Source: Candidatus Latescibacterota bacterium (lineage in GTDB: Bacteria > Latescibacterota > UBA2968). From it: 64,000 nt of DNA. Location: contig JAJEDY010000006.1 in assembly GCA_022821275.1 (NCBI GenBank), forward strand, positions 1 through 64,000, given 5' to 3'. Under the pieces are notes generated by a model, which was not told where the DNA came from, searched no databases, and saw only the letters and a program-made list of their open reading frames with translations. Position 1 is the stretch's first letter; each line of letters begins with the position of its first letter. Shown here one piece after another: positions 1-64,000 of this stretch. Made by a program: the position numbers and the translations under genes.

Positions 1-334
1 ACCCGAACAGTCTTTGAAAAGTTGTCAAATCAACCGCCTGATGCTAGCCAAAACGCCCCATATCGCCGATATATCCACCCTATTTGCCTAATTTTTTGCT
101 CCGATTCAGGGCTTACCGATAATTTTAAAACAGCTTCTAAAAAGCTTTATAGGTCGTTTTACCACAACAAATGAATTATGCACACCCCATAATAAATAAT
201 CTCATTCATCCGCAGTCTTTAATAACCGCCAACAGAGTCTATTTAAAAATCTCCTTACTGTCAAGGCTGGGCATTTGATCTTGCAAAGATAAAGACCTAT
301 CTTTTGAATGATACAGATACAGCGCATATCGGGT
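1..334. other. AT-rich stretch with no supported gene
   Basis: No convincing gene is visible. A frame open from the left edge stops at 172-174 after 57 codons, but it has no recognisable motif and lacks the third-position bias of the neighbouring genes. A short A/T-rich dyad (AGCTT-CTAAA-AAGCT, about 132-146) is the only local structure seen; it could belong to the end of an upstream transcript. Confidence 0.4.
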
Positions 335-363
335 TTGCTTTCCACGATATGTTGGATTATAAT
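335..363 (+). promoter_or_regulatory. sigma70-type promoter of the amidohydrolase operon
   Basis: A -35 box TTGCTT (335-340) is separated by exactly 17 bases from a perfect -10 box TATAAT (358-363). Transcription would start near 370. That leaves a leader of about 40 bases containing AAGGAGG (399-405) before the ATG at 411. The position also argues against the in-frame ATG at 372, which would lie almost at the transcript 5' end. Confidence 0.6.
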
Positions 364-410
364 CTATAGGTATGTGGTTGAATGGCGTCTTGAATTTCAA
401 GGAGGCTGAG

Positions 411-1502
411 ATGGCTGATACGCTGATAGATGAGGTGAAAATAGAAAGACAAAAGAAGACAGCCGTGATTGATTGCGATGTTCATGTGACGATGAAATCG
501 GGGGATATGTGGTTTCAGTATCTGGCGGAGGAATGGCACGATTATCACCGGACTATTGGTGGGCGCGGACGCATCGGATCGGCGTATCCCCGCGCTGTGC
601 CAAATGCCGCGCGTCACGATGCATGGCCGCCTTCGGGACCGCCGGGATCTGATCTGGAGTTTTTGCGTGCGCAATTGCTGGACGAGTGGGATATGGATTA
701 CGGCATTTTGACGCCTTTGATCGGCGTGGGTGGGCAGCAAAATTTGCGTTATGCAGAGGCGATGGGACGGGCGGTGAACGATTGGCAAGCCGATGCGTGG
801 CTCGGTCGCGAACCCCGGTTGCGCGGATCTGTTATTGTGCCGTATGAAAATGGGGAGTTGGCCGCGGCAGAAATTGACCGCATGGGCGATCATCCTGGGT
901 TTGTGCAGGTACTTCTCGTGGTGCGGACAATGGAACCTCTGGGCAATCGCAAGTACTGGAAGATGTATGAGGCTGCGGTGAGAAATGGGTTTCCGATTGC
1001 GATTCATTTTGGCGGTACAGGCGCGGGTCCAATTACGGGCGCGGGCAAGCCTTCGCATTATATTGAGGATCACGGTGGCATGCCCACGGCATTTCAGGCG
1101 CAGGTGACGAGTTTGGTTTATGAAGGCGTGTTTGAGGCATTTCCAGATTTGAAAGTGGTGTTGATTGAGGGAGGATTTGCGTGGATGTCCGCGTTGATGT
1201 GGCGGCTGGATAATTGTTATCAGAAGTTGAAGGTGGAGTTGTCGCATTTGAAGCGGTTGCCGTCGGAGTATGTCCGCGATCATTTTTGGATCAGTACGCA
1301 GCCTATGGAAGAACCCCCACAGCGCGAGTACTTTTTTCAGATGATGGATCATATGGATATGAACGATAAGTTGATGTTTGCCACGGATTATCCCCACTGG
1401 GATTTTGACGCGCCCGATGTGGCCCTGCCTTCGGGTATGGACAAGGATGTGCGGCGCAATATTCTGGCGGAGAATGCACGGGCGTTGTATCAGTTGGCAT
1501 GA
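411..1502 (+). CDS. amidohydrolase-2 family protein (ACMSD-like TIM barrel)
   Basis: A metal-dependent hydrolase or decarboxylase of the amidohydrolase-2 family, 363 residues, expected in the cytoplasm. Family marks are the N-terminal IDCDVHV strand (Asp-x-His metal site), AIHFGG in mid-protein (metal-binding His), VLIEGGFAW, and a late ATDYPHWD motif with the catalytic Asp. ATG 411 is chosen over the in-frame ATG 372 because AAGGAGG lies just upstream and a promoter ends at 363. It heads a run with Rieske, M81 peptidase, SurE-like and DHDPS-like genes, which suggests breakdown of an amide or aromatic-type compound. The substrate is unknown; family members range from aminocarboxymuconate-semialdehyde decarboxylase to lactone hydrolases. 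Confidence 0.85.
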   Translation: MADTLIDEVKIERQKKTAVIDCDVHVTMKSGDMWFQYLAEEWHDYHRTIGGRGRIGSAYPRAVPNAARHDAWPPSGPPGSDLEFLRAQLLDEWDMDYGILTPLIGVGGQQNLRYAEAMGRAVNDWQADAWLGREPRLRGSVIVPYENGELAAAEIDRMGDHPGFVQVLLVVRTMEPLGNRKYWKMYEAAVRNGFPIAIHFGGTGAGPITGAGKPSHYIEDHGGMPTAFQAQVTSLVYEGVFEAFPDLKVVLIEGGFAWMSALMWRLDNCYQKLKVELSHLKRLPSEYVRDHFWISTQPMEEPPQREYFFQMMDHMDMNDKLMFATDYPHWDFDAPDVALPSGMDKDVRRNILAENARALYQLA

Positions 1503-1518
1503 TCACAAGGAGCAAAAA

Positions 1519-1713
1519 ATGAAAATCATTAAGGCCAAAATTTTGGATGCAACTCATCTGGAATTGAGCCAACCAGTACTTGATAATCCAGGAGGTGATA
1601 TTATGATCGCAGTTCCGGATAAAGACGAAGAGGAACGCGATTGGTACCACCTCTCAAAAGAGCGACTCTTGGCGGCTTACGACGACGCAGATAAGATATA
1701 CGATGACTTATGA
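1519..1713 (+). CDS. antitoxin-like partner of the MazF-type toxin
   Basis: A small acidic protein of 64 residues starting at an ATG behind AAGGAGC. It ends in a strongly acidic tail (YDDADKIYDDL) and overlaps the next gene by 11 bases. Size, acidity and coupling to a PemK/MazF-fold gene make an antitoxin role likely. It shows no recognisable AbrB, RHH or HTH DNA-binding motif, so autoregulation cannot be claimed. Base composition is more AT-rich than the flanking catabolic genes, which suggests that the pair was inserted into the operon. Confidence 0.6.
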   Translation: MKIIKAKILDATHLELSQPVLDNPGGDIMIAVPDKDEEERDWYHLSKERLLAAYDDADKIYDDL

Positions 1714-2026
1714 GTTCGGGGATATTGTGTTGATTAGCTTTCCTCAGTCTGGAATAGATCAGCATAAACAACGGCCTGCTCTCGTTGTATTAGACATTGG
1801 TGACGCCGATATTGTGGTGGTACCTATAACATCTCGAGAACGTTCAAGTCAAGGTGATATTAAATTGGAAAATTGGTCTGAAAGCGGATTGTTGAGAGCA
1901 TCATGGGTGAGGTTGGCAAAAGTTACATGTTTGGAGAAAATCTATATCTCTCGTTCTTTGGGACGAGTGACACATGATGATGAAATACAACTGAAATCAT
2001 CTTGGGAAACACTGTATTCATTATAA
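1703..2026 (+). CDS. mazF: PemK/MazF-family toxin (endoribonuclease)
   Basis: 107 residues. Family marks are the opening YEFGDIVLISFPQS, then KQRPALVVLD, then IVVVPITSR, the usual N-terminal strand pattern of MazF/PemK toxins, which cleave RNA in a sequence-specific manner. The reading frame starts inside the end of the 64-residue upstream gene, the normal arrangement for antitoxin-toxin coupling. The C-terminal half (SWVRLAKVTCLEKIYISRSLGRV) matches the family pattern of W-x-R-x-x-K followed by a hydrophobic stretch ending in G-x-V. The gene sits between the amidohydrolase and the Rieske gene with short gaps and no visible promoter of its own, so it may be read from the operon promoter. Confidence 0.82.
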   Translation: MTYEFGDIVLISFPQSGIDQHKQRPALVVLDIGDADIVVVPITSRERSSQGDIKLENWSESGLLRASWVRLAKVTCLEKIYISRSLGRVTHDDEIQLKSSWETLYSL

Positions 2027-2036
2027 ACGGATTGTT

Positions 2037-2477
2037 ATGGCAAAGCATATTATCGGAACTGTTGATGAGATTCCACCGGGTGAGCGGAAGCTGGTGACGA
2101 TTGAGGGGCGGGAGATCGGGGTGTTTAATGTTCACGGCGAGTTTTATGCCCTGAGGAATCGATGCCCCCATCAGGGAGGCGCGCTGTGCAAGGGGCGGGT
2201 GTCGGGTTTTGTGACGGCAAAGGTGCCGGGAGAATACGAGTACACGCGCAAGGGGGAGATTTTGCGGTGTCCATGGCACGGCTGGGAATACGATATTAAG
2301 ACGGGGCAGTCGTGGGTCGATCCTTCCAGTGTGCGCGTGCGAAGCTATGAGGTGGAGATAGCACAGGGCGCAGAGATAGAGGACGAGGGAGATATGGCGG
2401 GATTGGTGAAGGGCCCTTATGTGGCAGAGACGTTTGAGGTGACGGTGGAGGAGACGTATCTGGTTGTGGAGATCTAA
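2037..2477 (+). CDS. Rieske [2Fe-2S] protein
   Basis: 146 residues. The two cluster-binding motifs are plain: C43-P-H45 in RCPHQGGAL and C78-P-W-H81 in CPWHGWEYD. Between them is an insertion of about 30 residues. The protein lacks the catalytic domain of a ring-hydroxylating oxygenase, so it is either a ferredoxin-type electron carrier or a small subunit for a partner encoded elsewhere. The C-terminal VTVEETYLVVEI closes the beta fold typical of NirD/ferredoxin-like Rieske proteins. It lies 10 bases after the toxin gene and 17 before the M81 gene, in the same orientation. Confidence 0.88.
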   Translation: MAKHIIGTVDEIPPGERKLVTIEGREIGVFNVHGEFYALRNRCPHQGGALCKGRVSGFVTAKVPGEYEYTRKGEILRCPWHGWEYDIKTGQSWVDPSSVRVRSYEVEIAQGAEIEDEGDMAGLVKGPYVAETFEVTVEETYLVVEI

Positions 2478-2494
2478 CAGGAGTCATATCCCCA

Positions 2495-3973
2495 ATGCGC
2501 GTGGGCATTATTTCGGTGTTGCACGAGTCGAATACGTTTATCAGCACGCCAACGACTATGGATTCGTTCCGACGGGACGGGATTTTTACGGGTCGGGCGA
2601 TGTATGATCACTATTCGGGTGGACATCACGAGGTCAGTGGATTTTTAGAAGGTTTGGAGTCGGCAGGCATAGACGCGCTGCCGATTTTTCATGCGGGTAC
2701 AACGCCTTCTGGTCGCATTACGAGAGAGACGTGTCGAGAATTGATGCGGTTGATGTTTGATGAGGTGGCGGCTGTGGGTGATATGGATGGGTATCTCGTG
2801 GCACCTCATGGGGCAAATTCTGGCGAGGGCGATGAGTACCGCGATATGGATGGGCACTGGTTGTCGCGTTTGCGCGAGGCGGTTGGGTCTGAGAAGCCGA
2901 TTATTTGCACGATTGATCCGCACGCCAATTTGTCGCCGCGCATGGTTGCGGCGTGCGATGCGACGATTGCCTATCGCTCGAATCCCCATCTCGATCAGAA
3001 GCAGCGCGGTCTGGAAGCTGCGGCGTTGATGGTGCGGACCCTGAAGGGAGAGGTGGCGCCTGTGCAAGCGGGGGCTTTTCCCCGTATTGGGATTAATATT
3101 GAGCGTCAATCGACTTTTGCGCCGCCGTGTTTGCCGATGTATGAGTTGGCAGATGAGATGTTGAAAGAACCGGGTGTTTTGTCGAATAGTGTTGTGCTGG
3201 GTTTTCCGTATGCCGATGTCGAGGAGATGGGGTCGGCATTTGTGGTGGTGACAGATGGCGATAGGGATCGGGCACAGGTGCTGGCGAATCGGCTATCGGA
3301 TTATTTGTTTGCACACCGCGCGGAGTTTGTGGGAGAGTATATTCCGGTTCCCGAGGCTGTCGATATGGCGGTGGGACAAGAGGGACCTGTTTGTTTGCTC
3401 GATATGGGGGATAATGTGGGTGGGGGATCGGCGGGTGATGGTACGGAGATTTTGCACGAATTGCACGGGCGGGGGAATACGACGGGCTTTGTGTGTATTT
3501 TTGATCCGGAATCACAGGAGCGAGCGCGAGGTGCAGGGGTTGGAAATCGCGTGGTGCTGGATATCGGCGGCAAGACGGACGATTTACACGGTAAACCTTT
3601 AAGAGCAGAGGTGCGGGTGCGCAGTCTGCACGCGGGGAAGTACAGAGAATCCGAGGTGCGACACGGCGGGCGGACAGCTTTTGATATGGGTCCTACGGCG
3701 ATTGTGGAGACGGATACGGGTATTACAATTAGTTTGACATCGCGGCGCGCTGTGCCCGTGAGTCTGGGTTTGATGACGAGTTGCGATCTCGATCCAGCCG
3801 ATTTTCAGGTGGTTGTGGCCAAGGGTGTGCATGCCCCTGTTGCGGCATACCAGCCGGTGTGTACGGCTTTGATTCGGGTGGATACCCCCGGGGCAACTGC
3901 GGCGGATATGCGAGGTTTTGAATACGCGTTTCGCCGCGAGCCGATGTATCCTTTTGAGGAGATTGGGGTGTAA
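2495..3973 (+). CDS. M81-family metallopeptidase (MlrC-like)
   Basis: 492 residues, normal for MlrC, the last enzyme of microcystin breakdown, and for the many uncharacterised relatives. N-terminal marks: HESNTF near residue 10, LVAPHGANSGEGDEY, TIDPHANLSPRM and YRSNPHLDQ, which supply the zinc-site Asp and His residues. The C-terminal MlrC domain is recognised by DNVGGGSAGDGTEIL. No signal peptide, so cytoplasmic. Relatives commonly sit beside amidohydrolases and DHDPS-type lyases in catabolic clusters, as here; cleavage of a small amide or peptide is likely, but the substrate is not shown by the sequence. AGGAG lies 11-12 bases before the ATG. Confidence 0.86.
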   Translation: MRVGIISVLHESNTFISTPTTMDSFRRDGIFTGRAMYDHYSGGHHEVSGFLEGLESAGIDALPIFHAGTTPSGRITRETCRELMRLMFDEVAAVGDMDGYLVAPHGANSGEGDEYRDMDGHWLSRLREAVGSEKPIICTIDPHANLSPRMVAACDATIAYRSNPHLDQKQRGLEAAALMVRTLKGEVAPVQAGAFPRIGINIERQSTFAPPCLPMYELADEMLKEPGVLSNSVVLGFPYADVEEMGSAFVVVTDGDRDRAQVLANRLSDYLFAHRAEFVGEYIPVPEAVDMAVGQEGPVCLLDMGDNVGGGSAGDGTEILHELHGRGNTTGFVCIFDPESQERARGAGVGNRVVLDIGGKTDDLHGKPLRAEVRVRSLHAGKYRESEVRHGGRTAFDMGPTAIVETDTGITISLTSRRAVPVSLGLMTSCDLDPADFQVVVAKGVHAPVAAYQPVCTALIRVDTPGATAADMRGFEYAFRREPMYPFEEIGV

Positions 3974-3976
3974 TTT

Positions 3977-4738
3977 TTGAAAATTTTATTGACGAATGAC
4001 GACAGTTTGGATTCGCCTTTGTTTTTGTTTGCTGTGGATTATTTTCAGGCGATGGGAGATGTGAAGGCTGTGGTGCCTGCTGAGGAACAGAGTTGGAAGG
4101 GCAAGGCGATGACGCGGTTTGGCACGCTTCACATTGAGCCGTTGGATGGATTTGCGTGTGAGACATACTCGTTTTCGGGGACGCCAGCGGATTGCGCGAA
4201 TTTTGGCATTTATCACATGTTTGATGGCGATAAGCCCGATCTGGTGATTTCGGGTATTAATATAGGTAGTAATTCGGGGTTGAGTTTCATGCTTTCATCG
4301 GGGACGATTGGAGCAGCTCTGGAAGCCAATATCGCGGGATTGCCAGCTGTGGCATTGTCACAGGTTTTACCCAGACATGTGTTTCGACAGTGGGTTGAGG
4401 ATCGCGCGATGCAATCCGATGTGCGGGAATTGTTGTTGGAAAATTGTCGTGCGATGTTGCAGCGGGTATTTGCGTTTTTGAATGATCAGACAGATTTTTT
4501 GTCTGATCCCGTGACGTGGAATGTGAATATGCCGGCTGAACCATCTGCTGACTGGCGCGTTATACCAACAGTGCTTGGACACACGTTTTACACGTCGTGC
4601 TTTGAGGCGTCGGAAGAGGGGTATCATCACAATATCGATCAGCCAGAGGTAGAAGAACGCGCGGGTACAGATGGTATGGTTTTGCGCGATGGACATGTGA
4701 GTGTTACGCGATTGGATGTTCGCACACTGGGACAATGA
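3977..4738 (+). CDS. SurE-like 5'-nucleotidase/phosphatase
   Basis: 253 residues, beginning at a TTG codon 3 bases after the M81 stop. The first residues KILLTNDD give the metal-binding Asp8-Asp9 of SurE; the usual NDDG is NDDS here. Further marks are FSGTPADCANFG, PDLVISGINIGSNSG (conserved Asn of the active site) and SSGTIGAALEANIAGLPAVALS. SurE hydrolyses nucleoside monophosphates and polyphosphate. The Gly-to-Ser change and its place in a catabolic operon allow a different phosphate substrate. Expected to be cytoplasmic. Confidence 0.82.
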   Translation: MKILLTNDDSLDSPLFLFAVDYFQAMGDVKAVVPAEEQSWKGKAMTRFGTLHIEPLDGFACETYSFSGTPADCANFGIYHMFDGDKPDLVISGINIGSNSGLSFMLSSGTIGAALEANIAGLPAVALSQVLPRHVFRQWVEDRAMQSDVRELLLENCRAMLQRVFAFLNDQTDFLSDPVTWNVNMPAEPSADWRVIPTVLGHTFYTSCFEASEEGYHHNIDQPEVEERAGTDGMVLRDGHVSVTRLDVRTLGQ

Positions 4739-4759
4739 ATCTAAAAACGGGAGATTTGA

Positions 4760-5635
4760 ATGGGTGATTTTGTGGGCGTAGTTCCTGCTATTGCGACACC
4801 TATGGGACGGGATGGGCGGTTTAACGAAGCGGTGTTTCGCAAAATTGTAGCGTTTAATATTGAAGCCGGTGTACACGGTTTTTGGGTTGCGGGGGGTACT
4901 GGGGAGAGTGTGCTGTTGGACGATGATGAAAATATGCAGGTTGCATCGGCGATTGTGGATCAATCGAATGGGCGTGCAAAAGTTATTATGCATGTGGGTG
5001 CGCCAACAACAGATCGCGCAGCGCGGCTGGCAGAGCACGCAGCCCGTGTGGGTGCCGATGCGCTGTGTTGTGTGCCGCCGTTTTTTTATCGGCGCGATGA
5101 CGACGATATTGCCGAGCATTATCGGATTGTGGCAGGTGCTGCTGATTTGCCGCTCTTTGTGTACAATTTGCCAGGGGCAACAGGTGTGGAAATTACGCCG
5201 GGGATGATGGCAAAGATTCAGGACCGCGTGCCGCAACTGAAGGGATTAAAGCATTCGGCACAGACGTTTTCAAATGTGCGGACGTTTGCCGAGATGGGGT
5301 TGTCGTGTTTTATTGGCAATCACCGGCTGATGTTGCCGGCGATGACTATTGGTGCGTGTGGGTGCGTGGATGGGCCGCTAAATGTGTTTCCCGAATTGTG
5401 GGTGGCAATTTGGAAAGCGTATCGAGCAGGGGATTTGAAGGCGGCAGAAGCAGCACAGGATAAAGCGTCGCGTGCCTATGAGATGTTGAGTGCAGGCGGT
5501 GGCTTTCATTCGGTGATCAAGGTGGCGTTGAGTGCGCGGTTGGGAGTTGATTGTGGAGATCCAAGGCCGCCAGGGCGACCGGTGAGCGATGCACAACGCG
5601 CACAGATTGTGGAAACCGTGAGGGGTCTGGTGTAA
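4760..5635 (+). CDS. dihydrodipicolinate synthase/N-acetylneuraminate lyase family protein
   Basis: 291 residues, a full-length class I aldolase TIM barrel. AGGTGES (residues 44-50) is the pyruvate-binding loop, Tyr135 lies in VYNLPG and Lys164 in LKGLKHS is the expected Schiff-base lysine. It closes the operon and is preceded by a GGGAG ribosome-binding site. The genome context is catabolic rather than lysine-biosynthetic, so an aldol cleavage yielding pyruvate is more likely than DapA activity, though sequence alone cannot decide. No terminator is seen before the response-regulator gene 33 bases later. Confidence 0.85.
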   Translation: MGDFVGVVPAIATPMGRDGRFNEAVFRKIVAFNIEAGVHGFWVAGGTGESVLLDDDENMQVASAIVDQSNGRAKVIMHVGAPTTDRAARLAEHAARVGADALCCVPPFFYRRDDDDIAEHYRIVAGAADLPLFVYNLPGATGVEITPGMMAKIQDRVPQLKGLKHSAQTFSNVRTFAEMGLSCFIGNHRLMLPAMTIGACGCVDGPLNVFPELWVAIWKAYRAGDLKAAEAAQDKASRAYEMLSAGGGFHSVIKVALSARLGVDCGDPRPPGRPVSDAQRAQIVETVRGLV

Positions 5636-5668
5636 GCGAGCAGGTAAATCCAAACAGAGATAAATCCC

Positions 5669-6373
5669 ATGGTCGATCAGATAATTTTGCTGGTTGAAGA
5701 CGATAGGGAATTGGCGGAGTTGACGTGCGATTTTTTGGAGAATGAAGGATTTGTGGTCTGGTACGAGGCCGAGGGCAAGGCCGCTCGAGATCGCATTTTG
5801 GCTTCTCCGCCCGATCTGGTCATTTTGGATATTATGCTGCCGGATATGAACGGATATACGGTTTGCCGGGAAGTGCGTCCAGAATACGATGGTCCGATTT
5901 TATTTTTGACGGCTCGAGATGAAGAATTAGATGAAATTTTGGGCCTGGAGATGGGCGGTGATGATTATGTGACCAAACCCGTACGGCCCCAATTGCTTGT
6001 GGCGAGGGTGCGCGCATTGTTGCGCAGGGCTGTTAGTCCTCAGAGACCTACGGCGCCAAAGCGGGTGGTGGTGGGGGATTTGATAGTGGATGCAAATCGC
6101 CGGGAGGTCAGGATGGGAGAAGGCATTGTTGATTTGACGACTTATGAATTTGATTTGCTCTATTATCTGGCCAATCGAGCCGGTGATGTGGTGAGTCGGC
6201 AAGATATTTATCAGGCGTTGTTTAACTACGATTACGATGGGTTGGATCGCAGCGTGGATGTGTATATTTCACGCCTCCGCCAAAAATTCGATGGAGATAA
6301 TTCAACATCTGTTTCGATCAAGACCGTGCGCGGTGTGGGTTATCTTTTGTCAGTGCCCGCGAATGAAGGGTGA
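5669..6373 (+). CDS. OmpR/PhoB-family response regulator
   Basis: 234 residues. The receiver domain spans about 5-118: acidic pair E10-D11-D12, phosphoacceptor Asp54 (VILDIMLPDM), Thr81 and Lys103 (DDYVTKPV). A winged-helix output domain spans about 133-230, with the family ending VDVYISRLRQKF...TVRGVGYLL. It is followed after 103 bases by the partner sensor kinase. The architecture resembles RstA/RstB. It probably controls a local regulon that may include the repeat-containing secreted protein downstream of the kinase, but no binding site was identified. Confidence 0.93.
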   Translation: MVDQIILLVEDDRELAELTCDFLENEGFVVWYEAEGKAARDRILASPPDLVILDIMLPDMNGYTVCREVRPEYDGPILFLTARDEELDEILGLEMGGDDYVTKPVRPQLLVARVRALLRRAVSPQRPTAPKRVVVGDLIVDANRREVRMGEGIVDLTTYEFDLLYYLANRAGDVVSRQDIYQALFNYDYDGLDRSVDVYISRLRQKFDGDNSTSVSIKTVRGVGYLLSVPANEG

Positions 6374-6456
6374 AGGATGAAGGGTGAAGGATGAAGAAAC
6401 ACCTGCGCTGGGGGTGGTGTTGGGTGGCCTTCTTCCTTCTAACTTCTTCCTTCTAA
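6365..6456. repeat. paired 14-bp tandem duplications between regulator and kinase genes
   Basis: Two copies of GAAGGGTGAAGGAT lie at 6365-6378 and 6379-6392, the first overlapping the stop codon of the response regulator. Two copies of CTTCTTCCTTCTAA lie at 6429-6442 and 6443-6456. The purine-rich and pyrimidine-rich arms are nearly complementary and could fold in the mRNA between the two genes. Confidence 0.6.
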
Positions 6457-6476
6457 CTTTTACAGGCGAGTGACCG

Positions 6477-7868
6477 ATGAGGAAACAGTTTATCCGTATT
6501 TATGCGGGAATTGCCATTGTTTTGCTTTTGAGTGCGTTTGGATTTTTGGCAATGTCAAAGCAGTGGGTCGCCTCTGTTCGGCAGGCTGATTTTGAGGACA
6601 AGACTCAAGCGCTTATCGCAATGGTTCGCGAGGAAATTGAGGCTGTGGATTCGGATCCCGTGGCGCAGTTGCTGGTGCTCAATATGTTCAGTCTGACGCA
6701 TCGCATGCCCATTACGCTGGAGCCGTTGTTTGTTTTGCCGCTTTCTTCGGCTGAGAAAGACGGTTTGAAAGCTGGAGAGGTTGTGACGATTTCCATAGAG
6801 AAAAGATTGCAGACATACCAGATGGCACCCAATGGCGATGTTATTGTGTTGGGACCATACCTTCTCGAGGAGATGATTCGATGGCAGGATAATTTGATTG
6901 AAGAAGGAGATGGTGAGGGCGATGGCGGCAATTTCTTTTTTCAGACCGATGTTTTATTTTTTGGCATTCTGGTTGCAATTTTGTTGGGTATAGGTGGGGC
7001 TATTTATTTTTTGATTCACCCTTTTGAACGGCGAGTTTACGCATTGTCGGATGCTGCCGAGCGATTTGGGAAGGGCAATTTGAGCAGCCGGTCCCCGGTT
7101 GGGAAGGGCCATGCCGTGGCGGATTTGGCGCGTAGTTTCAATGGTATGGCCGATCGCATTGAGGGGTTGGTAGATGGGCAACGGGAGCTTTTAAGGGCGG
7201 TGTCGCACGAACTGAGGACGCCTCTGGCACGTATTTTTTTTCTCTTAAATCAGTTGAAGAATAATGGTGTATTGGAGGATCAGCATACGGATATTCAGCG
7301 CATTGAACGCTCAGTGTATGAACTCAATGATCTGGTTGAAGAGTTGATGGATTTTGCGCGATTAGAACAGGATATTTCACATCGCACGGAGGTCGATGTT
7401 TATGCACAGGTGCGAGAACTGCGCGAGATGGTATCAGAATTGCGCGGGGATATTTCTGTGGATATCGATAGTGAACACCTGTTGATCTGGACAAATGAGA
7501 CGCATTTCAAACGCGCGCTTACCAATCTGGTTACCAATGCAGTGCGACATGCTGAGCGTCATATCTGGATTAAGGCGCAAAAAGTGGATAAAATGGCTCA
7601 TATCAGTGTGGAGGACGATGGCTGTGGTATTCCCGAACATTTGAGAGAAAAGATATTTGAGCCTTTTTATCGGGTAGATGAAAGTTCCAATAGAGGCGGT
7701 ACGGGTCTGGGGTTGGCGATTGTGAAGCGCGTTGTGATGCAAAATGAAGGGCAGGTGCGGGTGGAGAATAGGACAGAGGGCGGGGCGAGGTTTACGTTGA
7801 TTTTTCCGCTTGAAGATAAAACAAAGACGGGTCGGGTAGAACAGGAGATTTACAATTCTCGACAATGA
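6477..7868 (+). CDS. sensor histidine kinase (RstB-like)
   Basis: 463 residues. An N-terminal membrane segment (about 8-26), a periplasmic sensor region (about 28-157), a second membrane segment (about 158-181), HAMP (about 182-234), then a dimerisation helix with phosphoacceptor His244 in AVSHELRTPLARI. The ATPase domain shows the N box (LTNLVTNAVRHAE), G1 (DDGCGIP) and G2 (GGTGLGLAIVKRV). It pairs with the response regulator upstream. The short periplasmic region contains an acidic glycine-rich stretch just before the second membrane helix (EEGDGEGDGGN), a possible cation-responsive element; this is inference. Confidence 0.93.
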   Translation: MRKQFIRIYAGIAIVLLLSAFGFLAMSKQWVASVRQADFEDKTQALIAMVREEIEAVDSDPVAQLLVLNMFSLTHRMPITLEPLFVLPLSSAEKDGLKAGEVVTISIEKRLQTYQMAPNGDVIVLGPYLLEEMIRWQDNLIEEGDGEGDGGNFFFQTDVLFFGILVAILLGIGGAIYFLIHPFERRVYALSDAAERFGKGNLSSRSPVGKGHAVADLARSFNGMADRIEGLVDGQRELLRAVSHELRTPLARIFFLLNQLKNNGVLEDQHTDIQRIERSVYELNDLVEELMDFARLEQDISHRTEVDVYAQVRELREMVSELRGDISVDIDSEHLLIWTNETHFKRALTNLVTNAVRHAERHIWIKAQKVDKMAHISVEDDGCGIPEHLREKIFEPFYRVDESSNRGGTGLGLAIVKRVVMQNEGQVRVENRTEGGARFTLIFPLEDKTKTGRVEQEIYNSRQ

Positions 7869-7941
7869 TTTCGGAACAAGACGGGCAACGGGTTTGTCGA
7901 AATAGAAGGACGGTACAGGGGCTTGGATTATTATACGTAGA

Positions 7942-7961
7942 GACAACCCCCTGTGGTTGTC
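7942..7961. repeat. small palindromic repeat, copy 1
   Basis: A perfect hairpin, GACAACC - CCCTGT - GGTTGTC, lies between the kinase and the secreted-protein gene. The same six-base loop and flanking GTAG recur at 12496-12520 with G:C pairs replacing A:T pairs in the stem, so pairing rather than sequence is conserved. No poly-T follows, so it is not a standard terminator. Confidence 0.6.
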
Positions 7962-7998
7962 CTGCGACCACAATTGGCATTTTCAGGAAATGGCAGAT

Positions 7999-8724
7999 AT
8001 GAAACGGTGTTTAATTGCCATACTTTTGATGACCGCAACGCTGTGGTGCGATGCGGTTGCTCAGGCGCAAGAAAAGCAAGAGGAGTCGCCAGCGGCTTTT
8101 GTCGATGAGGATGGCGATGGTATTGATGATCGCGTGACCTTCCGCCATCGTCTAAGTCAGCGATCTCGGGGAAGTGCGCTGTTGTGGGTGCTCTCAGCGC
8201 AATTGACGGAAGCGCAGCGGACGGCTCTGCAGGCGAGGATCAATGAATTACTCGAGGGAGGGGCAGAACTCTCTGAGATTAGAAGGGCTATTTTTGCCGA
8301 ACTCGAGGGTTTTGGCGTAGATTTAACAGAAACATTTTTGACGCGATTAAGTGCGGTGTTGACAGAAGATCAGATGTCTGCACTTCGCAAAAAGGCCGAG
8401 GCTCTAAAAGCGAATGGTGCGACCTATCACAGGATTTACAGAGAGATACGCGACGAGTTGGCTGTGATGGGGATTAATTGGGAGGGGCAGAGACCCGATT
8501 ACTCCAGTTCTCGGTTGACAGAAGACGAGATGTCTGATCTCCAAAAAAAAATTGACAAACTAATTGCCGATGGTGCGTCTCGCGTTGAAATTCAAAAAGC
8601 CATTCATGCAGAGTTGGAAGAGATAAAGCGGCGCAATAGACGCAGGAATCGCGCTGCGGGTGACCGCAGCGGTCCTCCGCCGAGATCACCTGAGAGAGAA
8701 AGAAGCGGGAAACAGGGAAACTGA
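7999..8724 (+). CDS. secreted protein with three internal helical repeats and a calcium-type acidic loop
   Basis: 241 residues from ATG 7999, with AGGAA 10 bases upstream; the ATG at 7957 is less likely. A signal peptide is clear (KRCLIAILLMTATLWCDAVAQA). It is followed by an acidic loop, DEDGDGIDDR, of the thrombospondin-3/EF-hand kind. Three repeats of about 60 residues follow, each with LTE-x-x-x-x-x-L-x-x-K/R...GA...EI-x-x-x-I-x-x-EL. The tail is rich in Arg, Pro and Ser. It lies downstream of the two-component pair in the same direction, so a periplasmic partner of the sensor, in the manner of CpxP/Spy, is possible but unproven. Not matched to a named family. Confidence 0.75.
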   Translation: MKRCLIAILLMTATLWCDAVAQAQEKQEESPAAFVDEDGDGIDDRVTFRHRLSQRSRGSALLWVLSAQLTEAQRTALQARINELLEGGAELSEIRRAIFAELEGFGVDLTETFLTRLSAVLTEDQMSALRKKAEALKANGATYHRIYREIRDELAVMGINWEGQRPDYSSSRLTEDEMSDLQKKIDKLIADGASRVEIQKAIHAELEEIKRRNRRRNRAAGDRSGPPPRSPERERSGKQGN

Positions 8725-8725
8725 A

Positions 8726-11101
8726 TCAATCCGAGAGAGGAAAAAGCGTTTCAAATATTTTGTCCGTTCGGTTTCGCCAACTCGCCCAACCCGCACCATC
8801 GTTTACTTCGCCTCCGGTAAAGGTATAACCTCTTTTTTTCAGTAGTTGGGCAAATGACGCCGTGCTTTTGCCCAGATCATTTCCCTCCATTGGACTTCGC
8901 AAGTCGTATTTTCCCCAGTCGAGATATATATCTATGGGCTTATGTTTTGATGCCTGAAAGACCATGTGTGCATCTTTGGCTTCTGCGGTTTGATCCCAGG
9001 ATAGGGATTGTATGCCTATTTTGCCAAATATGTCGGGATGTGTAAAGGTGGCGTAAAATGCCATAAATCCGCCGTAAATTGTCCCGATATTTGCCCGGTT
9101 TTCACGGTTTTTGATGGTGCGATATGTCTGGTCGATGTAGGGCACGATCTCTTTTGTAAAGATCCGATTGTACGCATCGCGTTTTTCTCCCACGTATTCT
9201 GCGTATCCTCCCCTGAAGAGTGATGGAACAAAGACCACAATGACAGGACGCACGCGCTTGCCGATGATATTGTCCAGCGAGATATTCATCTTTCCCAGCG
9301 ACCACTGCCGGCGTGCAGCGTGTACATATACGACGGGGTATTGTTCATCGCTTTCATGGTAGCCCGCCGGGAGATAGATTTCCAGGTTGCGCTTTCCCCC
9401 AATTCCCGCGCTTTCAAAACGCATGGTGTCAATTTTGCCGTGAATACCATCTGGCCGCGCTTTGAGATGGTCGGGCGCACGCCAGCGCGGCATGCCGAAA
9501 TAGGATGCGCGGCCAAAGAAGAGGGTTCGAATTTGTCGCGGGTTGAGGGGGTCGGGGATGGTTCGCTGTAAGTCCAGTGTATAGCGATAGGTGATGCGGG
9601 CGTCGGGTTCGAGTTGTGCCGTGGAATAGAAGAAGTCCGTTTCCTCAATTCGGTGCATGGGGTGGTCGTATCGACGCCCTACGTGATCGCCGGTTATGGT
9701 GACGTCTTCCGCTTGGCCGCGATATACAAAATGCACGAGGTTCTCGCCTTCGAGGATTGGGAAGCTTTTCTGTTGTGCCATGAATTGATCGATTTGCGTT
9801 TTTTTGTCTGGGGATTGTTTTACTTTTTCGACAAATTGTGCAAAGCGCGATTTTGGTGCGATGTCTTCTGCATCTGATTTTGCTACTTGTGTTTCTGGTA
9901 CGATTTCGATACAGGCGATTTCCGACATGCTGCGTGCGTAAAATCTGCCATTGGCAAGGCTGGCATGCGTCCAGGAAATGTCGTCGAAGAGTTTTAAGCG
10001 GGCTGTTTCGCGGTATTTTTCGCCCGAAGCCTGTGCGACGGCGAGGTTGCCTTCTTTTGTCATGATTACGAGGTGGTTATCCACGATGATGGGAAAGCCA
10101 TCTCCCGGCTCGCGCGAGCGCCATAAGCGTTCTCCGGTGTTTGTATCGATGCAGGTGAGGATGCGACCGTTATAGCCGAACAGGAGATTTGTGTTAAAGA
10201 CTGCGTAGCTATACGTTCCCCGAATATGGCGCGTCCGCCAGATTTCCTCGGCGGCAAAGGTTTCGTTGTCGGCTCTCAGGCCGATTAGTATGCCGCCGTT
10301 TTTTACAAAATATCGCCCCTCACCAATTTCGACGGGATGTCCGCTGGTATGCCCTGCGCCGGTCTGTCCGCGGTGTGCAAATTGCCAGAGTATTTCACCG
10401 GTTTCAGGAGATAGACCCGCGAGATATTTGTTGCCGAAGAAGACGAGGTGTTTGCGGTTGTCAAAGGCGAATAGACCCGGCGATTGGTAGTTGACTGAGT
10501 CGCTAAATGCCGACCAGATCAAGTCGCCTGATGCAGGGTCATAAGCCGAGACCGCATGTGTTCCGCCGGTTTGGACGATGAGACGGTTGTCGTGTAGAAT
10601 TGGGGATGAGGTAAAGCCCCAAAATGGCACTGTGGCGCGATGGGTTGCGACGAGGTCTATCGCCCAGAGTTTTTTTCCCGTGTTTGCATCGAGTGCGAAC
10701 AATTTTCCCCGGGGACCTAATGCGATGACTTTGTCTTCTGTCACTATCGGCGTTGATAGGGGACCGCTTTGCGAGCCGTAGTGACCGAGATATGCAGTGC
10801 CGATTTTGTATTTCCATCGTTCTGATCCATCTTCGGCGTTGAGGCCGATTATGTAATCAAAGGTTTCATCGGAGTACATGGTTACGGCGAGATCGCCGCG
10901 AATCGAGATGGATGAGTACCCGGCTCCGAGGGGCTTTTTCCAGACGATTTTCAGGGCGTAGGGTTGGTCAGAGGGAAAAACGCCCGCATCGTTGACTCTG
11001 AAGTCTCTGTTGGGACCGCCCCAGTTCGGCCAATCCGCTTTTGCGCCTGCTGGTTGGAAGAAGAATACAAGAACAAAAAGTATGATTAGGGGACGGTTCA
11101 T
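8726..11101 (-). CDS. secreted PQQ-like beta-propeller fused to an esterase-fold domain lacking catalytic residues
   Basis: 791 residues with a signal peptide (PLIILFVLVFFFQPAGA). Residues about 24-400 form a PQQ/WD-like propeller, opening WPNWGGPNRD and repeating blades that end G-x-x-x-W/L. A short E-set/CBM48-like segment follows (LVHFVYRGQAEDVTITG). The C-terminal 250 residues are a Fes/esterase-D fold (IYLPAGYHESDEQYPVVYVH). The nucleophile elbow, normally G-x-S-x-G-G, reads GTIYGG, and the late Gly-Gly-His-x-W motif reads DGAGWASW. The Ser and His are therefore missing and hydrolysis by the usual triad is unlikely. The ATG is preceded by AGGAAA. It is convergent with the upstream secreted-protein gene, 1 base apart. 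Confidence 0.85.
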   Translation of the reverse strand: MNRPLIILFVLVFFFQPAGAKADWPNWGGPNRDFRVNDAGVFPSDQPYALKIVWKKPLGAGYSSISIRGDLAVTMYSDETFDYIIGLNAEDGSERWKYKIGTAYLGHYGSQSGPLSTPIVTEDKVIALGPRGKLFALDANTGKKLWAIDLVATHRATVPFWGFTSSPILHDNRLIVQTGGTHAVSAYDPASGDLIWSAFSDSVNYQSPGLFAFDNRKHLVFFGNKYLAGLSPETGEILWQFAHRGQTGAGHTSGHPVEIGEGRYFVKNGGILIGLRADNETFAAEEIWRTRHIRGTYSYAVFNTNLLFGYNGRILTCIDTNTGERLWRSREPGDGFPIIVDNHLVIMTKEGNLAVAQASGEKYRETARLKLFDDISWTHASLANGRFYARSMSEIACIEIVPETQVAKSDAEDIAPKSRFAQFVEKVKQSPDKKTQIDQFMAQQKSFPILEGENLVHFVYRGQAEDVTITGDHVGRRYDHPMHRIEETDFFYSTAQLEPDARITYRYTLDLQRTIPDPLNPRQIRTLFFGRASYFGMPRWRAPDHLKARPDGIHGKIDTMRFESAGIGGKRNLEIYLPAGYHESDEQYPVVYVHAARRQWSLGKMNISLDNIIGKRVRPVIVVFVPSLFRGGYAEYVGEKRDAYNRIFTKEIVPYIDQTYRTIKNRENRANIGTIYGGFMAFYATFTHPDIFGKIGIQSLSWDQTAEAKDAHMVFQASKHKPIDIYLDWGKYDLRSPMEGNDLGKSTASFAQLLKKRGYTFTGGEVNDGAGWASWRNRTDKIFETLFPLSD

Positions 11102-11155
11102 AACATTTCCTTTTGTATCTTTTCTCTGTGTTTACCTCTCACTTTTCATCCGCGT

Positions 11156-11665
11156 TCATTTTTGTCGCCAGATTTCCCAGACGAGGTGTGATAGCTCGGG
11201 GACGATGAGTTTTTCCATGGCGAGTTGTACGGCGCCAGATGATCCCGGCATGCAGAAGATCATGGTGTCTTTGTACACGCCTGCTACGGCGCGCGAGAGC
11301 ATGGCACCCGATCCGATGTCTTCCCAGGAGAGAAAGCGAAATACTTCGCCAAATCCGTCGAGGCGTTTTTCGAGGAGGCTTGTGACGGCTTCATAGGTGG
11401 TGTCGCGCGCGGCAATGCCGGTGCCGCCGTTGGTGAGGATGACGTGGCATTCGCCTTTTTCGGCGATTTGTTTTATGAGCGCGCGTATCTGGTCGGCTTC
11501 GTCTTTGACGACGCGGTAAAACGCGATGCTGTGACCGGCGGCTTCGACCAGTTCTTTTATGATTTTGCCGCTTTTGTCATCGGCTTCGGTGCGCGTGTCG
11601 CTGATGGTGAGTACAGCGCAGGTGACGGGGTCTTTGGCTTGTTCGATGTGATCTGTGTAAGGCAT
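11156..11665 (-). CDS. moaB: molybdopterin adenylyltransferase-type protein MoaB/Mog
   Basis: 169 residues. The MoaB/Mog fold is recognised by AVLTISDTRTEADDKSG, LTNGGTGIAARDTTYEAV and MPGSSGAVQLAMEKLIVPEL. It binds and adenylylates molybdopterin on the way to molybdenum cofactor. No other moa, moe or molybdoenzyme gene is visible in the window, so it is isolated here. GGAG precedes the ATG. It follows the TIM-barrel gene on the same strand after about 23 bases and may be co-transcribed. Confidence 0.92.
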   Translation of the reverse strand: MPYTDHIEQAKDPVTCAVLTISDTRTEADDKSGKIIKELVEAAGHSIAFYRVVKDEADQIRALIKQIAEKGECHVILTNGGTGIAARDTTYEAVTSLLEKRLDGFGEVFRFLSWEDIGSGAMLSRAVAGVYKDTMIFCMPGSSGAVQLAMEKLIVPELSHLVWEIWRQK

Positions 11666-11688
11666 GGGGAACTCCGGGGTGAAAAGGG

Positions 11689-12462
11689 TTACGACAGCCC
11701 CATGGCGCGGAGGTTGTCGTAGCTGATTTTGAGGCTGTCGAAGGGGTCGCGGTCGTAGCAGCGGTCCTGTTCGACGATGTACCAGCGCGTGCCGGATTCG
11801 CGCCCCGCTTCAAAGATGGCGGGCCAGTTGAGGTTGCCTTCGCCGACTTCGGCAAAGCGCGTTTCCCGGCCTTCAATGGCCATGTCTTTGACGTGGATGA
11901 GGTCGATGCGGGTGTTGGCTTTGCGGATCCATTCAGCGGGGTCGCCTCCTCCTGCTTGCACCCAGTACACGTCGATTTCGAGTTGTACTGCTTTGGGGTC
12001 TGTTTCTTGCAGGATGATTTCAAGGGCGGTGCGGTTGCCGAATTTTTGAAATTCAAAGTTGTGGTTGTGATATGCAAAGGTCAGGCCCGCGTCGGCGAGT
12101 TTGCGTCCGACTTCGGAGGCGTCTTTGGCAAAGCGGATATATCCGTCTTCTCCGTCTTCCCGATAGGATTGGGGCAGGCTTCCGATGGCGGGGTATTTGC
12201 AGTTCCAGAGGAGGTGTTCGTCTATGACGGCTTGTGTGTCGTCGCGCATGCGGTCAAAACCGGTGTGTGTGGCGCAGATTTCAATGTCGTTGTCATCGGC
12301 TATTTGTTTGAGTTCTGCGGGGTCAATGGGACCAAAGCCGGAGACTTGCATGGCGTCGTAACCCATGGCTTTTACTTTTTTTACGGATTCGACGATGTCT
12401 GATATGGTTTTGGTGAAGTCGCGCACGGTGTACATTTGCGCGGCGATCATGGTGTGTGGCAT
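11689..12462 (-). CDS. sugar phosphate isomerase/epimerase (xylose-isomerase-like TIM barrel)
   Basis: 257 residues from the ATG at 12460-12462, preceded by AAGGAG; longer upstream starts have no such site. Family marks are IAAQMYTVRDF at the N-terminus, ICATHTGFD, TFAYHNHNFEF (metal-site His and Glu), LEIDVYWVQAGG, IDLIHVKDM and WYIVEQDRC. Proteins of this group isomerise or epimerise keto-sugars, or act on inositol derivatives, with a divalent metal. A second, distinct member lies at 21521-22270. It is divergent from the transketolase-like gene, so the 215-base gap between them holds two promoter regions. Confidence 0.88.
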   Translation of the reverse strand: MPHTMIAAQMYTVRDFTKTISDIVESVKKVKAMGYDAMQVSGFGPIDPAELKQIADDNDIEICATHTGFDRMRDDTQAVIDEHLLWNCKYPAIGSLPQSYREDGEDGYIRFAKDASEVGRKLADAGLTFAYHNHNFEFQKFGNRTALEIILQETDPKAVQLEIDVYWVQAGGGDPAEWIRKANTRIDLIHVKDMAIEGRETRFAEVGEGNLNWPAIFEAGRESGTRWYIVEQDRCYDRDPFDSLKISYDNLRAMGLS

Positions 12463-12498
12463 GGTAGGCTCCTTGAATAGATGTGAGATTTTCCGTAG

Positions 12499-12520
12499 GG
12501 GCGACCCCCTGTGGTCGCCC
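12499..12520. repeat. small palindromic repeat, copy 2
   Basis: A perfect 8-bp stem, GGGCGACC - CCCTGT - GGTCGCCC, lies in the divergent promoter region. It shares the loop and left flank with the hairpin at 7942-7961 but has different, compensating stem pairs. This looks like a dispersed REP-type element. Confidence 0.65.
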
Positions 12521-12676
12521 GCACCCATCGGTGGTGGGAAGGATGAAACATAATATAGACCTGCTATTGATGCCAGAATTTTATGTGTGGGATTTTTCTG
12601 GATTGTTGTGGAATGAACGTTTATTTTAGGATTGTTACCGTATGACGATCTGTTTATCACTGGCTGGGGAGAGATT

Positions 12677-14917
12677 ATGTCGAACATGAAGGCGTTGGCA
12701 AATAAGCAAGGGGCGCGCAATGATGCGCTGTTAAAGGATACGCAGTTTCTCGGGGATGAGGTCGCGTCCGATGTTCTGGGGCTGCATATTGATATTGCGG
12801 CGACCGGGTCGCTTGGCGAAGCGGAAGACCGGGCGTTGACGGCGTTGCAGATTGAGGGCGCGCGCACTGCGATTCGGGCGCTGACGTCGTTGGCAGAGAT
12901 TGGGGAATTGGATCATCTGGGCGGGGGATTGGAATTGATTCCGGGGTTGTTGATGACGCTGTCTGTGGCGGATTACGATACGCGTACTTATACGATTGAG
13001 CACGCGCATACGAGTGTCGGGTATTATTCGGCGCTGGCGGCGTTTGGTTTTGTGGCTGCAGAGGGCGTTGTCGAGCGGTTTCGGCGGGGGCTGGATTTTC
13101 CCGGGCATGTGGCATGGTTGCCGGGGGGGACACAGCTCAATGGCGGGCGTTTGGGGGTGATGATTCCGGTGGCTGTGGGGCTGGCGTTGGGCAAAAAGGC
13201 ATTGTGTGACGATGCCTGGGTAATTGCCCATTGTGGGGATGCGGGGTGGGTTTCGGGGCAGGGTCTCAATGGTTTTAATGGCGCGAGTGTACACGGTGCG
13301 CCGATTACTTATGTGATGCACCGCAATGGCATTCAGTTGTCGGGTAGTACGGCGAGTATTATGGATGTGGATCCGCGAAGTGCTATTTCTGCGATGGGTG
13401 TGGAGGTGATAGAGGTTGCGTCGCTTCACGATAATGCCGCGCTTTATCAGGCTTACCGAGAGGGGTATGGTCTCGCGCAGCAGGGCAGGCCGAGTCTGAT
13501 TTATCCCACGGGGTTTTCTGGAGAGAATGTGACGCTGGGGACTTTTGGCGAGCAGTATGGGGTAACCGAGGCGGTGGAGGCGTTTGCAGCGCAACACGAT
13601 GTGCCGATGGATAAGCAGGTGTGGATTCCGGGGTCGCTGATGAGTTTCCGGGATACAGTGCCGATGATAGAGTGTTTGTTTTTGGTGAATGATTTGCCGG
13701 GTGGAGAGAATCATCACGATGGGAGTATGCAGGGGCGCGTTGAGGCAGAGGTGCTCGGAGGGGCGATGTTTGAGGCGACGGCTGAACAAGCAGAGGCGCT
13801 TGCAGAACTTCGTAAGAATGGATCGCGTACGGTTGTTACGAGGGCGAGGCCAGCACCCGGGAGTGCGAATTTGGAGATTCCAGCGGAGAAGGCAGCGGCG
13901 GCTGAGTTGCCGACTGAGAAGGCGAGTCCGCGCGATGGTGCGGCCGCGGCTTATGCTCTGGTGGCTGAGGCGCATCCCGATCGCGTGTTTGTGGTGAGTT
14001 GCGATTTGGATCCTTCGACGAAGTTGGCGGCTGCCCGGGCACATCTGGGAGATGATCACCAGTTTGAGATGAGTATTGAGGAGCAAGCCGCAACGCTTAT
14101 TGCCAATGGTCTGGCGATGAGTTCGCACGAGCCGCAGCTCAATGTGGTTTCGACTTTTGCCGCGTTTTTTGAGGGGATTGCGCGCGAGGGGTTTGATATG
14201 TGGCAGTATCAGCGCAATTTGAATGGGGTGAATGAGGGTATTAATGTGGTGTTTCATCTCTCTCATGTGGGTGCGTGTACAGGGCGCGATCACTTTTCGG
14301 GTTGGGGGCTTGACTGGATTAATGTGGGGTTGACGTATTTGCCCTATTTGCACCGGTTTTACGCACCGGCAGATGCGCGTGTGGCGTTTTTGGCGGTGAA
14401 GGATATGGCGGCGCATTACGGCGGGCATATTATTGGGGTGCCGCGCGATTCGGGTTTGCCGGTTTTGCAGAAGCAGGATGGGTCGGGGTTTTTGTGGAAT
14501 CCGGGAGAGGAATGGGAGCCGATTACGGCTTTTCGCAAATACGATGGGGCAAAACATGCGATTTTGGGTTTTGGTGCGCCGGCTTTTTTGGGTGCGGAGG
14601 CTGCCGAGGTTTTGCTCGCGCAGGGCAGTCCGACAGATGTGTATGTGGTGAATGGGTTGCCGCTGCCCGATGGGGCGCTGGATGATGTGCTGGCGAATTA
14701 CGAGGGTGTGGTGACGATTGAAGATGGAAAAATTGGGACGCCTGAGACGGGTTTGCGCGGGTTTGCAGGGCTGGTGGGTTCTTCGTGCAATATTGCCCAC
14801 GCGCATGTGGGGATTACGGATCCGAGGATTGCGCCGTCGGAAGGTCTCGAAGCGACTTGGGCACATTTTGGGATTACGGCTGAGGCACTTGTTGAGGCGG
14901 TGGAGTCGTTGTCGTAG
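12677..14917 (+). CDS. transketolase-family thiamine-diphosphate enzyme
   Basis: 746 residues from ATG 12677, chosen because GGGGAGAG lies just upstream. The N-terminal half binds thiamine diphosphate: HAHTSVGYY, LPGGTQLNGG, and HCGDAGWVSGQ...HRNGIQLSG, where the usual Gly-Asp-Gly is Gly-Asp-Ala. The pyrimidine-binding domain includes FEMSIEEQAATLIANGLAMS (catalytic Glu region), and a transketolase C-terminal domain follows from about 630. Length matches single-chain transketolases, but the motifs are divergent. It may transfer two-carbon units in pentose metabolism or act on another ketose or 2-oxoacid. The LRR cluster begins 15 bases after its stop. Confidence 0.8.
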   Translation: MSNMKALANKQGARNDALLKDTQFLGDEVASDVLGLHIDIAATGSLGEAEDRALTALQIEGARTAIRALTSLAEIGELDHLGGGLELIPGLLMTLSVADYDTRTYTIEHAHTSVGYYSALAAFGFVAAEGVVERFRRGLDFPGHVAWLPGGTQLNGGRLGVMIPVAVGLALGKKALCDDAWVIAHCGDAGWVSGQGLNGFNGASVHGAPITYVMHRNGIQLSGSTASIMDVDPRSAISAMGVEVIEVASLHDNAALYQAYREGYGLAQQGRPSLIYPTGFSGENVTLGTFGEQYGVTEAVEAFAAQHDVPMDKQVWIPGSLMSFRDTVPMIECLFLVNDLPGGENHHDGSMQGRVEAEVLGGAMFEATAEQAEALAELRKNGSRTVVTRARPAPGSANLEIPAEKAAAAELPTEKASPRDGAAAAYALVAEAHPDRVFVVSCDLDPSTKLAAARAHLGDDHQFEMSIEEQAATLIANGLAMSSHEPQLNVVSTFAAFFEGIAREGFDMWQYQRNLNGVNEGINVVFHLSHVGACTGRDHFSGWGLDWINVGLTYLPYLHRFYAPADARVAFLAVKDMAAHYGGHIIGVPRDSGLPVLQKQDGSGFLWNPGEEWEPITAFRKYDGAKHAILGFGAPAFLGAEAAEVLLAQGSPTDVYVVNGLPLPDGALDDVLANYEGVVTIEDGKIGTPETGLRGFAGLVGSSCNIAHAHVGITDPRIAPSEGLEATWAHFGITAEALVEAVESLS

Positions 14918-14932
14918 ATATGGGAGGAAAGG

Positions 14933-16459
14933 ATGTGTAAACAGATTCTGTTTATTCTGTCAACACTCACGCTTTTGATATATCCGCTGTCTTTGTCGGC
15001 ACAGGATAGTACGGCAGGTGATCAAGCCCTTACTCCAGACTTTGATGGCGATGGTCAGGTTGGTTTCCCTGACTTTTTGGCGTTTGTAAGTCAGTTTGGG
15101 GCACGTCAGGGAGATGGGCGTTATGATGCGAAATATGATCTGGATGGCGACGGCGAAATTGGATTTTCCGATTTTCTGATTTTTAGCAGCAACTTTGGCA
15201 AGGAGGTATCTGCGCCTGAGGGTAGTGGTGGAACAAAAGTTGTTATTCCGGATGCGAATTTGCGCGCTGTTATTGAGGATAGTCTCGGCAAGGCGAGCGG
15301 TACGACGATTACAAGGGGAGAGATGTCAACCTTAACTCGCCTCTGGGCACCGAATGCGAATATTAGAGACTTGACCGGGCTTGAGTTCGCGACCAGTCTC
15401 ACAAGTTTAGATCTTGGTACAAAGAGAGTGGGAGATAGGTGGGTGAATAGCAACGAAATATCCGATCTCTCTTCCCTGTCGGGTTTGACCAGTCTGAAAA
15501 GTCTGTATCTTACCTCCAATAGCATCTCGGATGTGTCAGCGCTGTCAGGCTTGATCGAACTGGAATGGCTGTCTCTTTCCGACAACAGTATTTCGGATGT
15601 GTCGGTGCTCTCTGGATTGACCAACCTGACACGGCTGTATCTTTCCGACAATAGTATTTCGGATGTGTCTGGACTCTCTGGATTGACTAACCTGACAAGT
15701 CTGTGGCTTTACGACAACAGTATTTCGGATGTGTCAGCACTGTCAGGCTTGATCGAACTGGAAAGTCTGGATCTTTCCAACAACAGTATTTCGGATGTGT
15801 CGGTGCTCTCTGGATTGACTAACCTGACAAGTCTGTGGCTTTCCAACAACAGCATTTCGGATGTGTCTGGACTCTCTGGATTGATCAATCTGACAAGTCT
15901 GTGGCTTTACAACAACAGCATTTCGGATGTGTCAGCGCTGTCAGGCTTAATTGAACTGGAAAGTCTGTCTCTTTCCAACAATAGTATTTCGGATGTGTCG
16001 GTGCTCTCTGGATTGACCAACCTGACACGGCTGTATCTTTCCGACAATAGTATTTCGGATGTGTCTGGACTCTCTGGACTGACCAACCTGACAAGTCTGT
16101 GGCTTTACAACAACAGCATCGGTGATGTGTCTGCGCTATCAGGCTTAATTGGGCTGGAAGAACTGTCTCTTCGCAACAACAGCATCAGTGATGTGTCAGC
16201 GCTGTCTGGTTTGATCAATCTGACAAGTCTGTGGCTTTACAACAACAGCATATCAGACCTTTTGCCTCTGGTCTCAAACACGGGATTGGGTACTGGAGAT
16301 GTGGTCGATGTACGGAATAATCCGTTGAGTACCATATCACTCAACACGCATATTCCTGCCCTTCAGGACAGAGGGGTTGAGGTGCGTTTTGGTGCGTTAA
16401 AACCCGCAGTGGAGGAGATAGAAGTACCTGGTGAGATGATGGAACCGTACTCGTACTGA
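14933..16459 (+). CDS. secreted EF-hand (dockerin-like) and leucine-rich-repeat protein, copy 1
   Basis: 508 residues. Signal peptide 1-23 (ends SLSAQ). Two calcium-type loops of dockerin form follow: DFDGDGQVGFPDF (36-48) and DLDGDGEIGFSDF (69-81). Residues 104-178 are the bacterial LRR N-cap (VVIPDANLRAVIEDSLGKA). Twelve 22-residue internalin-type repeats (179-442), consensus VSxLSGLxxLxxLxLxxNSISD, then a C-cap (443-508) with NPLSTIS and THIPAL. Repeats 2-10 form three copies of a 66-residue super-unit. There is no membrane anchor, sortase motif or PEP-CTERM tail. Expected outside the cytoplasm as a binding or scaffolding protein. AGGAAAGG precedes the ATG. Confidence 0.9.
   Translation: MCKQILFILSTLTLLIYPLSLSAQDSTAGDQALTPDFDGDGQVGFPDFLAFVSQFGARQGDGRYDAKYDLDGDGEIGFSDFLIFSSNFGKEVSAPEGSGGTKVVIPDANLRAVIEDSLGKASGTTITRGEMSTLTRLWAPNANIRDLTGLEFATSLTSLDLGTKRVGDRWVNSNEISDLSSLSGLTSLKSLYLTSNSISDVSALSGLIELEWLSLSDNSISDVSVLSGLTNLTRLYLSDNSISDVSGLSGLTNLTSLWLYDNSISDVSALSGLIELESLDLSNNSISDVSVLSGLTNLTSLWLSNNSISDVSGLSGLINLTSLWLYNNSISDVSALSGLIELESLSLSNNSISDVSVLSGLTNLTRLYLSDNSISDVSGLSGLTNLTSLWLYNNSIGDVSALSGLIGLEELSLRNNSISDVSALSGLINLTSLWLYNNSISDLLPLVSNTGLGTGDVVDVRNNPLSTISLNTHIPALQDRGVEVRFGALKPAVEEIEVPGEMMEPYSY
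15533..16126 (+). repeat. three tandem 198-bp units inside LRR copy 1
   Basis: The block starting GTGTCAGC recurs at 15533, 15731 and 15929, exactly 198 bases apart. Each unit encodes three LRRs of types A (VSALSGLIELE), B (VSVLSGLTNLT) and C (VSGLSGL-x-NLTSLWLY). Near-identity at the DNA level points to recent tandem duplication. Confidence 0.85.
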
Positions 16460-16542
16460 AATAGCGGTTCACCGGACTGCGGATGTGGGAAAAGAAGAGT
16501 TTGTAGATGGTCCGATTGTGGGTATTCATTCTGAGTATCAAA

Positions 16543-16566
16543 ATATTGCTAATTATTTCGCAATAT
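16543..16566. promoter_or_regulatory. operator-like dyad upstream of the LRR copy 2 promoter
   Basis: Arms ATATTGC and GCAATAT flank a 10-base centre, TAATTATTTC. The core TGCTAATTATTTCGCA is repeated exactly at 16612-16627, on the other side of the promoter. Paired identical sites around a promoter suggest binding of a dimeric regulator. Confidence 0.5.
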
Positions 16567-16570
16567 AATC

Positions 16571-16599
16571 TTGACAACGAGTTTTTAATTGGCTATTTT
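16571..16599 (+). promoter_or_regulatory. sigma70-type promoter before LRR copy 2
   Basis: A perfect -35 box TTGACA (16571-16576), a 17-base spacer and a -10 box TATTTT (16594-16599). The start point would be near 16606, leaving about 80 bases of leader to ATG 16687, which has AGGGAG upstream. The second 16-base operator-like site overlaps the start region. Confidence 0.6.
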
Positions 16600-16611
16600 T
16601 TTGAAATAATG

Positions 16612-16627
16612 TGCTAATTATTTCGCA
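16612..16627. promoter_or_regulatory. second copy of the 16-bp operator-like site
   Basis: Exact second copy of TGCTAATTATTTCGCA, 65 bases downstream of the first. The two sites flank the -35/-10 pair. Confidence 0.5.
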
Positions 16628-16686
16628 TAAATTTGTTGAAGCGATCAACTTTAATTGCGAGAAATGTGTAACGAAGGGAGAAACCG

Positions 16687-18357
16687 ATGCGTAAACAGAT
16701 TTTGTTCATTCTATCAACATTCGCGCTTTTGATGTATCCCCTGTCTCTTTTAGCACAGAATAGTACGGTGGGCGATCAAGCCCTTACCCCGGACTTTGAT
16801 GGGGATGGTCAGGTTGGCTTCCCCGACTTTTTGGCGTTTGCAGGTCAGTTTGGAGCACGTCAGGGGGACGGGCGTTATGATGCTAAGTATGATCTAGATG
16901 GCGATGGTGAAATTGGATTTTCCGATTTTCTGATTTTTAGCAGTAGCTTTGGCAAAAGCGGTAGCGAGGTGGTGCTTGTTGTCATTCCGGATGTAAATCT
17001 GCGTGCTGTTATTGAGGATAGCCTCGGCAAGGCGAGTGGTGCGCCGATCACAAGGGGTGATATGGCGAGTTTGACGCGCTTTGAGGCACGGAATACGAAG
17101 ATCAGGGATTTGAGTGGGCTTGAGTTTGCCACCCGTCTGACAAGCCTGAATTTTGGTGATGAGAGAGTGGATGGGCGTTATACCAACAGCAACGGCATCT
17201 CGGATCTTACACCCCTATCCGGCTTAACCAATCTGACATATCTGAATCTTTCCAGCAACAGGATCTGGGACCTCACGCCTCTATCGAGCTTGACCAGTCT
17301 GACATATCTGAATCTTTCCAGAAACAGGCTCACGGATATCATGCCCCTATCGGATTTGACCAGTCTGACTTATCTGTCTCTTGATCGCAACAGCATCATG
17401 GATATCACGCCCTTATCGAGCTTGACCAGTCTGAGAACACTGTATCTTCGCTACAACAGCATCACGGACCTCACGCCCTTATCCGGCTTGACCAGTCTGA
17501 GCGTACTGCTTCTTAACGAAAACAGCATCACGGACCTCACGCCCCTATCTGGCTTAACCAATCTGACAACACTGCTTCTTAACGAAAACAGCATCACGGA
17601 TATCACGTCCCTATCGGGTTTGACCAGTCTGAGAACACTGTTTCTTCGCTACAACAGCATCACGGATATCACGCCTTTATCAGGTTTGACCAGTCTGAGA
17701 ACACTGCTTCTTTCCTACAACAGCATCACGGACCTCACGCCCCTATCTGGCTTAACCAATCTGACAACACTGTGGCTTGACTTCAATCGCGACATCTCGG
17801 ACGCCACGCCCCTATCGGGTTTGACCAACCTGACAAGACTGTATCTTACCCGCAACAGGGTCTCAGATATCAGGCCTTTATCTGGCTTGACCAATCTGAC
17901 TTTTCTGTCTCTTGCTCGCACCAGTGTTACGGACCTCACACCCTTATCGGGTTTGACCAGCCTGACTTATCTGTCTCTTTACCGCAACAACGATATCACG
18001 GATATCGCACCTTTATCGAGCTTGACCAGTCTGGAGAGGCTGGTTCTTTATACCAACAACATCTCGGATGTGTCTGCGCTATCAGGATTGACTAAGCTGG
18101 AATGGCTACGTCTTTTCAACAATAGTATCTCGGATCTTTCGCCTCTGGTCGCAAACACGGGATTGGACAGTGGGGATTTGGTTGATTTACGGAATAATCC
18201 GTTGAGTACCATATCACAGGGAACGCATATCCCAGCCCTTCGGGACAGAGGGGTTGAGGTACATTGGGGCGCGTTGAAGCCTGCGGTGGCAGAGAAAGAA
18301 CAAGAGATACCCGATGAGATGATGGAATTGTTGGGGATTGAGGAAAGGAGAAACTGA
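16687..18357 (+). CDS. secreted EF-hand (dockerin-like) and leucine-rich-repeat protein, copy 2
   Basis: 556 residues with the same plan as copy 1: signal peptide (1-23), two EF-hand loops (DFDGDGQVGF and DLDGDGEIGF), LRR N-cap (IPDVNLRAVIEDSLGKA), 14 repeats of the variant LTPLSGLTxLxxLxLxxNxITD, and a C-cap with NPLSTIS and THIPAL. The first roughly 150 residues are nearly identical to copy 3, suggesting duplication or gene conversion. Its own promoter lies at 16571-16599. The TGA overlaps the next ATG as TGATG, so copy 3 is probably translated by re-initiation. Ligand unknown. Confidence 0.9.
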   Translation: MRKQILFILSTFALLMYPLSLLAQNSTVGDQALTPDFDGDGQVGFPDFLAFAGQFGARQGDGRYDAKYDLDGDGEIGFSDFLIFSSSFGKSGSEVVLVVIPDVNLRAVIEDSLGKASGAPITRGDMASLTRFEARNTKIRDLSGLEFATRLTSLNFGDERVDGRYTNSNGISDLTPLSGLTNLTYLNLSSNRIWDLTPLSSLTSLTYLNLSRNRLTDIMPLSDLTSLTYLSLDRNSIMDITPLSSLTSLRTLYLRYNSITDLTPLSGLTSLSVLLLNENSITDLTPLSGLTNLTTLLLNENSITDITSLSGLTSLRTLFLRYNSITDITPLSGLTSLRTLLLSYNSITDLTPLSGLTNLTTLWLDFNRDISDATPLSGLTNLTRLYLTRNRVSDIRPLSGLTNLTFLSLARTSVTDLTPLSGLTSLTYLSLYRNNDITDIAPLSSLTSLERLVLYTNNISDVSALSGLTKLEWLRLFNNSISDLSPLVANTGLDSGDLVDLRNNPLSTISQGTHIPALRDRGVEVHWGALKPAVAEKEQEIPDEMMELLGIEERRN

Positions 18358-19898
18358 TGCGTAAACAGATTTTGTTCATTCTATCAACATTCGCGCTTTT
18401 GATGTATCCGCTGCCTCTTTCGGCGCAGAATAGTACGGTGGGCGATCAAGACCTTACTCCGGACTTTGATGGGGACGGTCAGGTTGGTTTCTCCGACTTT
18501 TTGGCGTTTGCAGGTCAGTTTGGAGCACGTCAGGGGGATGAGCGTTATGATGCCAGATACGATCTGGATGGCGACGGTGAAATTGGATTTTCCGATTTTC
18601 TGATTTTTAGCAGCAGTTTTGGCAAAAGTGGTGACGAGGCGGCGCCTGTTGACATTCCAGATGCGAAGCTGCGCGCTGTTATTGAGGATAGTCTCGGCAA
18701 GGCGAGCGGTGCGCCGATCACGCGGGATGAGATGGCGACTTTGACGCGCCTTAGGGCACGGAATGCAAACGTCAGGGATTTGACCGGGCTTGAGTTTGCC
18801 ACCCGTCTGATATTGCTGGATTTTGGTGATGAGATAGTGGAAGGACGTTATGCCAACAGCAACAGCATCTCGGATTTTTCGCCCTTATCAGACTTAACCA
18901 ACCTGATATATCTGAATCTTTCCGGCAACAGAATCTCGGACCTCACGCCTTTATCGGGTTTGACCAATCTGACATATCTGAGTCTTTCCCGCAACAGGCT
19001 CACGGATCTCACGCCTTTATCGGGTTTGACCAGCCTGGAATGGCTGTTTCTTACCGACAACAACATCCTGGATATCACGCCTTTATCGGGTTTGACCAAT
19101 CTGGGATTGCTGTGGCTTTACAACAACAGTATTTCGGATGTCACGCCTCTATCTGGCATGACCCATCTGGAGAGGCTGTATCTTTTCTTTAACAACATCT
19201 CGGACGTTACGCCTCTATCGGGCTTGACCAGTCTGAAACGGCTGTATCTTCACAACAACAGTATCTCGGACCTCACGCCTCTATCGGGTATGACCAGCCT
19301 GGAGAGGCTGTATCTTCACAACAACAGTATCTCGGATATCACGCCTTTATCGGGTTTGACCAACCTGACATATCTGCGGCTTCACTATAACACCATCACG
19401 GATATCACGCCTTTATCGGGTTTGACCAACCTGACATATCTGCAGCTTTCCTTCAATCCAAACATCTCGGACGCCACGCCTTTATCGGGTTTGACCAACC
19501 TGACAACACTGTCTCTTACCCGCACCAGTATCTCAGACGCTACGTTCCTATCGGGTTTAACCAATCTGATAACACTGTCTCTTGCCCGCACCAGCATTTC
19601 GGATCTTAAACCCTTATCTGGCTTGACTAATCTGACAAATCTGGCTGTTTATCGCAACAGTAGTATCTCGGATCTTTCGCCCTTATCGGGTTTGACCGGT
19701 CTGGAGAGGCTGATTCTTTACGCCAACGGCATCTCGGACCTTTCGCCTCTGGTTGTAAATACGGGATTGGGTAATGGAGATTGGGTTGATGTACGGGGTA
19801 ATCCGTTGAGTACCATATCATACAGGACGCATATCCCAGCCCTTCAGGAGAGAGGGGTTGTTGTGCGTTCTGAGAGCACATGGAGGCCGGACAATTGA
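18357..19898 (+). CDS. secreted EF-hand (dockerin-like) and leucine-rich-repeat protein, copy 3
   Basis: 513 residues. Signal peptide, EF-hand pair (DFDGDGQVGFSDF, DLDGDGEIGFSDF), N-cap (IPDAKLRAVIEDSLGKA), 13 LRRs and a C-cap ending TWRPDN. Starts at the A of a TGATG junction with copy 2 and ends in a second TGATG junction with copy 4, so the last three copies form one transcription and translation unit. Exposed positions of the repeats (the x residues of LxxLxLxxN) differ from copies 1 and 2, while the framework is constant, as expected for binding surfaces that diversify. Confidence 0.9.
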   Translation: MRKQILFILSTFALLMYPLPLSAQNSTVGDQDLTPDFDGDGQVGFSDFLAFAGQFGARQGDERYDARYDLDGDGEIGFSDFLIFSSSFGKSGDEAAPVDIPDAKLRAVIEDSLGKASGAPITRDEMATLTRLRARNANVRDLTGLEFATRLILLDFGDEIVEGRYANSNSISDFSPLSDLTNLIYLNLSGNRISDLTPLSGLTNLTYLSLSRNRLTDLTPLSGLTSLEWLFLTDNNILDITPLSGLTNLGLLWLYNNSISDVTPLSGMTHLERLYLFFNNISDVTPLSGLTSLKRLYLHNNSISDLTPLSGMTSLERLYLHNNSISDITPLSGLTNLTYLRLHYNTITDITPLSGLTNLTYLQLSFNPNISDATPLSGLTNLTTLSLTRTSISDATFLSGLTNLITLSLARTSISDLKPLSGLTNLTNLAVYRNSSISDLSPLSGLTGLERLILYANGISDLSPLVVNTGLGNGDWVDVRGNPLSTISYRTHIPALQERGVVVRSESTWRPDN

Positions 19899-21373
19899 TG
19901 CGTAAACAGGTTCTGTTTATTCTGTCAATACTTGCGCTTTTGATATACCCCCTGTCTCTTTCGGCGCAAAGTAGCTTTTCTCTCTCGCTGGATGTGGATA
20001 GCGCGGCGGGCGATCAAGCCGTCACGTCTCTCAATGTGTCCGCTGATCAAATTGTCGCCATTCAGATTTTCGGCACAGGTATTCAGAATGCGAATGGCCT
20101 TGCTGCGCGCTTTGAATACGACGCGAGTCAGATTGTGTATGAGGACTTTGATGTGGGCGATGTGTTGCCCAATGCTCAGGCACTGCCAGAGCGAGGTACA
20201 GGTTTTGTCGAGATAGGTATTGCATCTTTGGGTGGTCGTGCAACTGCCGATGGTGGTCTGGTGGGCACGGTTCGCTTTCGCGCCACGGCTGCGTTTTCGG
20301 GTACAGCGATTCGGTTGGTGCGTGCAGAACTCAGTCGGGGTGGACAATTTGAGATTGTAACCCTGAATACGCGCGTTGAGTTACCGTTTCAATCTCTTAC
20401 GTCGGACTTCGACGGCGATGGGAGGGTAGGCTTTGCCGATTTTTTGGCATTTGCGGGTCAGTTTGGGGCGTGTCAGGGTGATGGGAGATATGAAGCGCAG
20501 TATGATCTGGATAGCGATGGTGCGATTGGTTTTGGCGATTTTCTGCTCTTTAGCAATAGCTTTGGTAAAGAGGCCGGTGGTGGTAGTGAGGAGACTCAGG
20601 TTACCATACCAGATGCAAGCCTGCGCGCGGCAATTGAAGCTGCACTGGGCAAGGCGAGCGGGGCGTTGATCACGCGAGCAGAGATGGCGAGTTTGACACG
20701 TCTTGAGGCATCGGATTCGGATATTCGCGATTTAACCGGACTCAAATTTGCAACCGGTCTGACAAATTTGGACCTCGGCACGGAATTCGTGTCTCGTGTG
20801 GGTTATGTTAATAGTAACCATATTTCCGATTTTTCGCTTCTATCGGGCTTGACCAACCTGACAAGGCTGGATCTCGGCGGCAACTCAATCTCAGATCTTT
20901 CTGCACTATCTGGTGCTATATCAGGCTTGCCCAATCTGGAACGGCTGATTCTTGACACCAACAGCATCTCGGATGTGTCTGCAATCTCAGGATTTACCAG
21001 GCTGAGAGTGTTGCTTCTTTACAACAACAACATCTCCGACCTCTCGCCCCTGTCGGGCTTGACCAATCTGGAACAGCTATATCTTGAAAACAACAGCATC
21101 TCAGATGTGTCCTCACTGTCCGGCTTGCCCAATCTGGAATGGCTGTTTCTTCACAGCAACAGCATGTCTGATGTGTCTTCACTGTCGGGCTTGACCAGTC
21201 TGAGAACGCTGAATCTTGACAACAACAGCATCTCGAACATCACACCTCTGTCGGGCTTGACCAGCCTGACATCACTGCTTCTTTCCGCCAACAACATCTC
21301 GGATATATCTGCACTATCCGGCTTGAACAGCCTGCTATCGCTGAGTATTTTCAGAAACAACATCAGGGATTGA
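19898..21373 (+). CDS. secreted cohesin-like, dockerin-like and LRR protein, copy 4, lacking the C-cap
   Basis: 491 residues from ATG 19898 (TGATG junction; the earlier ATG at 19880 has no ribosome-binding site). Signal peptide, then a module found in none of the other copies: residues about 25-163 resemble a cohesin fold (VAIQIFGTGI...GLAARFEYDASQIVY...GLVGTVRFRA). It is followed by the EF-hand pair (DFDGDGRVGFADF, DLDSDGAIGFGDF), the LRR N-cap and only eight LRRs. It stops at IFRNNIRD without the C-cap shared by the other three, so it appears truncated at the 3' end. Carrying both cohesin-like and dockerin-like modules, it could link the other proteins. Confidence 0.85.
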   Translation: MRKQVLFILSILALLIYPLSLSAQSSFSLSLDVDSAAGDQAVTSLNVSADQIVAIQIFGTGIQNANGLAARFEYDASQIVYEDFDVGDVLPNAQALPERGTGFVEIGIASLGGRATADGGLVGTVRFRATAAFSGTAIRLVRAELSRGGQFEIVTLNTRVELPFQSLTSDFDGDGRVGFADFLAFAGQFGACQGDGRYEAQYDLDSDGAIGFGDFLLFSNSFGKEAGGGSEETQVTIPDASLRAAIEAALGKASGALITRAEMASLTRLEASDSDIRDLTGLKFATGLTNLDLGTEFVSRVGYVNSNHISDFSLLSGLTNLTRLDLGGNSISDLSALSGAISGLPNLERLILDTNSISDVSAISGFTRLRVLLLYNNNISDLSPLSGLTNLEQLYLENNSISDVSSLSGLPNLEWLFLHSNSMSDVSSLSGLTSLRTLNLDNNSISNITPLSGLTSLTSLLLSANNISDISALSGLNSLLSLSIFRNNIRD

Positions 21374-21470
21374 GGAGTGGGAGGCTGGCGATTATATTTT
21401 TCGCAGGTGGATGGAGGAGGACGTGATCAGCTCAAAATGAGTGTCTTGATAAAAAATTGCTAAAATGAAA

Positions 21471-21502
21471 AGAGCGAGTCCTTTTTGACTCGCTCTTTTT
21501 TT
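21471..21502. terminator. bidirectional rho-independent terminator
   Basis: A perfect 10-bp stem, AGAGCGAGTC / GACTCGCTCT, with a five- to six-base loop, followed by a T run on the plus strand and preceded by an A-rich run that serves the minus strand. It lies between the convergent LRR cluster and TIM-barrel gene and can end both transcripts. Confidence 0.9.
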
Positions 21503-21520
21503 GTCGATAAATTGACGCGA

Positions 21521-22270
21521 TTACCCGGCTAATGCACGCATGGTTTCGACGCATCGGGTTAAAGCGGGTACGGGGTTTTCGACGTCGGCTTCGTATTCGA
21601 TGACGGCCATGCCGTCAAAGCCGCCTTTTTCGAGGCCCGCGACAAAACCCGGGAGGTCGAGCGTGCCTTCGCCGACGACGGTGTCATGCCATTGACCGTT
21701 GGGGTCAAAGACGAAGTCTTTGTAGTGGATGCCGTAGATTTGTCCAGCGAAATCTTCTGCCCATTTGACGGGGTTGCCCTGACGGGGACCGATTTGCAAG
21801 GCCCAGGCTGTGTCGATGCACAGGCCAATTTCGGGCGCGCCGAGGCCGATGAGGTGTTTGAGTACGCCGGGTTGGCCACCAAAGTGATATCCGCCGTGAC
21901 AGTGGATGCCCACGCGTATGCCGTATTCCCGGCTCCAGGCGCGTACTTGTGTGATGGCTTTGGGATAGGATTCGAGCTGGAAGTGACAGGAGATGTGTTT
22001 GGCGCCTGCGATGGCGGCGCATTCAAAGTAGGATTTTTCAGCGGGGTCACCCGTGAAGGTTTGTACGCCGATGGAGATGACGGAGACACTCGCGTCGTTG
22101 TAGGTTTTGACGATGTCTTTCCAGGCGTCGGGGTTTTTGAAGTCGGCGTGAGCCTGGCAGACTTCGATTTTGTCGAGGCCGATGTCTTTTACTTTTTGGG
22201 CGACGGCGGCGTTGTCTTTGAAGTAGCGAAAGCAAAAACTTTGGACGCCGTAATCCAGTGCTGCACTCAT
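21521..22270 (-). CDS. sugar phosphate isomerase/epimerase (xylose-isomerase-like TIM barrel)
   Basis: 249 residues from the ATG at 22268-22270, preceded by AAGGAG. Marks of the family are LDKIEVCQAHADF, GIHCHGGYHFGG, IGLCIDTAWALQIG, IYGIHYKDFVF and VIEYEAD, carrying the metal-binding His, Asp and Glu. It is only distantly similar to the gene at 11689-12462. Its chemistry is probably isomerisation or epimerisation of a sugar-like compound. It lies downstream of the nucleoside hydrolase on the same strand (34 bases), and the two could handle a ribose-containing metabolite together. Confidence 0.88.
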   Translation of the reverse strand: MSAALDYGVQSFCFRYFKDNAAVAQKVKDIGLDKIEVCQAHADFKNPDAWKDIVKTYNDASVSVISIGVQTFTGDPAEKSYFECAAIAGAKHISCHFQLESYPKAITQVRAWSREYGIRVGIHCHGGYHFGGQPGVLKHLIGLGAPEIGLCIDTAWALQIGPRQGNPVKWAEDFAGQIYGIHYKDFVFDPNGQWHDTVVGEGTLDLPGFVAGLEKGGFDGMAVIEYEADVENPVPALTRCVETMRALAG

Positions 22271-22304
22271 GTAAAACTCCTTGTGTTGGGTTGTGTGTGA
22301 CAAT

Positions 22305-23219
22305 CTAACCAGCTTTTTCCAGTTTTTTGAATACGTCGGCGAAGATGGCGTTGCGGTTGAGTTGCGTGGCTACGCGCATGAAGTGCCGACTGGGGTCATG
22401 GCTCCAGGTTATTTGATCGGTGAGTATGGGGCTGTGTACGAGTTGGGTTGTGACCCAGTTTGGGTTGACGAGATAAGCGGTGGTCGAGAGGTCCCAGATT
22501 TCTTTTGCCCATGCGTAGTGGTTTTTGTGATAGCCGCGAACGGTTTCGGTGAGGAAATCGCCTATGGTGCTTTTGCCCGCGACATGGGTTTCGAGCTCGG
22601 GCAATGTGGTGAGGAGGTGAGAGGCGACATTGCGACAGGGGATCTGGACGAGGGGGACGCCGCTGTCGAAGATGATGCGCGCGGCGAGGATGTCTTGTCG
22701 CAGGTTAAATTCGAGGGTGTTGGCCCAGCTGTGTTCGTGCCCGCCGAGCCAGACGACGACGATGCGTTTGATGATTTCGGGTTCGAGGAGGATGGCGGAG
22801 GCTACGTTGGTGATGGCGCCGATGGCCGCGACGTAGAGTGGGTCATGAGATGCCAAGGCTTTGTCGATGAGGTCGCGTACGGCGTCGTTGTCCTGCGGTG
22901 TGTCTGGTGCTGTGAGATAGTTTGTGGAGCCGCGAAATACGAGGTTGTCGTTGGGGATGTTGAGGCGGTTGAGGAGACGGAGGATTTCGTCGTAGCTTCG
23001 TTCCATGCCGTCGCCCGGTCCGCTGGCGCGCTGGTTGTGAAAGGGCGCGGCGTAGATGGCTTCAACCGAGATTTTCTCGGGGGATAAGAGCGCGTGCGCC
23101 ACGGCGAATTGATCATCGACTTCGTTATATGTGTCCGTGTCGAGCACCACGCGCACTTTGCCTGATGGCGGTGCTAATCTGTCAATGCGCTGGGCGTGTG
23201 TGAGGGTGGGGAAGTTCAT
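22305..23219 (-). CDS. nucleoside hydrolase family protein
   Basis: 304 residues. The calcium-binding signature is DTDTYNEVDDQFA, with Asp27, Asp29, Asp35 and Asp36 in the DxDxxxxxDD arrangement of inosine-uridine-preferring nucleoside hydrolases. Further marks are YVAAIGAITNVASAI and VVWLGGHEH. The C-terminal metal Asp is expected near EIWDLSTTAYLVNPNW. It hydrolyses the N-glycosidic bond of ribonucleosides or related compounds in the cytoplasm. The leader lacks a clear ribosome-binding site, so the start is less certain. Confidence 0.88.
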   Translation of the reverse strand: MNFPTLTHAQRIDRLAPPSGKVRVVLDTDTYNEVDDQFAVAHALLSPEKISVEAIYAAPFHNQRASGPGDGMERSYDEILRLLNRLNIPNDNLVFRGSTNYLTAPDTPQDNDAVRDLIDKALASHDPLYVAAIGAITNVASAILLEPEIIKRIVVVWLGGHEHSWANTLEFNLRQDILAARIIFDSGVPLVQIPCRNVASHLLTTLPELETHVAGKSTIGDFLTETVRGYHKNHYAWAKEIWDLSTTAYLVNPNWVTTQLVHSPILTDQITWSHDPSRHFMRVATQLNRNAIFADVFKKLEKAG

Positions 23220-23246
23220 GGATATTTTATTTTTTAAGTGGTTCAG

Positions 23247-23618
23247 CTAAGGTGCCGCCTGGATAGCGACACGGCCACCGTCCTTAACTTGAATGTGCAG
23301 ATCATAACCATTGAGTAAAGCCATTCCCACGAGCGGTGTTGTATCCACCGCGTCTGTCTCAACATATCTTGGCTGGCCATCCCACAGCACTGTGGCACCG
23401 TAGATATCGAAGATGTCTTCAGTGCCATTGGCTAATATTGCTCGGCCACGACTCAGGCGGGTCAGTCCCAGTGTTGTGATAAGAATGGGAGGCAATGTGA
23501 GGAAACCGTTGAAACCCGTATCGATGACGGCGTTAACCTCGCGTTCCTGTCCTGTCGGGCCTTGTACTAAAAGATGAATAACTGCTTCATAGTCGGGATT
23601 GACAATGCCCGTGATCAT
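23247..23618 (-). CDS. clan AA aspartic protease-like protein (retropepsin fold)
   Basis: 123 residues from an ATG that overlaps the stop of the upstream gene (ATGA), chosen over a longer frame starting at 23681. The active-site motif is AVIDTGFNGFLTLP, with Asp33-Thr-Gly, followed by the family pattern of beta strands (RAILANGTEDIFDIYGATV) and a late GMALLNGYDL. A single DTG and about 120 residues fit a retropepsin-like monomer that would act as a dimer. No signal peptide. Substrate unknown; tight coupling to a 91-residue partner suggests they work together. Confidence 0.82.
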   Translation of the reverse strand: MITGIVNPDYEAVIHLLVQGPTGQEREVNAVIDTGFNGFLTLPPILITTLGLTRLSRGRAILANGTEDIFDIYGATVLWDGQPRYVETDAVDTTPLVGMALLNGYDLHIQVKDGGRVAIQAAP

Positions 23619-23890
23619 GGAACCCTCTTCAGGGGGCGTCCGCCAATACGATGCAGTGCACGATGACCAACGCGTACGCACCAGATTTCAGCTTTGGGAT
23701 ATTGCTTAAGGAGACGCTCTGATGCAGCAAGGGCATTATCGGCAATGATATAGCTTTCAGTGTCAATGTCGATGGCAACGACTTTCCCGTAGTGTGTTGT
23801 TTCCACATGGGGACGGATAGCGCGCTCGTATATTTCATCGCCACGCCGCGCTGTTTCCTCGGCTGAATAGCGAGATTGATAGGTTGGCAT
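23615..23890 (-). CDS. conserved 91-residue protein coupled to the aspartic protease
   Basis: 91 residues, AGGAG before the ATG, and the TGA overlaps the protease ATG. The sequence runs as charged helix (YSAEETARRGDEIYERAI), two strands (KVVAIDIDTESYIIAD), helix (ALAASERLLKQY), and a final strand with VRVGHRALHRIG. I recall this type of protein beside clan AA proteases in cyanobacteria and Chloroflexi, but I do not know its function. It could be a regulator or substrate of the protease, or half of a two-gene module of toxin-antitoxin type. Confidence 0.72.
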   Translation of the reverse strand: MPTYQSRYSAEETARRGDEIYERAIRPHVETTHYGKVVAIDIDTESYIIADNALAASERLLKQYPKAEIWCVRVGHRALHRIGGRPLKRVP

Positions 23891-23932
23891 GGTAGTTCTC
23901 CTGAGAAATTTACTGTTTCGGAATAACTATCG

Positions 23933-24745
23933 CTACGCGAGTACGGCTACACCCTCGACATATTCCTCGAAGAGCGCGATGTCTTCTTTCATCATGTCGG
24001 GGTTGTCTTTGAGGAAGAAGCCGACGAGGGCTATGTCGTTTTCACGCATGGCTTTGCCCATGGTTTCGAAGGCTTCGAGGATGGGTTTGTTGCCGCCTGC
24101 GAAGACTTTGTAATGTACGACGGGGCAGGGGATGGTGGCGATGACGTCGAGCATTTTGGCGCGGTCTTCTTCGTCCCATTTTTCGTCTTCGTCACGGTGG
24201 TGCGCGCTGCGAGAGCGGTCCGTAGGATTGTAATAACTGCACATCTGGAAGTCGGGGTCGAGGTTGTCGCGTACCCATTCGTGTGCCGCGGGTTGATGGG
24301 CTGCAAATCCAGATGCGACGCCCGCATTGGACATGGTGTCGAGTGCTTCGTAAAAATTGTCCCACTGTTCTGTGGCGTACCAGTTATCGACCACGCCGCC
24401 GTGGATATAGGTGCCGCTTGCGCCCAGTTCGATGGATGCGCGGAGCCATTTGCGCCAGGCGTCGGGGTTGCCGCGTTCGATGCATACTTGTGCAAACCAC
24501 TGGATGTTGCCGCCTTCATTCCAGTATTCTTCGAGGAGTCCCATGATGTGGTCGTCGGTGCGCCCAAAGAAGGTGTTGATGCCGAGTTCTTCGGCCTGTC
24601 GCCAGGTGTCTTTGATGCGGCTGGGGGTGTAATAATCGGTCATTTCTTTGCTGCGTTCTCTGGTCTGGTGCGAAAACCCGCTGAACGGGTTGCCGCCAAT
24701 ACAGAGGCCCGAGACGCTGACGCCGCCTATGTTTGCATATCGCAT
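23933..24745 (-). CDS. aldo/keto reductase-like TIM-barrel protein, atypical
   Basis: 270 residues. The start resembles aldo/keto reductases (IGGVSVSGLCIGGNPFSGF, then TWRQAEELGINTFFGR), but the catalytic Asp-Tyr-Lys-His pattern and the usual NADPH-binding C-terminal motif are not evident. Mid-protein GASGTYIHGGVVDNWY and ending KEDIALFEEYVEGVAVLA are consistent with a TIM barrel. It may have lost redox activity. AAAGGAG precedes the ATG. It lies 11 bases downstream of the fumarase gene on the same strand. Confidence 0.62.
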   Translation of the reverse strand: MRYANIGGVSVSGLCIGGNPFSGFSHQTRERSKEMTDYYTPSRIKDTWRQAEELGINTFFGRTDDHIMGLLEEYWNEGGNIQWFAQVCIERGNPDAWRKWLRASIELGASGTYIHGGVVDNWYATEQWDNFYEALDTMSNAGVASGFAAHQPAAHEWVRDNLDPDFQMCSYYNPTDRSRSAHHRDEDEKWDEEDRAKMLDVIATIPCPVVHYKVFAGGNKPILEAFETMGKAMRENDIALVGFFLKDNPDMMKEDIALFEEYVEGVAVLA

Positions 24746-24756
24746 GTGTTGCTCCT

Positions 24757-26376
24757 TTATGGACGCATAAAGCCCGAGAAAAAGTCGTTGCCTTTGTCGT
24801 CAACGACGATGAATGCGGGAAAGTTTTCGACTTCGATGCGCCATATCGCTTCCATGCCGAGTTCGGGATATTCCTGGCATTCGACTTTGCGTATGGCGTC
24901 TTTGGCGAGACGGGCGGCGGGTCCACCGATGGAGCCGAGGTAAAATCCGCCGTGTTTTTTGCACGCTTCTGTCACTTGGCGCGAGCGATTGCCTTTGGCG
25001 AGCATGACCATGCTGCCGCCTTCTGATTGGAATGAATCGACGTAGCTGTCCATGCGCCCTGCGGTTGTGGGGCCAAATGAGCCAGAGGCGTACCCTTCGG
25101 GTGTTTTGGCCGGTCCTGCGTAATAGACGCACAGGTCTTTGAAGTATTGCGGAAGTCCTTCGCCGCTGTCTATGCGTTCCTGGAGTTTGGCGTGGGCAAT
25201 ATCGCGTGCGACGATCATGGGGCCGGAGAGGGATAGGCGCGTGCTGACCGGATATTGGCTAAGGGTTTCGCGCACTTTGTCCATGGGCTGGTTGAGGTCG
25301 ATTTTTACGACGTCGCCGCTGAGGGCTTCTTCATCGACTTCGGGGAGGTATTTTGCCGGGTCGCTTTCCAATTCTTCGAGGAAGATGCCGTCGCGCGTTA
25401 TTTTTCCCAGGATTTGTCGGTCTGCAGAGCAGGATACGGCTATGCCGACGGGGCAGGATGCGCCGTGGCGGGGCAGGCGAATTACGCGTACGTCGTGGCA
25501 GAAGTATTTGCCGCCAAATTGCGCACCAATGCCGAGTTCGCGACTCATTTTTAGGACTTGTTTTTCCATTTCGAGATCGCGGAATGCCTGGCCGTATTCA
25601 TTGCCCTGCGTGGGCAGGGTGTCGAGATATTTGGCACTTGCGAGTTTGGCGGTTTTGAGGGTGTATTCTGCGGATGTGCCGCCGATGACGAGGGCGAGGT
25701 GATAGGGTGGACAGGCAGCTGTGCCGAGTTCGCGCAGGCGCTGGTCGATGAAGTCGCGCAATCGTTCGGGGTTGAGCAGTGCTCGGGTTTCTTGATAGAG
25801 CAGGCTTTTGTTGGCGGAGCCACCTCCTTTGGCCATGAACATGAATTTGTACGCATCCCCTTCTTCGGCATAGATTTCGATTTGTGCGGGGAGGTTGGTT
25901 TTTGTATTTGCCTCCTGAAACATGTCGAGGGGTGCCAGTTGGCTGTAGCGCAGGTTTGTTTCCAGAAAGGCTCTGGTTATACCGTGTGCGAGCGCGGCTT
26001 CGTCACTGCCGTCGGTCCATACGCGATTGCCCTTTTTGCCCATGATGATGGCCGTCCCCGTGTCCTGACACATGGGAAGGACGCCACCTGCGGCGATGTT
26101 GGCATTTTTGAGCATTTCAATGGCGACAAAGCGGTCGTTGTCCGAGGCTTCGGGGTCGTCGAGTATTTTGGTCAGTTGTTTTAAGTGTGCGGGGCGGAGC
26201 AGGTGCGCGCTGTCTCGAATGGCGCGGTCCGCCAGCATGGTGAGGCCCTCGGGTTCGACTTTGAGGATTTCCTGGCCTTCAAATTGCCCGGTTGAAATAT
26301 AATCGGTTGTGAGCAATTGGTAGGGGGTCTCATCCTCTCCTATGGGTATCATTTCGCGGTGTTCGTAGGTGTCCAT
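24757..26376 (-). CDS. class I fumarate hydratase (iron-sulfur type)
   Basis: 539 residues, the length of single-chain FumA/FumB. Candidate [4Fe-4S] ligands are Cys103 (LPMCQDTGT), Cys220 (GTAACPPYH) and Cys314 (AVSCSADRQ). The C-terminal domain carries [20 protein letters not shown] and [11 protein letters not shown]. Catalyses fumarate to malate in the citric acid cycle; related enzymes use mesaconate or tartrate. AAAGGAAA precedes the ATG. Presence of the oxygen-sensitive class suggests tolerance of low oxygen, although such enzymes also occur in aerobes. It follows the sialidase-type gene by 20 bases. Confidence 0.92.
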
Positions 26377-26396
26377 TTTTTCCTTTCTTTTTTATT

Positions 26397-27485
26397 TTAC
26401 TGTTCCAGCCATTCGAGGTCAAAGCGGGCGACGGTGACGTATCGCGTGTCGTTTTGTCGCGTGAAGACCTGGTTTTCGTAGATGCAGCATATTGTGCCGT
26501 CGGCCGTTTGGGCGAGGTCGGAATAACTCGAGGGTCCCGGTTCGAGGATTTTGGAGACGGGCCAGGTCTGGCAGTCGTCGGTGCTCATTTTGACGGTGAG
26601 GCGTTTGCGGTCATAAGAGACGCGGCCCGGTCTGGTAAATTCGCGTTCGAGGTTGTCGGGGTTGGCAAAAACGATGTTGCCGTTTTGGAGTTTGAGGATG
26701 CTGCCCATGCACACGGGTTCGAGCAGGGCGTCGTCAAATTGCAGTTCTGACCAGTTGGTCGCGCCGTCGGGACTCATGGTGATGAGGCGGCGATGGCGTT
26801 TGGATTCCGTGCGGATGTTGAATAAGACGCGCCCGTCGTTGAGTTCAACGGGGAGCGTTTCACTGGGGTTGATGTATTCGCCTTCTGTGCGCACGATAAT
26901 GTCACTGCGCTGCCATGTTTGCGCGTGGTCGTCGCTGTAGATGCCCGCGACTGTGGAGGGGCGATGCCCGAGTTTGCCCGGGCCAAATTCCGTGCCGCCG
27001 CCGTCCGACATCCAGATGGGTACGATGAGGCGTCCGTTTTGAAGTTGGATGCCGTGCCCGGGTCCAGTGGCTATGACGCGCCAGGGATATTTTTCGCGGA
27101 AGGGTGTGAGTGCATCTGTGATTTCAGTGGGGTCGGACCATGTGGCGCCGTCGTCTTTGCTTTGCATGTAAAATACGCGGGCGTAGTTGTGGCAGTAGAG
27201 GGCGTGAACCGCGCCGTCTTTGTGGTCGGAGATCAGGACGAAGTTGCTGATGGGGCCTTCGCCATACGTGTCGTAACGGGCAACGACGATGGGTGGCTCC
27301 CAGGTTTGACCATTGTCCGCACTGCGCCGCATGACCACGTCATTGCCGTCCCAGTCGCCGCCTCTGCCGCGTCGCGCCTCTGCCGTGGCGAGGAGGATGT
27401 TGTTTTGCGTACAGAGGATGCCCGGTACGCGGTAGATGTGATACCCGTTTGTTCGACCTTCAAAGAGGTGGGTTTTGTCTATCAT
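26397..27485 (-). CDS. sialidase-family six-bladed propeller (exo-alpha-sialidase-like)
   Basis: 362 residues. The N-terminal YRVPGIL motif supplies the first catalytic arginine. Four Asp boxes are visible: SADNGQTW, SKDDGATW, SDDHAQTW and STDDCQTW. An arginine in FNIRTESKRHR and the late Tyr in SSYSDLAQ are placed as in sialidases. There is no signal peptide, so either it acts inside the cell or it is a sialidase-fold protein with another role, such as a glycoside hydrolase of a related family. The gene is divergent from the PhyH operon. Confidence 0.8.
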   Translation of the reverse strand: MIDKTHLFEGRTNGYHIYRVPGILCTQNNILLATAEARRGRGGDWDGNDVVMRRSADNGQTWEPPIVVARYDTYGEGPISNFVLISDHKDGAVHALYCHNYARVFYMQSKDDGATWSDPTEITDALTPFREKYPWRVIATGPGHGIQLQNGRLIVPIWMSDGGGTEFGPGKLGHRPSTVAGIYSDDHAQTWQRSDIIVRTEGEYINPSETLPVELNDGRVLFNIRTESKRHRRLITMSPDGATNWSELQFDDALLEPVCMGSILKLQNGNIVFANPDNLEREFTRPGRVSYDRKRLTVKMSTDDCQTWPVSKILEPGPSSYSDLAQTADGTICCIYENQVFTRQNDTRYVTVARFDLEWLEQ

Positions 27486-27529
27486 GTGATGCTCCGTTTA
27501 TGTTGAGGAATTTTATTGGGAAATATATA

Positions 27530-27556
27530 ATTATACCATAATACGATAAAGAACAA
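27530..27556 (-). promoter_or_regulatory. possible promoter of the sialidase-type gene
   Basis: Minus-strand TATAAT (27530-27535) and TTGTTC (27551-27556) with a 15-base spacer, which is shorter than optimal. The -10 is perfect and the region is AT-rich, so a promoter here is plausible. Confidence 0.35.
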
Positions 27557-27610
27557 GCCAAAAAATTGCGAATAGGCTGAGAGAGATGAACCACATGGAA
27601 CATATTCCGC

Positions 27611-27638
27611 TTGTAAAGAGCAATACAGACCTTATATT
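27611..27638 (+). promoter_or_regulatory. promoter of the PhyH-HpaI-PIG-L operon
   Basis: TTGTAA (27611-27616), a 16-base spacer and TATATT (27633-27638). The leader would be about 23 bases, carrying AAAGGAGG immediately before ATG 27668. Confidence 0.5.
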
Positions 27639-27667
27639 GCCTCTTCGGAAACCGCAAAGGAGGCAAT

Positions 27668-28507
27668 ATGTCTGATCCACGTATCGATGACCGCGACTGG
27701 TCCGCCCTGACTTCGGGCGAGCGCATTCGCCAGATTGAGGTCGAGGGTTATCTTCTGATTCCCGATCTTTTGACGCCCGAGCATCTGGCCCGGCTCAAGG
27801 CGATAACCGATAGCTTGGATACCACGCCGGTGGATTACAGCGTTCACCAGCGGGGACGGAGTGATATCCAGTTCTTCGGCGGTGAGATCACCGACCTCAT
27901 AGCCCATCCTCCGACAATCGCCTTTCTGAGGGAGCTTCTGGGGGAGGATATCATCCTGTCGCACTACGGCTATGCCCGCTCAGAGCCAGGGCACCCCGGC
28001 ATCAGCCTCCATACGGACGGCCAACCCTACGGTTCGCGCATTTTTGGTTATCTGGGTAGCGTACCGGTCATGGTTCGGGTGCTGTATTATCTGGATGACC
28101 TGACCCCGGAGGTCTCCCCATTCCGCGTACTTCCCCGATCGCACCTTTCCATGCACGCAGACGGCAATCCATACCAGCGCTTTGAGTCCCATCCAGAGGA
28201 GGTCCTGGTTACCGCAAAAGCCGGTTCTGCGATGTTTATCAACCACAAGGTCTTCCACGGCAACTTCCCCAATGTCGGCGACTGGCCCCGCTCGATGCTG
28301 GCTATTGCTTATCGCCCGGCCTGGGCTGGTCCTGTCCAGAAAGTTGAAGCGTGGGATCCGCAGGCCGTCGCCGCGTTGCCCGATGCAGTGAAGCCCTTTT
28401 TCGGAGATCGCAACACCCGCCACTGGATCCCCGAAGGAGGTAACAAACCGTCCAACATGGCCAGTCACGCGCCTGGCCTCAATCCCAGCCGATGGGAACG
28501 CAAGTAA
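27668..28507 (+). CDS. phytanoyl-CoA dioxygenase family protein
   Basis: 279 residues. Iron(II)/2-oxoglutarate-dependent oxygenase fold with the metal triad His-Thr-Asp in ISLHTDGQPYG and a distal His in NHKVFHGNFPN, plus an arginine in WPRSMLAIAYRP for 2-oxoglutarate. Bacterial PhyH proteins hydroxylate diverse small molecules. First gene of a three-gene unit with an HpaI aldolase and a PIG-L deacetylase. The coding strand is more C-rich than neighbouring genes, which may reflect acquisition from elsewhere. Confidence 0.87.
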   Translation: MSDPRIDDRDWSALTSGERIRQIEVEGYLLIPDLLTPEHLARLKAITDSLDTTPVDYSVHQRGRSDIQFFGGEITDLIAHPPTIAFLRELLGEDIILSHYGYARSEPGHPGISLHTDGQPYGSRIFGYLGSVPVMVRVLYYLDDLTPEVSPFRVLPRSHLSMHADGNPYQRFESHPEEVLVTAKAGSAMFINHKVFHGNFPNVGDWPRSMLAIAYRPAWAGPVQKVEAWDPQAVAALPDAVKPFFGDRNTRHWIPEGGNKPSNMASHAPGLNPSRWERK

Positions 28508-28516
28508 GGAGAACGA

Positions 28517-29299
28517 ATGTATCCCAATCCTCTCAAACAGAAACTCAGAAAGGGCGAGATCGTGCTGGGGACCTCCCTGCCGGTCCCTTCATCCCTCGTC
28601 CTTGGAACCATTGTGCAGGCCCGGCCAGACTTTGTCTGGATCGATACTGAACACGCTCCGTTTGCCACTGAATCCCTGGACGCTATTCCCGTTCTTGCCA
28701 GGCAGAACGGCGTGGCGCCGATGATCCGCGTGGCATGGAACGACCCGGCTCTGATCAAGAAGGCATACGATGTCGGTGCCGTGGCCGTGATGGTGCCCCA
28801 GGTCAACACCGCCGAAGAAGCTGCCCGGGCAGTGCAATATGCCCGTTATCCCCCTGAGGGACAGCGCGGGCTTTCCCCGATGTGGACCCGCATAGCTGGC
28901 GAAGACTGGAACCACGTCATTAAAACCGCAAATGCAGAAACCGTATTGATCCTTCAGATCGAGAGCCAGGAGGCCTACGACAATATTGATGAAATCAAGC
29001 AGGTCGCGGGCATTGATGTCCTGCTCGTGGGACCGCTCGACCTGTCCGCATCGGTCGGAAAGATTACCGAAACCAGCGCCGGGGAAGTCCAGGAGATTAT
29101 GCGGGATGTTCCCGGGCGGCTGGAAGGATCCGGCATTGTCGCCGGTACCACGCTTGTGGATCTTTCCGAGATCCAGGAAAAACTTCGCTGGGGCTACCGC
29201 TTTATGAATGTCGGCAATATTCTCGCTTATGGCACACAGGTTCTGACCCACAATCTCGAGACCTTACGCGCCAATCCAGGTGGGAGGACTGAAGAATGA
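28517..29299 (+). CDS. HpcH/HpaI aldolase family protein
   Basis: 260 residues. Class II pyruvate-dependent aldolase fold: VWIDTEHAPF, YPPEGQRGLSP, a metal-binding Glu in LILQIESQEAY and Asp in VLLVGPLDLSAS. Such enzymes cleave 2-keto-4-hydroxy acids to pyruvate or glyoxylate plus an aldehyde. AAGGAG precedes the ATG. Its stop overlaps the start of the deacetylase gene (ATGA), indicating coupled translation. Substrate unknown. Confidence 0.88.
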   Translation: MYPNPLKQKLRKGEIVLGTSLPVPSSLVLGTIVQARPDFVWIDTEHAPFATESLDAIPVLARQNGVAPMIRVAWNDPALIKKAYDVGAVAVMVPQVNTAEEAARAVQYARYPPEGQRGLSPMWTRIAGEDWNHVIKTANAETVLILQIESQEAYDNIDEIKQVAGIDVLLVGPLDLSASVGKITETSAGEVQEIMRDVPGRLEGSGIVAGTTLVDLSEIQEKLRWGYRFMNVGNILAYGTQVLTHNLETLRANPGGRTEE

Positions 29300-30159
29300 C
29301 AGAATCACTACGGCTGCTCTCCATCGGGGCGCATCCGGCCGATATCTTTGACCAATCGGGCGGCACCATGGCCCATCACGTCAGCCGCGGCGACGATGTG
29401 CGGTGTGCAGTGCTGACCCACGGCGCACGGGTACACGATGCCGTGATCAGCGACGAGATGTTCCACCAGGAGGAAGTGCCGGACGGGGCCGAGCTTCTGA
29501 AGCTGATGCAGGAACGCTCTGACGTCAAAACGGCGGAGGTTCGCGCGGCGTGTGCGATTCTGGGTGTAGAAAAGATCTACTTTTTTGGCGCCGATGATTC
29601 GGTCCTGCTCGTCAAGGACGAGACGGTGAGGCGCCTGGCAAGGCTGCTGCGGGAACTCCGTCCCGATATCGTCCTGACCCACTTTCCCAAAGAAGGTGAC
29701 GGCCTGACCAACGCGCACGCCACCGCCGGGCAGATCGTGATGCACGCCATCGGGTTGGCCAACAGCGTTGACCCCGGTGACCGGAATCCCCCCCACCGGG
29801 TCGCGCAGGTCTTTTATTTTGGGGGAGGCGGTGCGGGGATTCCCCGGCAGGTCTGGGGCTCCGAGGGGGGCTACTACAACGATGTCTTCATCGATATCAC
29901 CGATGTTGTAGAGAAAAAGCTGGCGGCGCTGGACTGTCTGGTGAGCCAGGGATACGGCGGCGCCTATGCCCGGAAACGGATCGAGACCAACGACGGCGCG
30001 TTTGGCAGCGCGGGGCGCTGCGCGTACGCAGAAGGTTTTATTTCCCTGCACGCCGAAACCCATTCCTTCCTTCCACTGACCGAGCACGCGCTCAGGGTTG
30101 CCCGTTCATCCGACCACGAGAATATCAGTCGCAGTTCCTACCGCATCCCGGTAGATTGA
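29296..30159 (+). CDS. PIG-L family deacetylase
   Basis: 287 residues. LmbE/PIG-L fold: the zinc motif HPDD reads HPAD here (His13, Asp16), and a third ligand is expected in NAHATAG. Other marks are VLTHGARVHD and DIVLTHFPKEGDG. Members remove acetyl groups from N-acetylglucosamine derivatives and other N-acyl amines. The first Asp of HPDD, normally the general base, is Ala, which may lower or change activity. Last gene of the operon; it converges with acetate kinase, 22 bases away, without a visible terminator. Confidence 0.85.
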   Translation: MTESLRLLSIGAHPADIFDQSGGTMAHHVSRGDDVRCAVLTHGARVHDAVISDEMFHQEEVPDGAELLKLMQERSDVKTAEVRAACAILGVEKIYFFGADDSVLLVKDETVRRLARLLRELRPDIVLTHFPKEGDGLTNAHATAGQIVMHAIGLANSVDPGDRNPPHRVAQVFYFGGGGAGIPRQVWGSEGGYYNDVFIDITDVVEKKLAALDCLVSQGYGGAYARKRIETNDGAFGSAGRCAYAEGFISLHAETHSFLPLTEHALRVARSSDHENISRSSYRIPVD

Positions 30160-30181
30160 GAAGTTCTGCGGTCACGCTGTG

Positions 30182-31378
30182 TTAGCTCTTAATCACATGT
30201 AGCGTGTCTCGCGCGATCATCAGTTCTTCGTTGGTGGGGATGACGAGTACGGATACCGGGGCGGTCTCATGATGAATTGCTTCATCCATGGGGTTGCCCT
30301 CGTTTTTTGCCTGGTCGAGATGTACGCCCAGAAATCCGAGTTTTTCACAGATGCGCGCCCGAATGAGTGGCGCGTTTTCCCCTATTCCGGCGGTGAATAC
30401 GAGCGCGTCTATCCCGTCGAGGACTGCCGCGTATTTTCCGATGTACTGGCGGATGCGGTAGCAGAAGATGTCGATTGCCAGTGCCGCACGCCGATTTTCC
30501 TCATGGACGGCGATTAGATCTCTGAGGTCTGAGCTGATTCCAGATACACCGATGAGGCCGCTTTGATGGTTGAGCATCTGGTCGATTTGATCCGGTGTCA
30601 TCTGGTGTTCTCTGATGAGGTAGAGGATGATCGCCGGGTCGATGTCTCCGCTGCGCGTTCCCATTACGAGTCCCTGAAGGGGTGTGAAGCCCATGCTGGT
30701 GTCGATTGATTTTCCATCGGCGATGGCTGTGATGCTACAGCCGTTGCCCAGATGGCATGTGATCAGTTTTAGCGTTTTCAAGGGCGAGCCGAACATTTCC
30801 GCTGCGCGCATGGCGACGTATTGATGCGATATGCCGTGGAATCCGTATTGTCGAATTTGGTATTGTTCGGAAATGGTGTGGGGTAGGGCGTATATGTGGG
30901 CGTAGTCCGGGATGGTCTGGTGGAATGCGGTGTCGAATACCGCAACGTGTGGGATGTCGGGTAGTATGGTCTGGCAGGCGCGAATTCCGCGCAGGTTGAA
31001 GGGGTTGTGTAGTGGGGCGAGGGGGGCGCACTGTTCGATTGTTTTTTCGACTTCGGGCGTGATTCGGGTCGAGGCCGCGAAGTGGCTCCCGCCGTGTACA
31101 ACGCGGTGCCCGATGGCCTGGATCTCATCGGGTGCGCGGAGGATTCCCTTTTCCGGGTGGAGAAGGATTTCAAAGATGCGTTGAAAGACGGCTTCGTGAG
31201 CGGTTTGCGGTACGGGAATGCGATGGGTGACGCCATCTCGCCGCGTGTAAAACAATTCTGCGGATGTAGAGAGTAGCCGATCGACATGTCCTTTTGCGAG
31301 GCATTCTTCGGTGTGCATGTCGAAGCACTGGTATTTAATCGAGGAACTGCCGGCGTTGATGGTGAGTATTACAGGCAT
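30182..31378 (-). CDS. ackA: acetate kinase
   Basis: 398 residues, the standard length. Family marks run in order: LTINAGSSSIKY, GHRVVHGG, VFDTAFHQTIP, YGFHGISHQYV, HLGNGCSITAI, STSMGFTPLQG-type (here DTSMGFTPLQG), MGTRSGDIDP and FTAGIGENAP. Interconverts acetate plus ATP with acetyl phosphate. No phosphotransacetylase is present nearby. It follows the sulfatase gene on the same strand after 36 bases and could be co-transcribed with it. Confidence 0.95.
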   Translation of the reverse strand: MPVILTINAGSSSIKYQCFDMHTEECLAKGHVDRLLSTSAELFYTRRDGVTHRIPVPQTAHEAVFQRIFEILLHPEKGILRAPDEIQAIGHRVVHGGSHFAASTRITPEVEKTIEQCAPLAPLHNPFNLRGIRACQTILPDIPHVAVFDTAFHQTIPDYAHIYALPHTISEQYQIRQYGFHGISHQYVAMRAAEMFGSPLKTLKLITCHLGNGCSITAIADGKSIDTSMGFTPLQGLVMGTRSGDIDPAIILYLIREHQMTPDQIDQMLNHQSGLIGVSGISSDLRDLIAVHEENRRAALAIDIFCYRIRQYIGKYAAVLDGIDALVFTAGIGENAPLIRARICEKLGFLGVHLDQAKNEGNPMDEAIHHETAPVSVLVIPTNEELMIARDTLHVIKS

Positions 31379-31414
31379 GGTAGTGTACAGGTTCGAGATG
31401 GCGTGATCTGGTCG

Positions 31415-32866
31415 TTACTTGTGGACTTGCCGCAAGCGGTCGTGGATGATGCGTTTTCTCTCTGCGGGGTCTTCTGTTGGGAATTGCATGCCTATGCGGG
31501 TGAACAGGGGTTTGTACCCGCGGGCGTGGTTGAGTTGTGTGTCGGTGAGAAATGTGAGCAGTCTGTTGCGGAGGCGCTGGGCTGTGTCTGCATGTGCGGG
31601 TGATTGTGCCAGGTTCTGCATTTCAGACGGGTCGTTTTGCAGATCGTACAGGCGTTCATTTTGAGCCTGGATGGACCATTTCCACCGGGCGTCGCGCACC
31701 ATGTAGCAGAATTGGTCCTGGCGAGAGATTTCAGAGAAGACGGCGTCGTGAACGCTGTCGGTTTTACCGATGACGATGGGGAGGAGTGATTCAGCCTGAC
31801 AATAGTCGGGGATTTCCGCGTCTGCGAGGTCCAGGAAGGTCGGGAACAGGTCCAGGAAGGAGACGGGTGAGGCGTTGCGGTGTCCGCTGGCGACGACTGG
31901 TCCGCCGATGATGAGGGGTACGCGTGCGGATCCTTCCTCGAAGCCGGTTTTGGAGACGAGGCCGTGCTCACCCATGCGTTCTCCGTGGTCAGAGGTAAAT
32001 ACGATGACGGTGTTTTCCCAGTTGCCGCGTTTTTTCAGAGCGGCTATGATTTCTCCTACGCGGTCGTCAAAGTGGGTGATTTTGCCCATGTACTGGGCGG
32101 TCATTTCGGCGATGGCCTGGCGACCGTATTTGCAGCGTTTTTCGTTGTAGTTTTCTGGGAGGACGATATCGGCGGGGTCGTACATTTTGGCGTATTTTCC
32201 GGGTGCGTCCAGAGGTGGATGGGGTCCGGGAAAGCTGGCGAAGAGGAACAGGGGTTTGTCAGTCGGTGCGCGGTTGAGGTACGCCAGGGTTTGCCGGCAG
32301 ACGTAGCCGTCTGGCGTCAGGTCTGGTGGTAGTGGTGAGGGCTGGGGGGTGTATTGTCCATCTACGTAGCGGTCGCCAATGTCTGTGATGAAGGTGTCGA
32401 GGAGGCCCTCTTTTTTTAGCAGGCGGCTGTAGCCCGTGTTCAGGAAGGGTCCCTGGAATGGCGTCGAGGTTTCTTCTGCCCAGTCCAGACCGAGCTGGTC
32501 GTAGTAGTCCCGATAGTCTTCATAGTCCTGCCCCCATTCCAGGCTGAAGTAGTGGTATTTTCCGATTTTTGCGGTGGTGTAGCCGGCTTCTTGCAGGCAG
32601 CGGAAGAGGGTGATTTGTTCGGATGGGAATAGTTTGCCGGTGTAGTTGCAGAAGAATCCGTGCGCGTGTGGATAGAGGCCGCTGGCGAGCGATGCGCGCG
32701 CTGGCATGCATACGGGCGATGGCGTGTAGGCCGCGTCGAAGATACAGCCGCTGGTCGCGAGTGCGTCGAGGTGCGGGGTCTGGACTTGCGGGTGTCCCGC
32801 GCATCTTAGATATCGCGCGTTCCACTGGTCGGAACAGATGAAGATGATGTCGGGTTTGGTATTCAT
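31415..32866 (-). CDS. sulfatase (type I, cysteine-type)
   Basis: 483 residues. The modification motif C-x-P-x-R is present as Cys53 in PVCMPARASLASG; Cys53 would be converted to formylglycine by an anaerobic or aerobic maturase not found in this window. Metal site residues include Asp13 (CSDQW) and the DHG of FTSDHGERMGEHG. No clear signal peptide, so either cytoplasmic or exported by other means. The ATG overlaps the oxidoreductase stop (ATGA). Probably desulfates a small sugar or polysaccharide fragment. Confidence 0.9.
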   Translation of the reverse strand: MNTKPDIIFICSDQWNARYLRCAGHPQVQTPHLDALATSGCIFDAAYTPSPVCMPARASLASGLYPHAHGFFCNYTGKLFPSEQITLFRCLQEAGYTTAKIGKYHYFSLEWGQDYEDYRDYYDQLGLDWAEETSTPFQGPFLNTGYSRLLKKEGLLDTFITDIGDRYVDGQYTPQPSPLPPDLTPDGYVCRQTLAYLNRAPTDKPLFLFASFPGPHPPLDAPGKYAKMYDPADIVLPENYNEKRCKYGRQAIAEMTAQYMGKITHFDDRVGEIIAALKKRGNWENTVIVFTSDHGERMGEHGLVSKTGFEEGSARVPLIIGGPVVASGHRNASPVSFLDLFPTFLDLADAEIPDYCQAESLLPIVIGKTDSVHDAVFSEISRQDQFCYMVRDARWKWSIQAQNERLYDLQNDPSEMQNLAQSPAHADTAQRLRNRLLTFLTDTQLNHARGYKPLFTRIGMQFPTEDPAERKRIIHDRLRQVHK

Positions 32867-33960
32867 GGGTGGTCCTCTGTTATGGGAAAAACTTTTTCTA
32901 CATTTCCGCTGGCTATGGAGGCTTCGATGGCATGGAGCAGCGCTGTGGTGCGGGCAGCATCTGCAAAATTTGATCGGATCGCAGAGGTCAATGATGGGTT
33001 GCGGATGGCGTTCAAAAATACTTCTATTTCTTTAAAATGTGGAGGGTCGGGTGGGTCTTGCGGTTGTCGATTGGGGTGGATTTCACCGCTTCGCCCCATG
33101 GCCGGTCCCTGTGGAAATTGTTCGGATATGCTTTTGGCTTTTTCATTCGGCGCGCCGATTGAGCCTTCTATTCTGGGGGGGATGGTGGAAAGCGAGAGCC
33201 GAATATCTCTGCCGAAGAAGGTGAGGTCGTTTCGCCTTTGTGCGCAGGCCCAGGAGAGGAGTACACTGCCGATTGCTCCGGAGGAGAACTGGAGGTTGAT
33301 CGACATGCTGTCTTCGATGGTGAAGCAGTCGCTGATCGGAATTGTGAGGTTGCTGCCAAGGGCGTGTACAGCGTCAATATCACCTGCGATATAGCGGATT
33401 ACATCGAGGGTGTGGATGGTGTTGTCGAATAATGATCCGCCTTTTTCTTTGAGGTAAAACCAGTCGGCTCCGAGATTGCGGGTCAATCCCGGGCTGGTGA
33501 TTACCGCGGCATCTACCAGGTTGATCTGCCTGCCTTTCAATAGTTCCAGGCATCGATCTACAGAGGGCGCGTAGCGCTGGTTAAAGCCGACGCTGTGTAC
33601 CAGATTCGTACCCCGGAGGAGTGCGGTGATTTCACGCGCTTCTCGCAGGGATTGGGCAGGGGGCTTTTCGCAGAGGAAGGGCACGTTGTTCTGCACGGCG
33701 GCCTGTATGACTGGCTTGCGAAGAACGGGAGGTGTGCAGATGAGTATAGCGCCCAGGTCCTCGATTTCTTCAAAGATTTTTTCCCAATCTGTGTATGCCT
33801 GTGCCCCGTATGTAGCGGCTTTGGCGCGCGCCAGATTTTCGTCCAGGTCGCATATCGCGGCGATGCGATTGCCTCCGAGAAACACGAGGTTTTCCAGGTG
33901 CCGCGTGGCGATGTTTCCCGCGCCTATTACGGCTATGTTGATCAATCTCTTCCGATCCAT
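32863..33960 (-). CDS. Gfo/Idh/MocA family oxidoreductase
   Basis: 365 residues. N-terminal NAD(P)-binding fold begins IAVIGAGNIATRHL; the catalytic Lys is in FLCEKPPAQSLREA. The C-terminal domain includes KGGSLFDNTIHTLDVIRYIAGD. Enzymes of this group oxidise or reduce sugars, inositols or their derivatives. First gene of a three-gene minus-strand run with a sulfatase (4-base overlap) and acetate kinase. AGGAAA precedes the ATG. Confidence 0.9.
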   Translation of the reverse strand: MDRKRLINIAVIGAGNIATRHLENLVFLGGNRIAAICDLDENLARAKAATYGAQAYTDWEKIFEEIEDLGAILICTPPVLRKPVIQAAVQNNVPFLCEKPPAQSLREAREITALLRGTNLVHSVGFNQRYAPSVDRCLELLKGRQINLVDAAVITSPGLTRNLGADWFYLKEKGGSLFDNTIHTLDVIRYIAGDIDAVHALGSNLTIPISDCFTIEDSMSINLQFSSGAIGSVLLSWACAQRRNDLTFFGRDIRLSLSTIPPRIEGSIGAPNEKAKSISEQFPQGPAMGRSGEIHPNRQPQDPPDPPHFKEIEVFLNAIRNPSLTSAIRSNFADAARTTALLHAIEASIASGNVEKVFPITEDHP

Positions 33961-34019
33961 AGTTTCCTCATATTAGCGCGCCTTCAAATTCCTGAGCCTC
34001 CGTAAGTTAAATAAAAAAT

Positions 34020-34053
34020 AAAGCCTGTCAATCGACTACGATCAACAGGCTTT
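34020..34053. promoter_or_regulatory. stem-loop in a divergent intergenic region
   Basis: A 9-bp perfect stem, AAAGCCTGT / ACAGGCTTT, with a 16-base loop and flanking A-rich and T-rich runs resembles a terminator. No gene on either side ends here, since both neighbours start. It may be a leader attenuator for the plus-strand gene at 34224, or the remains of a lost gene's terminator. The 170 bases after it hold no gene. Confidence 0.5.
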
Positions 34054-34223
34054 TGTGTTGTACTCGAGGTGAGTAGCAGTATCAAAAATCATTCAAGCGG
34101 CCTTTTCTCAAATTGCGGACGTAAGCATCGACTGGACTTGACCCGTTTAGGTGGGTATCTTATCAGTAGTCCTCGGTTTGTTATTTCAATTGGTCCGCTA
34201 TTGGTAGATAAGGAGAAATACCT

Positions 34224-35120
34224 ATGTCTGAGCCATGTTACTTTATCTCTGCCGGCGAATTGCGCGCGATTATTGGAGACGATACCGACCACGGCGCTGG
34301 TCAGGATCAGCACAGCGGGGTCTGGTTTCTGACTTCGATCAAAGATGGTCATACCGCTGTGTCGCAGGGAAACGGAGTGTTGCTTTTGGGCCACCATCGG
34401 GGGAAACGGCCCGCGGTGCGGCGGGTAGATGAGACCGCTGTGGAGTTGTTTAAGGAGGCGTCAGAGGCCAATAATTTCGTGGAGACGCGGGGGGTCTATC
34501 GACTGGTTCCGCCACATTATATTGACTATGAAATGGCCGCTACGGCCAGAGAGGGGCACAGGCCACAGGAAGGCTATTCCTTTGGATGGTGTTGCTATGT
34601 CAACTCTCCGCTGGATGGCGGCATTCATTTTATCGAGAAGGGGCTGTGGACCTATTATTACAATCCGATTCACGGACAGGGGGCGATGATTTTTCCGACC
34701 GATCTGCCGGTGGATGAACGCGAACCCTGGGGGCGGGATGTAGCTACGACATTCCTGGATGGGAAGCGGAACTTCAGCCATTCGGATTCGGGACATACGT
34801 TTGATTATCCCTTTTATTTTGGCATTATTCGCAGTATGATGTTTTTGATTATGGCGGATGACTATCCGGGGTTCCGGTTCTATCTTTCTCCTTCGGGTGC
34901 TGGGGGATCAATTGTTCCGGGGCAGAGTAGCCCCGCGTGGGATTTTAACTGGCAGGTGAACGCGCTTCCCGTGGATGAACCGCAGGTGCTCCATGTGCGT
35001 GTGGCGTACAAGCGGCTGGAAAAGACAGACGAGGTTCCAAACGGGTACGCGGCAGACCACGCCTATTGGGAGTTTCAGAAGTTTCGAGAGATTCATCCAA
35101 TACGGGGAGCGCGCGATTAG
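34224..35120 (+). CDS. conserved protein of unknown function, probably beta-rich
   Basis: 298 residues, with AAGGAG before the ATG. The family was not recognised. The chain is rich in Tyr, Trp, His and Gly (for example FGWCCYVNSPLDGG, LWTYYYNPIHGQG, FSHSDSGHTFDYPFYFG), has no signal peptide or membrane segment, and reads like a beta-sandwich of the sugar-mutarotase or cupin type. Start and spacing (15 bases to the hydrolase gene) indicate co-transcription with the alpha/beta hydrolase. A role in carbohydrate or ester breakdown is only suggested by context. Confidence 0.8.
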   Translation: MSEPCYFISAGELRAIIGDDTDHGAGQDQHSGVWFLTSIKDGHTAVSQGNGVLLLGHHRGKRPAVRRVDETAVELFKEASEANNFVETRGVYRLVPPHYIDYEMAATAREGHRPQEGYSFGWCCYVNSPLDGGIHFIEKGLWTYYYNPIHGQGAMIFPTDLPVDEREPWGRDVATTFLDGKRNFSHSDSGHTFDYPFYFGIIRSMMFLIMADDYPGFRFYLSPSGAGGSIVPGQSSPAWDFNWQVNALPVDEPQVLHVRVAYKRLEKTDEVPNGYAADHAYWEFQKFREIHPIRGARD

Positions 35121-35135
35121 GCAAAGGAGGATTTT

Positions 35136-36164
35136 TTGCGACCTATATCTTTTGAAGACGATCTTTCCCGTTTGATCGATCAGGCGCAGCCGTATCTTCT
35201 GTTTGAGGGGAGTACGCCGGAGGATTTTTGCGCCTGGCAAGAGCGGTTTCGAGACGTGCTGACCGGGCTGATTGGTCCCCGGCCTGACCGGGCTGCGCTT
35301 TGTCTTGAGTTTGAGGAGGAGATTGACTGCGGTTTGTACGTGCGCAGGCGGATTTCTTATCAGACGGAGTCCGGGGTTTTTGTGCCGGCTTATCTTCTAA
35401 TGCCGAAGGGGATGGCGCCGGGGGAAAAGGCGCCGGGTCTTCTCTGTATTCACGGTCACGGCCATTTTGGGAAGGATAGTGTGGTGGGGCTTAACGATAC
35501 GCCCGAGCGGCAGGCTGAGATCGATAAGTGCAGTTACGATTTCGGGCACGGGTTTGCAGAGCAGGGCTATGTGGTTCTCGCTCCGGATCTTCGGGGGTTT
35601 GGAGAGCGCCGGCCCGGTTATCCCGGTCCCCGGACTGATTTTTGTCCCCGGAATTATATGTGCGCTACTTTGCTGGGTACGACTGTGGTCGCGCTCCATT
35701 TGTGCGATCTGGAGGCTGCTCTGGATGTTTTACAGGCGCTCGATTTTGTCGATGGAGAGCGGCTGGGGTGCGCGGGGCTGTCGCTGGGAGGGCGGATGAC
35801 GATGATGATTTCGGCTTTTGATTCCCGGATTAAGATCGCGGTTCCGTCCGGGTGTATGAATTTGTATCAGGAGCGCTATCAGGCGCTGAGTCAGTGCGGC
35901 GCGCAGTTGATTCCCGGTTTGCTCAGATACGGAGATACGCCGGAGATTTTTTCTTTGATCGCGCCCCGGCCCATGGTGATTGAGATTGGGACGCAGGACC
36001 GGCTTATTCCTCACGATTGGGCAGCGCGCGGTCTGGCGCGGATTCGGAAGGCGTACCGGGCTGCAGGTGCGATAGAGGATCTGTTTGTGGATCGGTTCGA
36101 GGGAGGGCATCAGTTCAATATGGATGTGGCTCAGGAGATTCTGGGAAGGTTGCACAAAGGATGA
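35136..36164 (+). CDS. alpha/beta hydrolase (dienelactone-hydrolase/acetyl-esterase-like)
   Basis: 342 residues, TTG start with AAAGGAGG 5 bases upstream. Catalytic Ser216 lies in GLSLGGRMT, the acid is likely the Asp in IGTQDRLIPHD, and the His is in FEGGHQFNMD. Oxyanion region GLLCIHGHGHFGKD. An N-terminal cap of about 90 residues precedes the hydrolase core, as in family 7 (PF12715-like) hydrolases acting on acetylated sugars and other esters. No signal peptide. Confidence 0.85.
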   Translation: MRPISFEDDLSRLIDQAQPYLLFEGSTPEDFCAWQERFRDVLTGLIGPRPDRAALCLEFEEEIDCGLYVRRRISYQTESGVFVPAYLLMPKGMAPGEKAPGLLCIHGHGHFGKDSVVGLNDTPERQAEIDKCSYDFGHGFAEQGYVVLAPDLRGFGERRPGYPGPRTDFCPRNYMCATLLGTTVVALHLCDLEAALDVLQALDFVDGERLGCAGLSLGGRMTMMISAFDSRIKIAVPSGCMNLYQERYQALSQCGAQLIPGLLRYGDTPEIFSLIAPRPMVIEIGTQDRLIPHDWAARGLARIRKAYRAAGAIEDLFVDRFEGGHQFNMDVAQEILGRLHKG

Positions 36165-36239
36165 AGAGTTGCCATTGCACTTTGGTGAAATTTGTCGGAT
36201 ATTGTCTGCGCGTATGAACTACAAGACAGGATAAAAGAG

Positions 36240-37127
36240 ATGACGCGACTCCAACTCCTCTGTACCGGCACGCCCGCTCCGCTCGCGCACCGCGGCGGCT
36301 CCAGCTATCTCGTCCAGACGGGTGACGAGACCCTGATTTTCGATTGCGGTCCAGCGTCGGTGCGGCGCATGCTCGAAGCGGGTCTTGACTTGCCCTCAGT
36401 CGATCATTTGTTCCTCACCCATCTGCACTACGACCACTGTATCGACTTCGCCTATCTGGTGCTGACGCGCTGGGATCAGGGCGTTGGCCAGATACCGGAA
36501 TTGCAGGTGTACGGCCCGGCACCAACAGCGCATATGGCGCACCGGTTGTTCTCTGCCGATGGTGCCTTTGGTCCGGATCTGGCTGCCCGTACTTTGCACC
36601 CGGGCAGCCACTTTGTGTACGAGGCGCGCGGCGGCACCATGCCGCGAGAGAGGCCCAATCCACAGGTGCGCGAGGTCGGATCCGGAGATCGGATCGAGAC
36701 CGACAACTGGCAGGTCGATGTGGCAGAGGTGGTACACGTGCAGCCCCAACTCACCTGTCTGGCATATCGTTTGACTACACCTGATGGTACTATCGTATTC
36801 GGCGGTGACACAGCGCCAGTGGATCGGCTTACGGATCTGGCAAAAGGTGCGGATGTGCTGCTGCACATGTGCCATTTCATCAATGGCGCGGTCGATGACG
36901 AACGCCTGACGAGTTGCTGCTCTGGCCATCTCGATGCGGCGACTACAGCGCGGGATGCCGGGGTCGAGACGCTGGTTCTCGTTCATTTGACGGAGCAGTT
37001 GGAAACGCCCGGCGTGCGGGAACGGGTGCTGCACGAGGTGGGAGAGGTTTTCGACGGTCAGGTGATCCTCGGAGAGGATTTGCTCGAGGTGCCGATGGGT
37101 ACTATTGATACGGAGCCTGTGCGATGA
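36240..37127 (+). CDS. metallo-beta-lactamase-fold hydrolase (RNase Z-like subgroup)
   Basis: 295 residues from ATG 36240; an in-frame TTG at 36192 is possible but lacks a ribosome-binding site. Metal motif THLHYDH gives His61, His63, Asp65 and His66; further ligands are expected in VFGGDTAP and LVHLTEQ. The opening LLCTGTPAP and SSYLVQTGDETLIFDCG resemble the ribonuclease Z/arylsulfatase branch. It may act on a phosphoester or sulfate ester. The TGA overlaps the CocE-type gene start (ATGA). Confidence 0.85.
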   Translation: MTRLQLLCTGTPAPLAHRGGSSYLVQTGDETLIFDCGPASVRRMLEAGLDLPSVDHLFLTHLHYDHCIDFAYLVLTRWDQGVGQIPELQVYGPAPTAHMAHRLFSADGAFGPDLAARTLHPGSHFVYEARGGTMPRERPNPQVREVGSGDRIETDNWQVDVAEVVHVQPQLTCLAYRLTTPDGTIVFGGDTAPVDRLTDLAKGADVLLHMCHFINGAVDDERLTSCCSGHLDAATTARDAGVETLVLVHLTEQLETPGVRERVLHEVGEVFDGQVILGEDLLEVPMGTIDTEPVR

Positions 37128-38848
37128 ATAATGCTATGGAGATTCTTACTGAGACCGATGTACGGGTGCCGATGCGCGATGGCGTGCGGATGGCGGCGGA
37201 TGTGTTCCGTCCCGATGCGGAGGGGCGCTTCCCTGGAATTTTGCTGCGCACGCCATACGGCCGTCCGAAGGCCGGTTTTGAGCGTTATGTGCGCGCCGGT
37301 TACGCCGTGGTGAGTATGGATTCGCGCGGGCGCTATGGGTCTGAGGGCGATTGGGTGCCGTTTACCGAGGCGCATACGGGGGATGCCGAAGACGGTTACG
37401 ACTCTGTGGAGTGGCTGGCAGCGCAGCCCTGGTGCAATGGCAGGGTGGGGACTCTGGGAGCCTCTTATAATGCCTGGATGCAGTGGCAGTTGGCAAAATT
37501 GCGTCCGCCGCATCTGGTGGCGATGTGCGCGTACACCATTCCACTGGAATTGACAGAGGTGGATTGGCCGGGCGGGTTCCGGCCGGGACGGCGCATTAAG
37601 TGGTGGCTCACTTCTATGGCTCCGGATCTTCGGCGACGCCAGGGATTGCCGCCGCCGCACACGCCAGCGGAAGCGCTGGAGGGATGGAACGAGGATATAG
37701 AGCGCCAATGGCTCGATTACCTGCCGTGGCTCGATTTAACGCGCCATCTGCCGCCGGGGCTGGCGGAGTATGCGAGAGACTGGCTCGAGCACCCAAACCG
37801 GAGGGCGTGGCGGTTCGACGAGGTACACGGGGAAGTCGCGGTGCCAAATCTCGATTTTAGCGGCTGGTACGATCACTGCAATGGCTCGATGCGGCATCTG
37901 CAACTGATGCAGCGCAATGGTCGCACCGAGGGTGTGCGGTCGCAGACAAAGCTGGTCGCTGGCCCGTGGAATCATCCGAGTCTCGGTAGTCGGCAGGTGG
38001 CGGGGTTTGACTTTGGTCCTGATGCCGAACTCGATCTGCCGAGCCTGATTATCCGCTGGTTTGACTACTGGCTCAAAGAAGACGACAATGGTATCGATCT
38101 CGAGCCAGCAGTGCGCTATTTTGCGATGGCAGGGCAGGGGGGGTATTGGCGCGAGGCCGATACCTGGCCGCCGCCGAACACGACACCTTGCACATATTTG
38201 TTGAGCAGCGACGGCAATGCCGGATTTGGCGGTTCTGGGCGGCTTTCAGTTGATGGTGAAAATGACGGTGTCGAGGTCGATCTCTTTGACTACGATCCTC
38301 ACGACCCGGTGCCGACTTTGTGGACGAAGCAGTTGTTTACGGGTCCGTCGGACCGGCGCCTGTTGGAGGATCGCGATGACATCCTCTGCTACCGCTCCGC
38401 GCCCCTGACTGAAGCCGTGGAGATTGCCGGTTATCCAGAAGCGGTTCTCTTTGTCAGTTCGTCAGCGCCAGACACGGACTTTTTTGCGCGCCTGGTCGAT
38501 GAGCACCCGGCCTCAGACGGGGACCAGGCTCCCGCGCTGGAGATGTGCTACGGCATGGTGCGCGTGCGTCACCGCAACGGCCTCGATATTGAAGAACTGT
38601 TGGAAGTGGGGACGGTGGTGGCGTTGCGCATTCAACTCGGTCCAACGGCCTGCCGCTTTGAACCGGGCCATCGCATCCGTCTGGAGATCACATCCAGCGA
38701 TTTCCCCAATCACGATCGCAATCACAATACGGGAAGGAACGATCTGGCTGATACCGAGCTGGTGAGGGCGACGAATGCCGTACATCACTCGGCAGCCCAT
38801 CCTTCGCGGCTCGTGCTCCCCACTATTTCCCACCCAACTGCCGACTGA
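37124..38848 (+). CDS. CocE/NonD family hydrolase (X-Pro dipeptidyl-peptidase S15-like)
   Basis: 574 residues. N-terminal VPMRDGVRMAADVFRP and LLRTPYGRPK are typical. The nucleophile is Ser114 in TLGASYNAWMQ, where the last Gly of G-x-S-x-G is Asn. The C-terminal jelly roll carries the family signature FEPGHRIRLEITSSDFPNHD. Members hydrolyse acyl bonds (cocaine esterase, glutaryl-7-ACA acylase, X-Pro peptidase). No signal peptide. Translation is coupled to the preceding metallo-hydrolase, so the two may act in sequence on one substrate. Confidence 0.88.
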   Translation: MNNAMEILTETDVRVPMRDGVRMAADVFRPDAEGRFPGILLRTPYGRPKAGFERYVRAGYAVVSMDSRGRYGSEGDWVPFTEAHTGDAEDGYDSVEWLAAQPWCNGRVGTLGASYNAWMQWQLAKLRPPHLVAMCAYTIPLELTEVDWPGGFRPGRRIKWWLTSMAPDLRRRQGLPPPHTPAEALEGWNEDIERQWLDYLPWLDLTRHLPPGLAEYARDWLEHPNRRAWRFDEVHGEVAVPNLDFSGWYDHCNGSMRHLQLMQRNGRTEGVRSQTKLVAGPWNHPSLGSRQVAGFDFGPDAELDLPSLIIRWFDYWLKEDDNGIDLEPAVRYFAMAGQGGYWREADTWPPPNTTPCTYLLSSDGNAGFGGSGRLSVDGENDGVEVDLFDYDPHDPVPTLWTKQLFTGPSDRRLLEDRDDILCYRSAPLTEAVEIAGYPEAVLFVSSSAPDTDFFARLVDEHPASDGDQAPALEMCYGMVRVRHRNGLDIEELLEVGTVVALRIQLGPTACRFEPGHRIRLEITSSDFPNHDRNHNTGRNDLADTELVRATNAVHHSAAHPSRLVLPTISHPTAD

Positions 38849-38856
38849 GCACACCT

Positions 38857-40239
38857 ATGCCCCAATCCGGATCGGCTTCTCGCACCCCTACAACGCCCAC
38901 AGATCAAGCTCCTGTCCTGCCCCAGGTCTGGGCTATTGCCTGGCCCGTGGTGGCTGCTTCGATGCTCGATGCAATGGAGGGTCTCATCGATATCTCCATG
39001 GTCGGGCAACTGGGTCCGGAAGCGATTTCAGCGGTGGGACTCAGTCGGCAAATTCTGTTTTTGACGATGGTCATGGCGATGGCGATTAGCACCGGGTCGC
39101 GTACTCTGGTCGCCCAATTTTACGGGGCTGAACGCCACGAGGACCTCAGCCATACGGCGCAACAAGCGATTTTGATGGGGGCGCTGCTGTCCATTGCGAT
39201 GGCTTTGCTCGGGGGCTTGATCGCCCGCCCCACGTTGATCTTGTTGGGGGCACAGCCCGAGGTGCTCGGCCATGCCGTGCCTTTCCTGCGCATCTATTTT
39301 GGCGGCGTCATTTTTATGATGCTCAATTTTCTCATCAGCGCGATTTTTGGCGGTGCCGGCGATACCCGAACGCCGTTGAAAATTTCGTGTCTTATCATAA
39401 TTTTGAAGCTTCCCCTCACCTATGGCTTGATTTTTGGCGCCTGGGGGCTGCCGCAGATGGGGGTTTGTGGTGCTGCAGTTGGTACGCTCGCGTCGCGGGC
39501 AGTCGGTTGTATTGTCGGTTTCTGGCTGCTTACTTCCGGGCGCTCGCGTGTGCAGATGCGCTGGACCTGGCGTCTGTCTTTTAACCGCGATATTATCGGG
39601 CGGATGATGCGAATCGGGGTGCCGGCGGGCATTCAGGGATTTTTCCGCAATGGCGCGCGTATCCTGTTTTATCGGGTGGCGAGTTGGACCTCGCAGCCCA
39701 CTACTGCGGTCGCCGCGCTGACGATTGGGCTACAGATGCGGATGATCGGCATTATGCCAGCGCTGGCTTTTGGCGTAGCGGCAACTGCTCTGGTTGGGCA
39801 GCGATTGGGCGCAAAACAAATACCGCAAGCAGAACGCTTTGGGGCGAGTACGATTCGGCTCTGTATGGTGTTTATCGTTGTTTGCGCCATTATCATTTGT
39901 GCCTTCGCCCGGGAAATCGTCGATCTGTTCACCGATTCGGTAGCCGTCATTGATATGGGCTATATCATGCTCTGGTTTTTTACGATTGCGCAGGTTTTCT
40001 CCGCGTTGTCCATCGTGTCCGCAGGCGTCCTGGCAGGTGGCGGTGAGACCAGGCCCCCGCTCTACTACACGATTTTGGCGCAATGGGTGGTTATGCTGCC
40101 GTTGTCCTATGTTCTGGCATTTCTGTTTGGGATGGATACCCTCGGCATCTGGATTGCCTGGCTGATTGGCGGTATTATCCAGGGCGTTCTGGTCTGGGCG
40201 TCCTATCTAAAGGGTAGATGGAAACGGACAGTGATATAG
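38857..40239 (+). CDS. MATE family efflux transporter
   Basis: 460 residues with about 12 hydrophobic segments, the standard MATE size. Marks are MLDAMEGLIDISMVGQLGPEAISAVGLSRQI in the first helix pair (read with residues 28-60), GAGDTRTPLKIS in mid-protein and GGGETRPPLYYT in the second half. Exports cationic or small organic compounds in exchange for Na+ or H+. It begins 8 bases after the CocE-type gene, so it may remove a product of that operon. Confidence 0.93.
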   Translation: MPQSGSASRTPTTPTDQAPVLPQVWAIAWPVVAASMLDAMEGLIDISMVGQLGPEAISAVGLSRQILFLTMVMAMAISTGSRTLVAQFYGAERHEDLSHTAQQAILMGALLSIAMALLGGLIARPTLILLGAQPEVLGHAVPFLRIYFGGVIFMMLNFLISAIFGGAGDTRTPLKISCLIIILKLPLTYGLIFGAWGLPQMGVCGAAVGTLASRAVGCIVGFWLLTSGRSRVQMRWTWRLSFNRDIIGRMMRIGVPAGIQGFFRNGARILFYRVASWTSQPTTAVAALTIGLQMRMIGIMPALAFGVAATALVGQRLGAKQIPQAERFGASTIRLCMVFIVVCAIIICAFAREIVDLFTDSVAVIDMGYIMLWFFTIAQVFSALSIVSAGVLAGGGETRPPLYYTILAQWVVMLPLSYVLAFLFGMDTLGIWIAWLIGGIIQGVLVWASYLKGRWKRTVI

Positions 40240-40244
40240 GTTTT

Positions 40245-41072
40245 TCACTTTCTTTTCGGGATGTCATCGCCGTCGGGACGGGGTGTGTGTTGCCAGTATC
40301 CCGAAGGATCACTGCCGCGGCATAAGATAGCGGGCGCGTGGTCGGTTTCTCGGGTGCGGACTTCAGGGGGCATGTAGCGCAGGGTGAGGCCGCAGCGACG
40401 CCGTTGCGAGGTGTTGGGTCTGGAGCCGTGTAGCAATAAGTCGGAGTGGATGGAGATTTGCCCGGCTTTCATGATTAAGGGTACGGGGACGCCAAATTTT
40501 TCGGCGTAGTGAACGGATTGTCCGAGGACGTTATTTTCTTCTGGTGTGCTGCGTTCGAAGGGTATTTGTCCGTGGCGGTGCGAGCCGGGTATGACTTCCA
40601 TGGGGGCGTTTGCCAGATCAACATCGTCAATGGCGAGCCAGACGGTTACGGTTTTGGAGGGTGTGAGGGGCCAGTAGGATGCGTCCTGGTGAAAGGCGAC
40701 TTTTTTGCCGTCTCCGGGCATTTTGCTGAAGTAGTGGGTCATGCGCGAGACGAGGTTGGGTCCGAGCAGGTCTTCGACGTAGTCGAGGATGCGGTTATCG
40801 ACGAGCAGGTCGTAGATGCCTTTGCAACTGCGGTGCCATCCGTTGATTGAGTAGCTGTTTTTGCCCGCTGCCTGTGCTTTGCCCATGAGTTTGTCAAAGT
40901 ACGCGCGATTGGCTTCGGTTTCTTTTTTGGTGAAGACATCGAGGGGGAAGATGTATCCCTTTTCGTTGAAGTGCTGGATTTGCGCCCGCGTCAGTTTTTT
41001 GGGCGCGTCATTTTTTGCCGGATAAAATTTTAGTTCCCGTTTCATGCCGGGAAGGGCGTCGGTTATGGGCAT
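40245..41072 (-). CDS. phytanoyl-CoA dioxygenase family protein
   Basis: 275 residues. The iron-binding pair is in VAFHQDASYW and the distal His in SDLLLHGSRPNTSQRRR, whose arginines bind 2-oxoglutarate. APMEVIPGSHRHGQIPF is the common PhyH motif. It differs from the paralog at 27668-28507 and is closer to ectoine-hydroxylase-type PhyH proteins in plan. AGGAG precedes the ATG. Stands alone, convergent with the MATE gene (5 bases). Confidence 0.9.
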   Translation of the reverse strand: MPITDALPGMKRELKFYPAKNDAPKKLTRAQIQHFNEKGYIFPLDVFTKKETEANRAYFDKLMGKAQAAGKNSYSINGWHRSCKGIYDLLVDNRILDYVEDLLGPNLVSRMTHYFSKMPGDGKKVAFHQDASYWPLTPSKTVTVWLAIDDVDLANAPMEVIPGSHRHGQIPFERSTPEENNVLGQSVHYAEKFGVPVPLIMKAGQISIHSDLLLHGSRPNTSQRRRCGLTLRYMPPEVRTRETDHAPAILCRGSDPSGYWQHTPRPDGDDIPKRK

Positions 41073-41094
41073 GGGGTCTCCTGAATAAAAGCGC

Positions 41095-41131
41095 GAATCA
41101 ACGAATCTACGAATCTACGAATCTACGAATC
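41095..41131. repeat. short GAATCTAC octamer array
   Basis: Four consecutive octamers starting at 41095 (GAATCAAC, then three GAATCTAC) plus a partial copy. Read on the other strand it is (TTCGTAGA)n, two bases different from the long TTCGTCTA array 35 bases away, so the arrays are nearly inverted copies. Confidence 0.85.
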
Positions 41132-41165
41132 GGGATTAGCACTGACTTTGGGTGGTAGGGCGGGG

Positions 41166-41277
41166 TTCGTCTATTCGTCTATTCGTCTATTCGTCTATTC
41201 GTCTATTCGTCTATTCGTCTATTCGTCTATTCGTCTATTCGTCTATTCGTCTATTCGTCTATTCGTCTATTCGTCTA
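41166..41277. repeat. perfect (TTCGTCTA)14 microsatellite
   Basis: 112 bases made of 14 exact octamers. Since 8 is not a multiple of 3, the translated ORF across it shows an artificial eight-residue repeat and is not a gene. Perfect identity implies recent slippage expansion. Confidence 0.97.
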
Positions 41278-41279
41278 TG

Positions 41280-41303
41280 AACTGGTCTGGGAAACGACCA
41301 GTT
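41280..41303. repeat. 8-bp inverted repeat beside the octamer array
   Basis: AACTGGTC - TGGGAAAC - GACCAGTT is a perfect hairpin directly after the last octamer, absent from the shorter copy at 62 kb. Confidence 0.7.
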
Positions 41304-41366
41304 GTACCCCGCTCCGTCTATTCGCCCTTCATCTGTGTTTATCTGCGCCATCTGCGGATTATTCGT

Positions 41367-43787
41367 CTATCCCGATCCGCCGTAAAAAAATACGACCTCT
41401 CGCGTTGCTTTTTCTCCGCTTACTTTGTCCTGTACGGTGATTTCTACCATATTTACCCCCGGTTTGGCTTTTTTTAGATCGAGTTCTACGTATTCGCGTT
41501 CTTCTTCGTCGGTGCCCACCTGTTCATAGGTTACAGAGACCTGGGGTTTTTGCTGCCGCAGAAGTGCGCGAATTCCCGAGGTGATGACGCCTGCGAGGCC
41601 TACGGTGTTGCGCGGGTTAAATTGTACGCGGTACTGCACTTTGTAGCGGGTTTGTCCAAAGGTGTCGCGTTTCAGATTGTAGATTTCAAAGTAGGCGAAT
41701 ACCCGACTGCCCAGGGGGTAGCTTCGGGAAGCCATTGGCGATACGTAGATGTCTTTTTTTCTGAGGCGGTCGTTGGTGCCTGTCTCGGCGATTGAGGAGG
41801 CTAACTGAATGCCGCTGATTTTTACGCTTTCGGAGTTGAAGTTGGAAACCGCGAGTTCCTGTTTGTACGCGCCCGTGCGCCCGGATAATTCGTCTTCCAA
41901 TTGTACCTGTAGCTGATATTTTTCTCCGGGAGATGCTTCAATGCGTATGACATCGGGGATGAATACGCCCCGGGTTTTGGGAAATTCCCGGCTGTTTTGG
42001 TAGGAGAGTATTTCGTGTGCGCGGTAGATATTTTCATGGCTTGCGTCCGCAAGGGCGAGGGTGGCTTTTGTGTGTATGAGATAGTCACGGTCGCCTTTGC
42101 CCACGGTTACTTCTGCCGGGGGTACTCCGTAATATACTTCTACAATGGTTTTGCCGTCTGGTCCACGGAAATCCGCGACGTCGTAAAAGAAGTGGAGGGC
42201 GTCTTTGCCCACGCTGGGGCGATAATAGTCGGGTACGGCGCCGATAGATTGCTGATAGATGACCCCCGGGGCGTATTCCATGAGCCGCGCCACGCTGGCA
42301 ATTCGGTTGTCGCTTTGGGGCAAGGGCGGCATGGGCGCAAAATCGAAATGTCCGTTTCCGACTTCGTCGGTAAAGGTAAATTCCACGCCGCCTTGCAGTT
42401 GCGTATATGTCCAGGTTTCCCAGGGTACGGTTTCGAATTCGCGGTCTGATGTTACGGGACTGTAATTCAAGAATCGCTGCTCTGTTCGGGGGGCGACCGA
42501 TATGTCAAAGGGACTGGATGCGACGAGGTCGGGTACTACAAATTGGAATCCCAGGGTTTCGGCTTCTTCCCCGGGGTTCAGGGCGAGGACGGCGTCGTCT
42601 TCTCCTGCGTCTGTGCCAAATACACCGGTGTTCAGGCTTTCGTTTGTGATATTGCCTTCAAATGGTTTGCGCTGGCTGCGTATGGGAAAGACGGGTCCCG
42701 TGAATGTGTGATAGGTCGCGGCCGGTCCCCAGATGTCGGCTGCCATTCGGTTGCGAACGGCTTCTACTTCTGGCGATATTACAAATTCGCGCTGGTTGGA
42801 GCGAGACCGATAATCGGGTTCGCCGTACCGGATATAGACTTCGCCCCTCTGGTCCCAGGGGCTGATTTTTTTGGAAAAGAAGGTGCGCGCATACCATACC
42901 CGCCGGTAGTGTTCTACGATGCGTTCGTTGATTTGGGTCAGTAGATCCGAGTCTCGCCGCCGCCAGAACCGGTTCAGGTAGTCCAGTTTTTCAGGTTCTT
43001 CGGATAGGCTCTGATATGCGTGCCATTCTTTTTCTGAGGCGACGAGAGATATGTCGGTGTAATAGGCGCGTTCGGTTTTGTCAACGCGCTGTAAGTAGCG
43101 TTCGAAATAGTTCAGGGCAAGGCGGTGTTCTTTTTGATGAAAATAGCCTGTAGCAGCGAGGGGTAAGAGGCGGAGTTCGGGATCGTTTGCGTTGATATAG
43201 GGGATGATGTGCGCCGCAATCAGGTCGTGTTGATCGGCCTGTACGCAGGCGAGGCCAAAATAGTACAGTCCGTCGGGGTTGTCCGATTCCACCTGGATAT
43301 ATTTTAGATAGTAATCTACGGCTTTCTGGTGGTCTTCCTGAAACCGTTCGTACAATTCGCCCAGTAGCCGGTACGCAGGTCCATAAGTCGAGTCGAGTTT
43401 GGTCGCACGTTTGGCTTCGCCTACGGCTTTGCGGAAGTTGCTATACGCCGATAGGCCCGAGGCCGGGCGTTCGGCATAGACGAGTCCCAGGCCCACATAC
43501 GCTTCTGCCAAATTTTTATCCAGACCTTTGGCCATCTTGAAAGCGGCTTCCGCTTTTTCAAAGTCGCGGTTTTTTAAGTACGCATAGCCCAGGCGAGATT
43601 GGATGTGCGCGTCTTTTGGGAAGGTTTTGGTCAGGTTAGAGAATGTCGTAACCGCGGCTTCTGTCTGTCCTTCCCGAAGGTACTGTTGCCCCAGGGTCAA
43701 CAGGGAGTCCCGCTGGTCTGCCGCCGCCTGATCCAGGGGTAGGATGCAGAGGAGTGTATAGAGGATACAGATTCGAGACCATGTCAT
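41367..43787 (-). CDS. secreted TPR and GWxTD-domain protein
   Basis: 806 residues from the ATG at 43785-43787, which has GGAGG upstream; a longer frame lacks this. Signal peptide 1-22. TPR-like helices span about 24-250 (for example TLGQQYLREGQTEAAVTTF and AEAYVGLGLVYAE). The GWxTD-type domain spans about 270-330, with FWRRRDSDLL...EHYRRVWYA and SPWDQRGEVYIRYGEPD. The rest is beta-rich. GWxTD proteins are known from Latescibacteria-, Gemmatimonadota- and Bacteroidota-like genomes as exported proteins of unknown function. The C-terminal region carries VTVQDKVSGEKATREVVFFYGG, like a fibronectin or Ig-type strand set. Confidence 0.87.
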   Translation of the reverse strand: MTWSRICILYTLLCILPLDQAAADQRDSLLTLGQQYLREGQTEAAVTTFSNLTKTFPKDAHIQSRLGYAYLKNRDFEKAEAAFKMAKGLDKNLAEAYVGLGLVYAERPASGLSAYSNFRKAVGEAKRATKLDSTYGPAYRLLGELYERFQEDHQKAVDYYLKYIQVESDNPDGLYYFGLACVQADQHDLIAAHIIPYINANDPELRLLPLAATGYFHQKEHRLALNYFERYLQRVDKTERAYYTDISLVASEKEWHAYQSLSEEPEKLDYLNRFWRRRDSDLLTQINERIVEHYRRVWYARTFFSKKISPWDQRGEVYIRYGEPDYRSRSNQREFVISPEVEAVRNRMAADIWGPAATYHTFTGPVFPIRSQRKPFEGNITNESLNTGVFGTDAGEDDAVLALNPGEEAETLGFQFVVPDLVASSPFDISVAPRTEQRFLNYSPVTSDREFETVPWETWTYTQLQGGVEFTFTDEVGNGHFDFAPMPPLPQSDNRIASVARLMEYAPGVIYQQSIGAVPDYYRPSVGKDALHFFYDVADFRGPDGKTIVEVYYGVPPAEVTVGKGDRDYLIHTKATLALADASHENIYRAHEILSYQNSREFPKTRGVFIPDVIRIEASPGEKYQLQVQLEDELSGRTGAYKQELAVSNFNSESVKISGIQLASSIAETGTNDRLRKKDIYVSPMASRSYPLGSRVFAYFEIYNLKRDTFGQTRYKVQYRVQFNPRNTVGLAGVITSGIRALLRQQKPQVSVTYEQVGTDEEEREYVELDLKKAKPGVNMVEITVQDKVSGEKATREVVFFYGGSG

Positions 43788-43853
43788 TAGAAACCTCCAC
43801 CTTGAGGTGTTAAGCAGGTAAGAGGCGTCTTTGAATGCATTCAAGACGCCTCT

Positions 43854-43940
43854 TCATAGCAGACCAATAGATAAACGGTTTGCAAGCTTGTGACACACTT
43901 GACCAATGAACCGGACAATGTACTCCTCGTCTTTGCTCAT
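43854..43940 (-). CDS. possible 28-residue peptide coupled to the HicB-like gene
   Basis: A 28-residue frame beginning MSKDEEYIVRFI overlaps the stop of the HicB-like gene (ATGA on the minus strand). The coupling is typical of toxin-antitoxin pairs, but the frame is far too short for HicA. It may be the remnant of a degraded partner gene or chance. Confidence 0.3.
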   Translation of the reverse strand: MSKDEEYIVRFIGQVCHKLANRLSIGLL

Positions 43941-44203
43941 GCGGTGGTCTCTTGCTCGATAGCCCAGGATGGCGTAGCCCTGGATTCATTCGCTTCCTTA
44001 TCTGCCAGCCAATCATTCACGATCTGGACGAGTTGTCGGAGTACGTGTCCGCGGTCTTGCCCGTGGCAGCACGGCCCTATAATGCCAGGGCACGAGCCGA
44101 TAAAGGCTTGATCTTCTTCTGACCACTTGACGATGAGGGGATACTCTAAGGCGGTTTTATTTTTTGGGGAGCTATCGTGCATCATCGGTGCGTTCTGGGT
44201 CAT
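43937..44203 (-). CDS. HicB-like antitoxin-fold protein
   Basis: 88 residues. The core YPLIVKWSEEDQAFIGSCPGIIG followed by HGQDRGHVLRQLVQIVNDWL matches the HicB partial-RNase-H fold, in which a strand-strand-helix unit covers the toxin. There is no C-terminal DNA-binding domain and no HicA gene next to it, only a 28-residue coupled frame. It is thus an orphan antitoxin, or a HicB-fold protein with another role. It is divergent from the MNT-HEPN pair. Confidence 0.65.
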   Translation of the reverse strand: MTQNAPMMHDSSPKNKTALEYPLIVKWSEEDQAFIGSCPGIIGPCCHGQDRGHVLRQLVQIVNDWLADKEANESRATPSWAIEQETTA

Positions 44204-44358
44204 TCAATACCCCAATTTGTTTTTTACTTGATTTTGAATCTGTAGGTCGTATTACCAAGTTTATCGAAAATTGTCCATAAGCGCAACTCTATCCTTAATC
44301 CAGAAGGTTTTCATTTTTTCCTATAAAAATCATGGGCGACCACTTATCGTCCTTCGCA

Positions 44359-44387
44359 TTGACTTTTAACGCCTATCAAGCTATGTT
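44359..44387 (+). promoter_or_regulatory. promoter of the MNT-HEPN pair
   Basis: TTGACT (44359-44364), a 17-base spacer and TATGTT (44382-44387). The start point would be near 44394, about 30 bases before ATG 44425; GGAG lies in the leader. Confidence 0.5.
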
Positions 44388-44424
44388 TCAGCAGAGATGA
44401 GTTCTGCTTTCTGGAGCGTGAGAC

Positions 44425-44742
44425 ATGCAACCCGATGCGAATGTCATTGATCAACTCGTAGAGCGAATTGTCGAAGTTGTCAACCCGCTCAAAATTATCC
44501 TCTTTGGCTCGGCTGTGCGAGGCGAGATGGGACCGGACAGCGATGTGGATGTACTCGTTGTCATGCCCAATGGTGTTCACAGGCGAAGAACGGCGCAGCA
44601 TCTCTATCGAGAAATTCGCGGACTCGGGGTTCCCTTTGATATTCTGGTGACGACGCCTGAGATTCTCGAAAAAAATAAAAACAATATCGGATTGATTTAT
44701 CAAACGATCTTGCACGAGGGAAAGGACATTTATGTCGCATGA
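44425..44742 (+). CDS. mntA: minimal nucleotidyltransferase (MNT) antitoxin
   Basis: 105 residues. The nucleotidyltransferase signature is FGSAVRGEMGPDSDVDVLVVM: Gly-Ser, then two catalytic Asp residues in the D-x-D pattern; a third acidic residue is in VPFDILV. In characterised MntA/HepT systems this protein neutralises the HEPN ribonuclease by adding AMP to it. The catalytic residues are intact here. It overlaps the HEPN gene by 11 bases, the typical operon form. Promoter at 44359-44387. Confidence 0.88.
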   Translation: MQPDANVIDQLVERIVEVVNPLKIILFGSAVRGEMGPDSDVDVLVVMPNGVHRRRTAQHLYREIRGLGVPFDILVTTPEILEKNKNNIGLIYQTILHEGKDIYVA

Positions 44743-45160
44743 AATTTCTGATTCAAGCGATCCGGCAGCGTGGCTCCGGTATGCCAGAGGGGACTTGGCA
44801 CTGGCACAGGTTCCCTTACCGGAAGATAGTTTTTACGAGCAGTTGTGTTTTCATACTCAACAGGCAGTTGAGAAAGCAGTGAAAGCTGTCCTGATTATCA
44901 ACAACATCTCTTATCCCAAAACGCACAATATCAGAACACTCCTTGACCTGCTTCCCAAAGAGATTGTTTTACCTGCCGATGTAGATGCCGCTACAAGCCT
45001 TACAGACTATGCGGTTTCAGGGCGATATCCAGATGAAGTAGAAGAAGTCAACGAAGAAGAATATCAAGAAGCGGTGAGACTTGCCCAAGCCGTTGTCCAA
45101 TGGGCAGAATCTATACTCCCCGCACCCGATACAGAATCTGAAGACTCAGAATCGTCCTGA
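44732..45160 (+). CDS. hepT: HEPN-domain toxin
   Basis: 142 residues. HEPN (PF05168-like) helical protein: AAWLRYARGDLALAQ, FHTQQAVEKAVKAVLI, PKTHNIRTLLDLL and LTDYAVSGRYPDEV. In HepT-type toxins an R-x4-6-H motif forms the RNase centre. The strict motif is not obvious here, and the YPDE-type end is more like the HEPN partners of archaeal and cyanobacterial MNTs. The acidic tail (TESEDSESS) is unusual. Starts inside the mntA gene. Confidence 0.83.
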   Translation: MSHEISDSSDPAAWLRYARGDLALAQVPLPEDSFYEQLCFHTQQAVEKAVKAVLIINNISYPKTHNIRTLLDLLPKEIVLPADVDAATSLTDYAVSGRYPDEVEEVNEEEYQEAVRLAQAVVQWAESILPAPDTESEDSESS

Positions 45161-45212
45161 AAGTTATCTTTATTTATTCTTCACTCCACTATGATGTAAT
45201 TCCCTCCTGTGC

Positions 45213-45270
45213 CGTATCCATCCGTATCCATCTGCGTCCATCTGCGTCCATCTGCGTCCATCTGCGGATC
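45213..45270. repeat. decamer array of the ATCTGCGTCC family
   Basis: Six successive 10-bp units, two of form TCCGTATCCA-like and then three TCTGCGTCCA, ending TCTGCGGATC. It lies between the convergent HEPN and DUF6785 genes and shares its units with the repeats at 41.3, 52.8 and 62.1 kb. Confidence 0.85.
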
Positions 45271-45277
45271 ACATTTT

Positions 45278-47266
45278 CTACCAATAATGCACGAGGTGTC
45301 CTTCCCCCGGCCACCACAGCGCGTCGATGAGGAATGATAGCACCACCCCGGCTGTATAGCCCACCAGCAGGCCGAGAAACGCGGGTTTGGAGCGGCGGTA
45401 GAGGTTTACACCGCCGACGGCCATGATTACGGATTTGCACGCCCAGGCGATAAAGACGGGCATGACGAGGTGACCGGTGTTGTCGGCTGCCGATAGCGTG
45501 AGTCCGATGGGATGCAGGGGCCAGCCCGGGAACCGGTAGCGCAAGAAGGTCAACAATGCCATCAGGCCCGCTCCGATTGCAAAGAAGACCATGCGCTCGC
45601 CGTCGGGTGCTTTGGGCGTGTGCATCATGACTAACGTCGATCCGTAGATGCCTTTTGGGTCGCCGCTGAAAAAGGGAAAGCGCGGGAAATTGTACGCGCC
45701 ATGAGAATAGCCCAGGTGCAGGGTATAAAATACGGATGCGGCCAGTCCCAGCAAAACGCTTATCCCAGCCCAGAATAACAATGCGCGGCGATTGCCCTGG
45801 ATGAGTTCCCCCATTTTGATCGATTGCGCCACGCCGGGTGTAAATAGCCCCCGCATGTAATCGACAATGGAATACGATAGGGCAATGCCCGTCAAACTGC
45901 CCGCAGACATGACTTCTGTGCCGCGCATGTCCATGACAAATGCCTGCGGTGTTACTGTGGCGCCCGAATACACCATCCCGGCTTCTGATACGACCCGCGC
46001 CAGACCGATATAAATGATGGATAGCGCACCGAGAAAGACGAGTGCGGTTGTTATGTCCATGCCGATGTGGCAGAGCCAGAAGAGTACAAAAGACAGGCTC
46101 ACCAAAAATACAAAGACCACTGTGCGGTACGCCAGTACTTCTCGGGAGTCGTCGGCGGGATACGCCTTTCTAAATGCTTTCAGGAAGACGTCTCGCAAAT
46201 GGTGCCGCGCGACCCATAATCGCCATACGACCAGGCATGCCAGCGCGCCAAAGCACTGATAGGCTTCGGTGGGGGGATCGGCGCTGAACGAGTCGGTTGA
46301 CTTTGCTATCTGGTAGCCCAGGCGGTTGAAAATGCCGCCTTCTACGACGTGTAATAAGAAGAAAAACCAGACGGAAAACAAGACCTGTGTGTTGGCAAAG
46401 TACGCAAAGCCGATGGTGAACAGGTTCAGGGGTTCCAGATAGACGTGGGGAGAATACCGCGTAAAATTAAACTTTCCGGCGTGGGGAAAGATCCCGATTC
46501 CGGGCATGAGCGGATAAAACCAGGATAGGGAATTCCACAAAAATAACAAAAAGGGTATTGCGGCCATGATCCAGAATAACTTGCCCTGCATAAATCCCGG
46601 TAACAGTCGCTTAGACCGCGCATCCTGCGCCATTTCCAGGGGCACGGCCACGAGGGGATAGACCAGTTTTTCGTGTTCTGCCCATTGTTTGCGCAATATG
46701 ACCATCATGCTGGCTGATAGTGCGAATACTGCAACGATGAAGCTCGCCCACCACAGCAGGGGCATTAGCCACACTTCCCAGGGCATGGACGCGCCGGGTG
46801 GCAAGCCTTCGTAGAACATGCGCAGGGCTTCGGGGTCTATGGGTACGACCCACGAGTCGAGATTGGGATGATAGAATTCGCCCCATCGGTTTTCGGGTGT
46901 GGCAAAGTAGATCGGCGTGGAGATGACGCCGATGAGAAATCCGGTTACGCCCGAAGCGGGTACCACGCAACCGACCATGCCGATGGCCGCAATTGCCAGC
47001 AGTTCTGAGGGTGAGAACGCGCGGTGTTGTGATCCCAGAACTTTCAAGAGCGGGTTGACGGCTGCGACCAGCAAGACAAATACGGCCATCAATGTGAGTT
47101 GAAAGAAGCTGAGGTTCAGTCTGGATGCATGCACCACGGTTTCGGCATAGGTCACCCACAGGTTGATGAATACCACTGCGCCCAGCGCAATTCCCACCGA
47201 GCGGACGGTTAGTCCCTTTTCCCGCAGGGGATCGGTTTCAGTTATATAATCTGTTTGTATTGCCAT
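45278..47266 (-). CDS. DUF6785/DUF6784 family polytopic membrane protein, copy 2
   Basis: 662 residues with a dozen or more hydrophobic segments. The family pattern is clear: FINLWVTYAETVV at the start, PSELLAIAAIGMVGCVVPASG, IYFATPENRWGEFYHPNL and later PQAFVMDMRGTEVMSAGS. No function is established for this family; the layout resembles oligopeptide-type permeases. It follows its paralog (47314-49293) after 47 bases and is highly similar along its full length, a tandem duplication. The start lacks a strong ribosome-binding site. Confidence 0.85.
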   Translation of the reverse strand: MAIQTDYITETDPLREKGLTVRSVGIALGAVVFINLWVTYAETVVHASRLNLSFFQLTLMAVFVLLVAAVNPLLKVLGSQHRAFSPSELLAIAAIGMVGCVVPASGVTGFLIGVISTPIYFATPENRWGEFYHPNLDSWVVPIDPEALRMFYEGLPPGASMPWEVWLMPLLWWASFIVAVFALSASMMVILRKQWAEHEKLVYPLVAVPLEMAQDARSKRLLPGFMQGKLFWIMAAIPFLLFLWNSLSWFYPLMPGIGIFPHAGKFNFTRYSPHVYLEPLNLFTIGFAYFANTQVLFSVWFFFLLHVVEGGIFNRLGYQIAKSTDSFSADPPTEAYQCFGALACLVVWRLWVARHHLRDVFLKAFRKAYPADDSREVLAYRTVVFVFLVSLSFVLFWLCHIGMDITTALVFLGALSIIYIGLARVVSEAGMVYSGATVTPQAFVMDMRGTEVMSAGSLTGIALSYSIVDYMRGLFTPGVAQSIKMGELIQGNRRALLFWAGISVLLGLAASVFYTLHLGYSHGAYNFPRFPFFSGDPKGIYGSTLVMMHTPKAPDGERMVFFAIGAGLMALLTFLRYRFPGWPLHPIGLTLSAADNTGHLVMPVFIAWACKSVIMAVGGVNLYRRSKPAFLGLLVGYTAGVVLSFLIDALWWPGEGHLVHYW

Positions 47267-47313
47267 TTAAGAAGTATGAAGTGAGAAGTCCACCCAGTCC
47301 CCAGTCCCTGCCT

Positions 47314-49293
47314 TTACCACCAATGAACGGAGTGCCCTTGACCAGGCCACCAGATGGCATCGACGAGAAATGACCAGGCGACGCCGGCTGTGTAGCCGAC
47401 GAGCAGGCCCAAAAATAGGGGCGTGGCTTTGCGATAGAGGTTTACGCCGCCGATGCGGAGCAAAGAGGCTTTGCATACCCAGGCGATGAATACGGGCATG
47501 ACCAGCGAAGCCGTGTTATCCGCAGCGGAAATGGTCAGGCCGATGGGGTTGATGGGCCACCAGGAAAATCGGTATCTCAAAAATGTCAACAATGCCATTG
47601 CGCCCGCGCCTATGGCAAAAAAGATGATGCGGTTTGGGTCGGGTGCTTTGGGCGTTCGCATCATGGTCAGGGTAGATCCGTAGATGCCTTTTGGGTCGCC
47701 GCTGAAGAAGGGGAAGCGCGGGAAATTGTACGCGCCATGCGTATAACCCAGATGGAGCATAAGCCATACGGAAGAAACAAATCCGGCGAGTACGCCAATA
47801 CCCACGCAATAGAATAACAGACGGCGGTTGCCGCGGATCAGGTCGCCCAATTTGATCGATTGAGCCAGTGCCGGGGTGAACAGCCCGCGCATATAATCGA
47901 TGAGGGAGTAGGACAATGCGATGGCCGTCATGCTGCTTCCGGATATGACGTGGGTGCCGCGCAGGTCCATGACAAATGCCTGCGGCGTTACGGTGGCACC
48001 CGAATACACGACGCCAGCTTCTGATACCACGCGCGCGATGCCGATGTAGATGACGGCGACGCCGGACATGAAAATCAATGCGGTGCTCAGGTCCATTCCG
48101 ATTTGCAGGAGCCAGAATAAGACGTAGATGAGGCTAAACGCCAAAATTAAAACTGCCGATCGGTAGGAAAGAATTTCTTCGCGGTCATCTATTGGATGCT
48201 TTTTGTCGAGTGCTTTGAGAACGACATCGCGCAGATGCCGCCGGGCGACCCACAATCGCCATACTACGAGACAGGCGAGTGCGCCAAAACACTGCCAGGC
48301 TTCGGTGGGTGGGTCTGCGCTGAATGAATCGGTTGACCGCTCGATCTGATAGCCCAGGCGGTTAAAAATGCCCCCTTCCAGGACGTGGAGTAAAAAGAAA
48401 AACCAGACTGAGAATAGCACCTGTGTATTGGCAAAGTATGCGAAGCCGATGGTCAAAAATTGCATGGGCTGGATGTACATGCCCGGCGAGTAGCGCGTGA
48501 AGCGGAAATACCCTCCGTGCGGCAGGATGCCGATGCTGGGCAGGAGCGGGTATGCCCATGACAGGGAGTGCCAGACAAAAATCAAAAATGGTATAGCCGC
48601 TGCTATCCAGAACATGGGCCCGCGCATGAATGCGGGGAGAAGACGCGCAGAGAGGGCGTCTTGCGACATTTCAATGGGTACGGCGGCGATGGGATAGGCG
48701 AGTTTTTCGTATTCTACCCATTGTTTTCGCAAGATGATCATCAGTGTGGCGGAAACGGCAAATACGGCCACCACCAGACTGCCCCACCACGCCAACGGTG
48801 CCAGCCACACGCGATAGGGGATGGCGCTGCCGGGCAATAAGCCTTCGTAAAAGGCGCGTACAGCTTCCTGATTGGTGGGTACTACCCAGGAGTTGAGGTT
48901 GGGGTGATAGTACTCGGCCCATCCGTTTTCGGGTGTGGCAAAATAGAAGGGGGTGGAAATGACTCCGATCAAAAATCCGGTGATGCCGGATGTGGGCACG
49001 ACGCAGCCCACGATGCCAATGGCGACGACGGAGAGCAATTCGGCGGGGGCAAAGGCGTAGCGGCGATTTACAGATTTGATCAGAGGGTTGACCACCCCGA
49101 TCAGGATGATGAAGACGGCGAGGAGCGTTATTTGAAATACGCTCAGGTTCAGGCGGGAGGTTTTTACCACGGTCTCGGCATACGTCACCCACAAATTGAT
49201 GAAGATTACGATGCCAATGCCCAGGGCAACCGAGCGGAGTGTTATGCCTCTTACGGGTTCACCCGTTGAATCTGATTGCAGTTCTTCGGCCAA
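47314..49293 (-). CDS. DUF6785/DUF6784 family polytopic membrane protein, copy 1
   Basis: 659 residues, TTG start with AGGAG about 6 bases upstream. Same plan as copy 2: FYFATPENGWAEYYHPNL, VARVVSEAGVVYSGATVTPQAF and HLGYTHGAYNFPRFPFFSGD are shared almost word for word. The two copies could form a heterodimer or transport related substrates. They follow the TonB/PorV cluster on the same strand, so import of what the TonB receptor brings in is a reasonable guess, not shown. Confidence 0.85.
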   Translation of the reverse strand: MAEELQSDSTGEPVRGITLRSVALGIGIVIFINLWVTYAETVVKTSRLNLSVFQITLLAVFIILIGVVNPLIKSVNRRYAFAPAELLSVVAIGIVGCVVPTSGITGFLIGVISTPFYFATPENGWAEYYHPNLNSWVVPTNQEAVRAFYEGLLPGSAIPYRVWLAPLAWWGSLVVAVFAVSATLMIILRKQWVEYEKLAYPIAAVPIEMSQDALSARLLPAFMRGPMFWIAAAIPFLIFVWHSLSWAYPLLPSIGILPHGGYFRFTRYSPGMYIQPMQFLTIGFAYFANTQVLFSVWFFFLLHVLEGGIFNRLGYQIERSTDSFSADPPTEAWQCFGALACLVVWRLWVARRHLRDVVLKALDKKHPIDDREEILSYRSAVLILAFSLIYVLFWLLQIGMDLSTALIFMSGVAVIYIGIARVVSEAGVVYSGATVTPQAFVMDLRGTHVISGSSMTAIALSYSLIDYMRGLFTPALAQSIKLGDLIRGNRRLLFYCVGIGVLAGFVSSVWLMLHLGYTHGAYNFPRFPFFSGDPKGIYGSTLTMMRTPKAPDPNRIIFFAIGAGAMALLTFLRYRFSWWPINPIGLTISAADNTASLVMPVFIAWVCKASLLRIGGVNLYRKATPLFLGLLVGYTAGVAWSFLVDAIWWPGQGHSVHWW

Positions 49294-49419
49294 ACATCTC
49301 TCCTGTTAGTTCAAATGGCACACCCCGCACGGAAGTCGGATTGTGCTCCAATTCCGGCGGGGTATGAAAAAGAATTAACACCTGTGAGGACAAGGGAAAT
49401 ACGCCTTGTCAGACTCCTC

Positions 49420-50403
49420 CTACAGCGAACCCGAGAGGTTCAGGCGCAGGGGCGGGTCGAACAGATCGCCAAAATTGCTATACGACACGTCTAAGGCGAT
49501 GTGTCGTCCACCGAATTTCCCCTTGAGACCACCGCCAATACTCCAGGTTTCCACATCGTATTTGATCTTATAACCCGCTCGAAGCGCGATGAGGTTCTGT
49601 ACCCAGAGTTCACCGCCCAAATTCCAGCGTTGTTCCCGGTCGGTGAAGAAAGCGCCTTCAAACGAGCCGGTCAGGGATACGGGGTCGCCGAGATTGCCGT
49701 ACAATTCCATGGCTATCCCGGTGTGGAATACCAGAGGCATTTCCGATTTTTCGCTCACAATTTCCTGCTCTCCGCCCAGGTTTTTCATGTTCATGCCAAT
49801 GCGCAGGCTTTGAAAGCCCGTGTACATCAAGGTGCTGACATTCACGGAGACTGCGCTGAGTGTCTCTGGTCCCAGCGCGGATTGGACAAAGCGCAGGGAG
49901 GCCGCAGCCGAGAGCTTGTCGGTCAATTGATAGGCGTAAACCATGCCGATGGCGAGGTCGCCCGCGTTCACCATAGCACCGGTGCCATCTGGTTCCATGG
50001 TGGTTGTTTCGGGCATATCGGGCAGGGTGAAGTTCACAAATGATACGCCCAGTACGCCCCACTGTCCGGTGTTGTAGGCGAGGGATCCGGTGACAAATGA
50101 CGATTCGACCAGCCATTGGGTATAGCCAAAGGTATATGCAAGATTGTTCACTTTGGTCAGACCCGCCGGGTTCCAGATCATGCCGTCTATCCCATCGGAT
50201 ACCGCGGTAAAAGCATCGCCCATGCCCGCAACTCGGGCATTGTTGGTCACTTTCAAAAAATTGAATGTGGATGGCTTGATCTTGCTGCGGCCCTCTGGAT
50301 TCAGGACTTCTTCGGCTTCTGGGAAGAGTGCCTGCGCCGAGGCCGGAGCCGATAGGGCGAGTGCCATCAAAACGATCAGCACTGCGGATATCGTATTTTT
50401 CAT
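49420..50403 (-). CDS. PorV/PorQ-family outer-membrane beta-barrel protein
   Basis: 327 residues. Signal peptide (TISAVLIVLMALALSAPASA). The family marker is the run FLKVTNNARVAGMGDAFTAV followed by DGIDGMIWNPAGL. The remainder alternates in beta-strand fashion and ends in LRLNLSGSL. PorV is the shuttle component of the type 9 secretion system in Bacteroidota, and related proteins occur across FCB-type phyla. Located just after the large secreted protein gene (18 bases), which it might help to export. GAGG precedes the ATG. Confidence 0.87.
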   Translation of the reverse strand: MKNTISAVLIVLMALALSAPASAQALFPEAEEVLNPEGRSKIKPSTFNFLKVTNNARVAGMGDAFTAVSDGIDGMIWNPAGLTKVNNLAYTFGYTQWLVESSFVTGSLAYNTGQWGVLGVSFVNFTLPDMPETTTMEPDGTGAMVNAGDLAIGMVYAYQLTDKLSAAASLRFVQSALGPETLSAVSVNVSTLMYTGFQSLRIGMNMKNLGGEQEIVSEKSEMPLVFHTGIAMELYGNLGDPVSLTGSFEGAFFTDREQRWNLGGELWVQNLIALRAGYKIKYDVETWSIGGGLKGKFGGRHIALDVSYSNFGDLFDPPLRLNLSGSL

Positions 50404-50421
50404 AGTATCAATCCTCGTGTT

Positions 50422-52761
50422 TTAACGGTTGATTATGAACGCGCCCTTGGTCTTTTGACCGCGACTGGCAGGCACGAGGGACTCCACCACAAAGAAGTAC
50501 ACGGATGAGGTGGCTTCACCTGTTAGGAAGCGGTCTTTTAAGAGCCACTGCGCTTCCCCGGCCGTTGGATCGTTGTGGTTGATTTCGGCAACGAGATCTC
50601 CCGAAACCGTGAAAATGGAGATTTTTGCCTGGTGTGGTACGCCTACAAAGCGCAGTTTGAGCGTGCCCTGATAATTGGATTGGGCTTGCGCCAGACTAAA
50701 CGGATTGGGGACCACTACTACTGGTCTCTCCATATTGTCGGCGGCGTCATTGGCGGCCAAAATTGGGCTGCCCGGAACGATCATGCGCTGTTCCGCTGCC
50801 GACCATCCGCTCTCCAAGCCATTTTCCGTGAGGTGCTTGCGCACGGTCTCGGGTAGATCGGATAGGGTTTTAGAGCCTTCGGACCAGGATGATTTGGGGC
50901 TGGCAACAGAGCGCACATTGTAGGCGAATTGGAATCCGGCCAGCGAATTTTCATCCACCCAGGTGTACGTGCCGCCCTGACTGGTACCGGCCGCAACCTC
51001 GCCTACCAATTCCCATGGTCCGGTTTCCTGCCAGATTGAGCGATAGACCCGATAGGCGACCACGTCGGCCTGACCGTATTCGGGGTTGACGGCTTTTTCC
51101 GCGGCATCTGACCACGTCAGCGTAATTTTGGCCTGGGCATTGCTCCCCTGGAAGAAATCTACATCCGGGGGTGCGTTGGGTATCTGGTACTCGTTGTCGT
51201 AGGCAAATTGCGCGTGTTCCAGGTGTCGCAGCATGGCCTCTTCGCCTTTGGCTAAGAGCGATTTGCGTGCGTCTGGGCCAATATCGCCCACGTTCCACGA
51301 CCACTTGGTGATGTCATTGGCATAACCCGTCTGCGAATTGATGTCAAATTCGGCGGATGATCCAAAGCCGTAGGCGAGCACGATTTTGGCTTTTTGCCCG
51401 GGTGATAGGCTGTAGGGACCAAAGATCAGGTCTTCCCACTGCATCTGTTCAGAAGGCGGATTGGCCATTGTGGGCGAGGTGAAAAAGTCGTACTGGGCGG
51501 CCATGCTCAACGCGCCCCGGGTGGGGTCGTCGATGTTGCGGCGGCCAAATACCTCGTACCAGTGCGACAGGGGTTCGCCCTGTGGATCGACAAAGCCCTC
51601 TGCTGCGTCTGCTGCGTTGAATGTGTGACTCCCGGCATTGCGAAAGGCGAGGGGAGCCATAAACTGATAGGCCGGTGCAATGGGCATGCCTTCGGGCCTG
51701 CTCTTGCTGCCGGGAAAAGCCGTGACTTCCAGGTCGGAGAAGTAGGGGTCGCCCGTGTCTTCTTCAAAGCTGGATGGGGAGTTGCCATCCCACTGGTACA
51801 TGATGTATTTGCCCTGGAAATCCGCAGGAGACAACCCACTTAAGGAATTGTTTTCGAAGTTGGGAGCCTCGCTGTAGCGATAGTGGTCGTCCAGTGCCTG
51901 ACTGCGGCGATAGGTGACCAGGCCGCCTTCATGACCCCAGCGGAAAGATGTTCCAGAACTGTTGACGTACATGGAGTTCATGACGCCAAGGTAGGTGTCG
52001 TCGAGTTGCTGTCCGCCCCGATTTTCGAATTCGAGTTCGATGATAAAGAAGTCGTCGAAATCCTGATGGCTCCACGCATGTGCTTTGCGCGTTATGACGA
52101 TGTTGTGCTGCGTCTGCCACTGCGTGATATGGATTTCTTCGCCTGCATTTTGCACGGGCGGATAAATGCCGTAATCGAAGTTGTGAATTTCGTAGGGTCG
52201 CAAATTGGCCGGGTCAGCGGATTGGGGCGAAGCACCTTGCCACCAGTTGGATTTTACCGTGCCTGGACCCACACCGCGATTGGGCACAATGGATTGGATG
52301 CCCCACGAGGCTTCTTTTGAGTTGGCGATGTCGTAATTCATGGGGATTACGTCTTCGGTGGGCGTGCGTGGGCCTGTGACCGATACGTACTTTTCACCGC
52401 CCACATTGGTCAATACCAGCACACCTTCACCAGCCGAGTGCATGTTTGTAAATGCCTTTTGTGCGGACGACCCCCATGCTTTATCGCCCCAGTATTCCAC
52501 AAATTCTTCGGTTCCCAGCAGGGCGTATAGGGAATACAATTCGCCCGGGTAGGACATTCGCATCATCACCCGAGAGGGCGTTACCTGATAGTGCATGCTC
52601 GACGTACCGGAGTTGGTAAACGAGAGCCACACCTGCGAACGGGTCATGTGCCGCGACGCGCTATAGACCACCTGCGCCTGCGAATCTATTGTGCCGATTG
52701 ACATGAGGCACAATACCATCAGACCCGAGAGCCATTGTTTTTTCGAGTTTTTCAGAGACAT
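50422..52761 (-). CDS. large secreted protein with C-terminal FlgD/T9SS-like sorting-type domain
   Basis: 779 residues from the ATG at 52759-52761 (AGGAGGAG upstream). Signal peptide (KQWLSGLMVLCLMSIGTIDSQA). The body is rich in Tyr, Trp, Gly and Asn with aromatic strand motifs. A fibronectin III-like stretch (ITLTWSDAAEKAVNPEYGQADVV, then VYRSIWQETGPWELVGEV) lies near 570-650. The C-terminal 80 residues (AKISIFTVSGDLV...GEAQWLLKDRF...VYFFVVES) look like the FlgD/type 9-type Ig domain. Flanked by a TonB receptor and a PorV-like gene, it is probably displayed on the surface. No enzymatic motif recognised. Confidence 0.82.
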   Translation of the reverse strand: MSLKNSKKQWLSGLMVLCLMSIGTIDSQAQVVYSASRHMTRSQVWLSFTNSGTSSMHYQVTPSRVMMRMSYPGELYSLYALLGTEEFVEYWGDKAWGSSAQKAFTNMHSAGEGVLVLTNVGGEKYVSVTGPRTPTEDVIPMNYDIANSKEASWGIQSIVPNRGVGPGTVKSNWWQGASPQSADPANLRPYEIHNFDYGIYPPVQNAGEEIHITQWQTQHNIVITRKAHAWSHQDFDDFFIIELEFENRGGQQLDDTYLGVMNSMYVNSSGTSFRWGHEGGLVTYRRSQALDDHYRYSEAPNFENNSLSGLSPADFQGKYIMYQWDGNSPSSFEEDTGDPYFSDLEVTAFPGSKSRPEGMPIAPAYQFMAPLAFRNAGSHTFNAADAAEGFVDPQGEPLSHWYEVFGRRNIDDPTRGALSMAAQYDFFTSPTMANPPSEQMQWEDLIFGPYSLSPGQKAKIVLAYGFGSSAEFDINSQTGYANDITKWSWNVGDIGPDARKSLLAKGEEAMLRHLEHAQFAYDNEYQIPNAPPDVDFFQGSNAQAKITLTWSDAAEKAVNPEYGQADVVAYRVYRSIWQETGPWELVGEVAAGTSQGGTYTWVDENSLAGFQFAYNVRSVASPKSSWSEGSKTLSDLPETVRKHLTENGLESGWSAAEQRMIVPGSPILAANDAADNMERPVVVVPNPFSLAQAQSNYQGTLKLRFVGVPHQAKISIFTVSGDLVAEINHNDPTAGEAQWLLKDRFLTGEATSSVYFFVVESLVPASRGQKTKGAFIINR

Positions 52762-52780
52762 GGATATGCTCCTCCTGTTA

Positions 52781-52860
52781 GATCGCGGATAAACGCGGAT
52801 AAACGGATGACGCGGATTAGAATCTGTATTCATCTGCATCATCTGCGTCCATCTGCGGAT
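52781..52860. repeat. GCGGAT decamer repeat, fold-back form
   Basis: The left half has GATCGCGGAT and AAACGCGGAT units; the right half has CATCTGCATC, ATCTGCGTCC and ATCTGCGGAT, roughly complementary to the left. The two halves could pair as a long imperfect hairpin between the TonB and secreted-protein genes. Confidence 0.75.
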
Positions 52861-52864
52861 GCTT

Positions 52865-55800
52865 TTAGAACTTAAACCGCGCCCCGGCCACGATGGTTCG
52901 GGGTCTGCCCAGCCCGCCGTTGTAGCGGGTCAGTTCGGAAATATCGCCGAATGTATCGAATTTGCTGTCTCCGGGCGGCGGTTTCTGGAGGCCGTACTGG
53001 ATCCAGCGGAAACCAGTGCTCGTGTCGTCGCGCTGTCCAAAGAGGTTGCGGACTTCCAGGAATGTCGTGGCTGTACCCGTTTGCCCCAGTCCAAAGTCTT
53101 TTTCAAAGCTGACATCGGTCACTGTGGTGGGGGGACCGTTGCGACGCTCCCGGGGTCCGGTGGGTGGCGTGTACCAGAACGCGCCGCCGGTCTGCATCTG
53201 CCAGACCATGGTCGCGCGGAATCCGGCCAGAGCAGCAACGTGGAAATCCGGCGGTGCAGAGAAGAGGAATTGCACGCTGGCAAAGTTGCGCCTGTCCAGA
53301 CCGCCATCTAAGGTGGGAATGCTGTAGTTGGCGATGTTGAAGGAGTACAGTCCGTCTTCGACGAGGACTGGCTGTTCCCAGAAGGCATTGCTCTTTGGTT
53401 CCATCACATCTGCTTTTAATTTGTATTTCAGAGCAATTTCATTGGCCTTTTCTGCGAATGCCCTCCGCTCTTCGGCCGTTGGTGCGCGGGGCACTTCCTG
53501 GCCGTCGGCTTGCACGGTGACGCCGGCAAAGAACTTGTCGCTGTTCACATATTGAGCCGTGGGAGCGATGAACCATTCCCAGGATGATTTGCCGCCGCGG
53601 TGCGCTTTGGCCCAGTTGACGTTGTAAGCCACGTACAGGGCGGTCATCTGGCTGAATTTTTTCTGGAAGGACAGCTCAAATCCGCGAGATGTGGCAAAGC
53701 GGCGATTGAAGAACGCGTGGGTATATGAAGAGTTGAAGCCAAATACGGGTTCATCGATGAAGAAGTCCGATCCACCGCTGGATAGCGTGCCTTCCTGATC
53801 TTTGTAGAAAGCCGTCAGGCCCAGGACGTAATCGCCGTAGAAGTTGTAGTCAAAGCCGACCTCAAAGTTGGTCGTGCGTTCGGGTTTCATGTGGACATTG
53901 CCAAATTCGCCCGCCAGCGGATAGACCAGGGCGTTGAAAATTTCCATCTCGTCGATTTGTCCGTTGCCGTTCAGATCTTTGTCCGGTCCCGTCGCTCGCC
54001 ATGTGCGGTTGTAAAGGCTTTGCAGACCGATGAACTGGTGGAAGCGGCCGGTGAAGAATCGGATGGTGGAACGATCTGTGATGGGGTGCGAAATACCCAG
54101 ACGCGGGCTGATGGCTGTCTGCGTGGGCGAATCCACGATGGGTACGTTTCGCCAGCGCGTCAGCGAGTTGTAGTGGTTCCAGGTGACGTGGTCCATGGCG
54201 CGACCAAAGGATTCGCCGGGCGCGAGGACTTCGTAACGCACACCCAGATTGACGATCAGGCCCTCAAATTCCATTTTGTCCTGGATATAAGCCGCGTAAG
54301 TCGCGGGATTAAAAGGTTCCATGCCCACGATGGGGTCGCCCTTGCCCAGCAAGCGGATGTTGCGTTCGCGGGTTGTGTTGAAAATCATATCTTGCTGTTC
54401 GATGCTGTTGCGAATGATTTCAAAGCCGGCTTTTACAAAGTGTCCCCGCGTCACCTGGCTGGACAAGTCGCCTTTTAACAGGATGCGCGTGCGCCGCGCC
54501 CAGCTAAAGGCGTGGATATCTCGCGTGCCGTAAAATCCGTTTGCACCGCGAACGATATCTGTTGTCTCTGACGGCACATCGCTGGTATCGAGGGATGTGC
54601 GCTGGAAAGAGACGCGAACTTCGTAAAATGTTTTGGGCGATATGGTGTGTGTCAAGACGCCGTAAAATACCTGATCGGTGCGCGGCGACTTGCCCGAGGA
54701 GCTATACCCCGCGGGCAGGTAGAGGTTGCGCCCGCTTTCCGAGATGCCGCGCACGCCGCCCGGCGGCACGCCCGTGGTTGCGCCACCCGGACCGCGTACC
54801 ACGCTGGTCGAGCCGTTGTTGAACCCATCTTTGTACACCCATGTGGTGCCGAGCTTAATTTTGTACTTGTCGCCCGGCCGATAGGTCGCGTTGGCCGATG
54901 TGTTCAGGTTAAAGGGCGCGTGATTGGAAGGTCCTGGAAAAACGGATGCTTGCCGATCTGTATAGGTGCTGAGGAAGAATCCGAGTTGTGGATTGATCGG
55001 TCCAGAGACGTTGCCTTCCAAAAAATGGCCCAAGGCTTTGTCGTAATCCGAAGGCGTTGCATCTATATTGGGATTGCCGGTATCTGGGGTATTGCCTTCT
55101 AATAGCGGGCTGTTATAGACGTTCGCGCCCCAGTGTTTTAGCCCCGGCAGGGTCAGGCGATATTCGCCCAGGCCGCCGTATCGCTCTTTGGCTTCGCGGC
55201 TCACCAGGCTGATCACACCACCCTGCGCATTGCCGTATTCGGCGTTCATACCGCCGGTGACGACGGCGACTTCTTGCAATGCCCCGCGCGCCAGGCTATT
55301 GACCTGTGAGGGCGTGTTGTTTTCGGCTACGCCATCGTCGTTGGACAGGCGAATACCGTCGATTTCCACAAAGACTTCATTGGTGCCATTGGTTACCGAG
55401 GCAGTGTGGCTTGCGCGGATGCGCATGGCGCCGTCCAGAGATACGCCGGGTTGTAGTTCGATGACTTCTGCCGCGTTTCGCGCGAGGGGAACCTGTTCGA
55501 CCTGCTCGACGCCTACGATATAGCGACTTACGGTTTTATCGGGTTCCACGGCAGGCCGCTCGGCAATGACGACCAGTTCGCCGAGTTCTACGGCTGCTTC
55601 CTGGAGTACGATATTTACTGTGGTGGTCAATTCGACCTGTACCAGGACGTTTTGTATGGTTTCGGTGCGGTAGCCCACGAGGGATGCTTCCACTTCATGC
55701 ACGCCCGGATCGACAGCTAATATTAAAAAGTAGCCATCTGTATCGGTTACAGCGCCGCGCCGCGTGCCTTTTACGACTACGTTGACACCCGGTAGCGCCT

Positions 55801-55927
55801 CACCCTGGGCATCTACCACCACACCGGTGACTTTTCCTGTTGTGGCTGCCATTCCATCGCCCGGATGGAAGACGCATAGTGCGCCGACCAGGAGCAGGAG
55901 ACAGCCCAAACGAATGTTAAAACGCAT
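52865..55927 (-). CDS. TonB-dependent outer-membrane receptor
   Basis: 1020 residues. Signal peptide, then a carboxypeptidase-regulatory-like domain (about 28-115: KVTGVVVDAQGEALPGVNVVVKG), a plug domain (about 125-245, VFVEIDGIRLSNDD and GGMNAEYGNAQGGVISLVS) and a beta barrel to the C-terminal Phe (AGARFKF). Takes up a ligand across the outer membrane with energy from TonB/ExbBD. The plan is like SusC and CirA types. GGAGG precedes the ATG. The next gene upstream is a small barrel protein; downstream lies the large secreted protein. Confidence 0.93.
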   Translation of the reverse strand: MRFNIRLGCLLLLVGALCVFHPGDGMAATTGKVTGVVVDAQGEALPGVNVVVKGTRRGAVTDTDGYFLILAVDPGVHEVEASLVGYRTETIQNVLVQVELTTTVNIVLQEAAVELGELVVIAERPAVEPDKTVSRYIVGVEQVEQVPLARNAAEVIELQPGVSLDGAMRIRASHTASVTNGTNEVFVEIDGIRLSNDDGVAENNTPSQVNSLARGALQEVAVVTGGMNAEYGNAQGGVISLVSREAKERYGGLGEYRLTLPGLKHWGANVYNSPLLEGNTPDTGNPNIDATPSDYDKALGHFLEGNVSGPINPQLGFFLSTYTDRQASVFPGPSNHAPFNLNTSANATYRPGDKYKIKLGTTWVYKDGFNNGSTSVVRGPGGATTGVPPGGVRGISESGRNLYLPAGYSSSGKSPRTDQVFYGVLTHTISPKTFYEVRVSFQRTSLDTSDVPSETTDIVRGANGFYGTRDIHAFSWARRTRILLKGDLSSQVTRGHFVKAGFEIIRNSIEQQDMIFNTTRERNIRLLGKGDPIVGMEPFNPATYAAYIQDKMEFEGLIVNLGVRYEVLAPGESFGRAMDHVTWNHYNSLTRWRNVPIVDSPTQTAISPRLGISHPITDRSTIRFFTGRFHQFIGLQSLYNRTWRATGPDKDLNGNGQIDEMEIFNALVYPLAGEFGNVHMKPERTTNFEVGFDYNFYGDYVLGLTAFYKDQEGTLSSGGSDFFIDEPVFGFNSSYTHAFFNRRFATSRGFELSFQKKFSQMTALYVAYNVNWAKAHRGGKSSWEWFIAPTAQYVNSDKFFAGVTVQADGQEVPRAPTAEERRAFAEKANEIALKYKLKADVMEPKSNAFWEQPVLVEDGLYSFNIANYSIPTLDGGLDRRNFASVQFLFSAPPDFHVAALAGFRATMVWQMQTGGAFWYTPPTGPRERRNGPPTTVTDVSFEKDFGLGQTGTATTFLEVRNLFGQRDDTSTGFRWIQYGLQKPPPGDSKFDTFGDISELTRYNGGLGRPRTIVAGARFKF

Positions 55928-55942
55928 GCTGAACCTCCGTTA

Positions 55943-56641
55943 TTATTTGGGGAAATACAACTTGAGTCGAACACCTATGTTGAGTTTGTGAAATGGAAAT
56001 GCCTCTTGTAAGCCCCAGGCTTCGAGGGGGCGCACATGGCCCCAGATGACGTGGTATTGTGCCCGAAGGTCAAACGCAAAACTCTGAGAGGCGAAGTATT
56101 CGACGCCCACACCGGCGTTTACTCCCAGAGCTGTGCGAACATCTGATTCGGGGCGCTGTATCAAATTGGTGTCCAGCGTTCCGCTTTGACCGGGGTAAAT
56201 TAGTCCGCTGATTTCGTTGTTGTAGTGGTAAAAGCCCGATCCGATGACGAAGTATGGCGCGCCGCCCCCGGTGTTCAGTTTTTCACCCCCGCCGTTGAAG
56301 TGGTAAATATAGTTGGCGGTTATGGTGAACCAGGTCATTTCCGAACTGGCGTTTGAGCTTTCGTATTCTTGCAGGTCAACCGACCAGAGGAATCTGCGGT
56401 TTTCCAGTTCTCCCGAGCCGTATTTGGCATACCGCGCGTCCAGTTCAAATGTCCAGGTCGGGTTGTTGATGCGAGAGACCGTTCCCCCGATGTCAATGCC
56501 TCCCGAGGGGAACCACTGGTTCAATTTGAACAGCGGCATGTCGTATTGCCCGGTCACCCCAACAGACCAGGTGCCGTTCACTTCTGCCGCTCCCGGCCCC
56601 ACAAGGGCCAGACTTAATAACGCTGTTACAATAAATCTCAT
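55943..56641 (-). CDS. small outer-membrane beta-barrel protein
   Basis: 232 residues. Signal peptide (RFIVTALLSLALVGPGAA) and AAGGAGG before the ATG. Alternating strands, for example GTWSVGVTGQYDMP and FDLRAQYHVIW, end in LNIGVRLKLYFPK, suggesting an eight-stranded barrel of the OmpA/OmpW-like type. First gene of the TonB-PorV cluster. The leader of about 235 bases contains a hairpin and repeats. Function unknown. Confidence 0.8.
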   Translation of the reverse strand: MRFIVTALLSLALVGPGAAEVNGTWSVGVTGQYDMPLFKLNQWFPSGGIDIGGTVSRINNPTWTFELDARYAKYGSGELENRRFLWSVDLQEYESSNASSEMTWFTITANYIYHFNGGGEKLNTGGGAPYFVIGSGFYHYNNEISGLIYPGQSGTLDTNLIQRPESDVRTALGVNAGVGVEYFASQSFAFDLRAQYHVIWGHVRPLEAWGLQEAFPFHKLNIGVRLKLYFPK

Positions 56642-56730
56642 AGAACGACCTCCTTATTGCGGTTTGTGACGATTTGCATGCTGCGGGTAAAACACTTCTG
56701 TTCTCAAATTATAGGCATAACCTCCTTTCG

Positions 56731-56770
56731 GATCGCGGATGAAACGGATTACGCGGATGGCGCAGATTTT
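56731..56770. repeat. GCGGAT decamer repeat
   Basis: GATCGCGGAT, GAAACGGATT, ACGCGGATGG and CGCAGATTTT form an array of the same family as at 52.8 kb, in the leader of the small barrel gene. Confidence 0.65.
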
Positions 56771-56804
56771 GTCTGACGAGCGGTAGGGACCAGTAAAGAC
56801 CGTC

Positions 56805-56829
56805 ATCGCGGCAGGGTTTTAGCCGCGAT
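56805..56829. repeat. palindrome in the leader of the small barrel gene
   Basis: ATCGCGGC - AGGGTTTTA - GCCGCGAT is a perfect 8-bp stem. No T run follows on either strand, so it is not a standard terminator; it could be a small REP-type element or mRNA structure. Confidence 0.5.
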
Positions 56830-56883
56830 CCAGTTCGCTGGTTTCTGTTTGTTAAGGATGGTTCATTTTGTCTAAAATGCATG

Positions 56884-56913
56884 TTAATATTCAAATTGAG
56901 GCGGGTCAATCAA
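56884..56913 (-). promoter_or_regulatory. possible promoter of the envelope cluster
   Basis: Minus-strand TTGATT (56908-56913), an 18-base spacer and TATTAA (56884-56889). The region is AT-rich and no other start site is obvious. Together with the arrays it fills the gap of about 380 bases before the DUF1592 gene end. Confidence 0.35.
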
Positions 56914-56959
56914 AAACGATAACATTTTTAAATTTATTTTTACATTTTTTGACAAAGAA

Positions 56960-56994
56960 AAAAACGCCCTGGTTTCTAATACCAGAGCGTTTTT
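56960..56994 (-). terminator. rho-independent terminator of the DUF1592 operon
   Basis: A stem of about 13 bp with one mismatch, AAAACGCCCTGGT / ACCAGAGCGTTTT, is followed on the minus strand by a T-rich run. It lies about 25 bases past the DUF1592 stop. Confidence 0.85.
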
Positions 56995-57018
56995 ATTTTT
57001 TCTTGTGAAATTGGCGAC

Positions 57019-59484
57019 TTATTTGGTCAAGAATGGCTCACTCGTCGCCACGAGCATGACCAGGTCTTTTAAGCCATAACCCTGTGTTTTCAAATTGTGT
57101 ACGATGCGATCTACTTCGGGACGATCAGTGGCTTCCAGTGTGCGTCCGGTCGCGTAGGTGAGCATCTTTTCTGTCAGGCAGCGGGCAAATTGGTCTTTCT
57201 TTTGCATCAAGATTTTCTTAAAGCCCACAAGGCCGTCGAATTTGCTGCCGTCAGACAGGACATCCGATGCATCTATTTTTGGTTTTTTGGGACCGTAGCC
57301 ATATCGCCACGCGCCTATGGGGTTGTAATTTTCCAGTGCAAAACCTATGGGATCGATGTGGCGATGGCATTCGTTACAGGTGGCGATTTCACGATGGCTT
57401 GCCAGTTGCTGGCGAATGGTCGTCGATCCCCGAATGTCGGGTTCGAGCGGTTCGATATCGGGCAGAGGTGGCGGGGGTGGGGTGCCCAATAGATTCTCCA
57501 ATACCCATACCCCGCGCACCACGGGCGATGTTTCGATTCCGTTCGATGTTGCCGTCAATACGCTGGCGTGGCCCAGCAGACCACCGCGTTTGGGATCGTC
57601 GAGTTTTACTTTGCGAAATTCCCGGCCCTCTACGCCTTCTATGCGGTATAACAAGCTCAGGTCGCGGTTGATGAAGGTGAAGTCCGAGTCGATGAAATGC
57701 GCGATGCTCATGTTTTTGTCGAGGATGTGCTGGAAAAAGGCGTGGGTTTCTTTTTTGATCGCGTCTTCGAGATGCGCCTGATAGTACAATCGGAAATTGC
57801 GGGGGTCGGGCGGCATTTCGCCGATTTTGTACAGGGCCAACCATCGCTCTGTGAAGTTTTCTACAAATGCCTGCGCTTTTTCGTCTTTTAACATGCGGTT
57901 GATTTGCGCGCGCAGAACCTCGGGTTTGTGCAATCGCTTTTTCTTTGCCAGCGCGAATAATTCTTCATCGGGCATGGATGACCAGAGAAAATACGATAGC
58001 TTGGACGCGAGGGCGTAGTCGTCTAATTGACCTTCGTTTTCGTAGAGATAGAGAAAATTGGGCGAACACAAGATGGCTTTTAAGCCCATTTTGATGGCCT
58101 GTATGCGAGAGGCTCCGGCTTTTTCGTGTTGCTCGACCAGTTGCAGGATGTGCGCGATTTCACTGTGTTTGACCGGGCGGCGATACGCGCGCGTCGCAAA
58201 GCGCGTCAGGATATCGCGCGGTTTGATTTTGTCGGGATCGCGCTTGCCAAAGATGCTCGTGTACGAAGGCGGGGGCCACTGGTCGTAAAGGGGACCTTCG
58301 ATTTCGACTTTGTATATGCGAATGCTCGGTCCCAGATAATTCATGACCGCGACTTCTGTTTGTCGGTGTACGAGTTCCTGGTCTTTTTGTTGAGACAGTT
58401 TGCGCCGGTCTGTTTTGTCGTATAGCTGGGGGTGATAACGCCTCAGAATGCTCCGCCAATAAAGGGTGATCGGTCCGTTTGGATAGGTGACGCGCGGCAC
58501 GTAAGACTCATCCAGATAGAGTTCGCGTTCGTAATCGCGGGGTTTGCCGTCTGCGATCATTTCAAATTCGGCCAATGTTATATCCGATGTGTTGCTCTGC
58601 CGCAGGTCGCCATAACGCCCGGATGCGGCGACAATGCCCATGCGTATGGGTTCATTTTCGTCTGTTCGCAGCGCTCTGTCGTAAGGGTGTTGCTGGTTGT
58701 GTGCAGATGCGCGAACGCGAACGCGGTACATTCCCGAATGCGGCACGCCTTGTCGGAATCTGTCGATGGACATATATCCCCATCGGTCATCGGGGCGACG
58801 GAATATCTCGTCGTATCCCTGTTTCAAGCGGCGGCTTGCCGGTGTCAAAAATCCACCGGCACTGCGCATGATGGGAAAGGTGAATTCGTGAGTTTTTACT
58901 TCTGGCGGTGGGCCGGGCAATACGGCGCGTTGTACGATTTGATCGGCGGCGTCGAGATATTTTTCGACGAGGAAGTCCGACATGACGAGTGTTTTTCCGA
59001 TGTTGTCGAATCCGTGTTCTTCATCGTCCTGGGGAAATGCATCTGTGGGGTCGAATATGGTCAGGTCCAGATGCAAGAGATCCCGAATTGTGTTGCGGTA
59101 TTCATTCCGATTCAAGCGGCGCAAGACCGTTTGTCCGCCCGTGCTTTCTTCTGCTTCGTAATGCGCTTTTAGCGAGGCGGTGATCCAGTCGATTACGGGC
59201 ATCATTTCCGCGAGTTCGGGCTGCGGCTCTTCATAGGGCGGCATTAAGCCGAGGTTTAACATGTCGGCGATATTTTGCCACGTTAGCAATACATCTTCAT
59301 TGTGAAAATCCAACGTGAGGGTGTCAAACCGCAGGTCTGCTTTTTGAAGCTCTGCGCCGTGGCATTTATAACACCGCTGGGATAGAAATGTCCGCACGGT
59401 ATTTTTGTATGTCGCATCCCCTTCTGCCCAGGCAGTCGATGAGGACAAGATGCCAATCAGGAGGAATAGAATGCTTTTTTTCAT
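57019..59484 (-). CDS. heme-binding DUF1587/1592/1588/1585 protein
   Basis: 821 residues. Signal peptide 1-20. An N-terminal cytochrome c-type site, C38-Y-K-C41-H42 (SQRCYKCHGAELQKADLRFDT), precedes the DUF1587 region (about 120-190), DUF1595/1592 (about 430-630), DUF1588 with a second C-x-x-C-H (TCNECHRHIDPIGFAL) and DUF1585 at the end (CLTEKMLTYATGRTLE). Such proteins are common in Planctomycetes and relatives and are thought to be extracytoplasmic redox enzymes acting on polysaccharides or other substrates; activity is not established. It follows the DUF1552 gene by 2 bases; the pair nearly always occurs together. Confidence 0.92.
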   Translation of the reverse strand: MKKSILFLLIGILSSSTAWAEGDATYKNTVRTFLSQRCYKCHGAELQKADLRFDTLTLDFHNEDVLLTWQNIADMLNLGLMPPYEEPQPELAEMMPVIDWITASLKAHYEAEESTGGQTVLRRLNRNEYRNTIRDLLHLDLTIFDPTDAFPQDDEEHGFDNIGKTLVMSDFLVEKYLDAADQIVQRAVLPGPPPEVKTHEFTFPIMRSAGGFLTPASRRLKQGYDEIFRRPDDRWGYMSIDRFRQGVPHSGMYRVRVRASAHNQQHPYDRALRTDENEPIRMGIVAASGRYGDLRQSNTSDITLAEFEMIADGKPRDYERELYLDESYVPRVTYPNGPITLYWRSILRRYHPQLYDKTDRRKLSQQKDQELVHRQTEVAVMNYLGPSIRIYKVEIEGPLYDQWPPPSYTSIFGKRDPDKIKPRDILTRFATRAYRRPVKHSEIAHILQLVEQHEKAGASRIQAIKMGLKAILCSPNFLYLYENEGQLDDYALASKLSYFLWSSMPDEELFALAKKKRLHKPEVLRAQINRMLKDEKAQAFVENFTERWLALYKIGEMPPDPRNFRLYYQAHLEDAIKKETHAFFQHILDKNMSIAHFIDSDFTFINRDLSLLYRIEGVEGREFRKVKLDDPKRGGLLGHASVLTATSNGIETSPVVRGVWVLENLLGTPPPPPLPDIEPLEPDIRGSTTIRQQLASHREIATCNECHRHIDPIGFALENYNPIGAWRYGYGPKKPKIDASDVLSDGSKFDGLVGFKKILMQKKDQFARCLTEKMLTYATGRTLEATDRPEVDRIVHNLKTQGYGLKDLVMLVATSEPFLTK

Positions 59485-59486
59485 TT

Positions 59487-60758
59487 TTATTCGAATCCTT
59501 TTAGCGTGCCAGTGCTCTGGCCGAAGTGATCGATTTCCAGTCCAAAGTTTTGCAACATCGATAGGTACAGGTTGCTCAGTGGAACGCGCTGGGGCTTTGC
59601 TTCTGGAAATACCAGGTGCTGCCCGTGATTGAATCCGCCACCCGCGAGCAAGATGGGCAGGTTTTTGTTGGAGTGCGAACTGCCGTTGCCCATGCCGCTG
59701 CCGGATAATACCATGGTGTTGTCAAACAGGGTGCCTCCGGCGGGGTCTTCAATGGCTTTGAGTTTGTCGAAGAACAGGCCCAGGTGTTTCATCTGGTATT
59801 TTTCAATGATTGTGAGGCCTTCCAGGAGTTCGGGCAATTTGCCGTGGTGCGAGTATTTGTGGTAATTCGTGTTCAAGCCCAGGTCCGTGGTTTTGATTCC
59901 CATGCCCACTTCCAGGGTTGCTATCCGCGTGGAGTCGGTTTGCAGTGATAGGGCAATGAGGTCGTACATCAAGGGCAGGGTTTCGACAAAGGGGCCGTTT
60001 TCCGGCATTTCCATATTGACCTGGGGTTTGGGTTTGTCCAGCCACGCTTTGGACATGCCCAGCTTTTTCTCGACTGTGCGCACAGAGGTCAGATATTCTT
60101 CCAGTTTTTCTCGATCTCTTTGGCCCAGTTTGCGTTCAAAGGATCGCGCTTCTCCCATGACGGCGTCTAAGATGCTGCCGTGCTGGTTGAGTGCGATTGC
60201 ACGCTGTTCTTTTTCCTGTGCGGTGGTATCTACAAAGAGTGCCTGGAATACTTTTTGGGGATTGTTAATTGGCGGCACGCGCACGCCCGTGCGCGTCCAG
60301 ACCATTTCGCAGTGGCCATTGATGCTCACGTTTAACGAGGGGAACCGCGTGTTGACACCCACAAATTCCGCGGCTTTTTGATCGATGCTGATGTTGCCTT
60401 CGGGCATCATTTTGGCGTCTTTGATGCGGATGCCGCTCAAGAATGTATGCGCGGTGCGGTGTCCGCCGGTTACGCCGTGGTCCAGGTTGGAAAAGATGGT
60501 GAAATCTCGCTGGTGCGCTGATAGTGGTTGCAGGAGTGAAGGGAGTGTGTAATTTGCTCCGCTTCCCGTTGGGAAGAATCGCTCGGGGATCATTCCGAAG
60601 GGGTTGCCAACACATACCAGCCGCTTGGCGGCTTGTGCGCGGGCAAGGGCAAATGCACGACTCGCAGACTGCCCCACGGGGATCATGGCGTCTAAAAACG
60701 GCAATGCCAGACATACGCCTGCATTCCTGAGAAATGTGCGCCGGTTCAGTGATTTCAT
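59487..60758 (-). CDS. DUF1552 protein, Tat-exported
   Basis: 423 residues. The N-terminus carries a twin-arginine signal (NRRTFLRNAGVCLALPFLDA), so it folds before export to the periplasm or outside. Family marks are RLVCVGNPFGMIPERFFPT, GGHRTAHTFLSG and SGMGNGSSHSNKNLPILLAGGGF near the C-terminus. The adjacent heme-binding DUF1592 protein suggests a metal or redox function for the pair; the fold resembles sulfatase/phosphatase-like DUF1501 proteins. AAGGAG precedes the ATG. Confidence 0.92.
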   Translation of the reverse strand: MKSLNRRTFLRNAGVCLALPFLDAMIPVGQSASRAFALARAQAAKRLVCVGNPFGMIPERFFPTGSGANYTLPSLLQPLSAHQRDFTIFSNLDHGVTGGHRTAHTFLSGIRIKDAKMMPEGNISIDQKAAEFVGVNTRFPSLNVSINGHCEMVWTRTGVRVPPINNPQKVFQALFVDTTAQEKEQRAIALNQHGSILDAVMGEARSFERKLGQRDREKLEEYLTSVRTVEKKLGMSKAWLDKPKPQVNMEMPENGPFVETLPLMYDLIALSLQTDSTRIATLEVGMGIKTTDLGLNTNYHKYSHHGKLPELLEGLTIIEKYQMKHLGLFFDKLKAIEDPAGGTLFDNTMVLSGSGMGNGSSHSNKNLPILLAGGGFNHGQHLVFPEAKPQRVPLSNLYLSMLQNFGLEIDHFGQSTGTLKGFE

Positions 60759-60881
60759 GGGTGGCTCCTTTTTTTACGATTGTAGTTACATTTATTTACA
60801 TTATTTACATTTATTTACAATTGTAATAATTGTGATGAGATGTATAAATAAATAACGAAAATTGTGGCCTGTGACAAGAAA

Positions 60882-60914
60882 ATTATACACGGTCTTAAGC
60901 GTATTACACGCTTA
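60882..60914 (-). promoter_or_regulatory. promoter with overlapping dyad before the DUF1552 operon
   Basis: On the minus strand a perfect TATAAT lies at 60882-60887. An inverted repeat, TAAGCGT - ATTAC - ACGCTTA (60896-60914), covers the -35 region. No good TTGACA is present, as expected for a promoter that depends on an activator or is blocked by a repressor at the dyad. The AT-rich leader to 60758 holds ATTTATTTACA-like repeats. Confidence 0.4.
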
Positions 60915-60964
60915 TAGGAGAGCTTTAGATTCATCAATTCAGAAGCGAGATAGACTTGCCAACG

Positions 60965-61948
60965 CTAAGCTGTCCCTACTTCTCGGGCGACTTTGGGGCG
61001 GCGGAGTTTCCAGATTATACCATCCAGAACAAAGTGGGCAAATGAGGTTCCGTAGGCAAAAAAGAGGAAGGCAAAAAGAGAATAGGCGTAAAGACCATAG
61101 AGAATGCCGCAGATAGCAGCGGTAAAGAGGAATGTATTGCGTACAATATGACTGGCGGCCTTGTTGAGAAGTGGCGCGTCAAGAGCCGAAGTGCGGACTT
61201 TGTTTTTAATCGTAAGCGCGACCAGAGCGATGTATTCAGAGGCGTGATTGATACTGGTAGCAATGTAGATGGCGCCTGCCGATAGGGTGGGACCAATGCC
61301 GTAGAGAAAGACCACAGAGGCAAAAAAGAGCAATTTGGGAACACTGACACCCTGAGCACCGCGAAATTCATAGAAGAGCCAGGCCAGAGTGACCAGAATA
61401 GCCAGCCCATATAAAGTGTGGGAGATCAGGAGCGGAGGCGTGAAGTCGAGCAGATTGCGAAGATAGTGCATGACCTTGACATCGGCTTCTGAACCAAAAA
61501 GATAAAAGAAACCTGCCAGCCCCCAGAGATACATCGTCCAGGCATCGAGGCGTTTGTGACCCCATCGCGCTTTGCCGGAGTAGATGCGGAGAATGCCGTA
61601 TTTTTGGCGAACAAAGTGAAAATAGTTAAAGAGATACCAGAAGGCGAACATCTCGGGTTCATCAATGCGAAAAAAATAACAGAGTCCGACAAAGATAAAA
61701 CAGAGGATGGGAATAAGCGTATAAAGAATGCGAGCGCGGTTAAATTCAGCGCGGTCTAAATAGACGAGAAGAAAAGTGAAGTAGCGGTGCGTCGCAAAAA
61801 GAAACGTAACAGAGATAATCCGGATGGTATCGAAGTATTTGGGAAACAGGTAGGGAGCAAAAAAGAAAAGCAACCAGCCCAGAGTGATGCAGGAAAGATC
61901 GACAACGGGCGTAACAACCCAGAGCGTATGTTCTTTTTTTACAGACAT
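60965..61948 (-). CDS. polytopic membrane protein with conserved-looking histidines
   Basis: 327 residues from the ATG at 61946-61948; an alternative TTG start at 61963 adds five residues. About eight hydrophobic segments. Histidines lie in or beside membrane segments within patterned motifs: ATHRYFTFL, FNYFHFVRQKYG, SINHASEYIAL and TSFAHFVLDGIIWKLR. The spacing recalls membrane di-iron or heme proteins and the Brp/Blh carotenoid-cleaving group, but no family is confidently identified. Transcribed alone; no clear ribosome-binding site. Confidence 0.72.
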   Translation of the reverse strand: MSVKKEHTLWVVTPVVDLSCITLGWLLFFFAPYLFPKYFDTIRIISVTFLFATHRYFTFLLVYLDRAEFNRARILYTLIPILCFIFVGLCYFFRIDEPEMFAFWYLFNYFHFVRQKYGILRIYSGKARWGHKRLDAWTMYLWGLAGFFYLFGSEADVKVMHYLRNLLDFTPPLLISHTLYGLAILVTLAWLFYEFRGAQGVSVPKLLFFASVVFLYGIGPTLSAGAIYIATSINHASEYIALVALTIKNKVRTSALDAPLLNKAASHIVRNTFLFTAAICGILYGLYAYSLFAFLFFAYGTSFAHFVLDGIIWKLRRPKVAREVGTA

Positions 61949-62025
61949 AGGGCGTAATTCCAATCCTCACTGTGAATCTACGACGGAGTTTCTAACGATA
62001 CTGACTTACATCATGTCAGCACATG

Positions 62026-62109
62026 CTTTGGGTGGTAGGGCGGGGTTCGTCTATTCGTCTATTCGCCCTTTATCTGTGTTCATCTGCGTCATCTGCGGAT
62101 TATTCGTCC
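62026..62109. repeat. dispersed intergenic repeat element, copy B (short)
   Basis: CTTTGGGTGGTAGGGCGGGG, two TTCGTCTA octamers, then the TTCGCCCTTTATCTGTGTTC flank and ATCTGCGTCATCTGCGGATT. It overlaps the stop codon and last codons of the minus-strand ankyrin gene, the same relation as copy A has to the GWxTD gene. Confidence 0.8.
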
Positions 62110-63320
62110 ACCCGTTCCAATTCATGAACAATAGCCGTATGCTCTTTTGCCCTGGCCCACATTAAGGCTGTAACGCCATCTTTATCCTCAATTGCGACAT
62201 CGGCACCACCCCTTAAAAGCGCGCGAACAGCCTGGACATGTCCTTCAAACGCGGCGGCCATCAACGGCGTGCGACCCTCCCGGTCGGGCGCATTGACATT
62301 CGCCCCCATTTCCAGTAAAAATTCGATCCGCTCGGTTTTACCATCCCATGCAGCACCCATCAAAGCTGTATCGCCCATGTTATCTCTTGCATTGAGGTCG
62401 GCGCCACCTGCTATGAGCACCTGCACGGTTTGGCGGTGATCTTGTAAAACAGCCCGCATCAAAGGGGTTTCGCCAGCGCCTCCTCTGATATTGGGAATAC
62501 CGCCTTTTGTCAGAAGCGTATCGACAATAGCGGTATGACCTTTGAACGCGGCCAACAAAAGGGGCGTATCACCCAGATTGTCTTTGGCATTGGGATCGGC
62601 ACCCGCATTCAGGAGGGCATCCACCATATCTGTTTGGCCTTCGATTGAAGCCCAGGTGAGAGCAGTCCGATTGTCCTTATCTCGGATATTGGGATCAGCA
62701 TTGTTTTCGAGAAGAACTTTCACAGCATACGTATGGCCTGCAACAATCGCGCTCATCAGAGCCGTGCGCTCGTCGTTGTCCTGCGCGTTGACATCTGCCC
62801 CCGCGTCTATCAAAGCCTGGAGCGTGGTTATGTGACCTTCTACTGCTGCGGGCATCAACGCAGTGGCGCCATGGGCATTTTTCAAATGGGGATTTGCGCC
62901 TTTTTTCAGGAGAATATTGACGATATCTGTATGCCCATCAAAAGCCGCGGACATTAAAGCGGTGGCACCGTGCTTGTCCTGAATATTGGGGTCGGCTTTG
63001 TCCGACAAAAGCGCCTGTACCGTTTGGATATGTCCTTGAAAAGCCGCAACAATCAACGCGGTTTCGCCACTTATACCCCGAGCATTGGGATCGGCACTTT
63101 TTTGGAGAAGCGCATTGACAATCTCTGTATGTCCACCTCTGGCTGCGACCATCAGCACGGTAGTACCGTATTTGTCTCGGGCATTTGGATTATCGCCAGC
63201 ACTTAGACGCGCCTGCACATCGGACAGGCTTCCTTTATCGGCGGCTTCGAGGAGTTGTGTGCCATTGGCATGCGTTGTAGTGAAAAGGACAAAAATACAT
63301 GTAAAGATAATTCTGGACAT
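62100..63320 (-). CDS. secreted ankyrin-repeat protein
   Basis: 406 residues from the ATG at 63318-63320; the TTG at 63344 is less likely. Short signal peptide (RIIFTCIFVLFTTTHA). About 12 ankyrin repeats of 33 residues with the pattern G-x-T-A-L-M-x-A-A-x-x-G-H-x-x-x-V-x-x-L-L-x-x-G-A-D-P-N-A-x-D fill the rest. Ankyrin repeats bind other proteins; export suggests a periplasmic or surface role. The last residues (ERVDE) lie in the dispersed repeat element. Confidence 0.9.
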   Translation of the reverse strand: MSRIIFTCIFVLFTTTHANGTQLLEAADKGSLSDVQARLSAGDNPNARDKYGTTVLMVAARGGHTEIVNALLQKSADPNARGISGETALIVAAFQGHIQTVQALLSDKADPNIQDKHGATALMSAAFDGHTDIVNILLKKGANPHLKNAHGATALMPAAVEGHITTLQALIDAGADVNAQDNDERTALMSAIVAGHTYAVKVLLENNADPNIRDKDNRTALTWASIEGQTDMVDALLNAGADPNAKDNLGDTPLLLAAFKGHTAIVDTLLTKGGIPNIRGGAGETPLMRAVLQDHRQTVQVLIAGGADLNARDNMGDTALMGAAWDGKTERIEFLLEMGANVNAPDREGRTPLMAAAFEGHVQAVRALLRGGADVAIEDKDGVTALMWARAKEHTAIVHELERVDE

Positions 63321-63380
63321 ATAGCAAAAGTAAAAAGTCCCCAAAAAAAGTCAATGGAGATTCGGGCGTCCAATTCATTC

Positions 63381-64000
63381 TCACGGAATTGGAATGTCGA
63401 GATCAAAAGTCTGGGCGAGCCATTGATAGTAGAAACGCTGCGCGGTATCTCGCAGAATCTGGTCTTTCCAGCCATCGGCAAGACGTTCGACCTCGGCAGT
63501 ATTGCCAGCCATACACAGTGCGTAAAGATAAAGGTAGCGCAGAGCTGGATCGGAAGACTGGGCGTAATACCGTGCAGATAGGGTATAATTGCGCTCGGCC
63601 AGGGCGCGTGCAGATAGATAGGGCAGGTAAGGGGTTTCCTCATCGCCTGCTTTGAGGAGGGTATCAACAGCATAGAGTAAATCGTCCTGAATTTGGAGAT
63701 GCCACAGCGGGAGCGTCCGCAGGTCGGTCTGGGTGAGAAGCGTGTGAAGCGTGGCGATGCGAGTGCCCTGATCGCGCGTTTCTCTGGTCTGGGAAATTAG
63801 TGTCGCTTCGAGAAGGCGCTGCGCTTCAAAATAATCGCGTGTGCGCCGCCGCATGTCAGGAGGCCATATTTTGCGAATAAAAGTGCTTTTTTCAAAGCGC
63901 TCGCGGGTGAGCAGGGGATTCATCCAGCGGGTGTAGAATGCCCGATGGGGTTCGCGGTTGAAAGAGCCCACGGAAAGGCGTTTGGGATAATTATCAACCA
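63381..64000 (-). CDS. C-terminal part of a larger protein, cut by the window edge
   Basis: The frame is open to the right edge; residues before the apparent GTG start at 63971 continue as VDNYPKRLSVGSF without a stop, so the gene begins outside. At least 206 residues are visible, helical and rich in Arg, Leu and Tyr, with TPR-like stretches (ALAERNYTLSARYYAQS and LYLYALCMAGNTAEVERLADG). No family recognised; the N-terminal fragment could follow a membrane or synthase domain. Confidence 0.6.
   Translation of the reverse strand, partial: VDNYPKRLSVGSFNREPHRAFYTRWMNPLLTRERFEKSTFIRKIWPPDMRRRTRDYFEAQRLLEATLISQTRETRDQGTRIATLHTLLTQTDLRTLPLWHLQIQDDLLYAVDTLLKAGDEETPYLPYLSARALAERNYTLSARYYAQSSDPALRYLYLYALCMAGNTAEVERLADGWKDQILRDTAQRFYYQWLAQTFDLDIPIP

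Follow-up and report, generated by a model that had tools for sequence, protein, structure and literature searches.

A propeller-fused pseudo-esterase from a Latescibacterota bacterium and the loss of the catalytic dyad among its relatives

Described relatives and domain architecture

Most pseudoenzymes have come to light as individual proteins. A secreted PF00756 relative of mycobacteria, MPT51/FbpD, is reported to have no working catalytic site; it differs from the protein described here in being single-domain and actinobacterial, and thus of another lineage. Fes, which is cytoplasmic and has no signal peptide, combines an E-set with an alpha/beta-hydrolase domain (3mga, 3c87), keeps an intact Ser-His site and has no propeller. 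The CBM48-CE1 feruloyl and acetylxylan esterases (6rzn, 7b6b, 8bbp) are also two-domain proteins, and are active enzymes, with the motifs GLSMGG and GGH in 8bbp, a solved feruloyl esterase. BamB (3p1l) is a propeller-fold lipoprotein of the BAM complex. Among extracytoplasmic binders paired with a TonB-dependent transporter, the beta-propeller surface lipoprotein XusB captures its ligand, a siderophore, for the transporter (PMC13142918), and the surface binding lipoprotein BtuG does so for B12 (PMC10404256).

The gene analysed here (8726..11101, minus strand; ORF call and Pfam) lies in a window of 64,000 nucleotides, the whole stretch of Candidatus Latescibacterota DNA that was analysed (contig JAJEDY010000006.1), and encodes a protein of 791 amino acids. 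As judged from its sequence the product is an exported protein of three domains, all features being on the minus strand: a type I signal peptide without lipobox (residues 1-22, MNRPLIILFVLVFFFQPAGAKA; 11036..11101) is followed by a BamB/PQQ_2-like beta-propeller (residues 24-402; 9896..11032; Pfam PQQ_2, E 1e-41), an E-set resembling the N-terminal domain of Fes and CBM48 (residues 446-540; 9482..9766), and an alpha/beta-hydrolase domain (residues 556-788; 8738..9436; Pfam and AlphaFold) that is placed in the PF00756 superfamily by a match of E 6.6e-20 and 72.4 bits, against a gathering score of 22. The earlier note's description of an exported fusion of a propeller with an esterase-like domain therefore holds, with the E-set as a third domain between the two. 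Assignment of the E-set relies on fold matches to Fes and the CBM48-CE1 esterases and on a sub-threshold match to Pfam Enterochelin_N (22.2 bits against a cut-off of 27.1); a fused relative from Acidobacteriota (L146) exceeds that cut-off, with 29.8 bits. Of 63 fused proteins, 62 have a hydrophobic segment at the N-terminus, and one has a doubtful lipobox.

AlphaFold gave a confident full-length model with pLDDT 88.4 and pTM 0.82, for which the fold matches were the CBM48-CE1 esterases and BamB, and a model of the E-set and hydrolase pair with pLDDT 91.7 and pTM 0.90. The CBM48-CE1 enzymes are closest by sequence and lead the domain-pair matches by Foldseek E-value; by TM-score over the whole pair Fes 3mga leads instead, with 0.77 against ~0.62 for CBM48-CE1, and the domain orientation of the CBM48-CE1 enzymes therefore departs more from that of the window protein than does that of Fes. 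The earlier note had proposed overlaying a predicted structure on Fes, and Fes proved to be the best match over the domain pair, with both domains in the same mutual arrangement; the window protein differs from it in carrying a propeller and in lacking the Ser-His dyad. The protein does not reach the score of the Fes equivalog PRK10439 (39.4 bits against a cut-off of 222). The propeller matches BamB 3p1l with a TM-score, normalised by target, of 0.75; BamB orthology was rejected by score (59.1 bits against 285.2) and by signal type, the window protein having no lipobox. Assignment as a PQQ-dependent dehydrogenase was likewise rejected (TIGR03075, 38.7 against 480). XusB and BtuG belong to unrelated families and are lipid-anchored lids with no hydrolase domain, XusB being seven-bladed, whereas the fused proteins have type I signals; their likeness to the present family would lie in an extracytoplasmic binder paired with a TonB-dependent transporter, a pairing suggested here by the gene neighbourhoods of relatives.

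Loss of the catalytic residues

In alignment with 8bbp, the GLSMGG elbow falls on GTIYGG (9068..9085) and GGHTWANWR falls on DGAGWASWR, so that the nucleophile serine is replaced by Ile675 and the catalytic histidine by Ala770, within the motif remnant DGAGW (8786..8800); the acid position is retained as Asp733 in the WGKYD motif (8903..8905). The window protein accordingly lacks both the serine in a G-x-S-x-G elbow and the catalytic histidine that define a CE1 esterase enzyme, as the earlier note had read from the two motifs. The gene is present in 10 of 10 other genomes searched in the same genus, at 75-94% identity. All ten orthologues read GTIYGG or GAIYGG (the latter in the most distant genus member) together with DGAGWASW, and because all ten carry both changes a sequencing artefact is excluded. 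The gene is intact in 11 of 11 genomes of the genus, and purifying selection acts on it: within the genus the hydrolase has a dN/dS of 0.13-0.24 and the propeller one of 0.04-0.10, values by which a pseudogene reading was rejected and from which it follows that the hydrolase domain is kept for something. The orthologue in a genome of the same family (G012, contig C4, L019/L088; ~49% identity) is broken by internal stops into pieces that lie in different frames, and is either a pseudogene or the product of assembly errors.

Conservation of the losses in orthologues, which the earlier note had proposed to check, extends well beyond the genus. Relatives were collected from GTDB genomes; the first set comprised 61 fused proteins readable at both positions and 31 unfused ones, and the second comprised new proteins out of 199 genomes on the Acidobacteriota side and 82 on the KSB1 side. 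In the first set, where near-identical genus orthologues are included and counts are thus not independent events, none of the 61 fused proteins has both residues; serine is retained in three, all without the histidine, and histidine in four, all without the serine. Among the unfused relatives of that set serine is present in 31/31 and histidine in 30/31; a protein listed as unfused in that analysis, L085, is a contig-end fragment that falls inside the fused clade in the tree. The second set gave the same picture, with both residues in 0 of 32 new fused proteins against 25 of 25 unfused. Pooled, the Ser-His pair occurs in 0/93 propeller-fused homologues and in 55/56 unfused relatives. A Fisher p-value for this contrast, calculated with 57 unfused proteins by including L085, takes no account of common descent and is set aside as evidence. 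By their record titles, which can be wrong for metagenome-assembled genomes, the relatives come from Latescibacterota, KSB1, Caldithrix, Planctomycetota and Acidobacteriota, with single contigs from Bacteroidota, Deltaproteobacteria and others.

A maximum-likelihood tree of 74 domains, built by a quick method without bootstrap, sets all fused proteins together with L085 apart from the rest by a branch of SH-aLRT 98. The residues that occupy the two lost positions in this clade are varied: Gly, Asp, Ala, Ile, Asn and others at the serine, and Ala, Phe, Thr, Ser, Pro and others at the histidine. These sequences are most simply read as the outcome of a single fusion and a single loss of the dyad, probably followed by drift at both positions. 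The earlier note had argued that the two changes are unlikely to arise together in a working enzyme; the loss of the dyad stands, but the argument from joint improbability is less apt than the clade-wide pattern, which is better explained by one ancient loss and subsequent drift. In a small fused subclade (L134, L137, L138) the elbow again has a serine (GQSRYG, GQSVSRG) and carries an insertion, but valine stands where the histidine would be; re-use of the site is possible there.

A Ser-His pair displaced to other positions, a possibility that the earlier note had raised, was sought by comparing residue conservation in fused and unfused relatives; none is conserved in the hydrolase domain. No histidine of the window protein's hydrolase domain is conserved in more than 45% of the fused clade, His594 being commoner in the active relatives (58%), and the conserved Ser564 and Ser699 are kept at least equally well in active relatives. 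A displaced catalytic pair was accordingly rejected, its candidate histidines being poorly conserved and its candidate serines not specific to the clade. The few positions conserved in unfused and lost in fused proteins include S675, H770, G677 and D595, while the scaffold residues P448, Y505, D517, N520, P578, D610, R669, G673, S699 and W775 are conserved in both groups. Newly conserved in the fused clade are H457, D466, E479 (Asp in the window protein), W540, R661, W729, D733 and D780. With serine and histidine lost as a pair across the clade and no conserved replacement pair, loss of esterase chemistry is strongly supported, and the window protein is firmly classed as a pseudoenzyme.

Genomic neighbourhoods of the gene and its relatives

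About 55 bp upstream of the window gene lies a moaB-like gene, followed by one for an IolE-like isomerase; downstream are a convergent gene for an exported protein without assigned family and then the histidine kinase of a two-component pair. Conservation of these surroundings (moaB-like, IolE-like and two-component genes) is confined to the genus; a conserved operon was therefore rejected, synteny not going beyond that level. No receptor adjoins the gene in its neighbourhood, and no conserved neighbours were found for most Acidobacteriota and Planctomycetota copies; outside KSB1 and Latescibacterota the neighbours of most copies are uninformative. Two other products of the window bear description. 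The exported protein encoded at 7957-8724, whose stop codon is 1 bp from that of the convergent pseudo-esterase gene, has ALRKKxExLxANGA-like repeats and a DEDGDGID stretch, and the protein at 14933-16459 combines internalin-like leucine-rich repeats with an N-terminal region that is dockerin/EF-hand-like.

The link of the fused gene to a receptor rests mainly on KSB1/Calditrichota. In five genomes of this group (G060, G061, G296, G297, G298) one to four tandem fused genes are followed by a stand-alone propeller and then by a TonB-dependent receptor. The receptors in L059, L128, L230 and L231 exceed the cut-off of the siderophore-receptor model TIGR01783, which covers receptors for many ligands, so that membership does not fix the ligand; the receptor in L062 (G296) is truncated by the contig, and its identification comes from Pfam together with a local receptor profile. 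The same gene block occurs without a receptor in G062, and in G300 its contig ends near the point where the receptor would lie. Elsewhere, the receptor of L146 scores below the TIGR01783 cut-off (130.9 against 223.5), and that of L137 is ~3 kb away. The nearest relatives of the window protein form a 12-row tree group (support 93, drawn open) that includes fused copies in the KSB1 receptor clusters. In the window's class the block has stand-alone propellers where KSB1 has fused ones: of 30 over-cut-off receptors, 20 have a propeller relative less than 450 bp upstream of them on the same strand, among them one on contig C18 of the window's own genome (G000). Together these neighbourhoods link the family with a siderophore-type receptor, although for the window copy the link is an indirect one.

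A gene block common to Latescibacterota and KSB1 was also observed (L172, at 60000-76000 of contig C18; L173-L178, L059, L164, L230-L232). Its first genes encode an aldehyde dehydrogenase, an Fe-alcohol dehydrogenase, a BamB-like propeller, a HutW/HemN-like radical SAM protein, one or more propellers and a siderophore-type TonB receptor, and further genes encode AMP-ligase-like, FAD halogenase-like, glycosyltransferase, permease-like, thioesterase-like and ABC transporter proteins. The block looks like an undescribed biosynthesis-and-uptake cluster; open-access papers yielded nothing that fits either such a cluster or a propeller-esterase pseudoenzyme.

Proposed role and alternatives

The history suggested by these comparisons is that a Fes/CE1-type two-domain esterase, consisting of an E-set and an alpha/beta-hydrolase, would have been joined to a BamB-like propeller a single time in the distant past, and that the Ser-His dyad would have disappeared in the ancestor from which the fused clade descends, the fold then being kept under purifying selection. 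The old substrate cleft may now hold a ligand or partner that it no longer hydrolyses, with the help of residues that have become conserved in the E-set and near WGKYDxR; the propeller may dock the pseudo-esterase to other envelope proteins. From the neighbourhoods of relatives the likeliest role would be capture of a siderophore-like or aryl-ester molecule and its handing over to a TonB-dependent receptor. The window gene itself appears to have been separated from its receptor cluster, which survives on contig C18, where the receptor has a stand-alone relative of the propeller next to it. We infer the ligand and partner of the window protein from this evidence; a siderophore-like or aryl-ester ligand is the leading candidate because of the receptor neighbourhood and the Fes-like arrangement, and the binding of a siderophore- or sugar-ester, which the earlier note had put forward, is plausible on the same two grounds. 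That the protein is an ancient, exported, non-catalytic ligand-binding or docking component of an envelope uptake system, with a siderophore-like or aryl-ester role, has in our estimate about an even chance of being correct.

The main rival holds that the dead hydrolase serves for protein-protein docking within a complex for envelope assembly or sensing, with a BamB-like role and no small-molecule ligand. Pseudo-hydrolases such as neuroligins serve as protein-docking modules, the best fold matches of the propeller include BamB, and the fused proteins are soluble and exported and have no conserved partner gene in many genomes. However, the BamB score is far from reached (59 of 285 bits) and the lipobox is absent, and tandem copies beside a transport receptor suit ligand binding better, so that this docking role appears possible but rather unlikely. 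Less probable by a clear step is an enzyme of new chemistry, located in the cleft or the E-set and acting, for example, via His457, Asp466, Asp733 or Trp729. Its appeal lies in the fact that His457 is conserved in 96% of fused and only 5% of unfused proteins, with Asp466, Glu479, Trp729 and Asp733 also specific to the clade; however, the hydrolase domain offers no Ser, Cys or His that is conserved and could replace the dyad, and His457 sits in the E-set, outside the hydrolase catalytic loops. That the pseudo-esterase domain is decaying toward loss, as the frameshifted pieces of the same-family relative in G012 might indicate, is scarcely credible for a gene that is intact throughout the genus, shows dN/dS far under 1 in each of the domains measured, and belongs to an ancient clade spanning several phyla.

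The loss of catalysis tracks one domain architecture and is preserved over several phyla, with catalytic relatives at hand for comparison, and a single ancient event explains it best; under the reading as a non-catalytic binder, the fused clade thus offers a clean natural test of what is left when an esterase turns binder. More tentatively, and with the odds against it, the siderophore-esterase fold may have given rise to a widespread family of non-catalytic, propeller-fused binders that would form the soluble capture part of an undescribed TonB-dependent uptake system; the tandem copies, of which there are often several, might then each bind a different ligand. Should the link to the receptor prove sound, these proteins would represent a new class of partner proteins for TonB-dependent uptake in poorly studied phyla.
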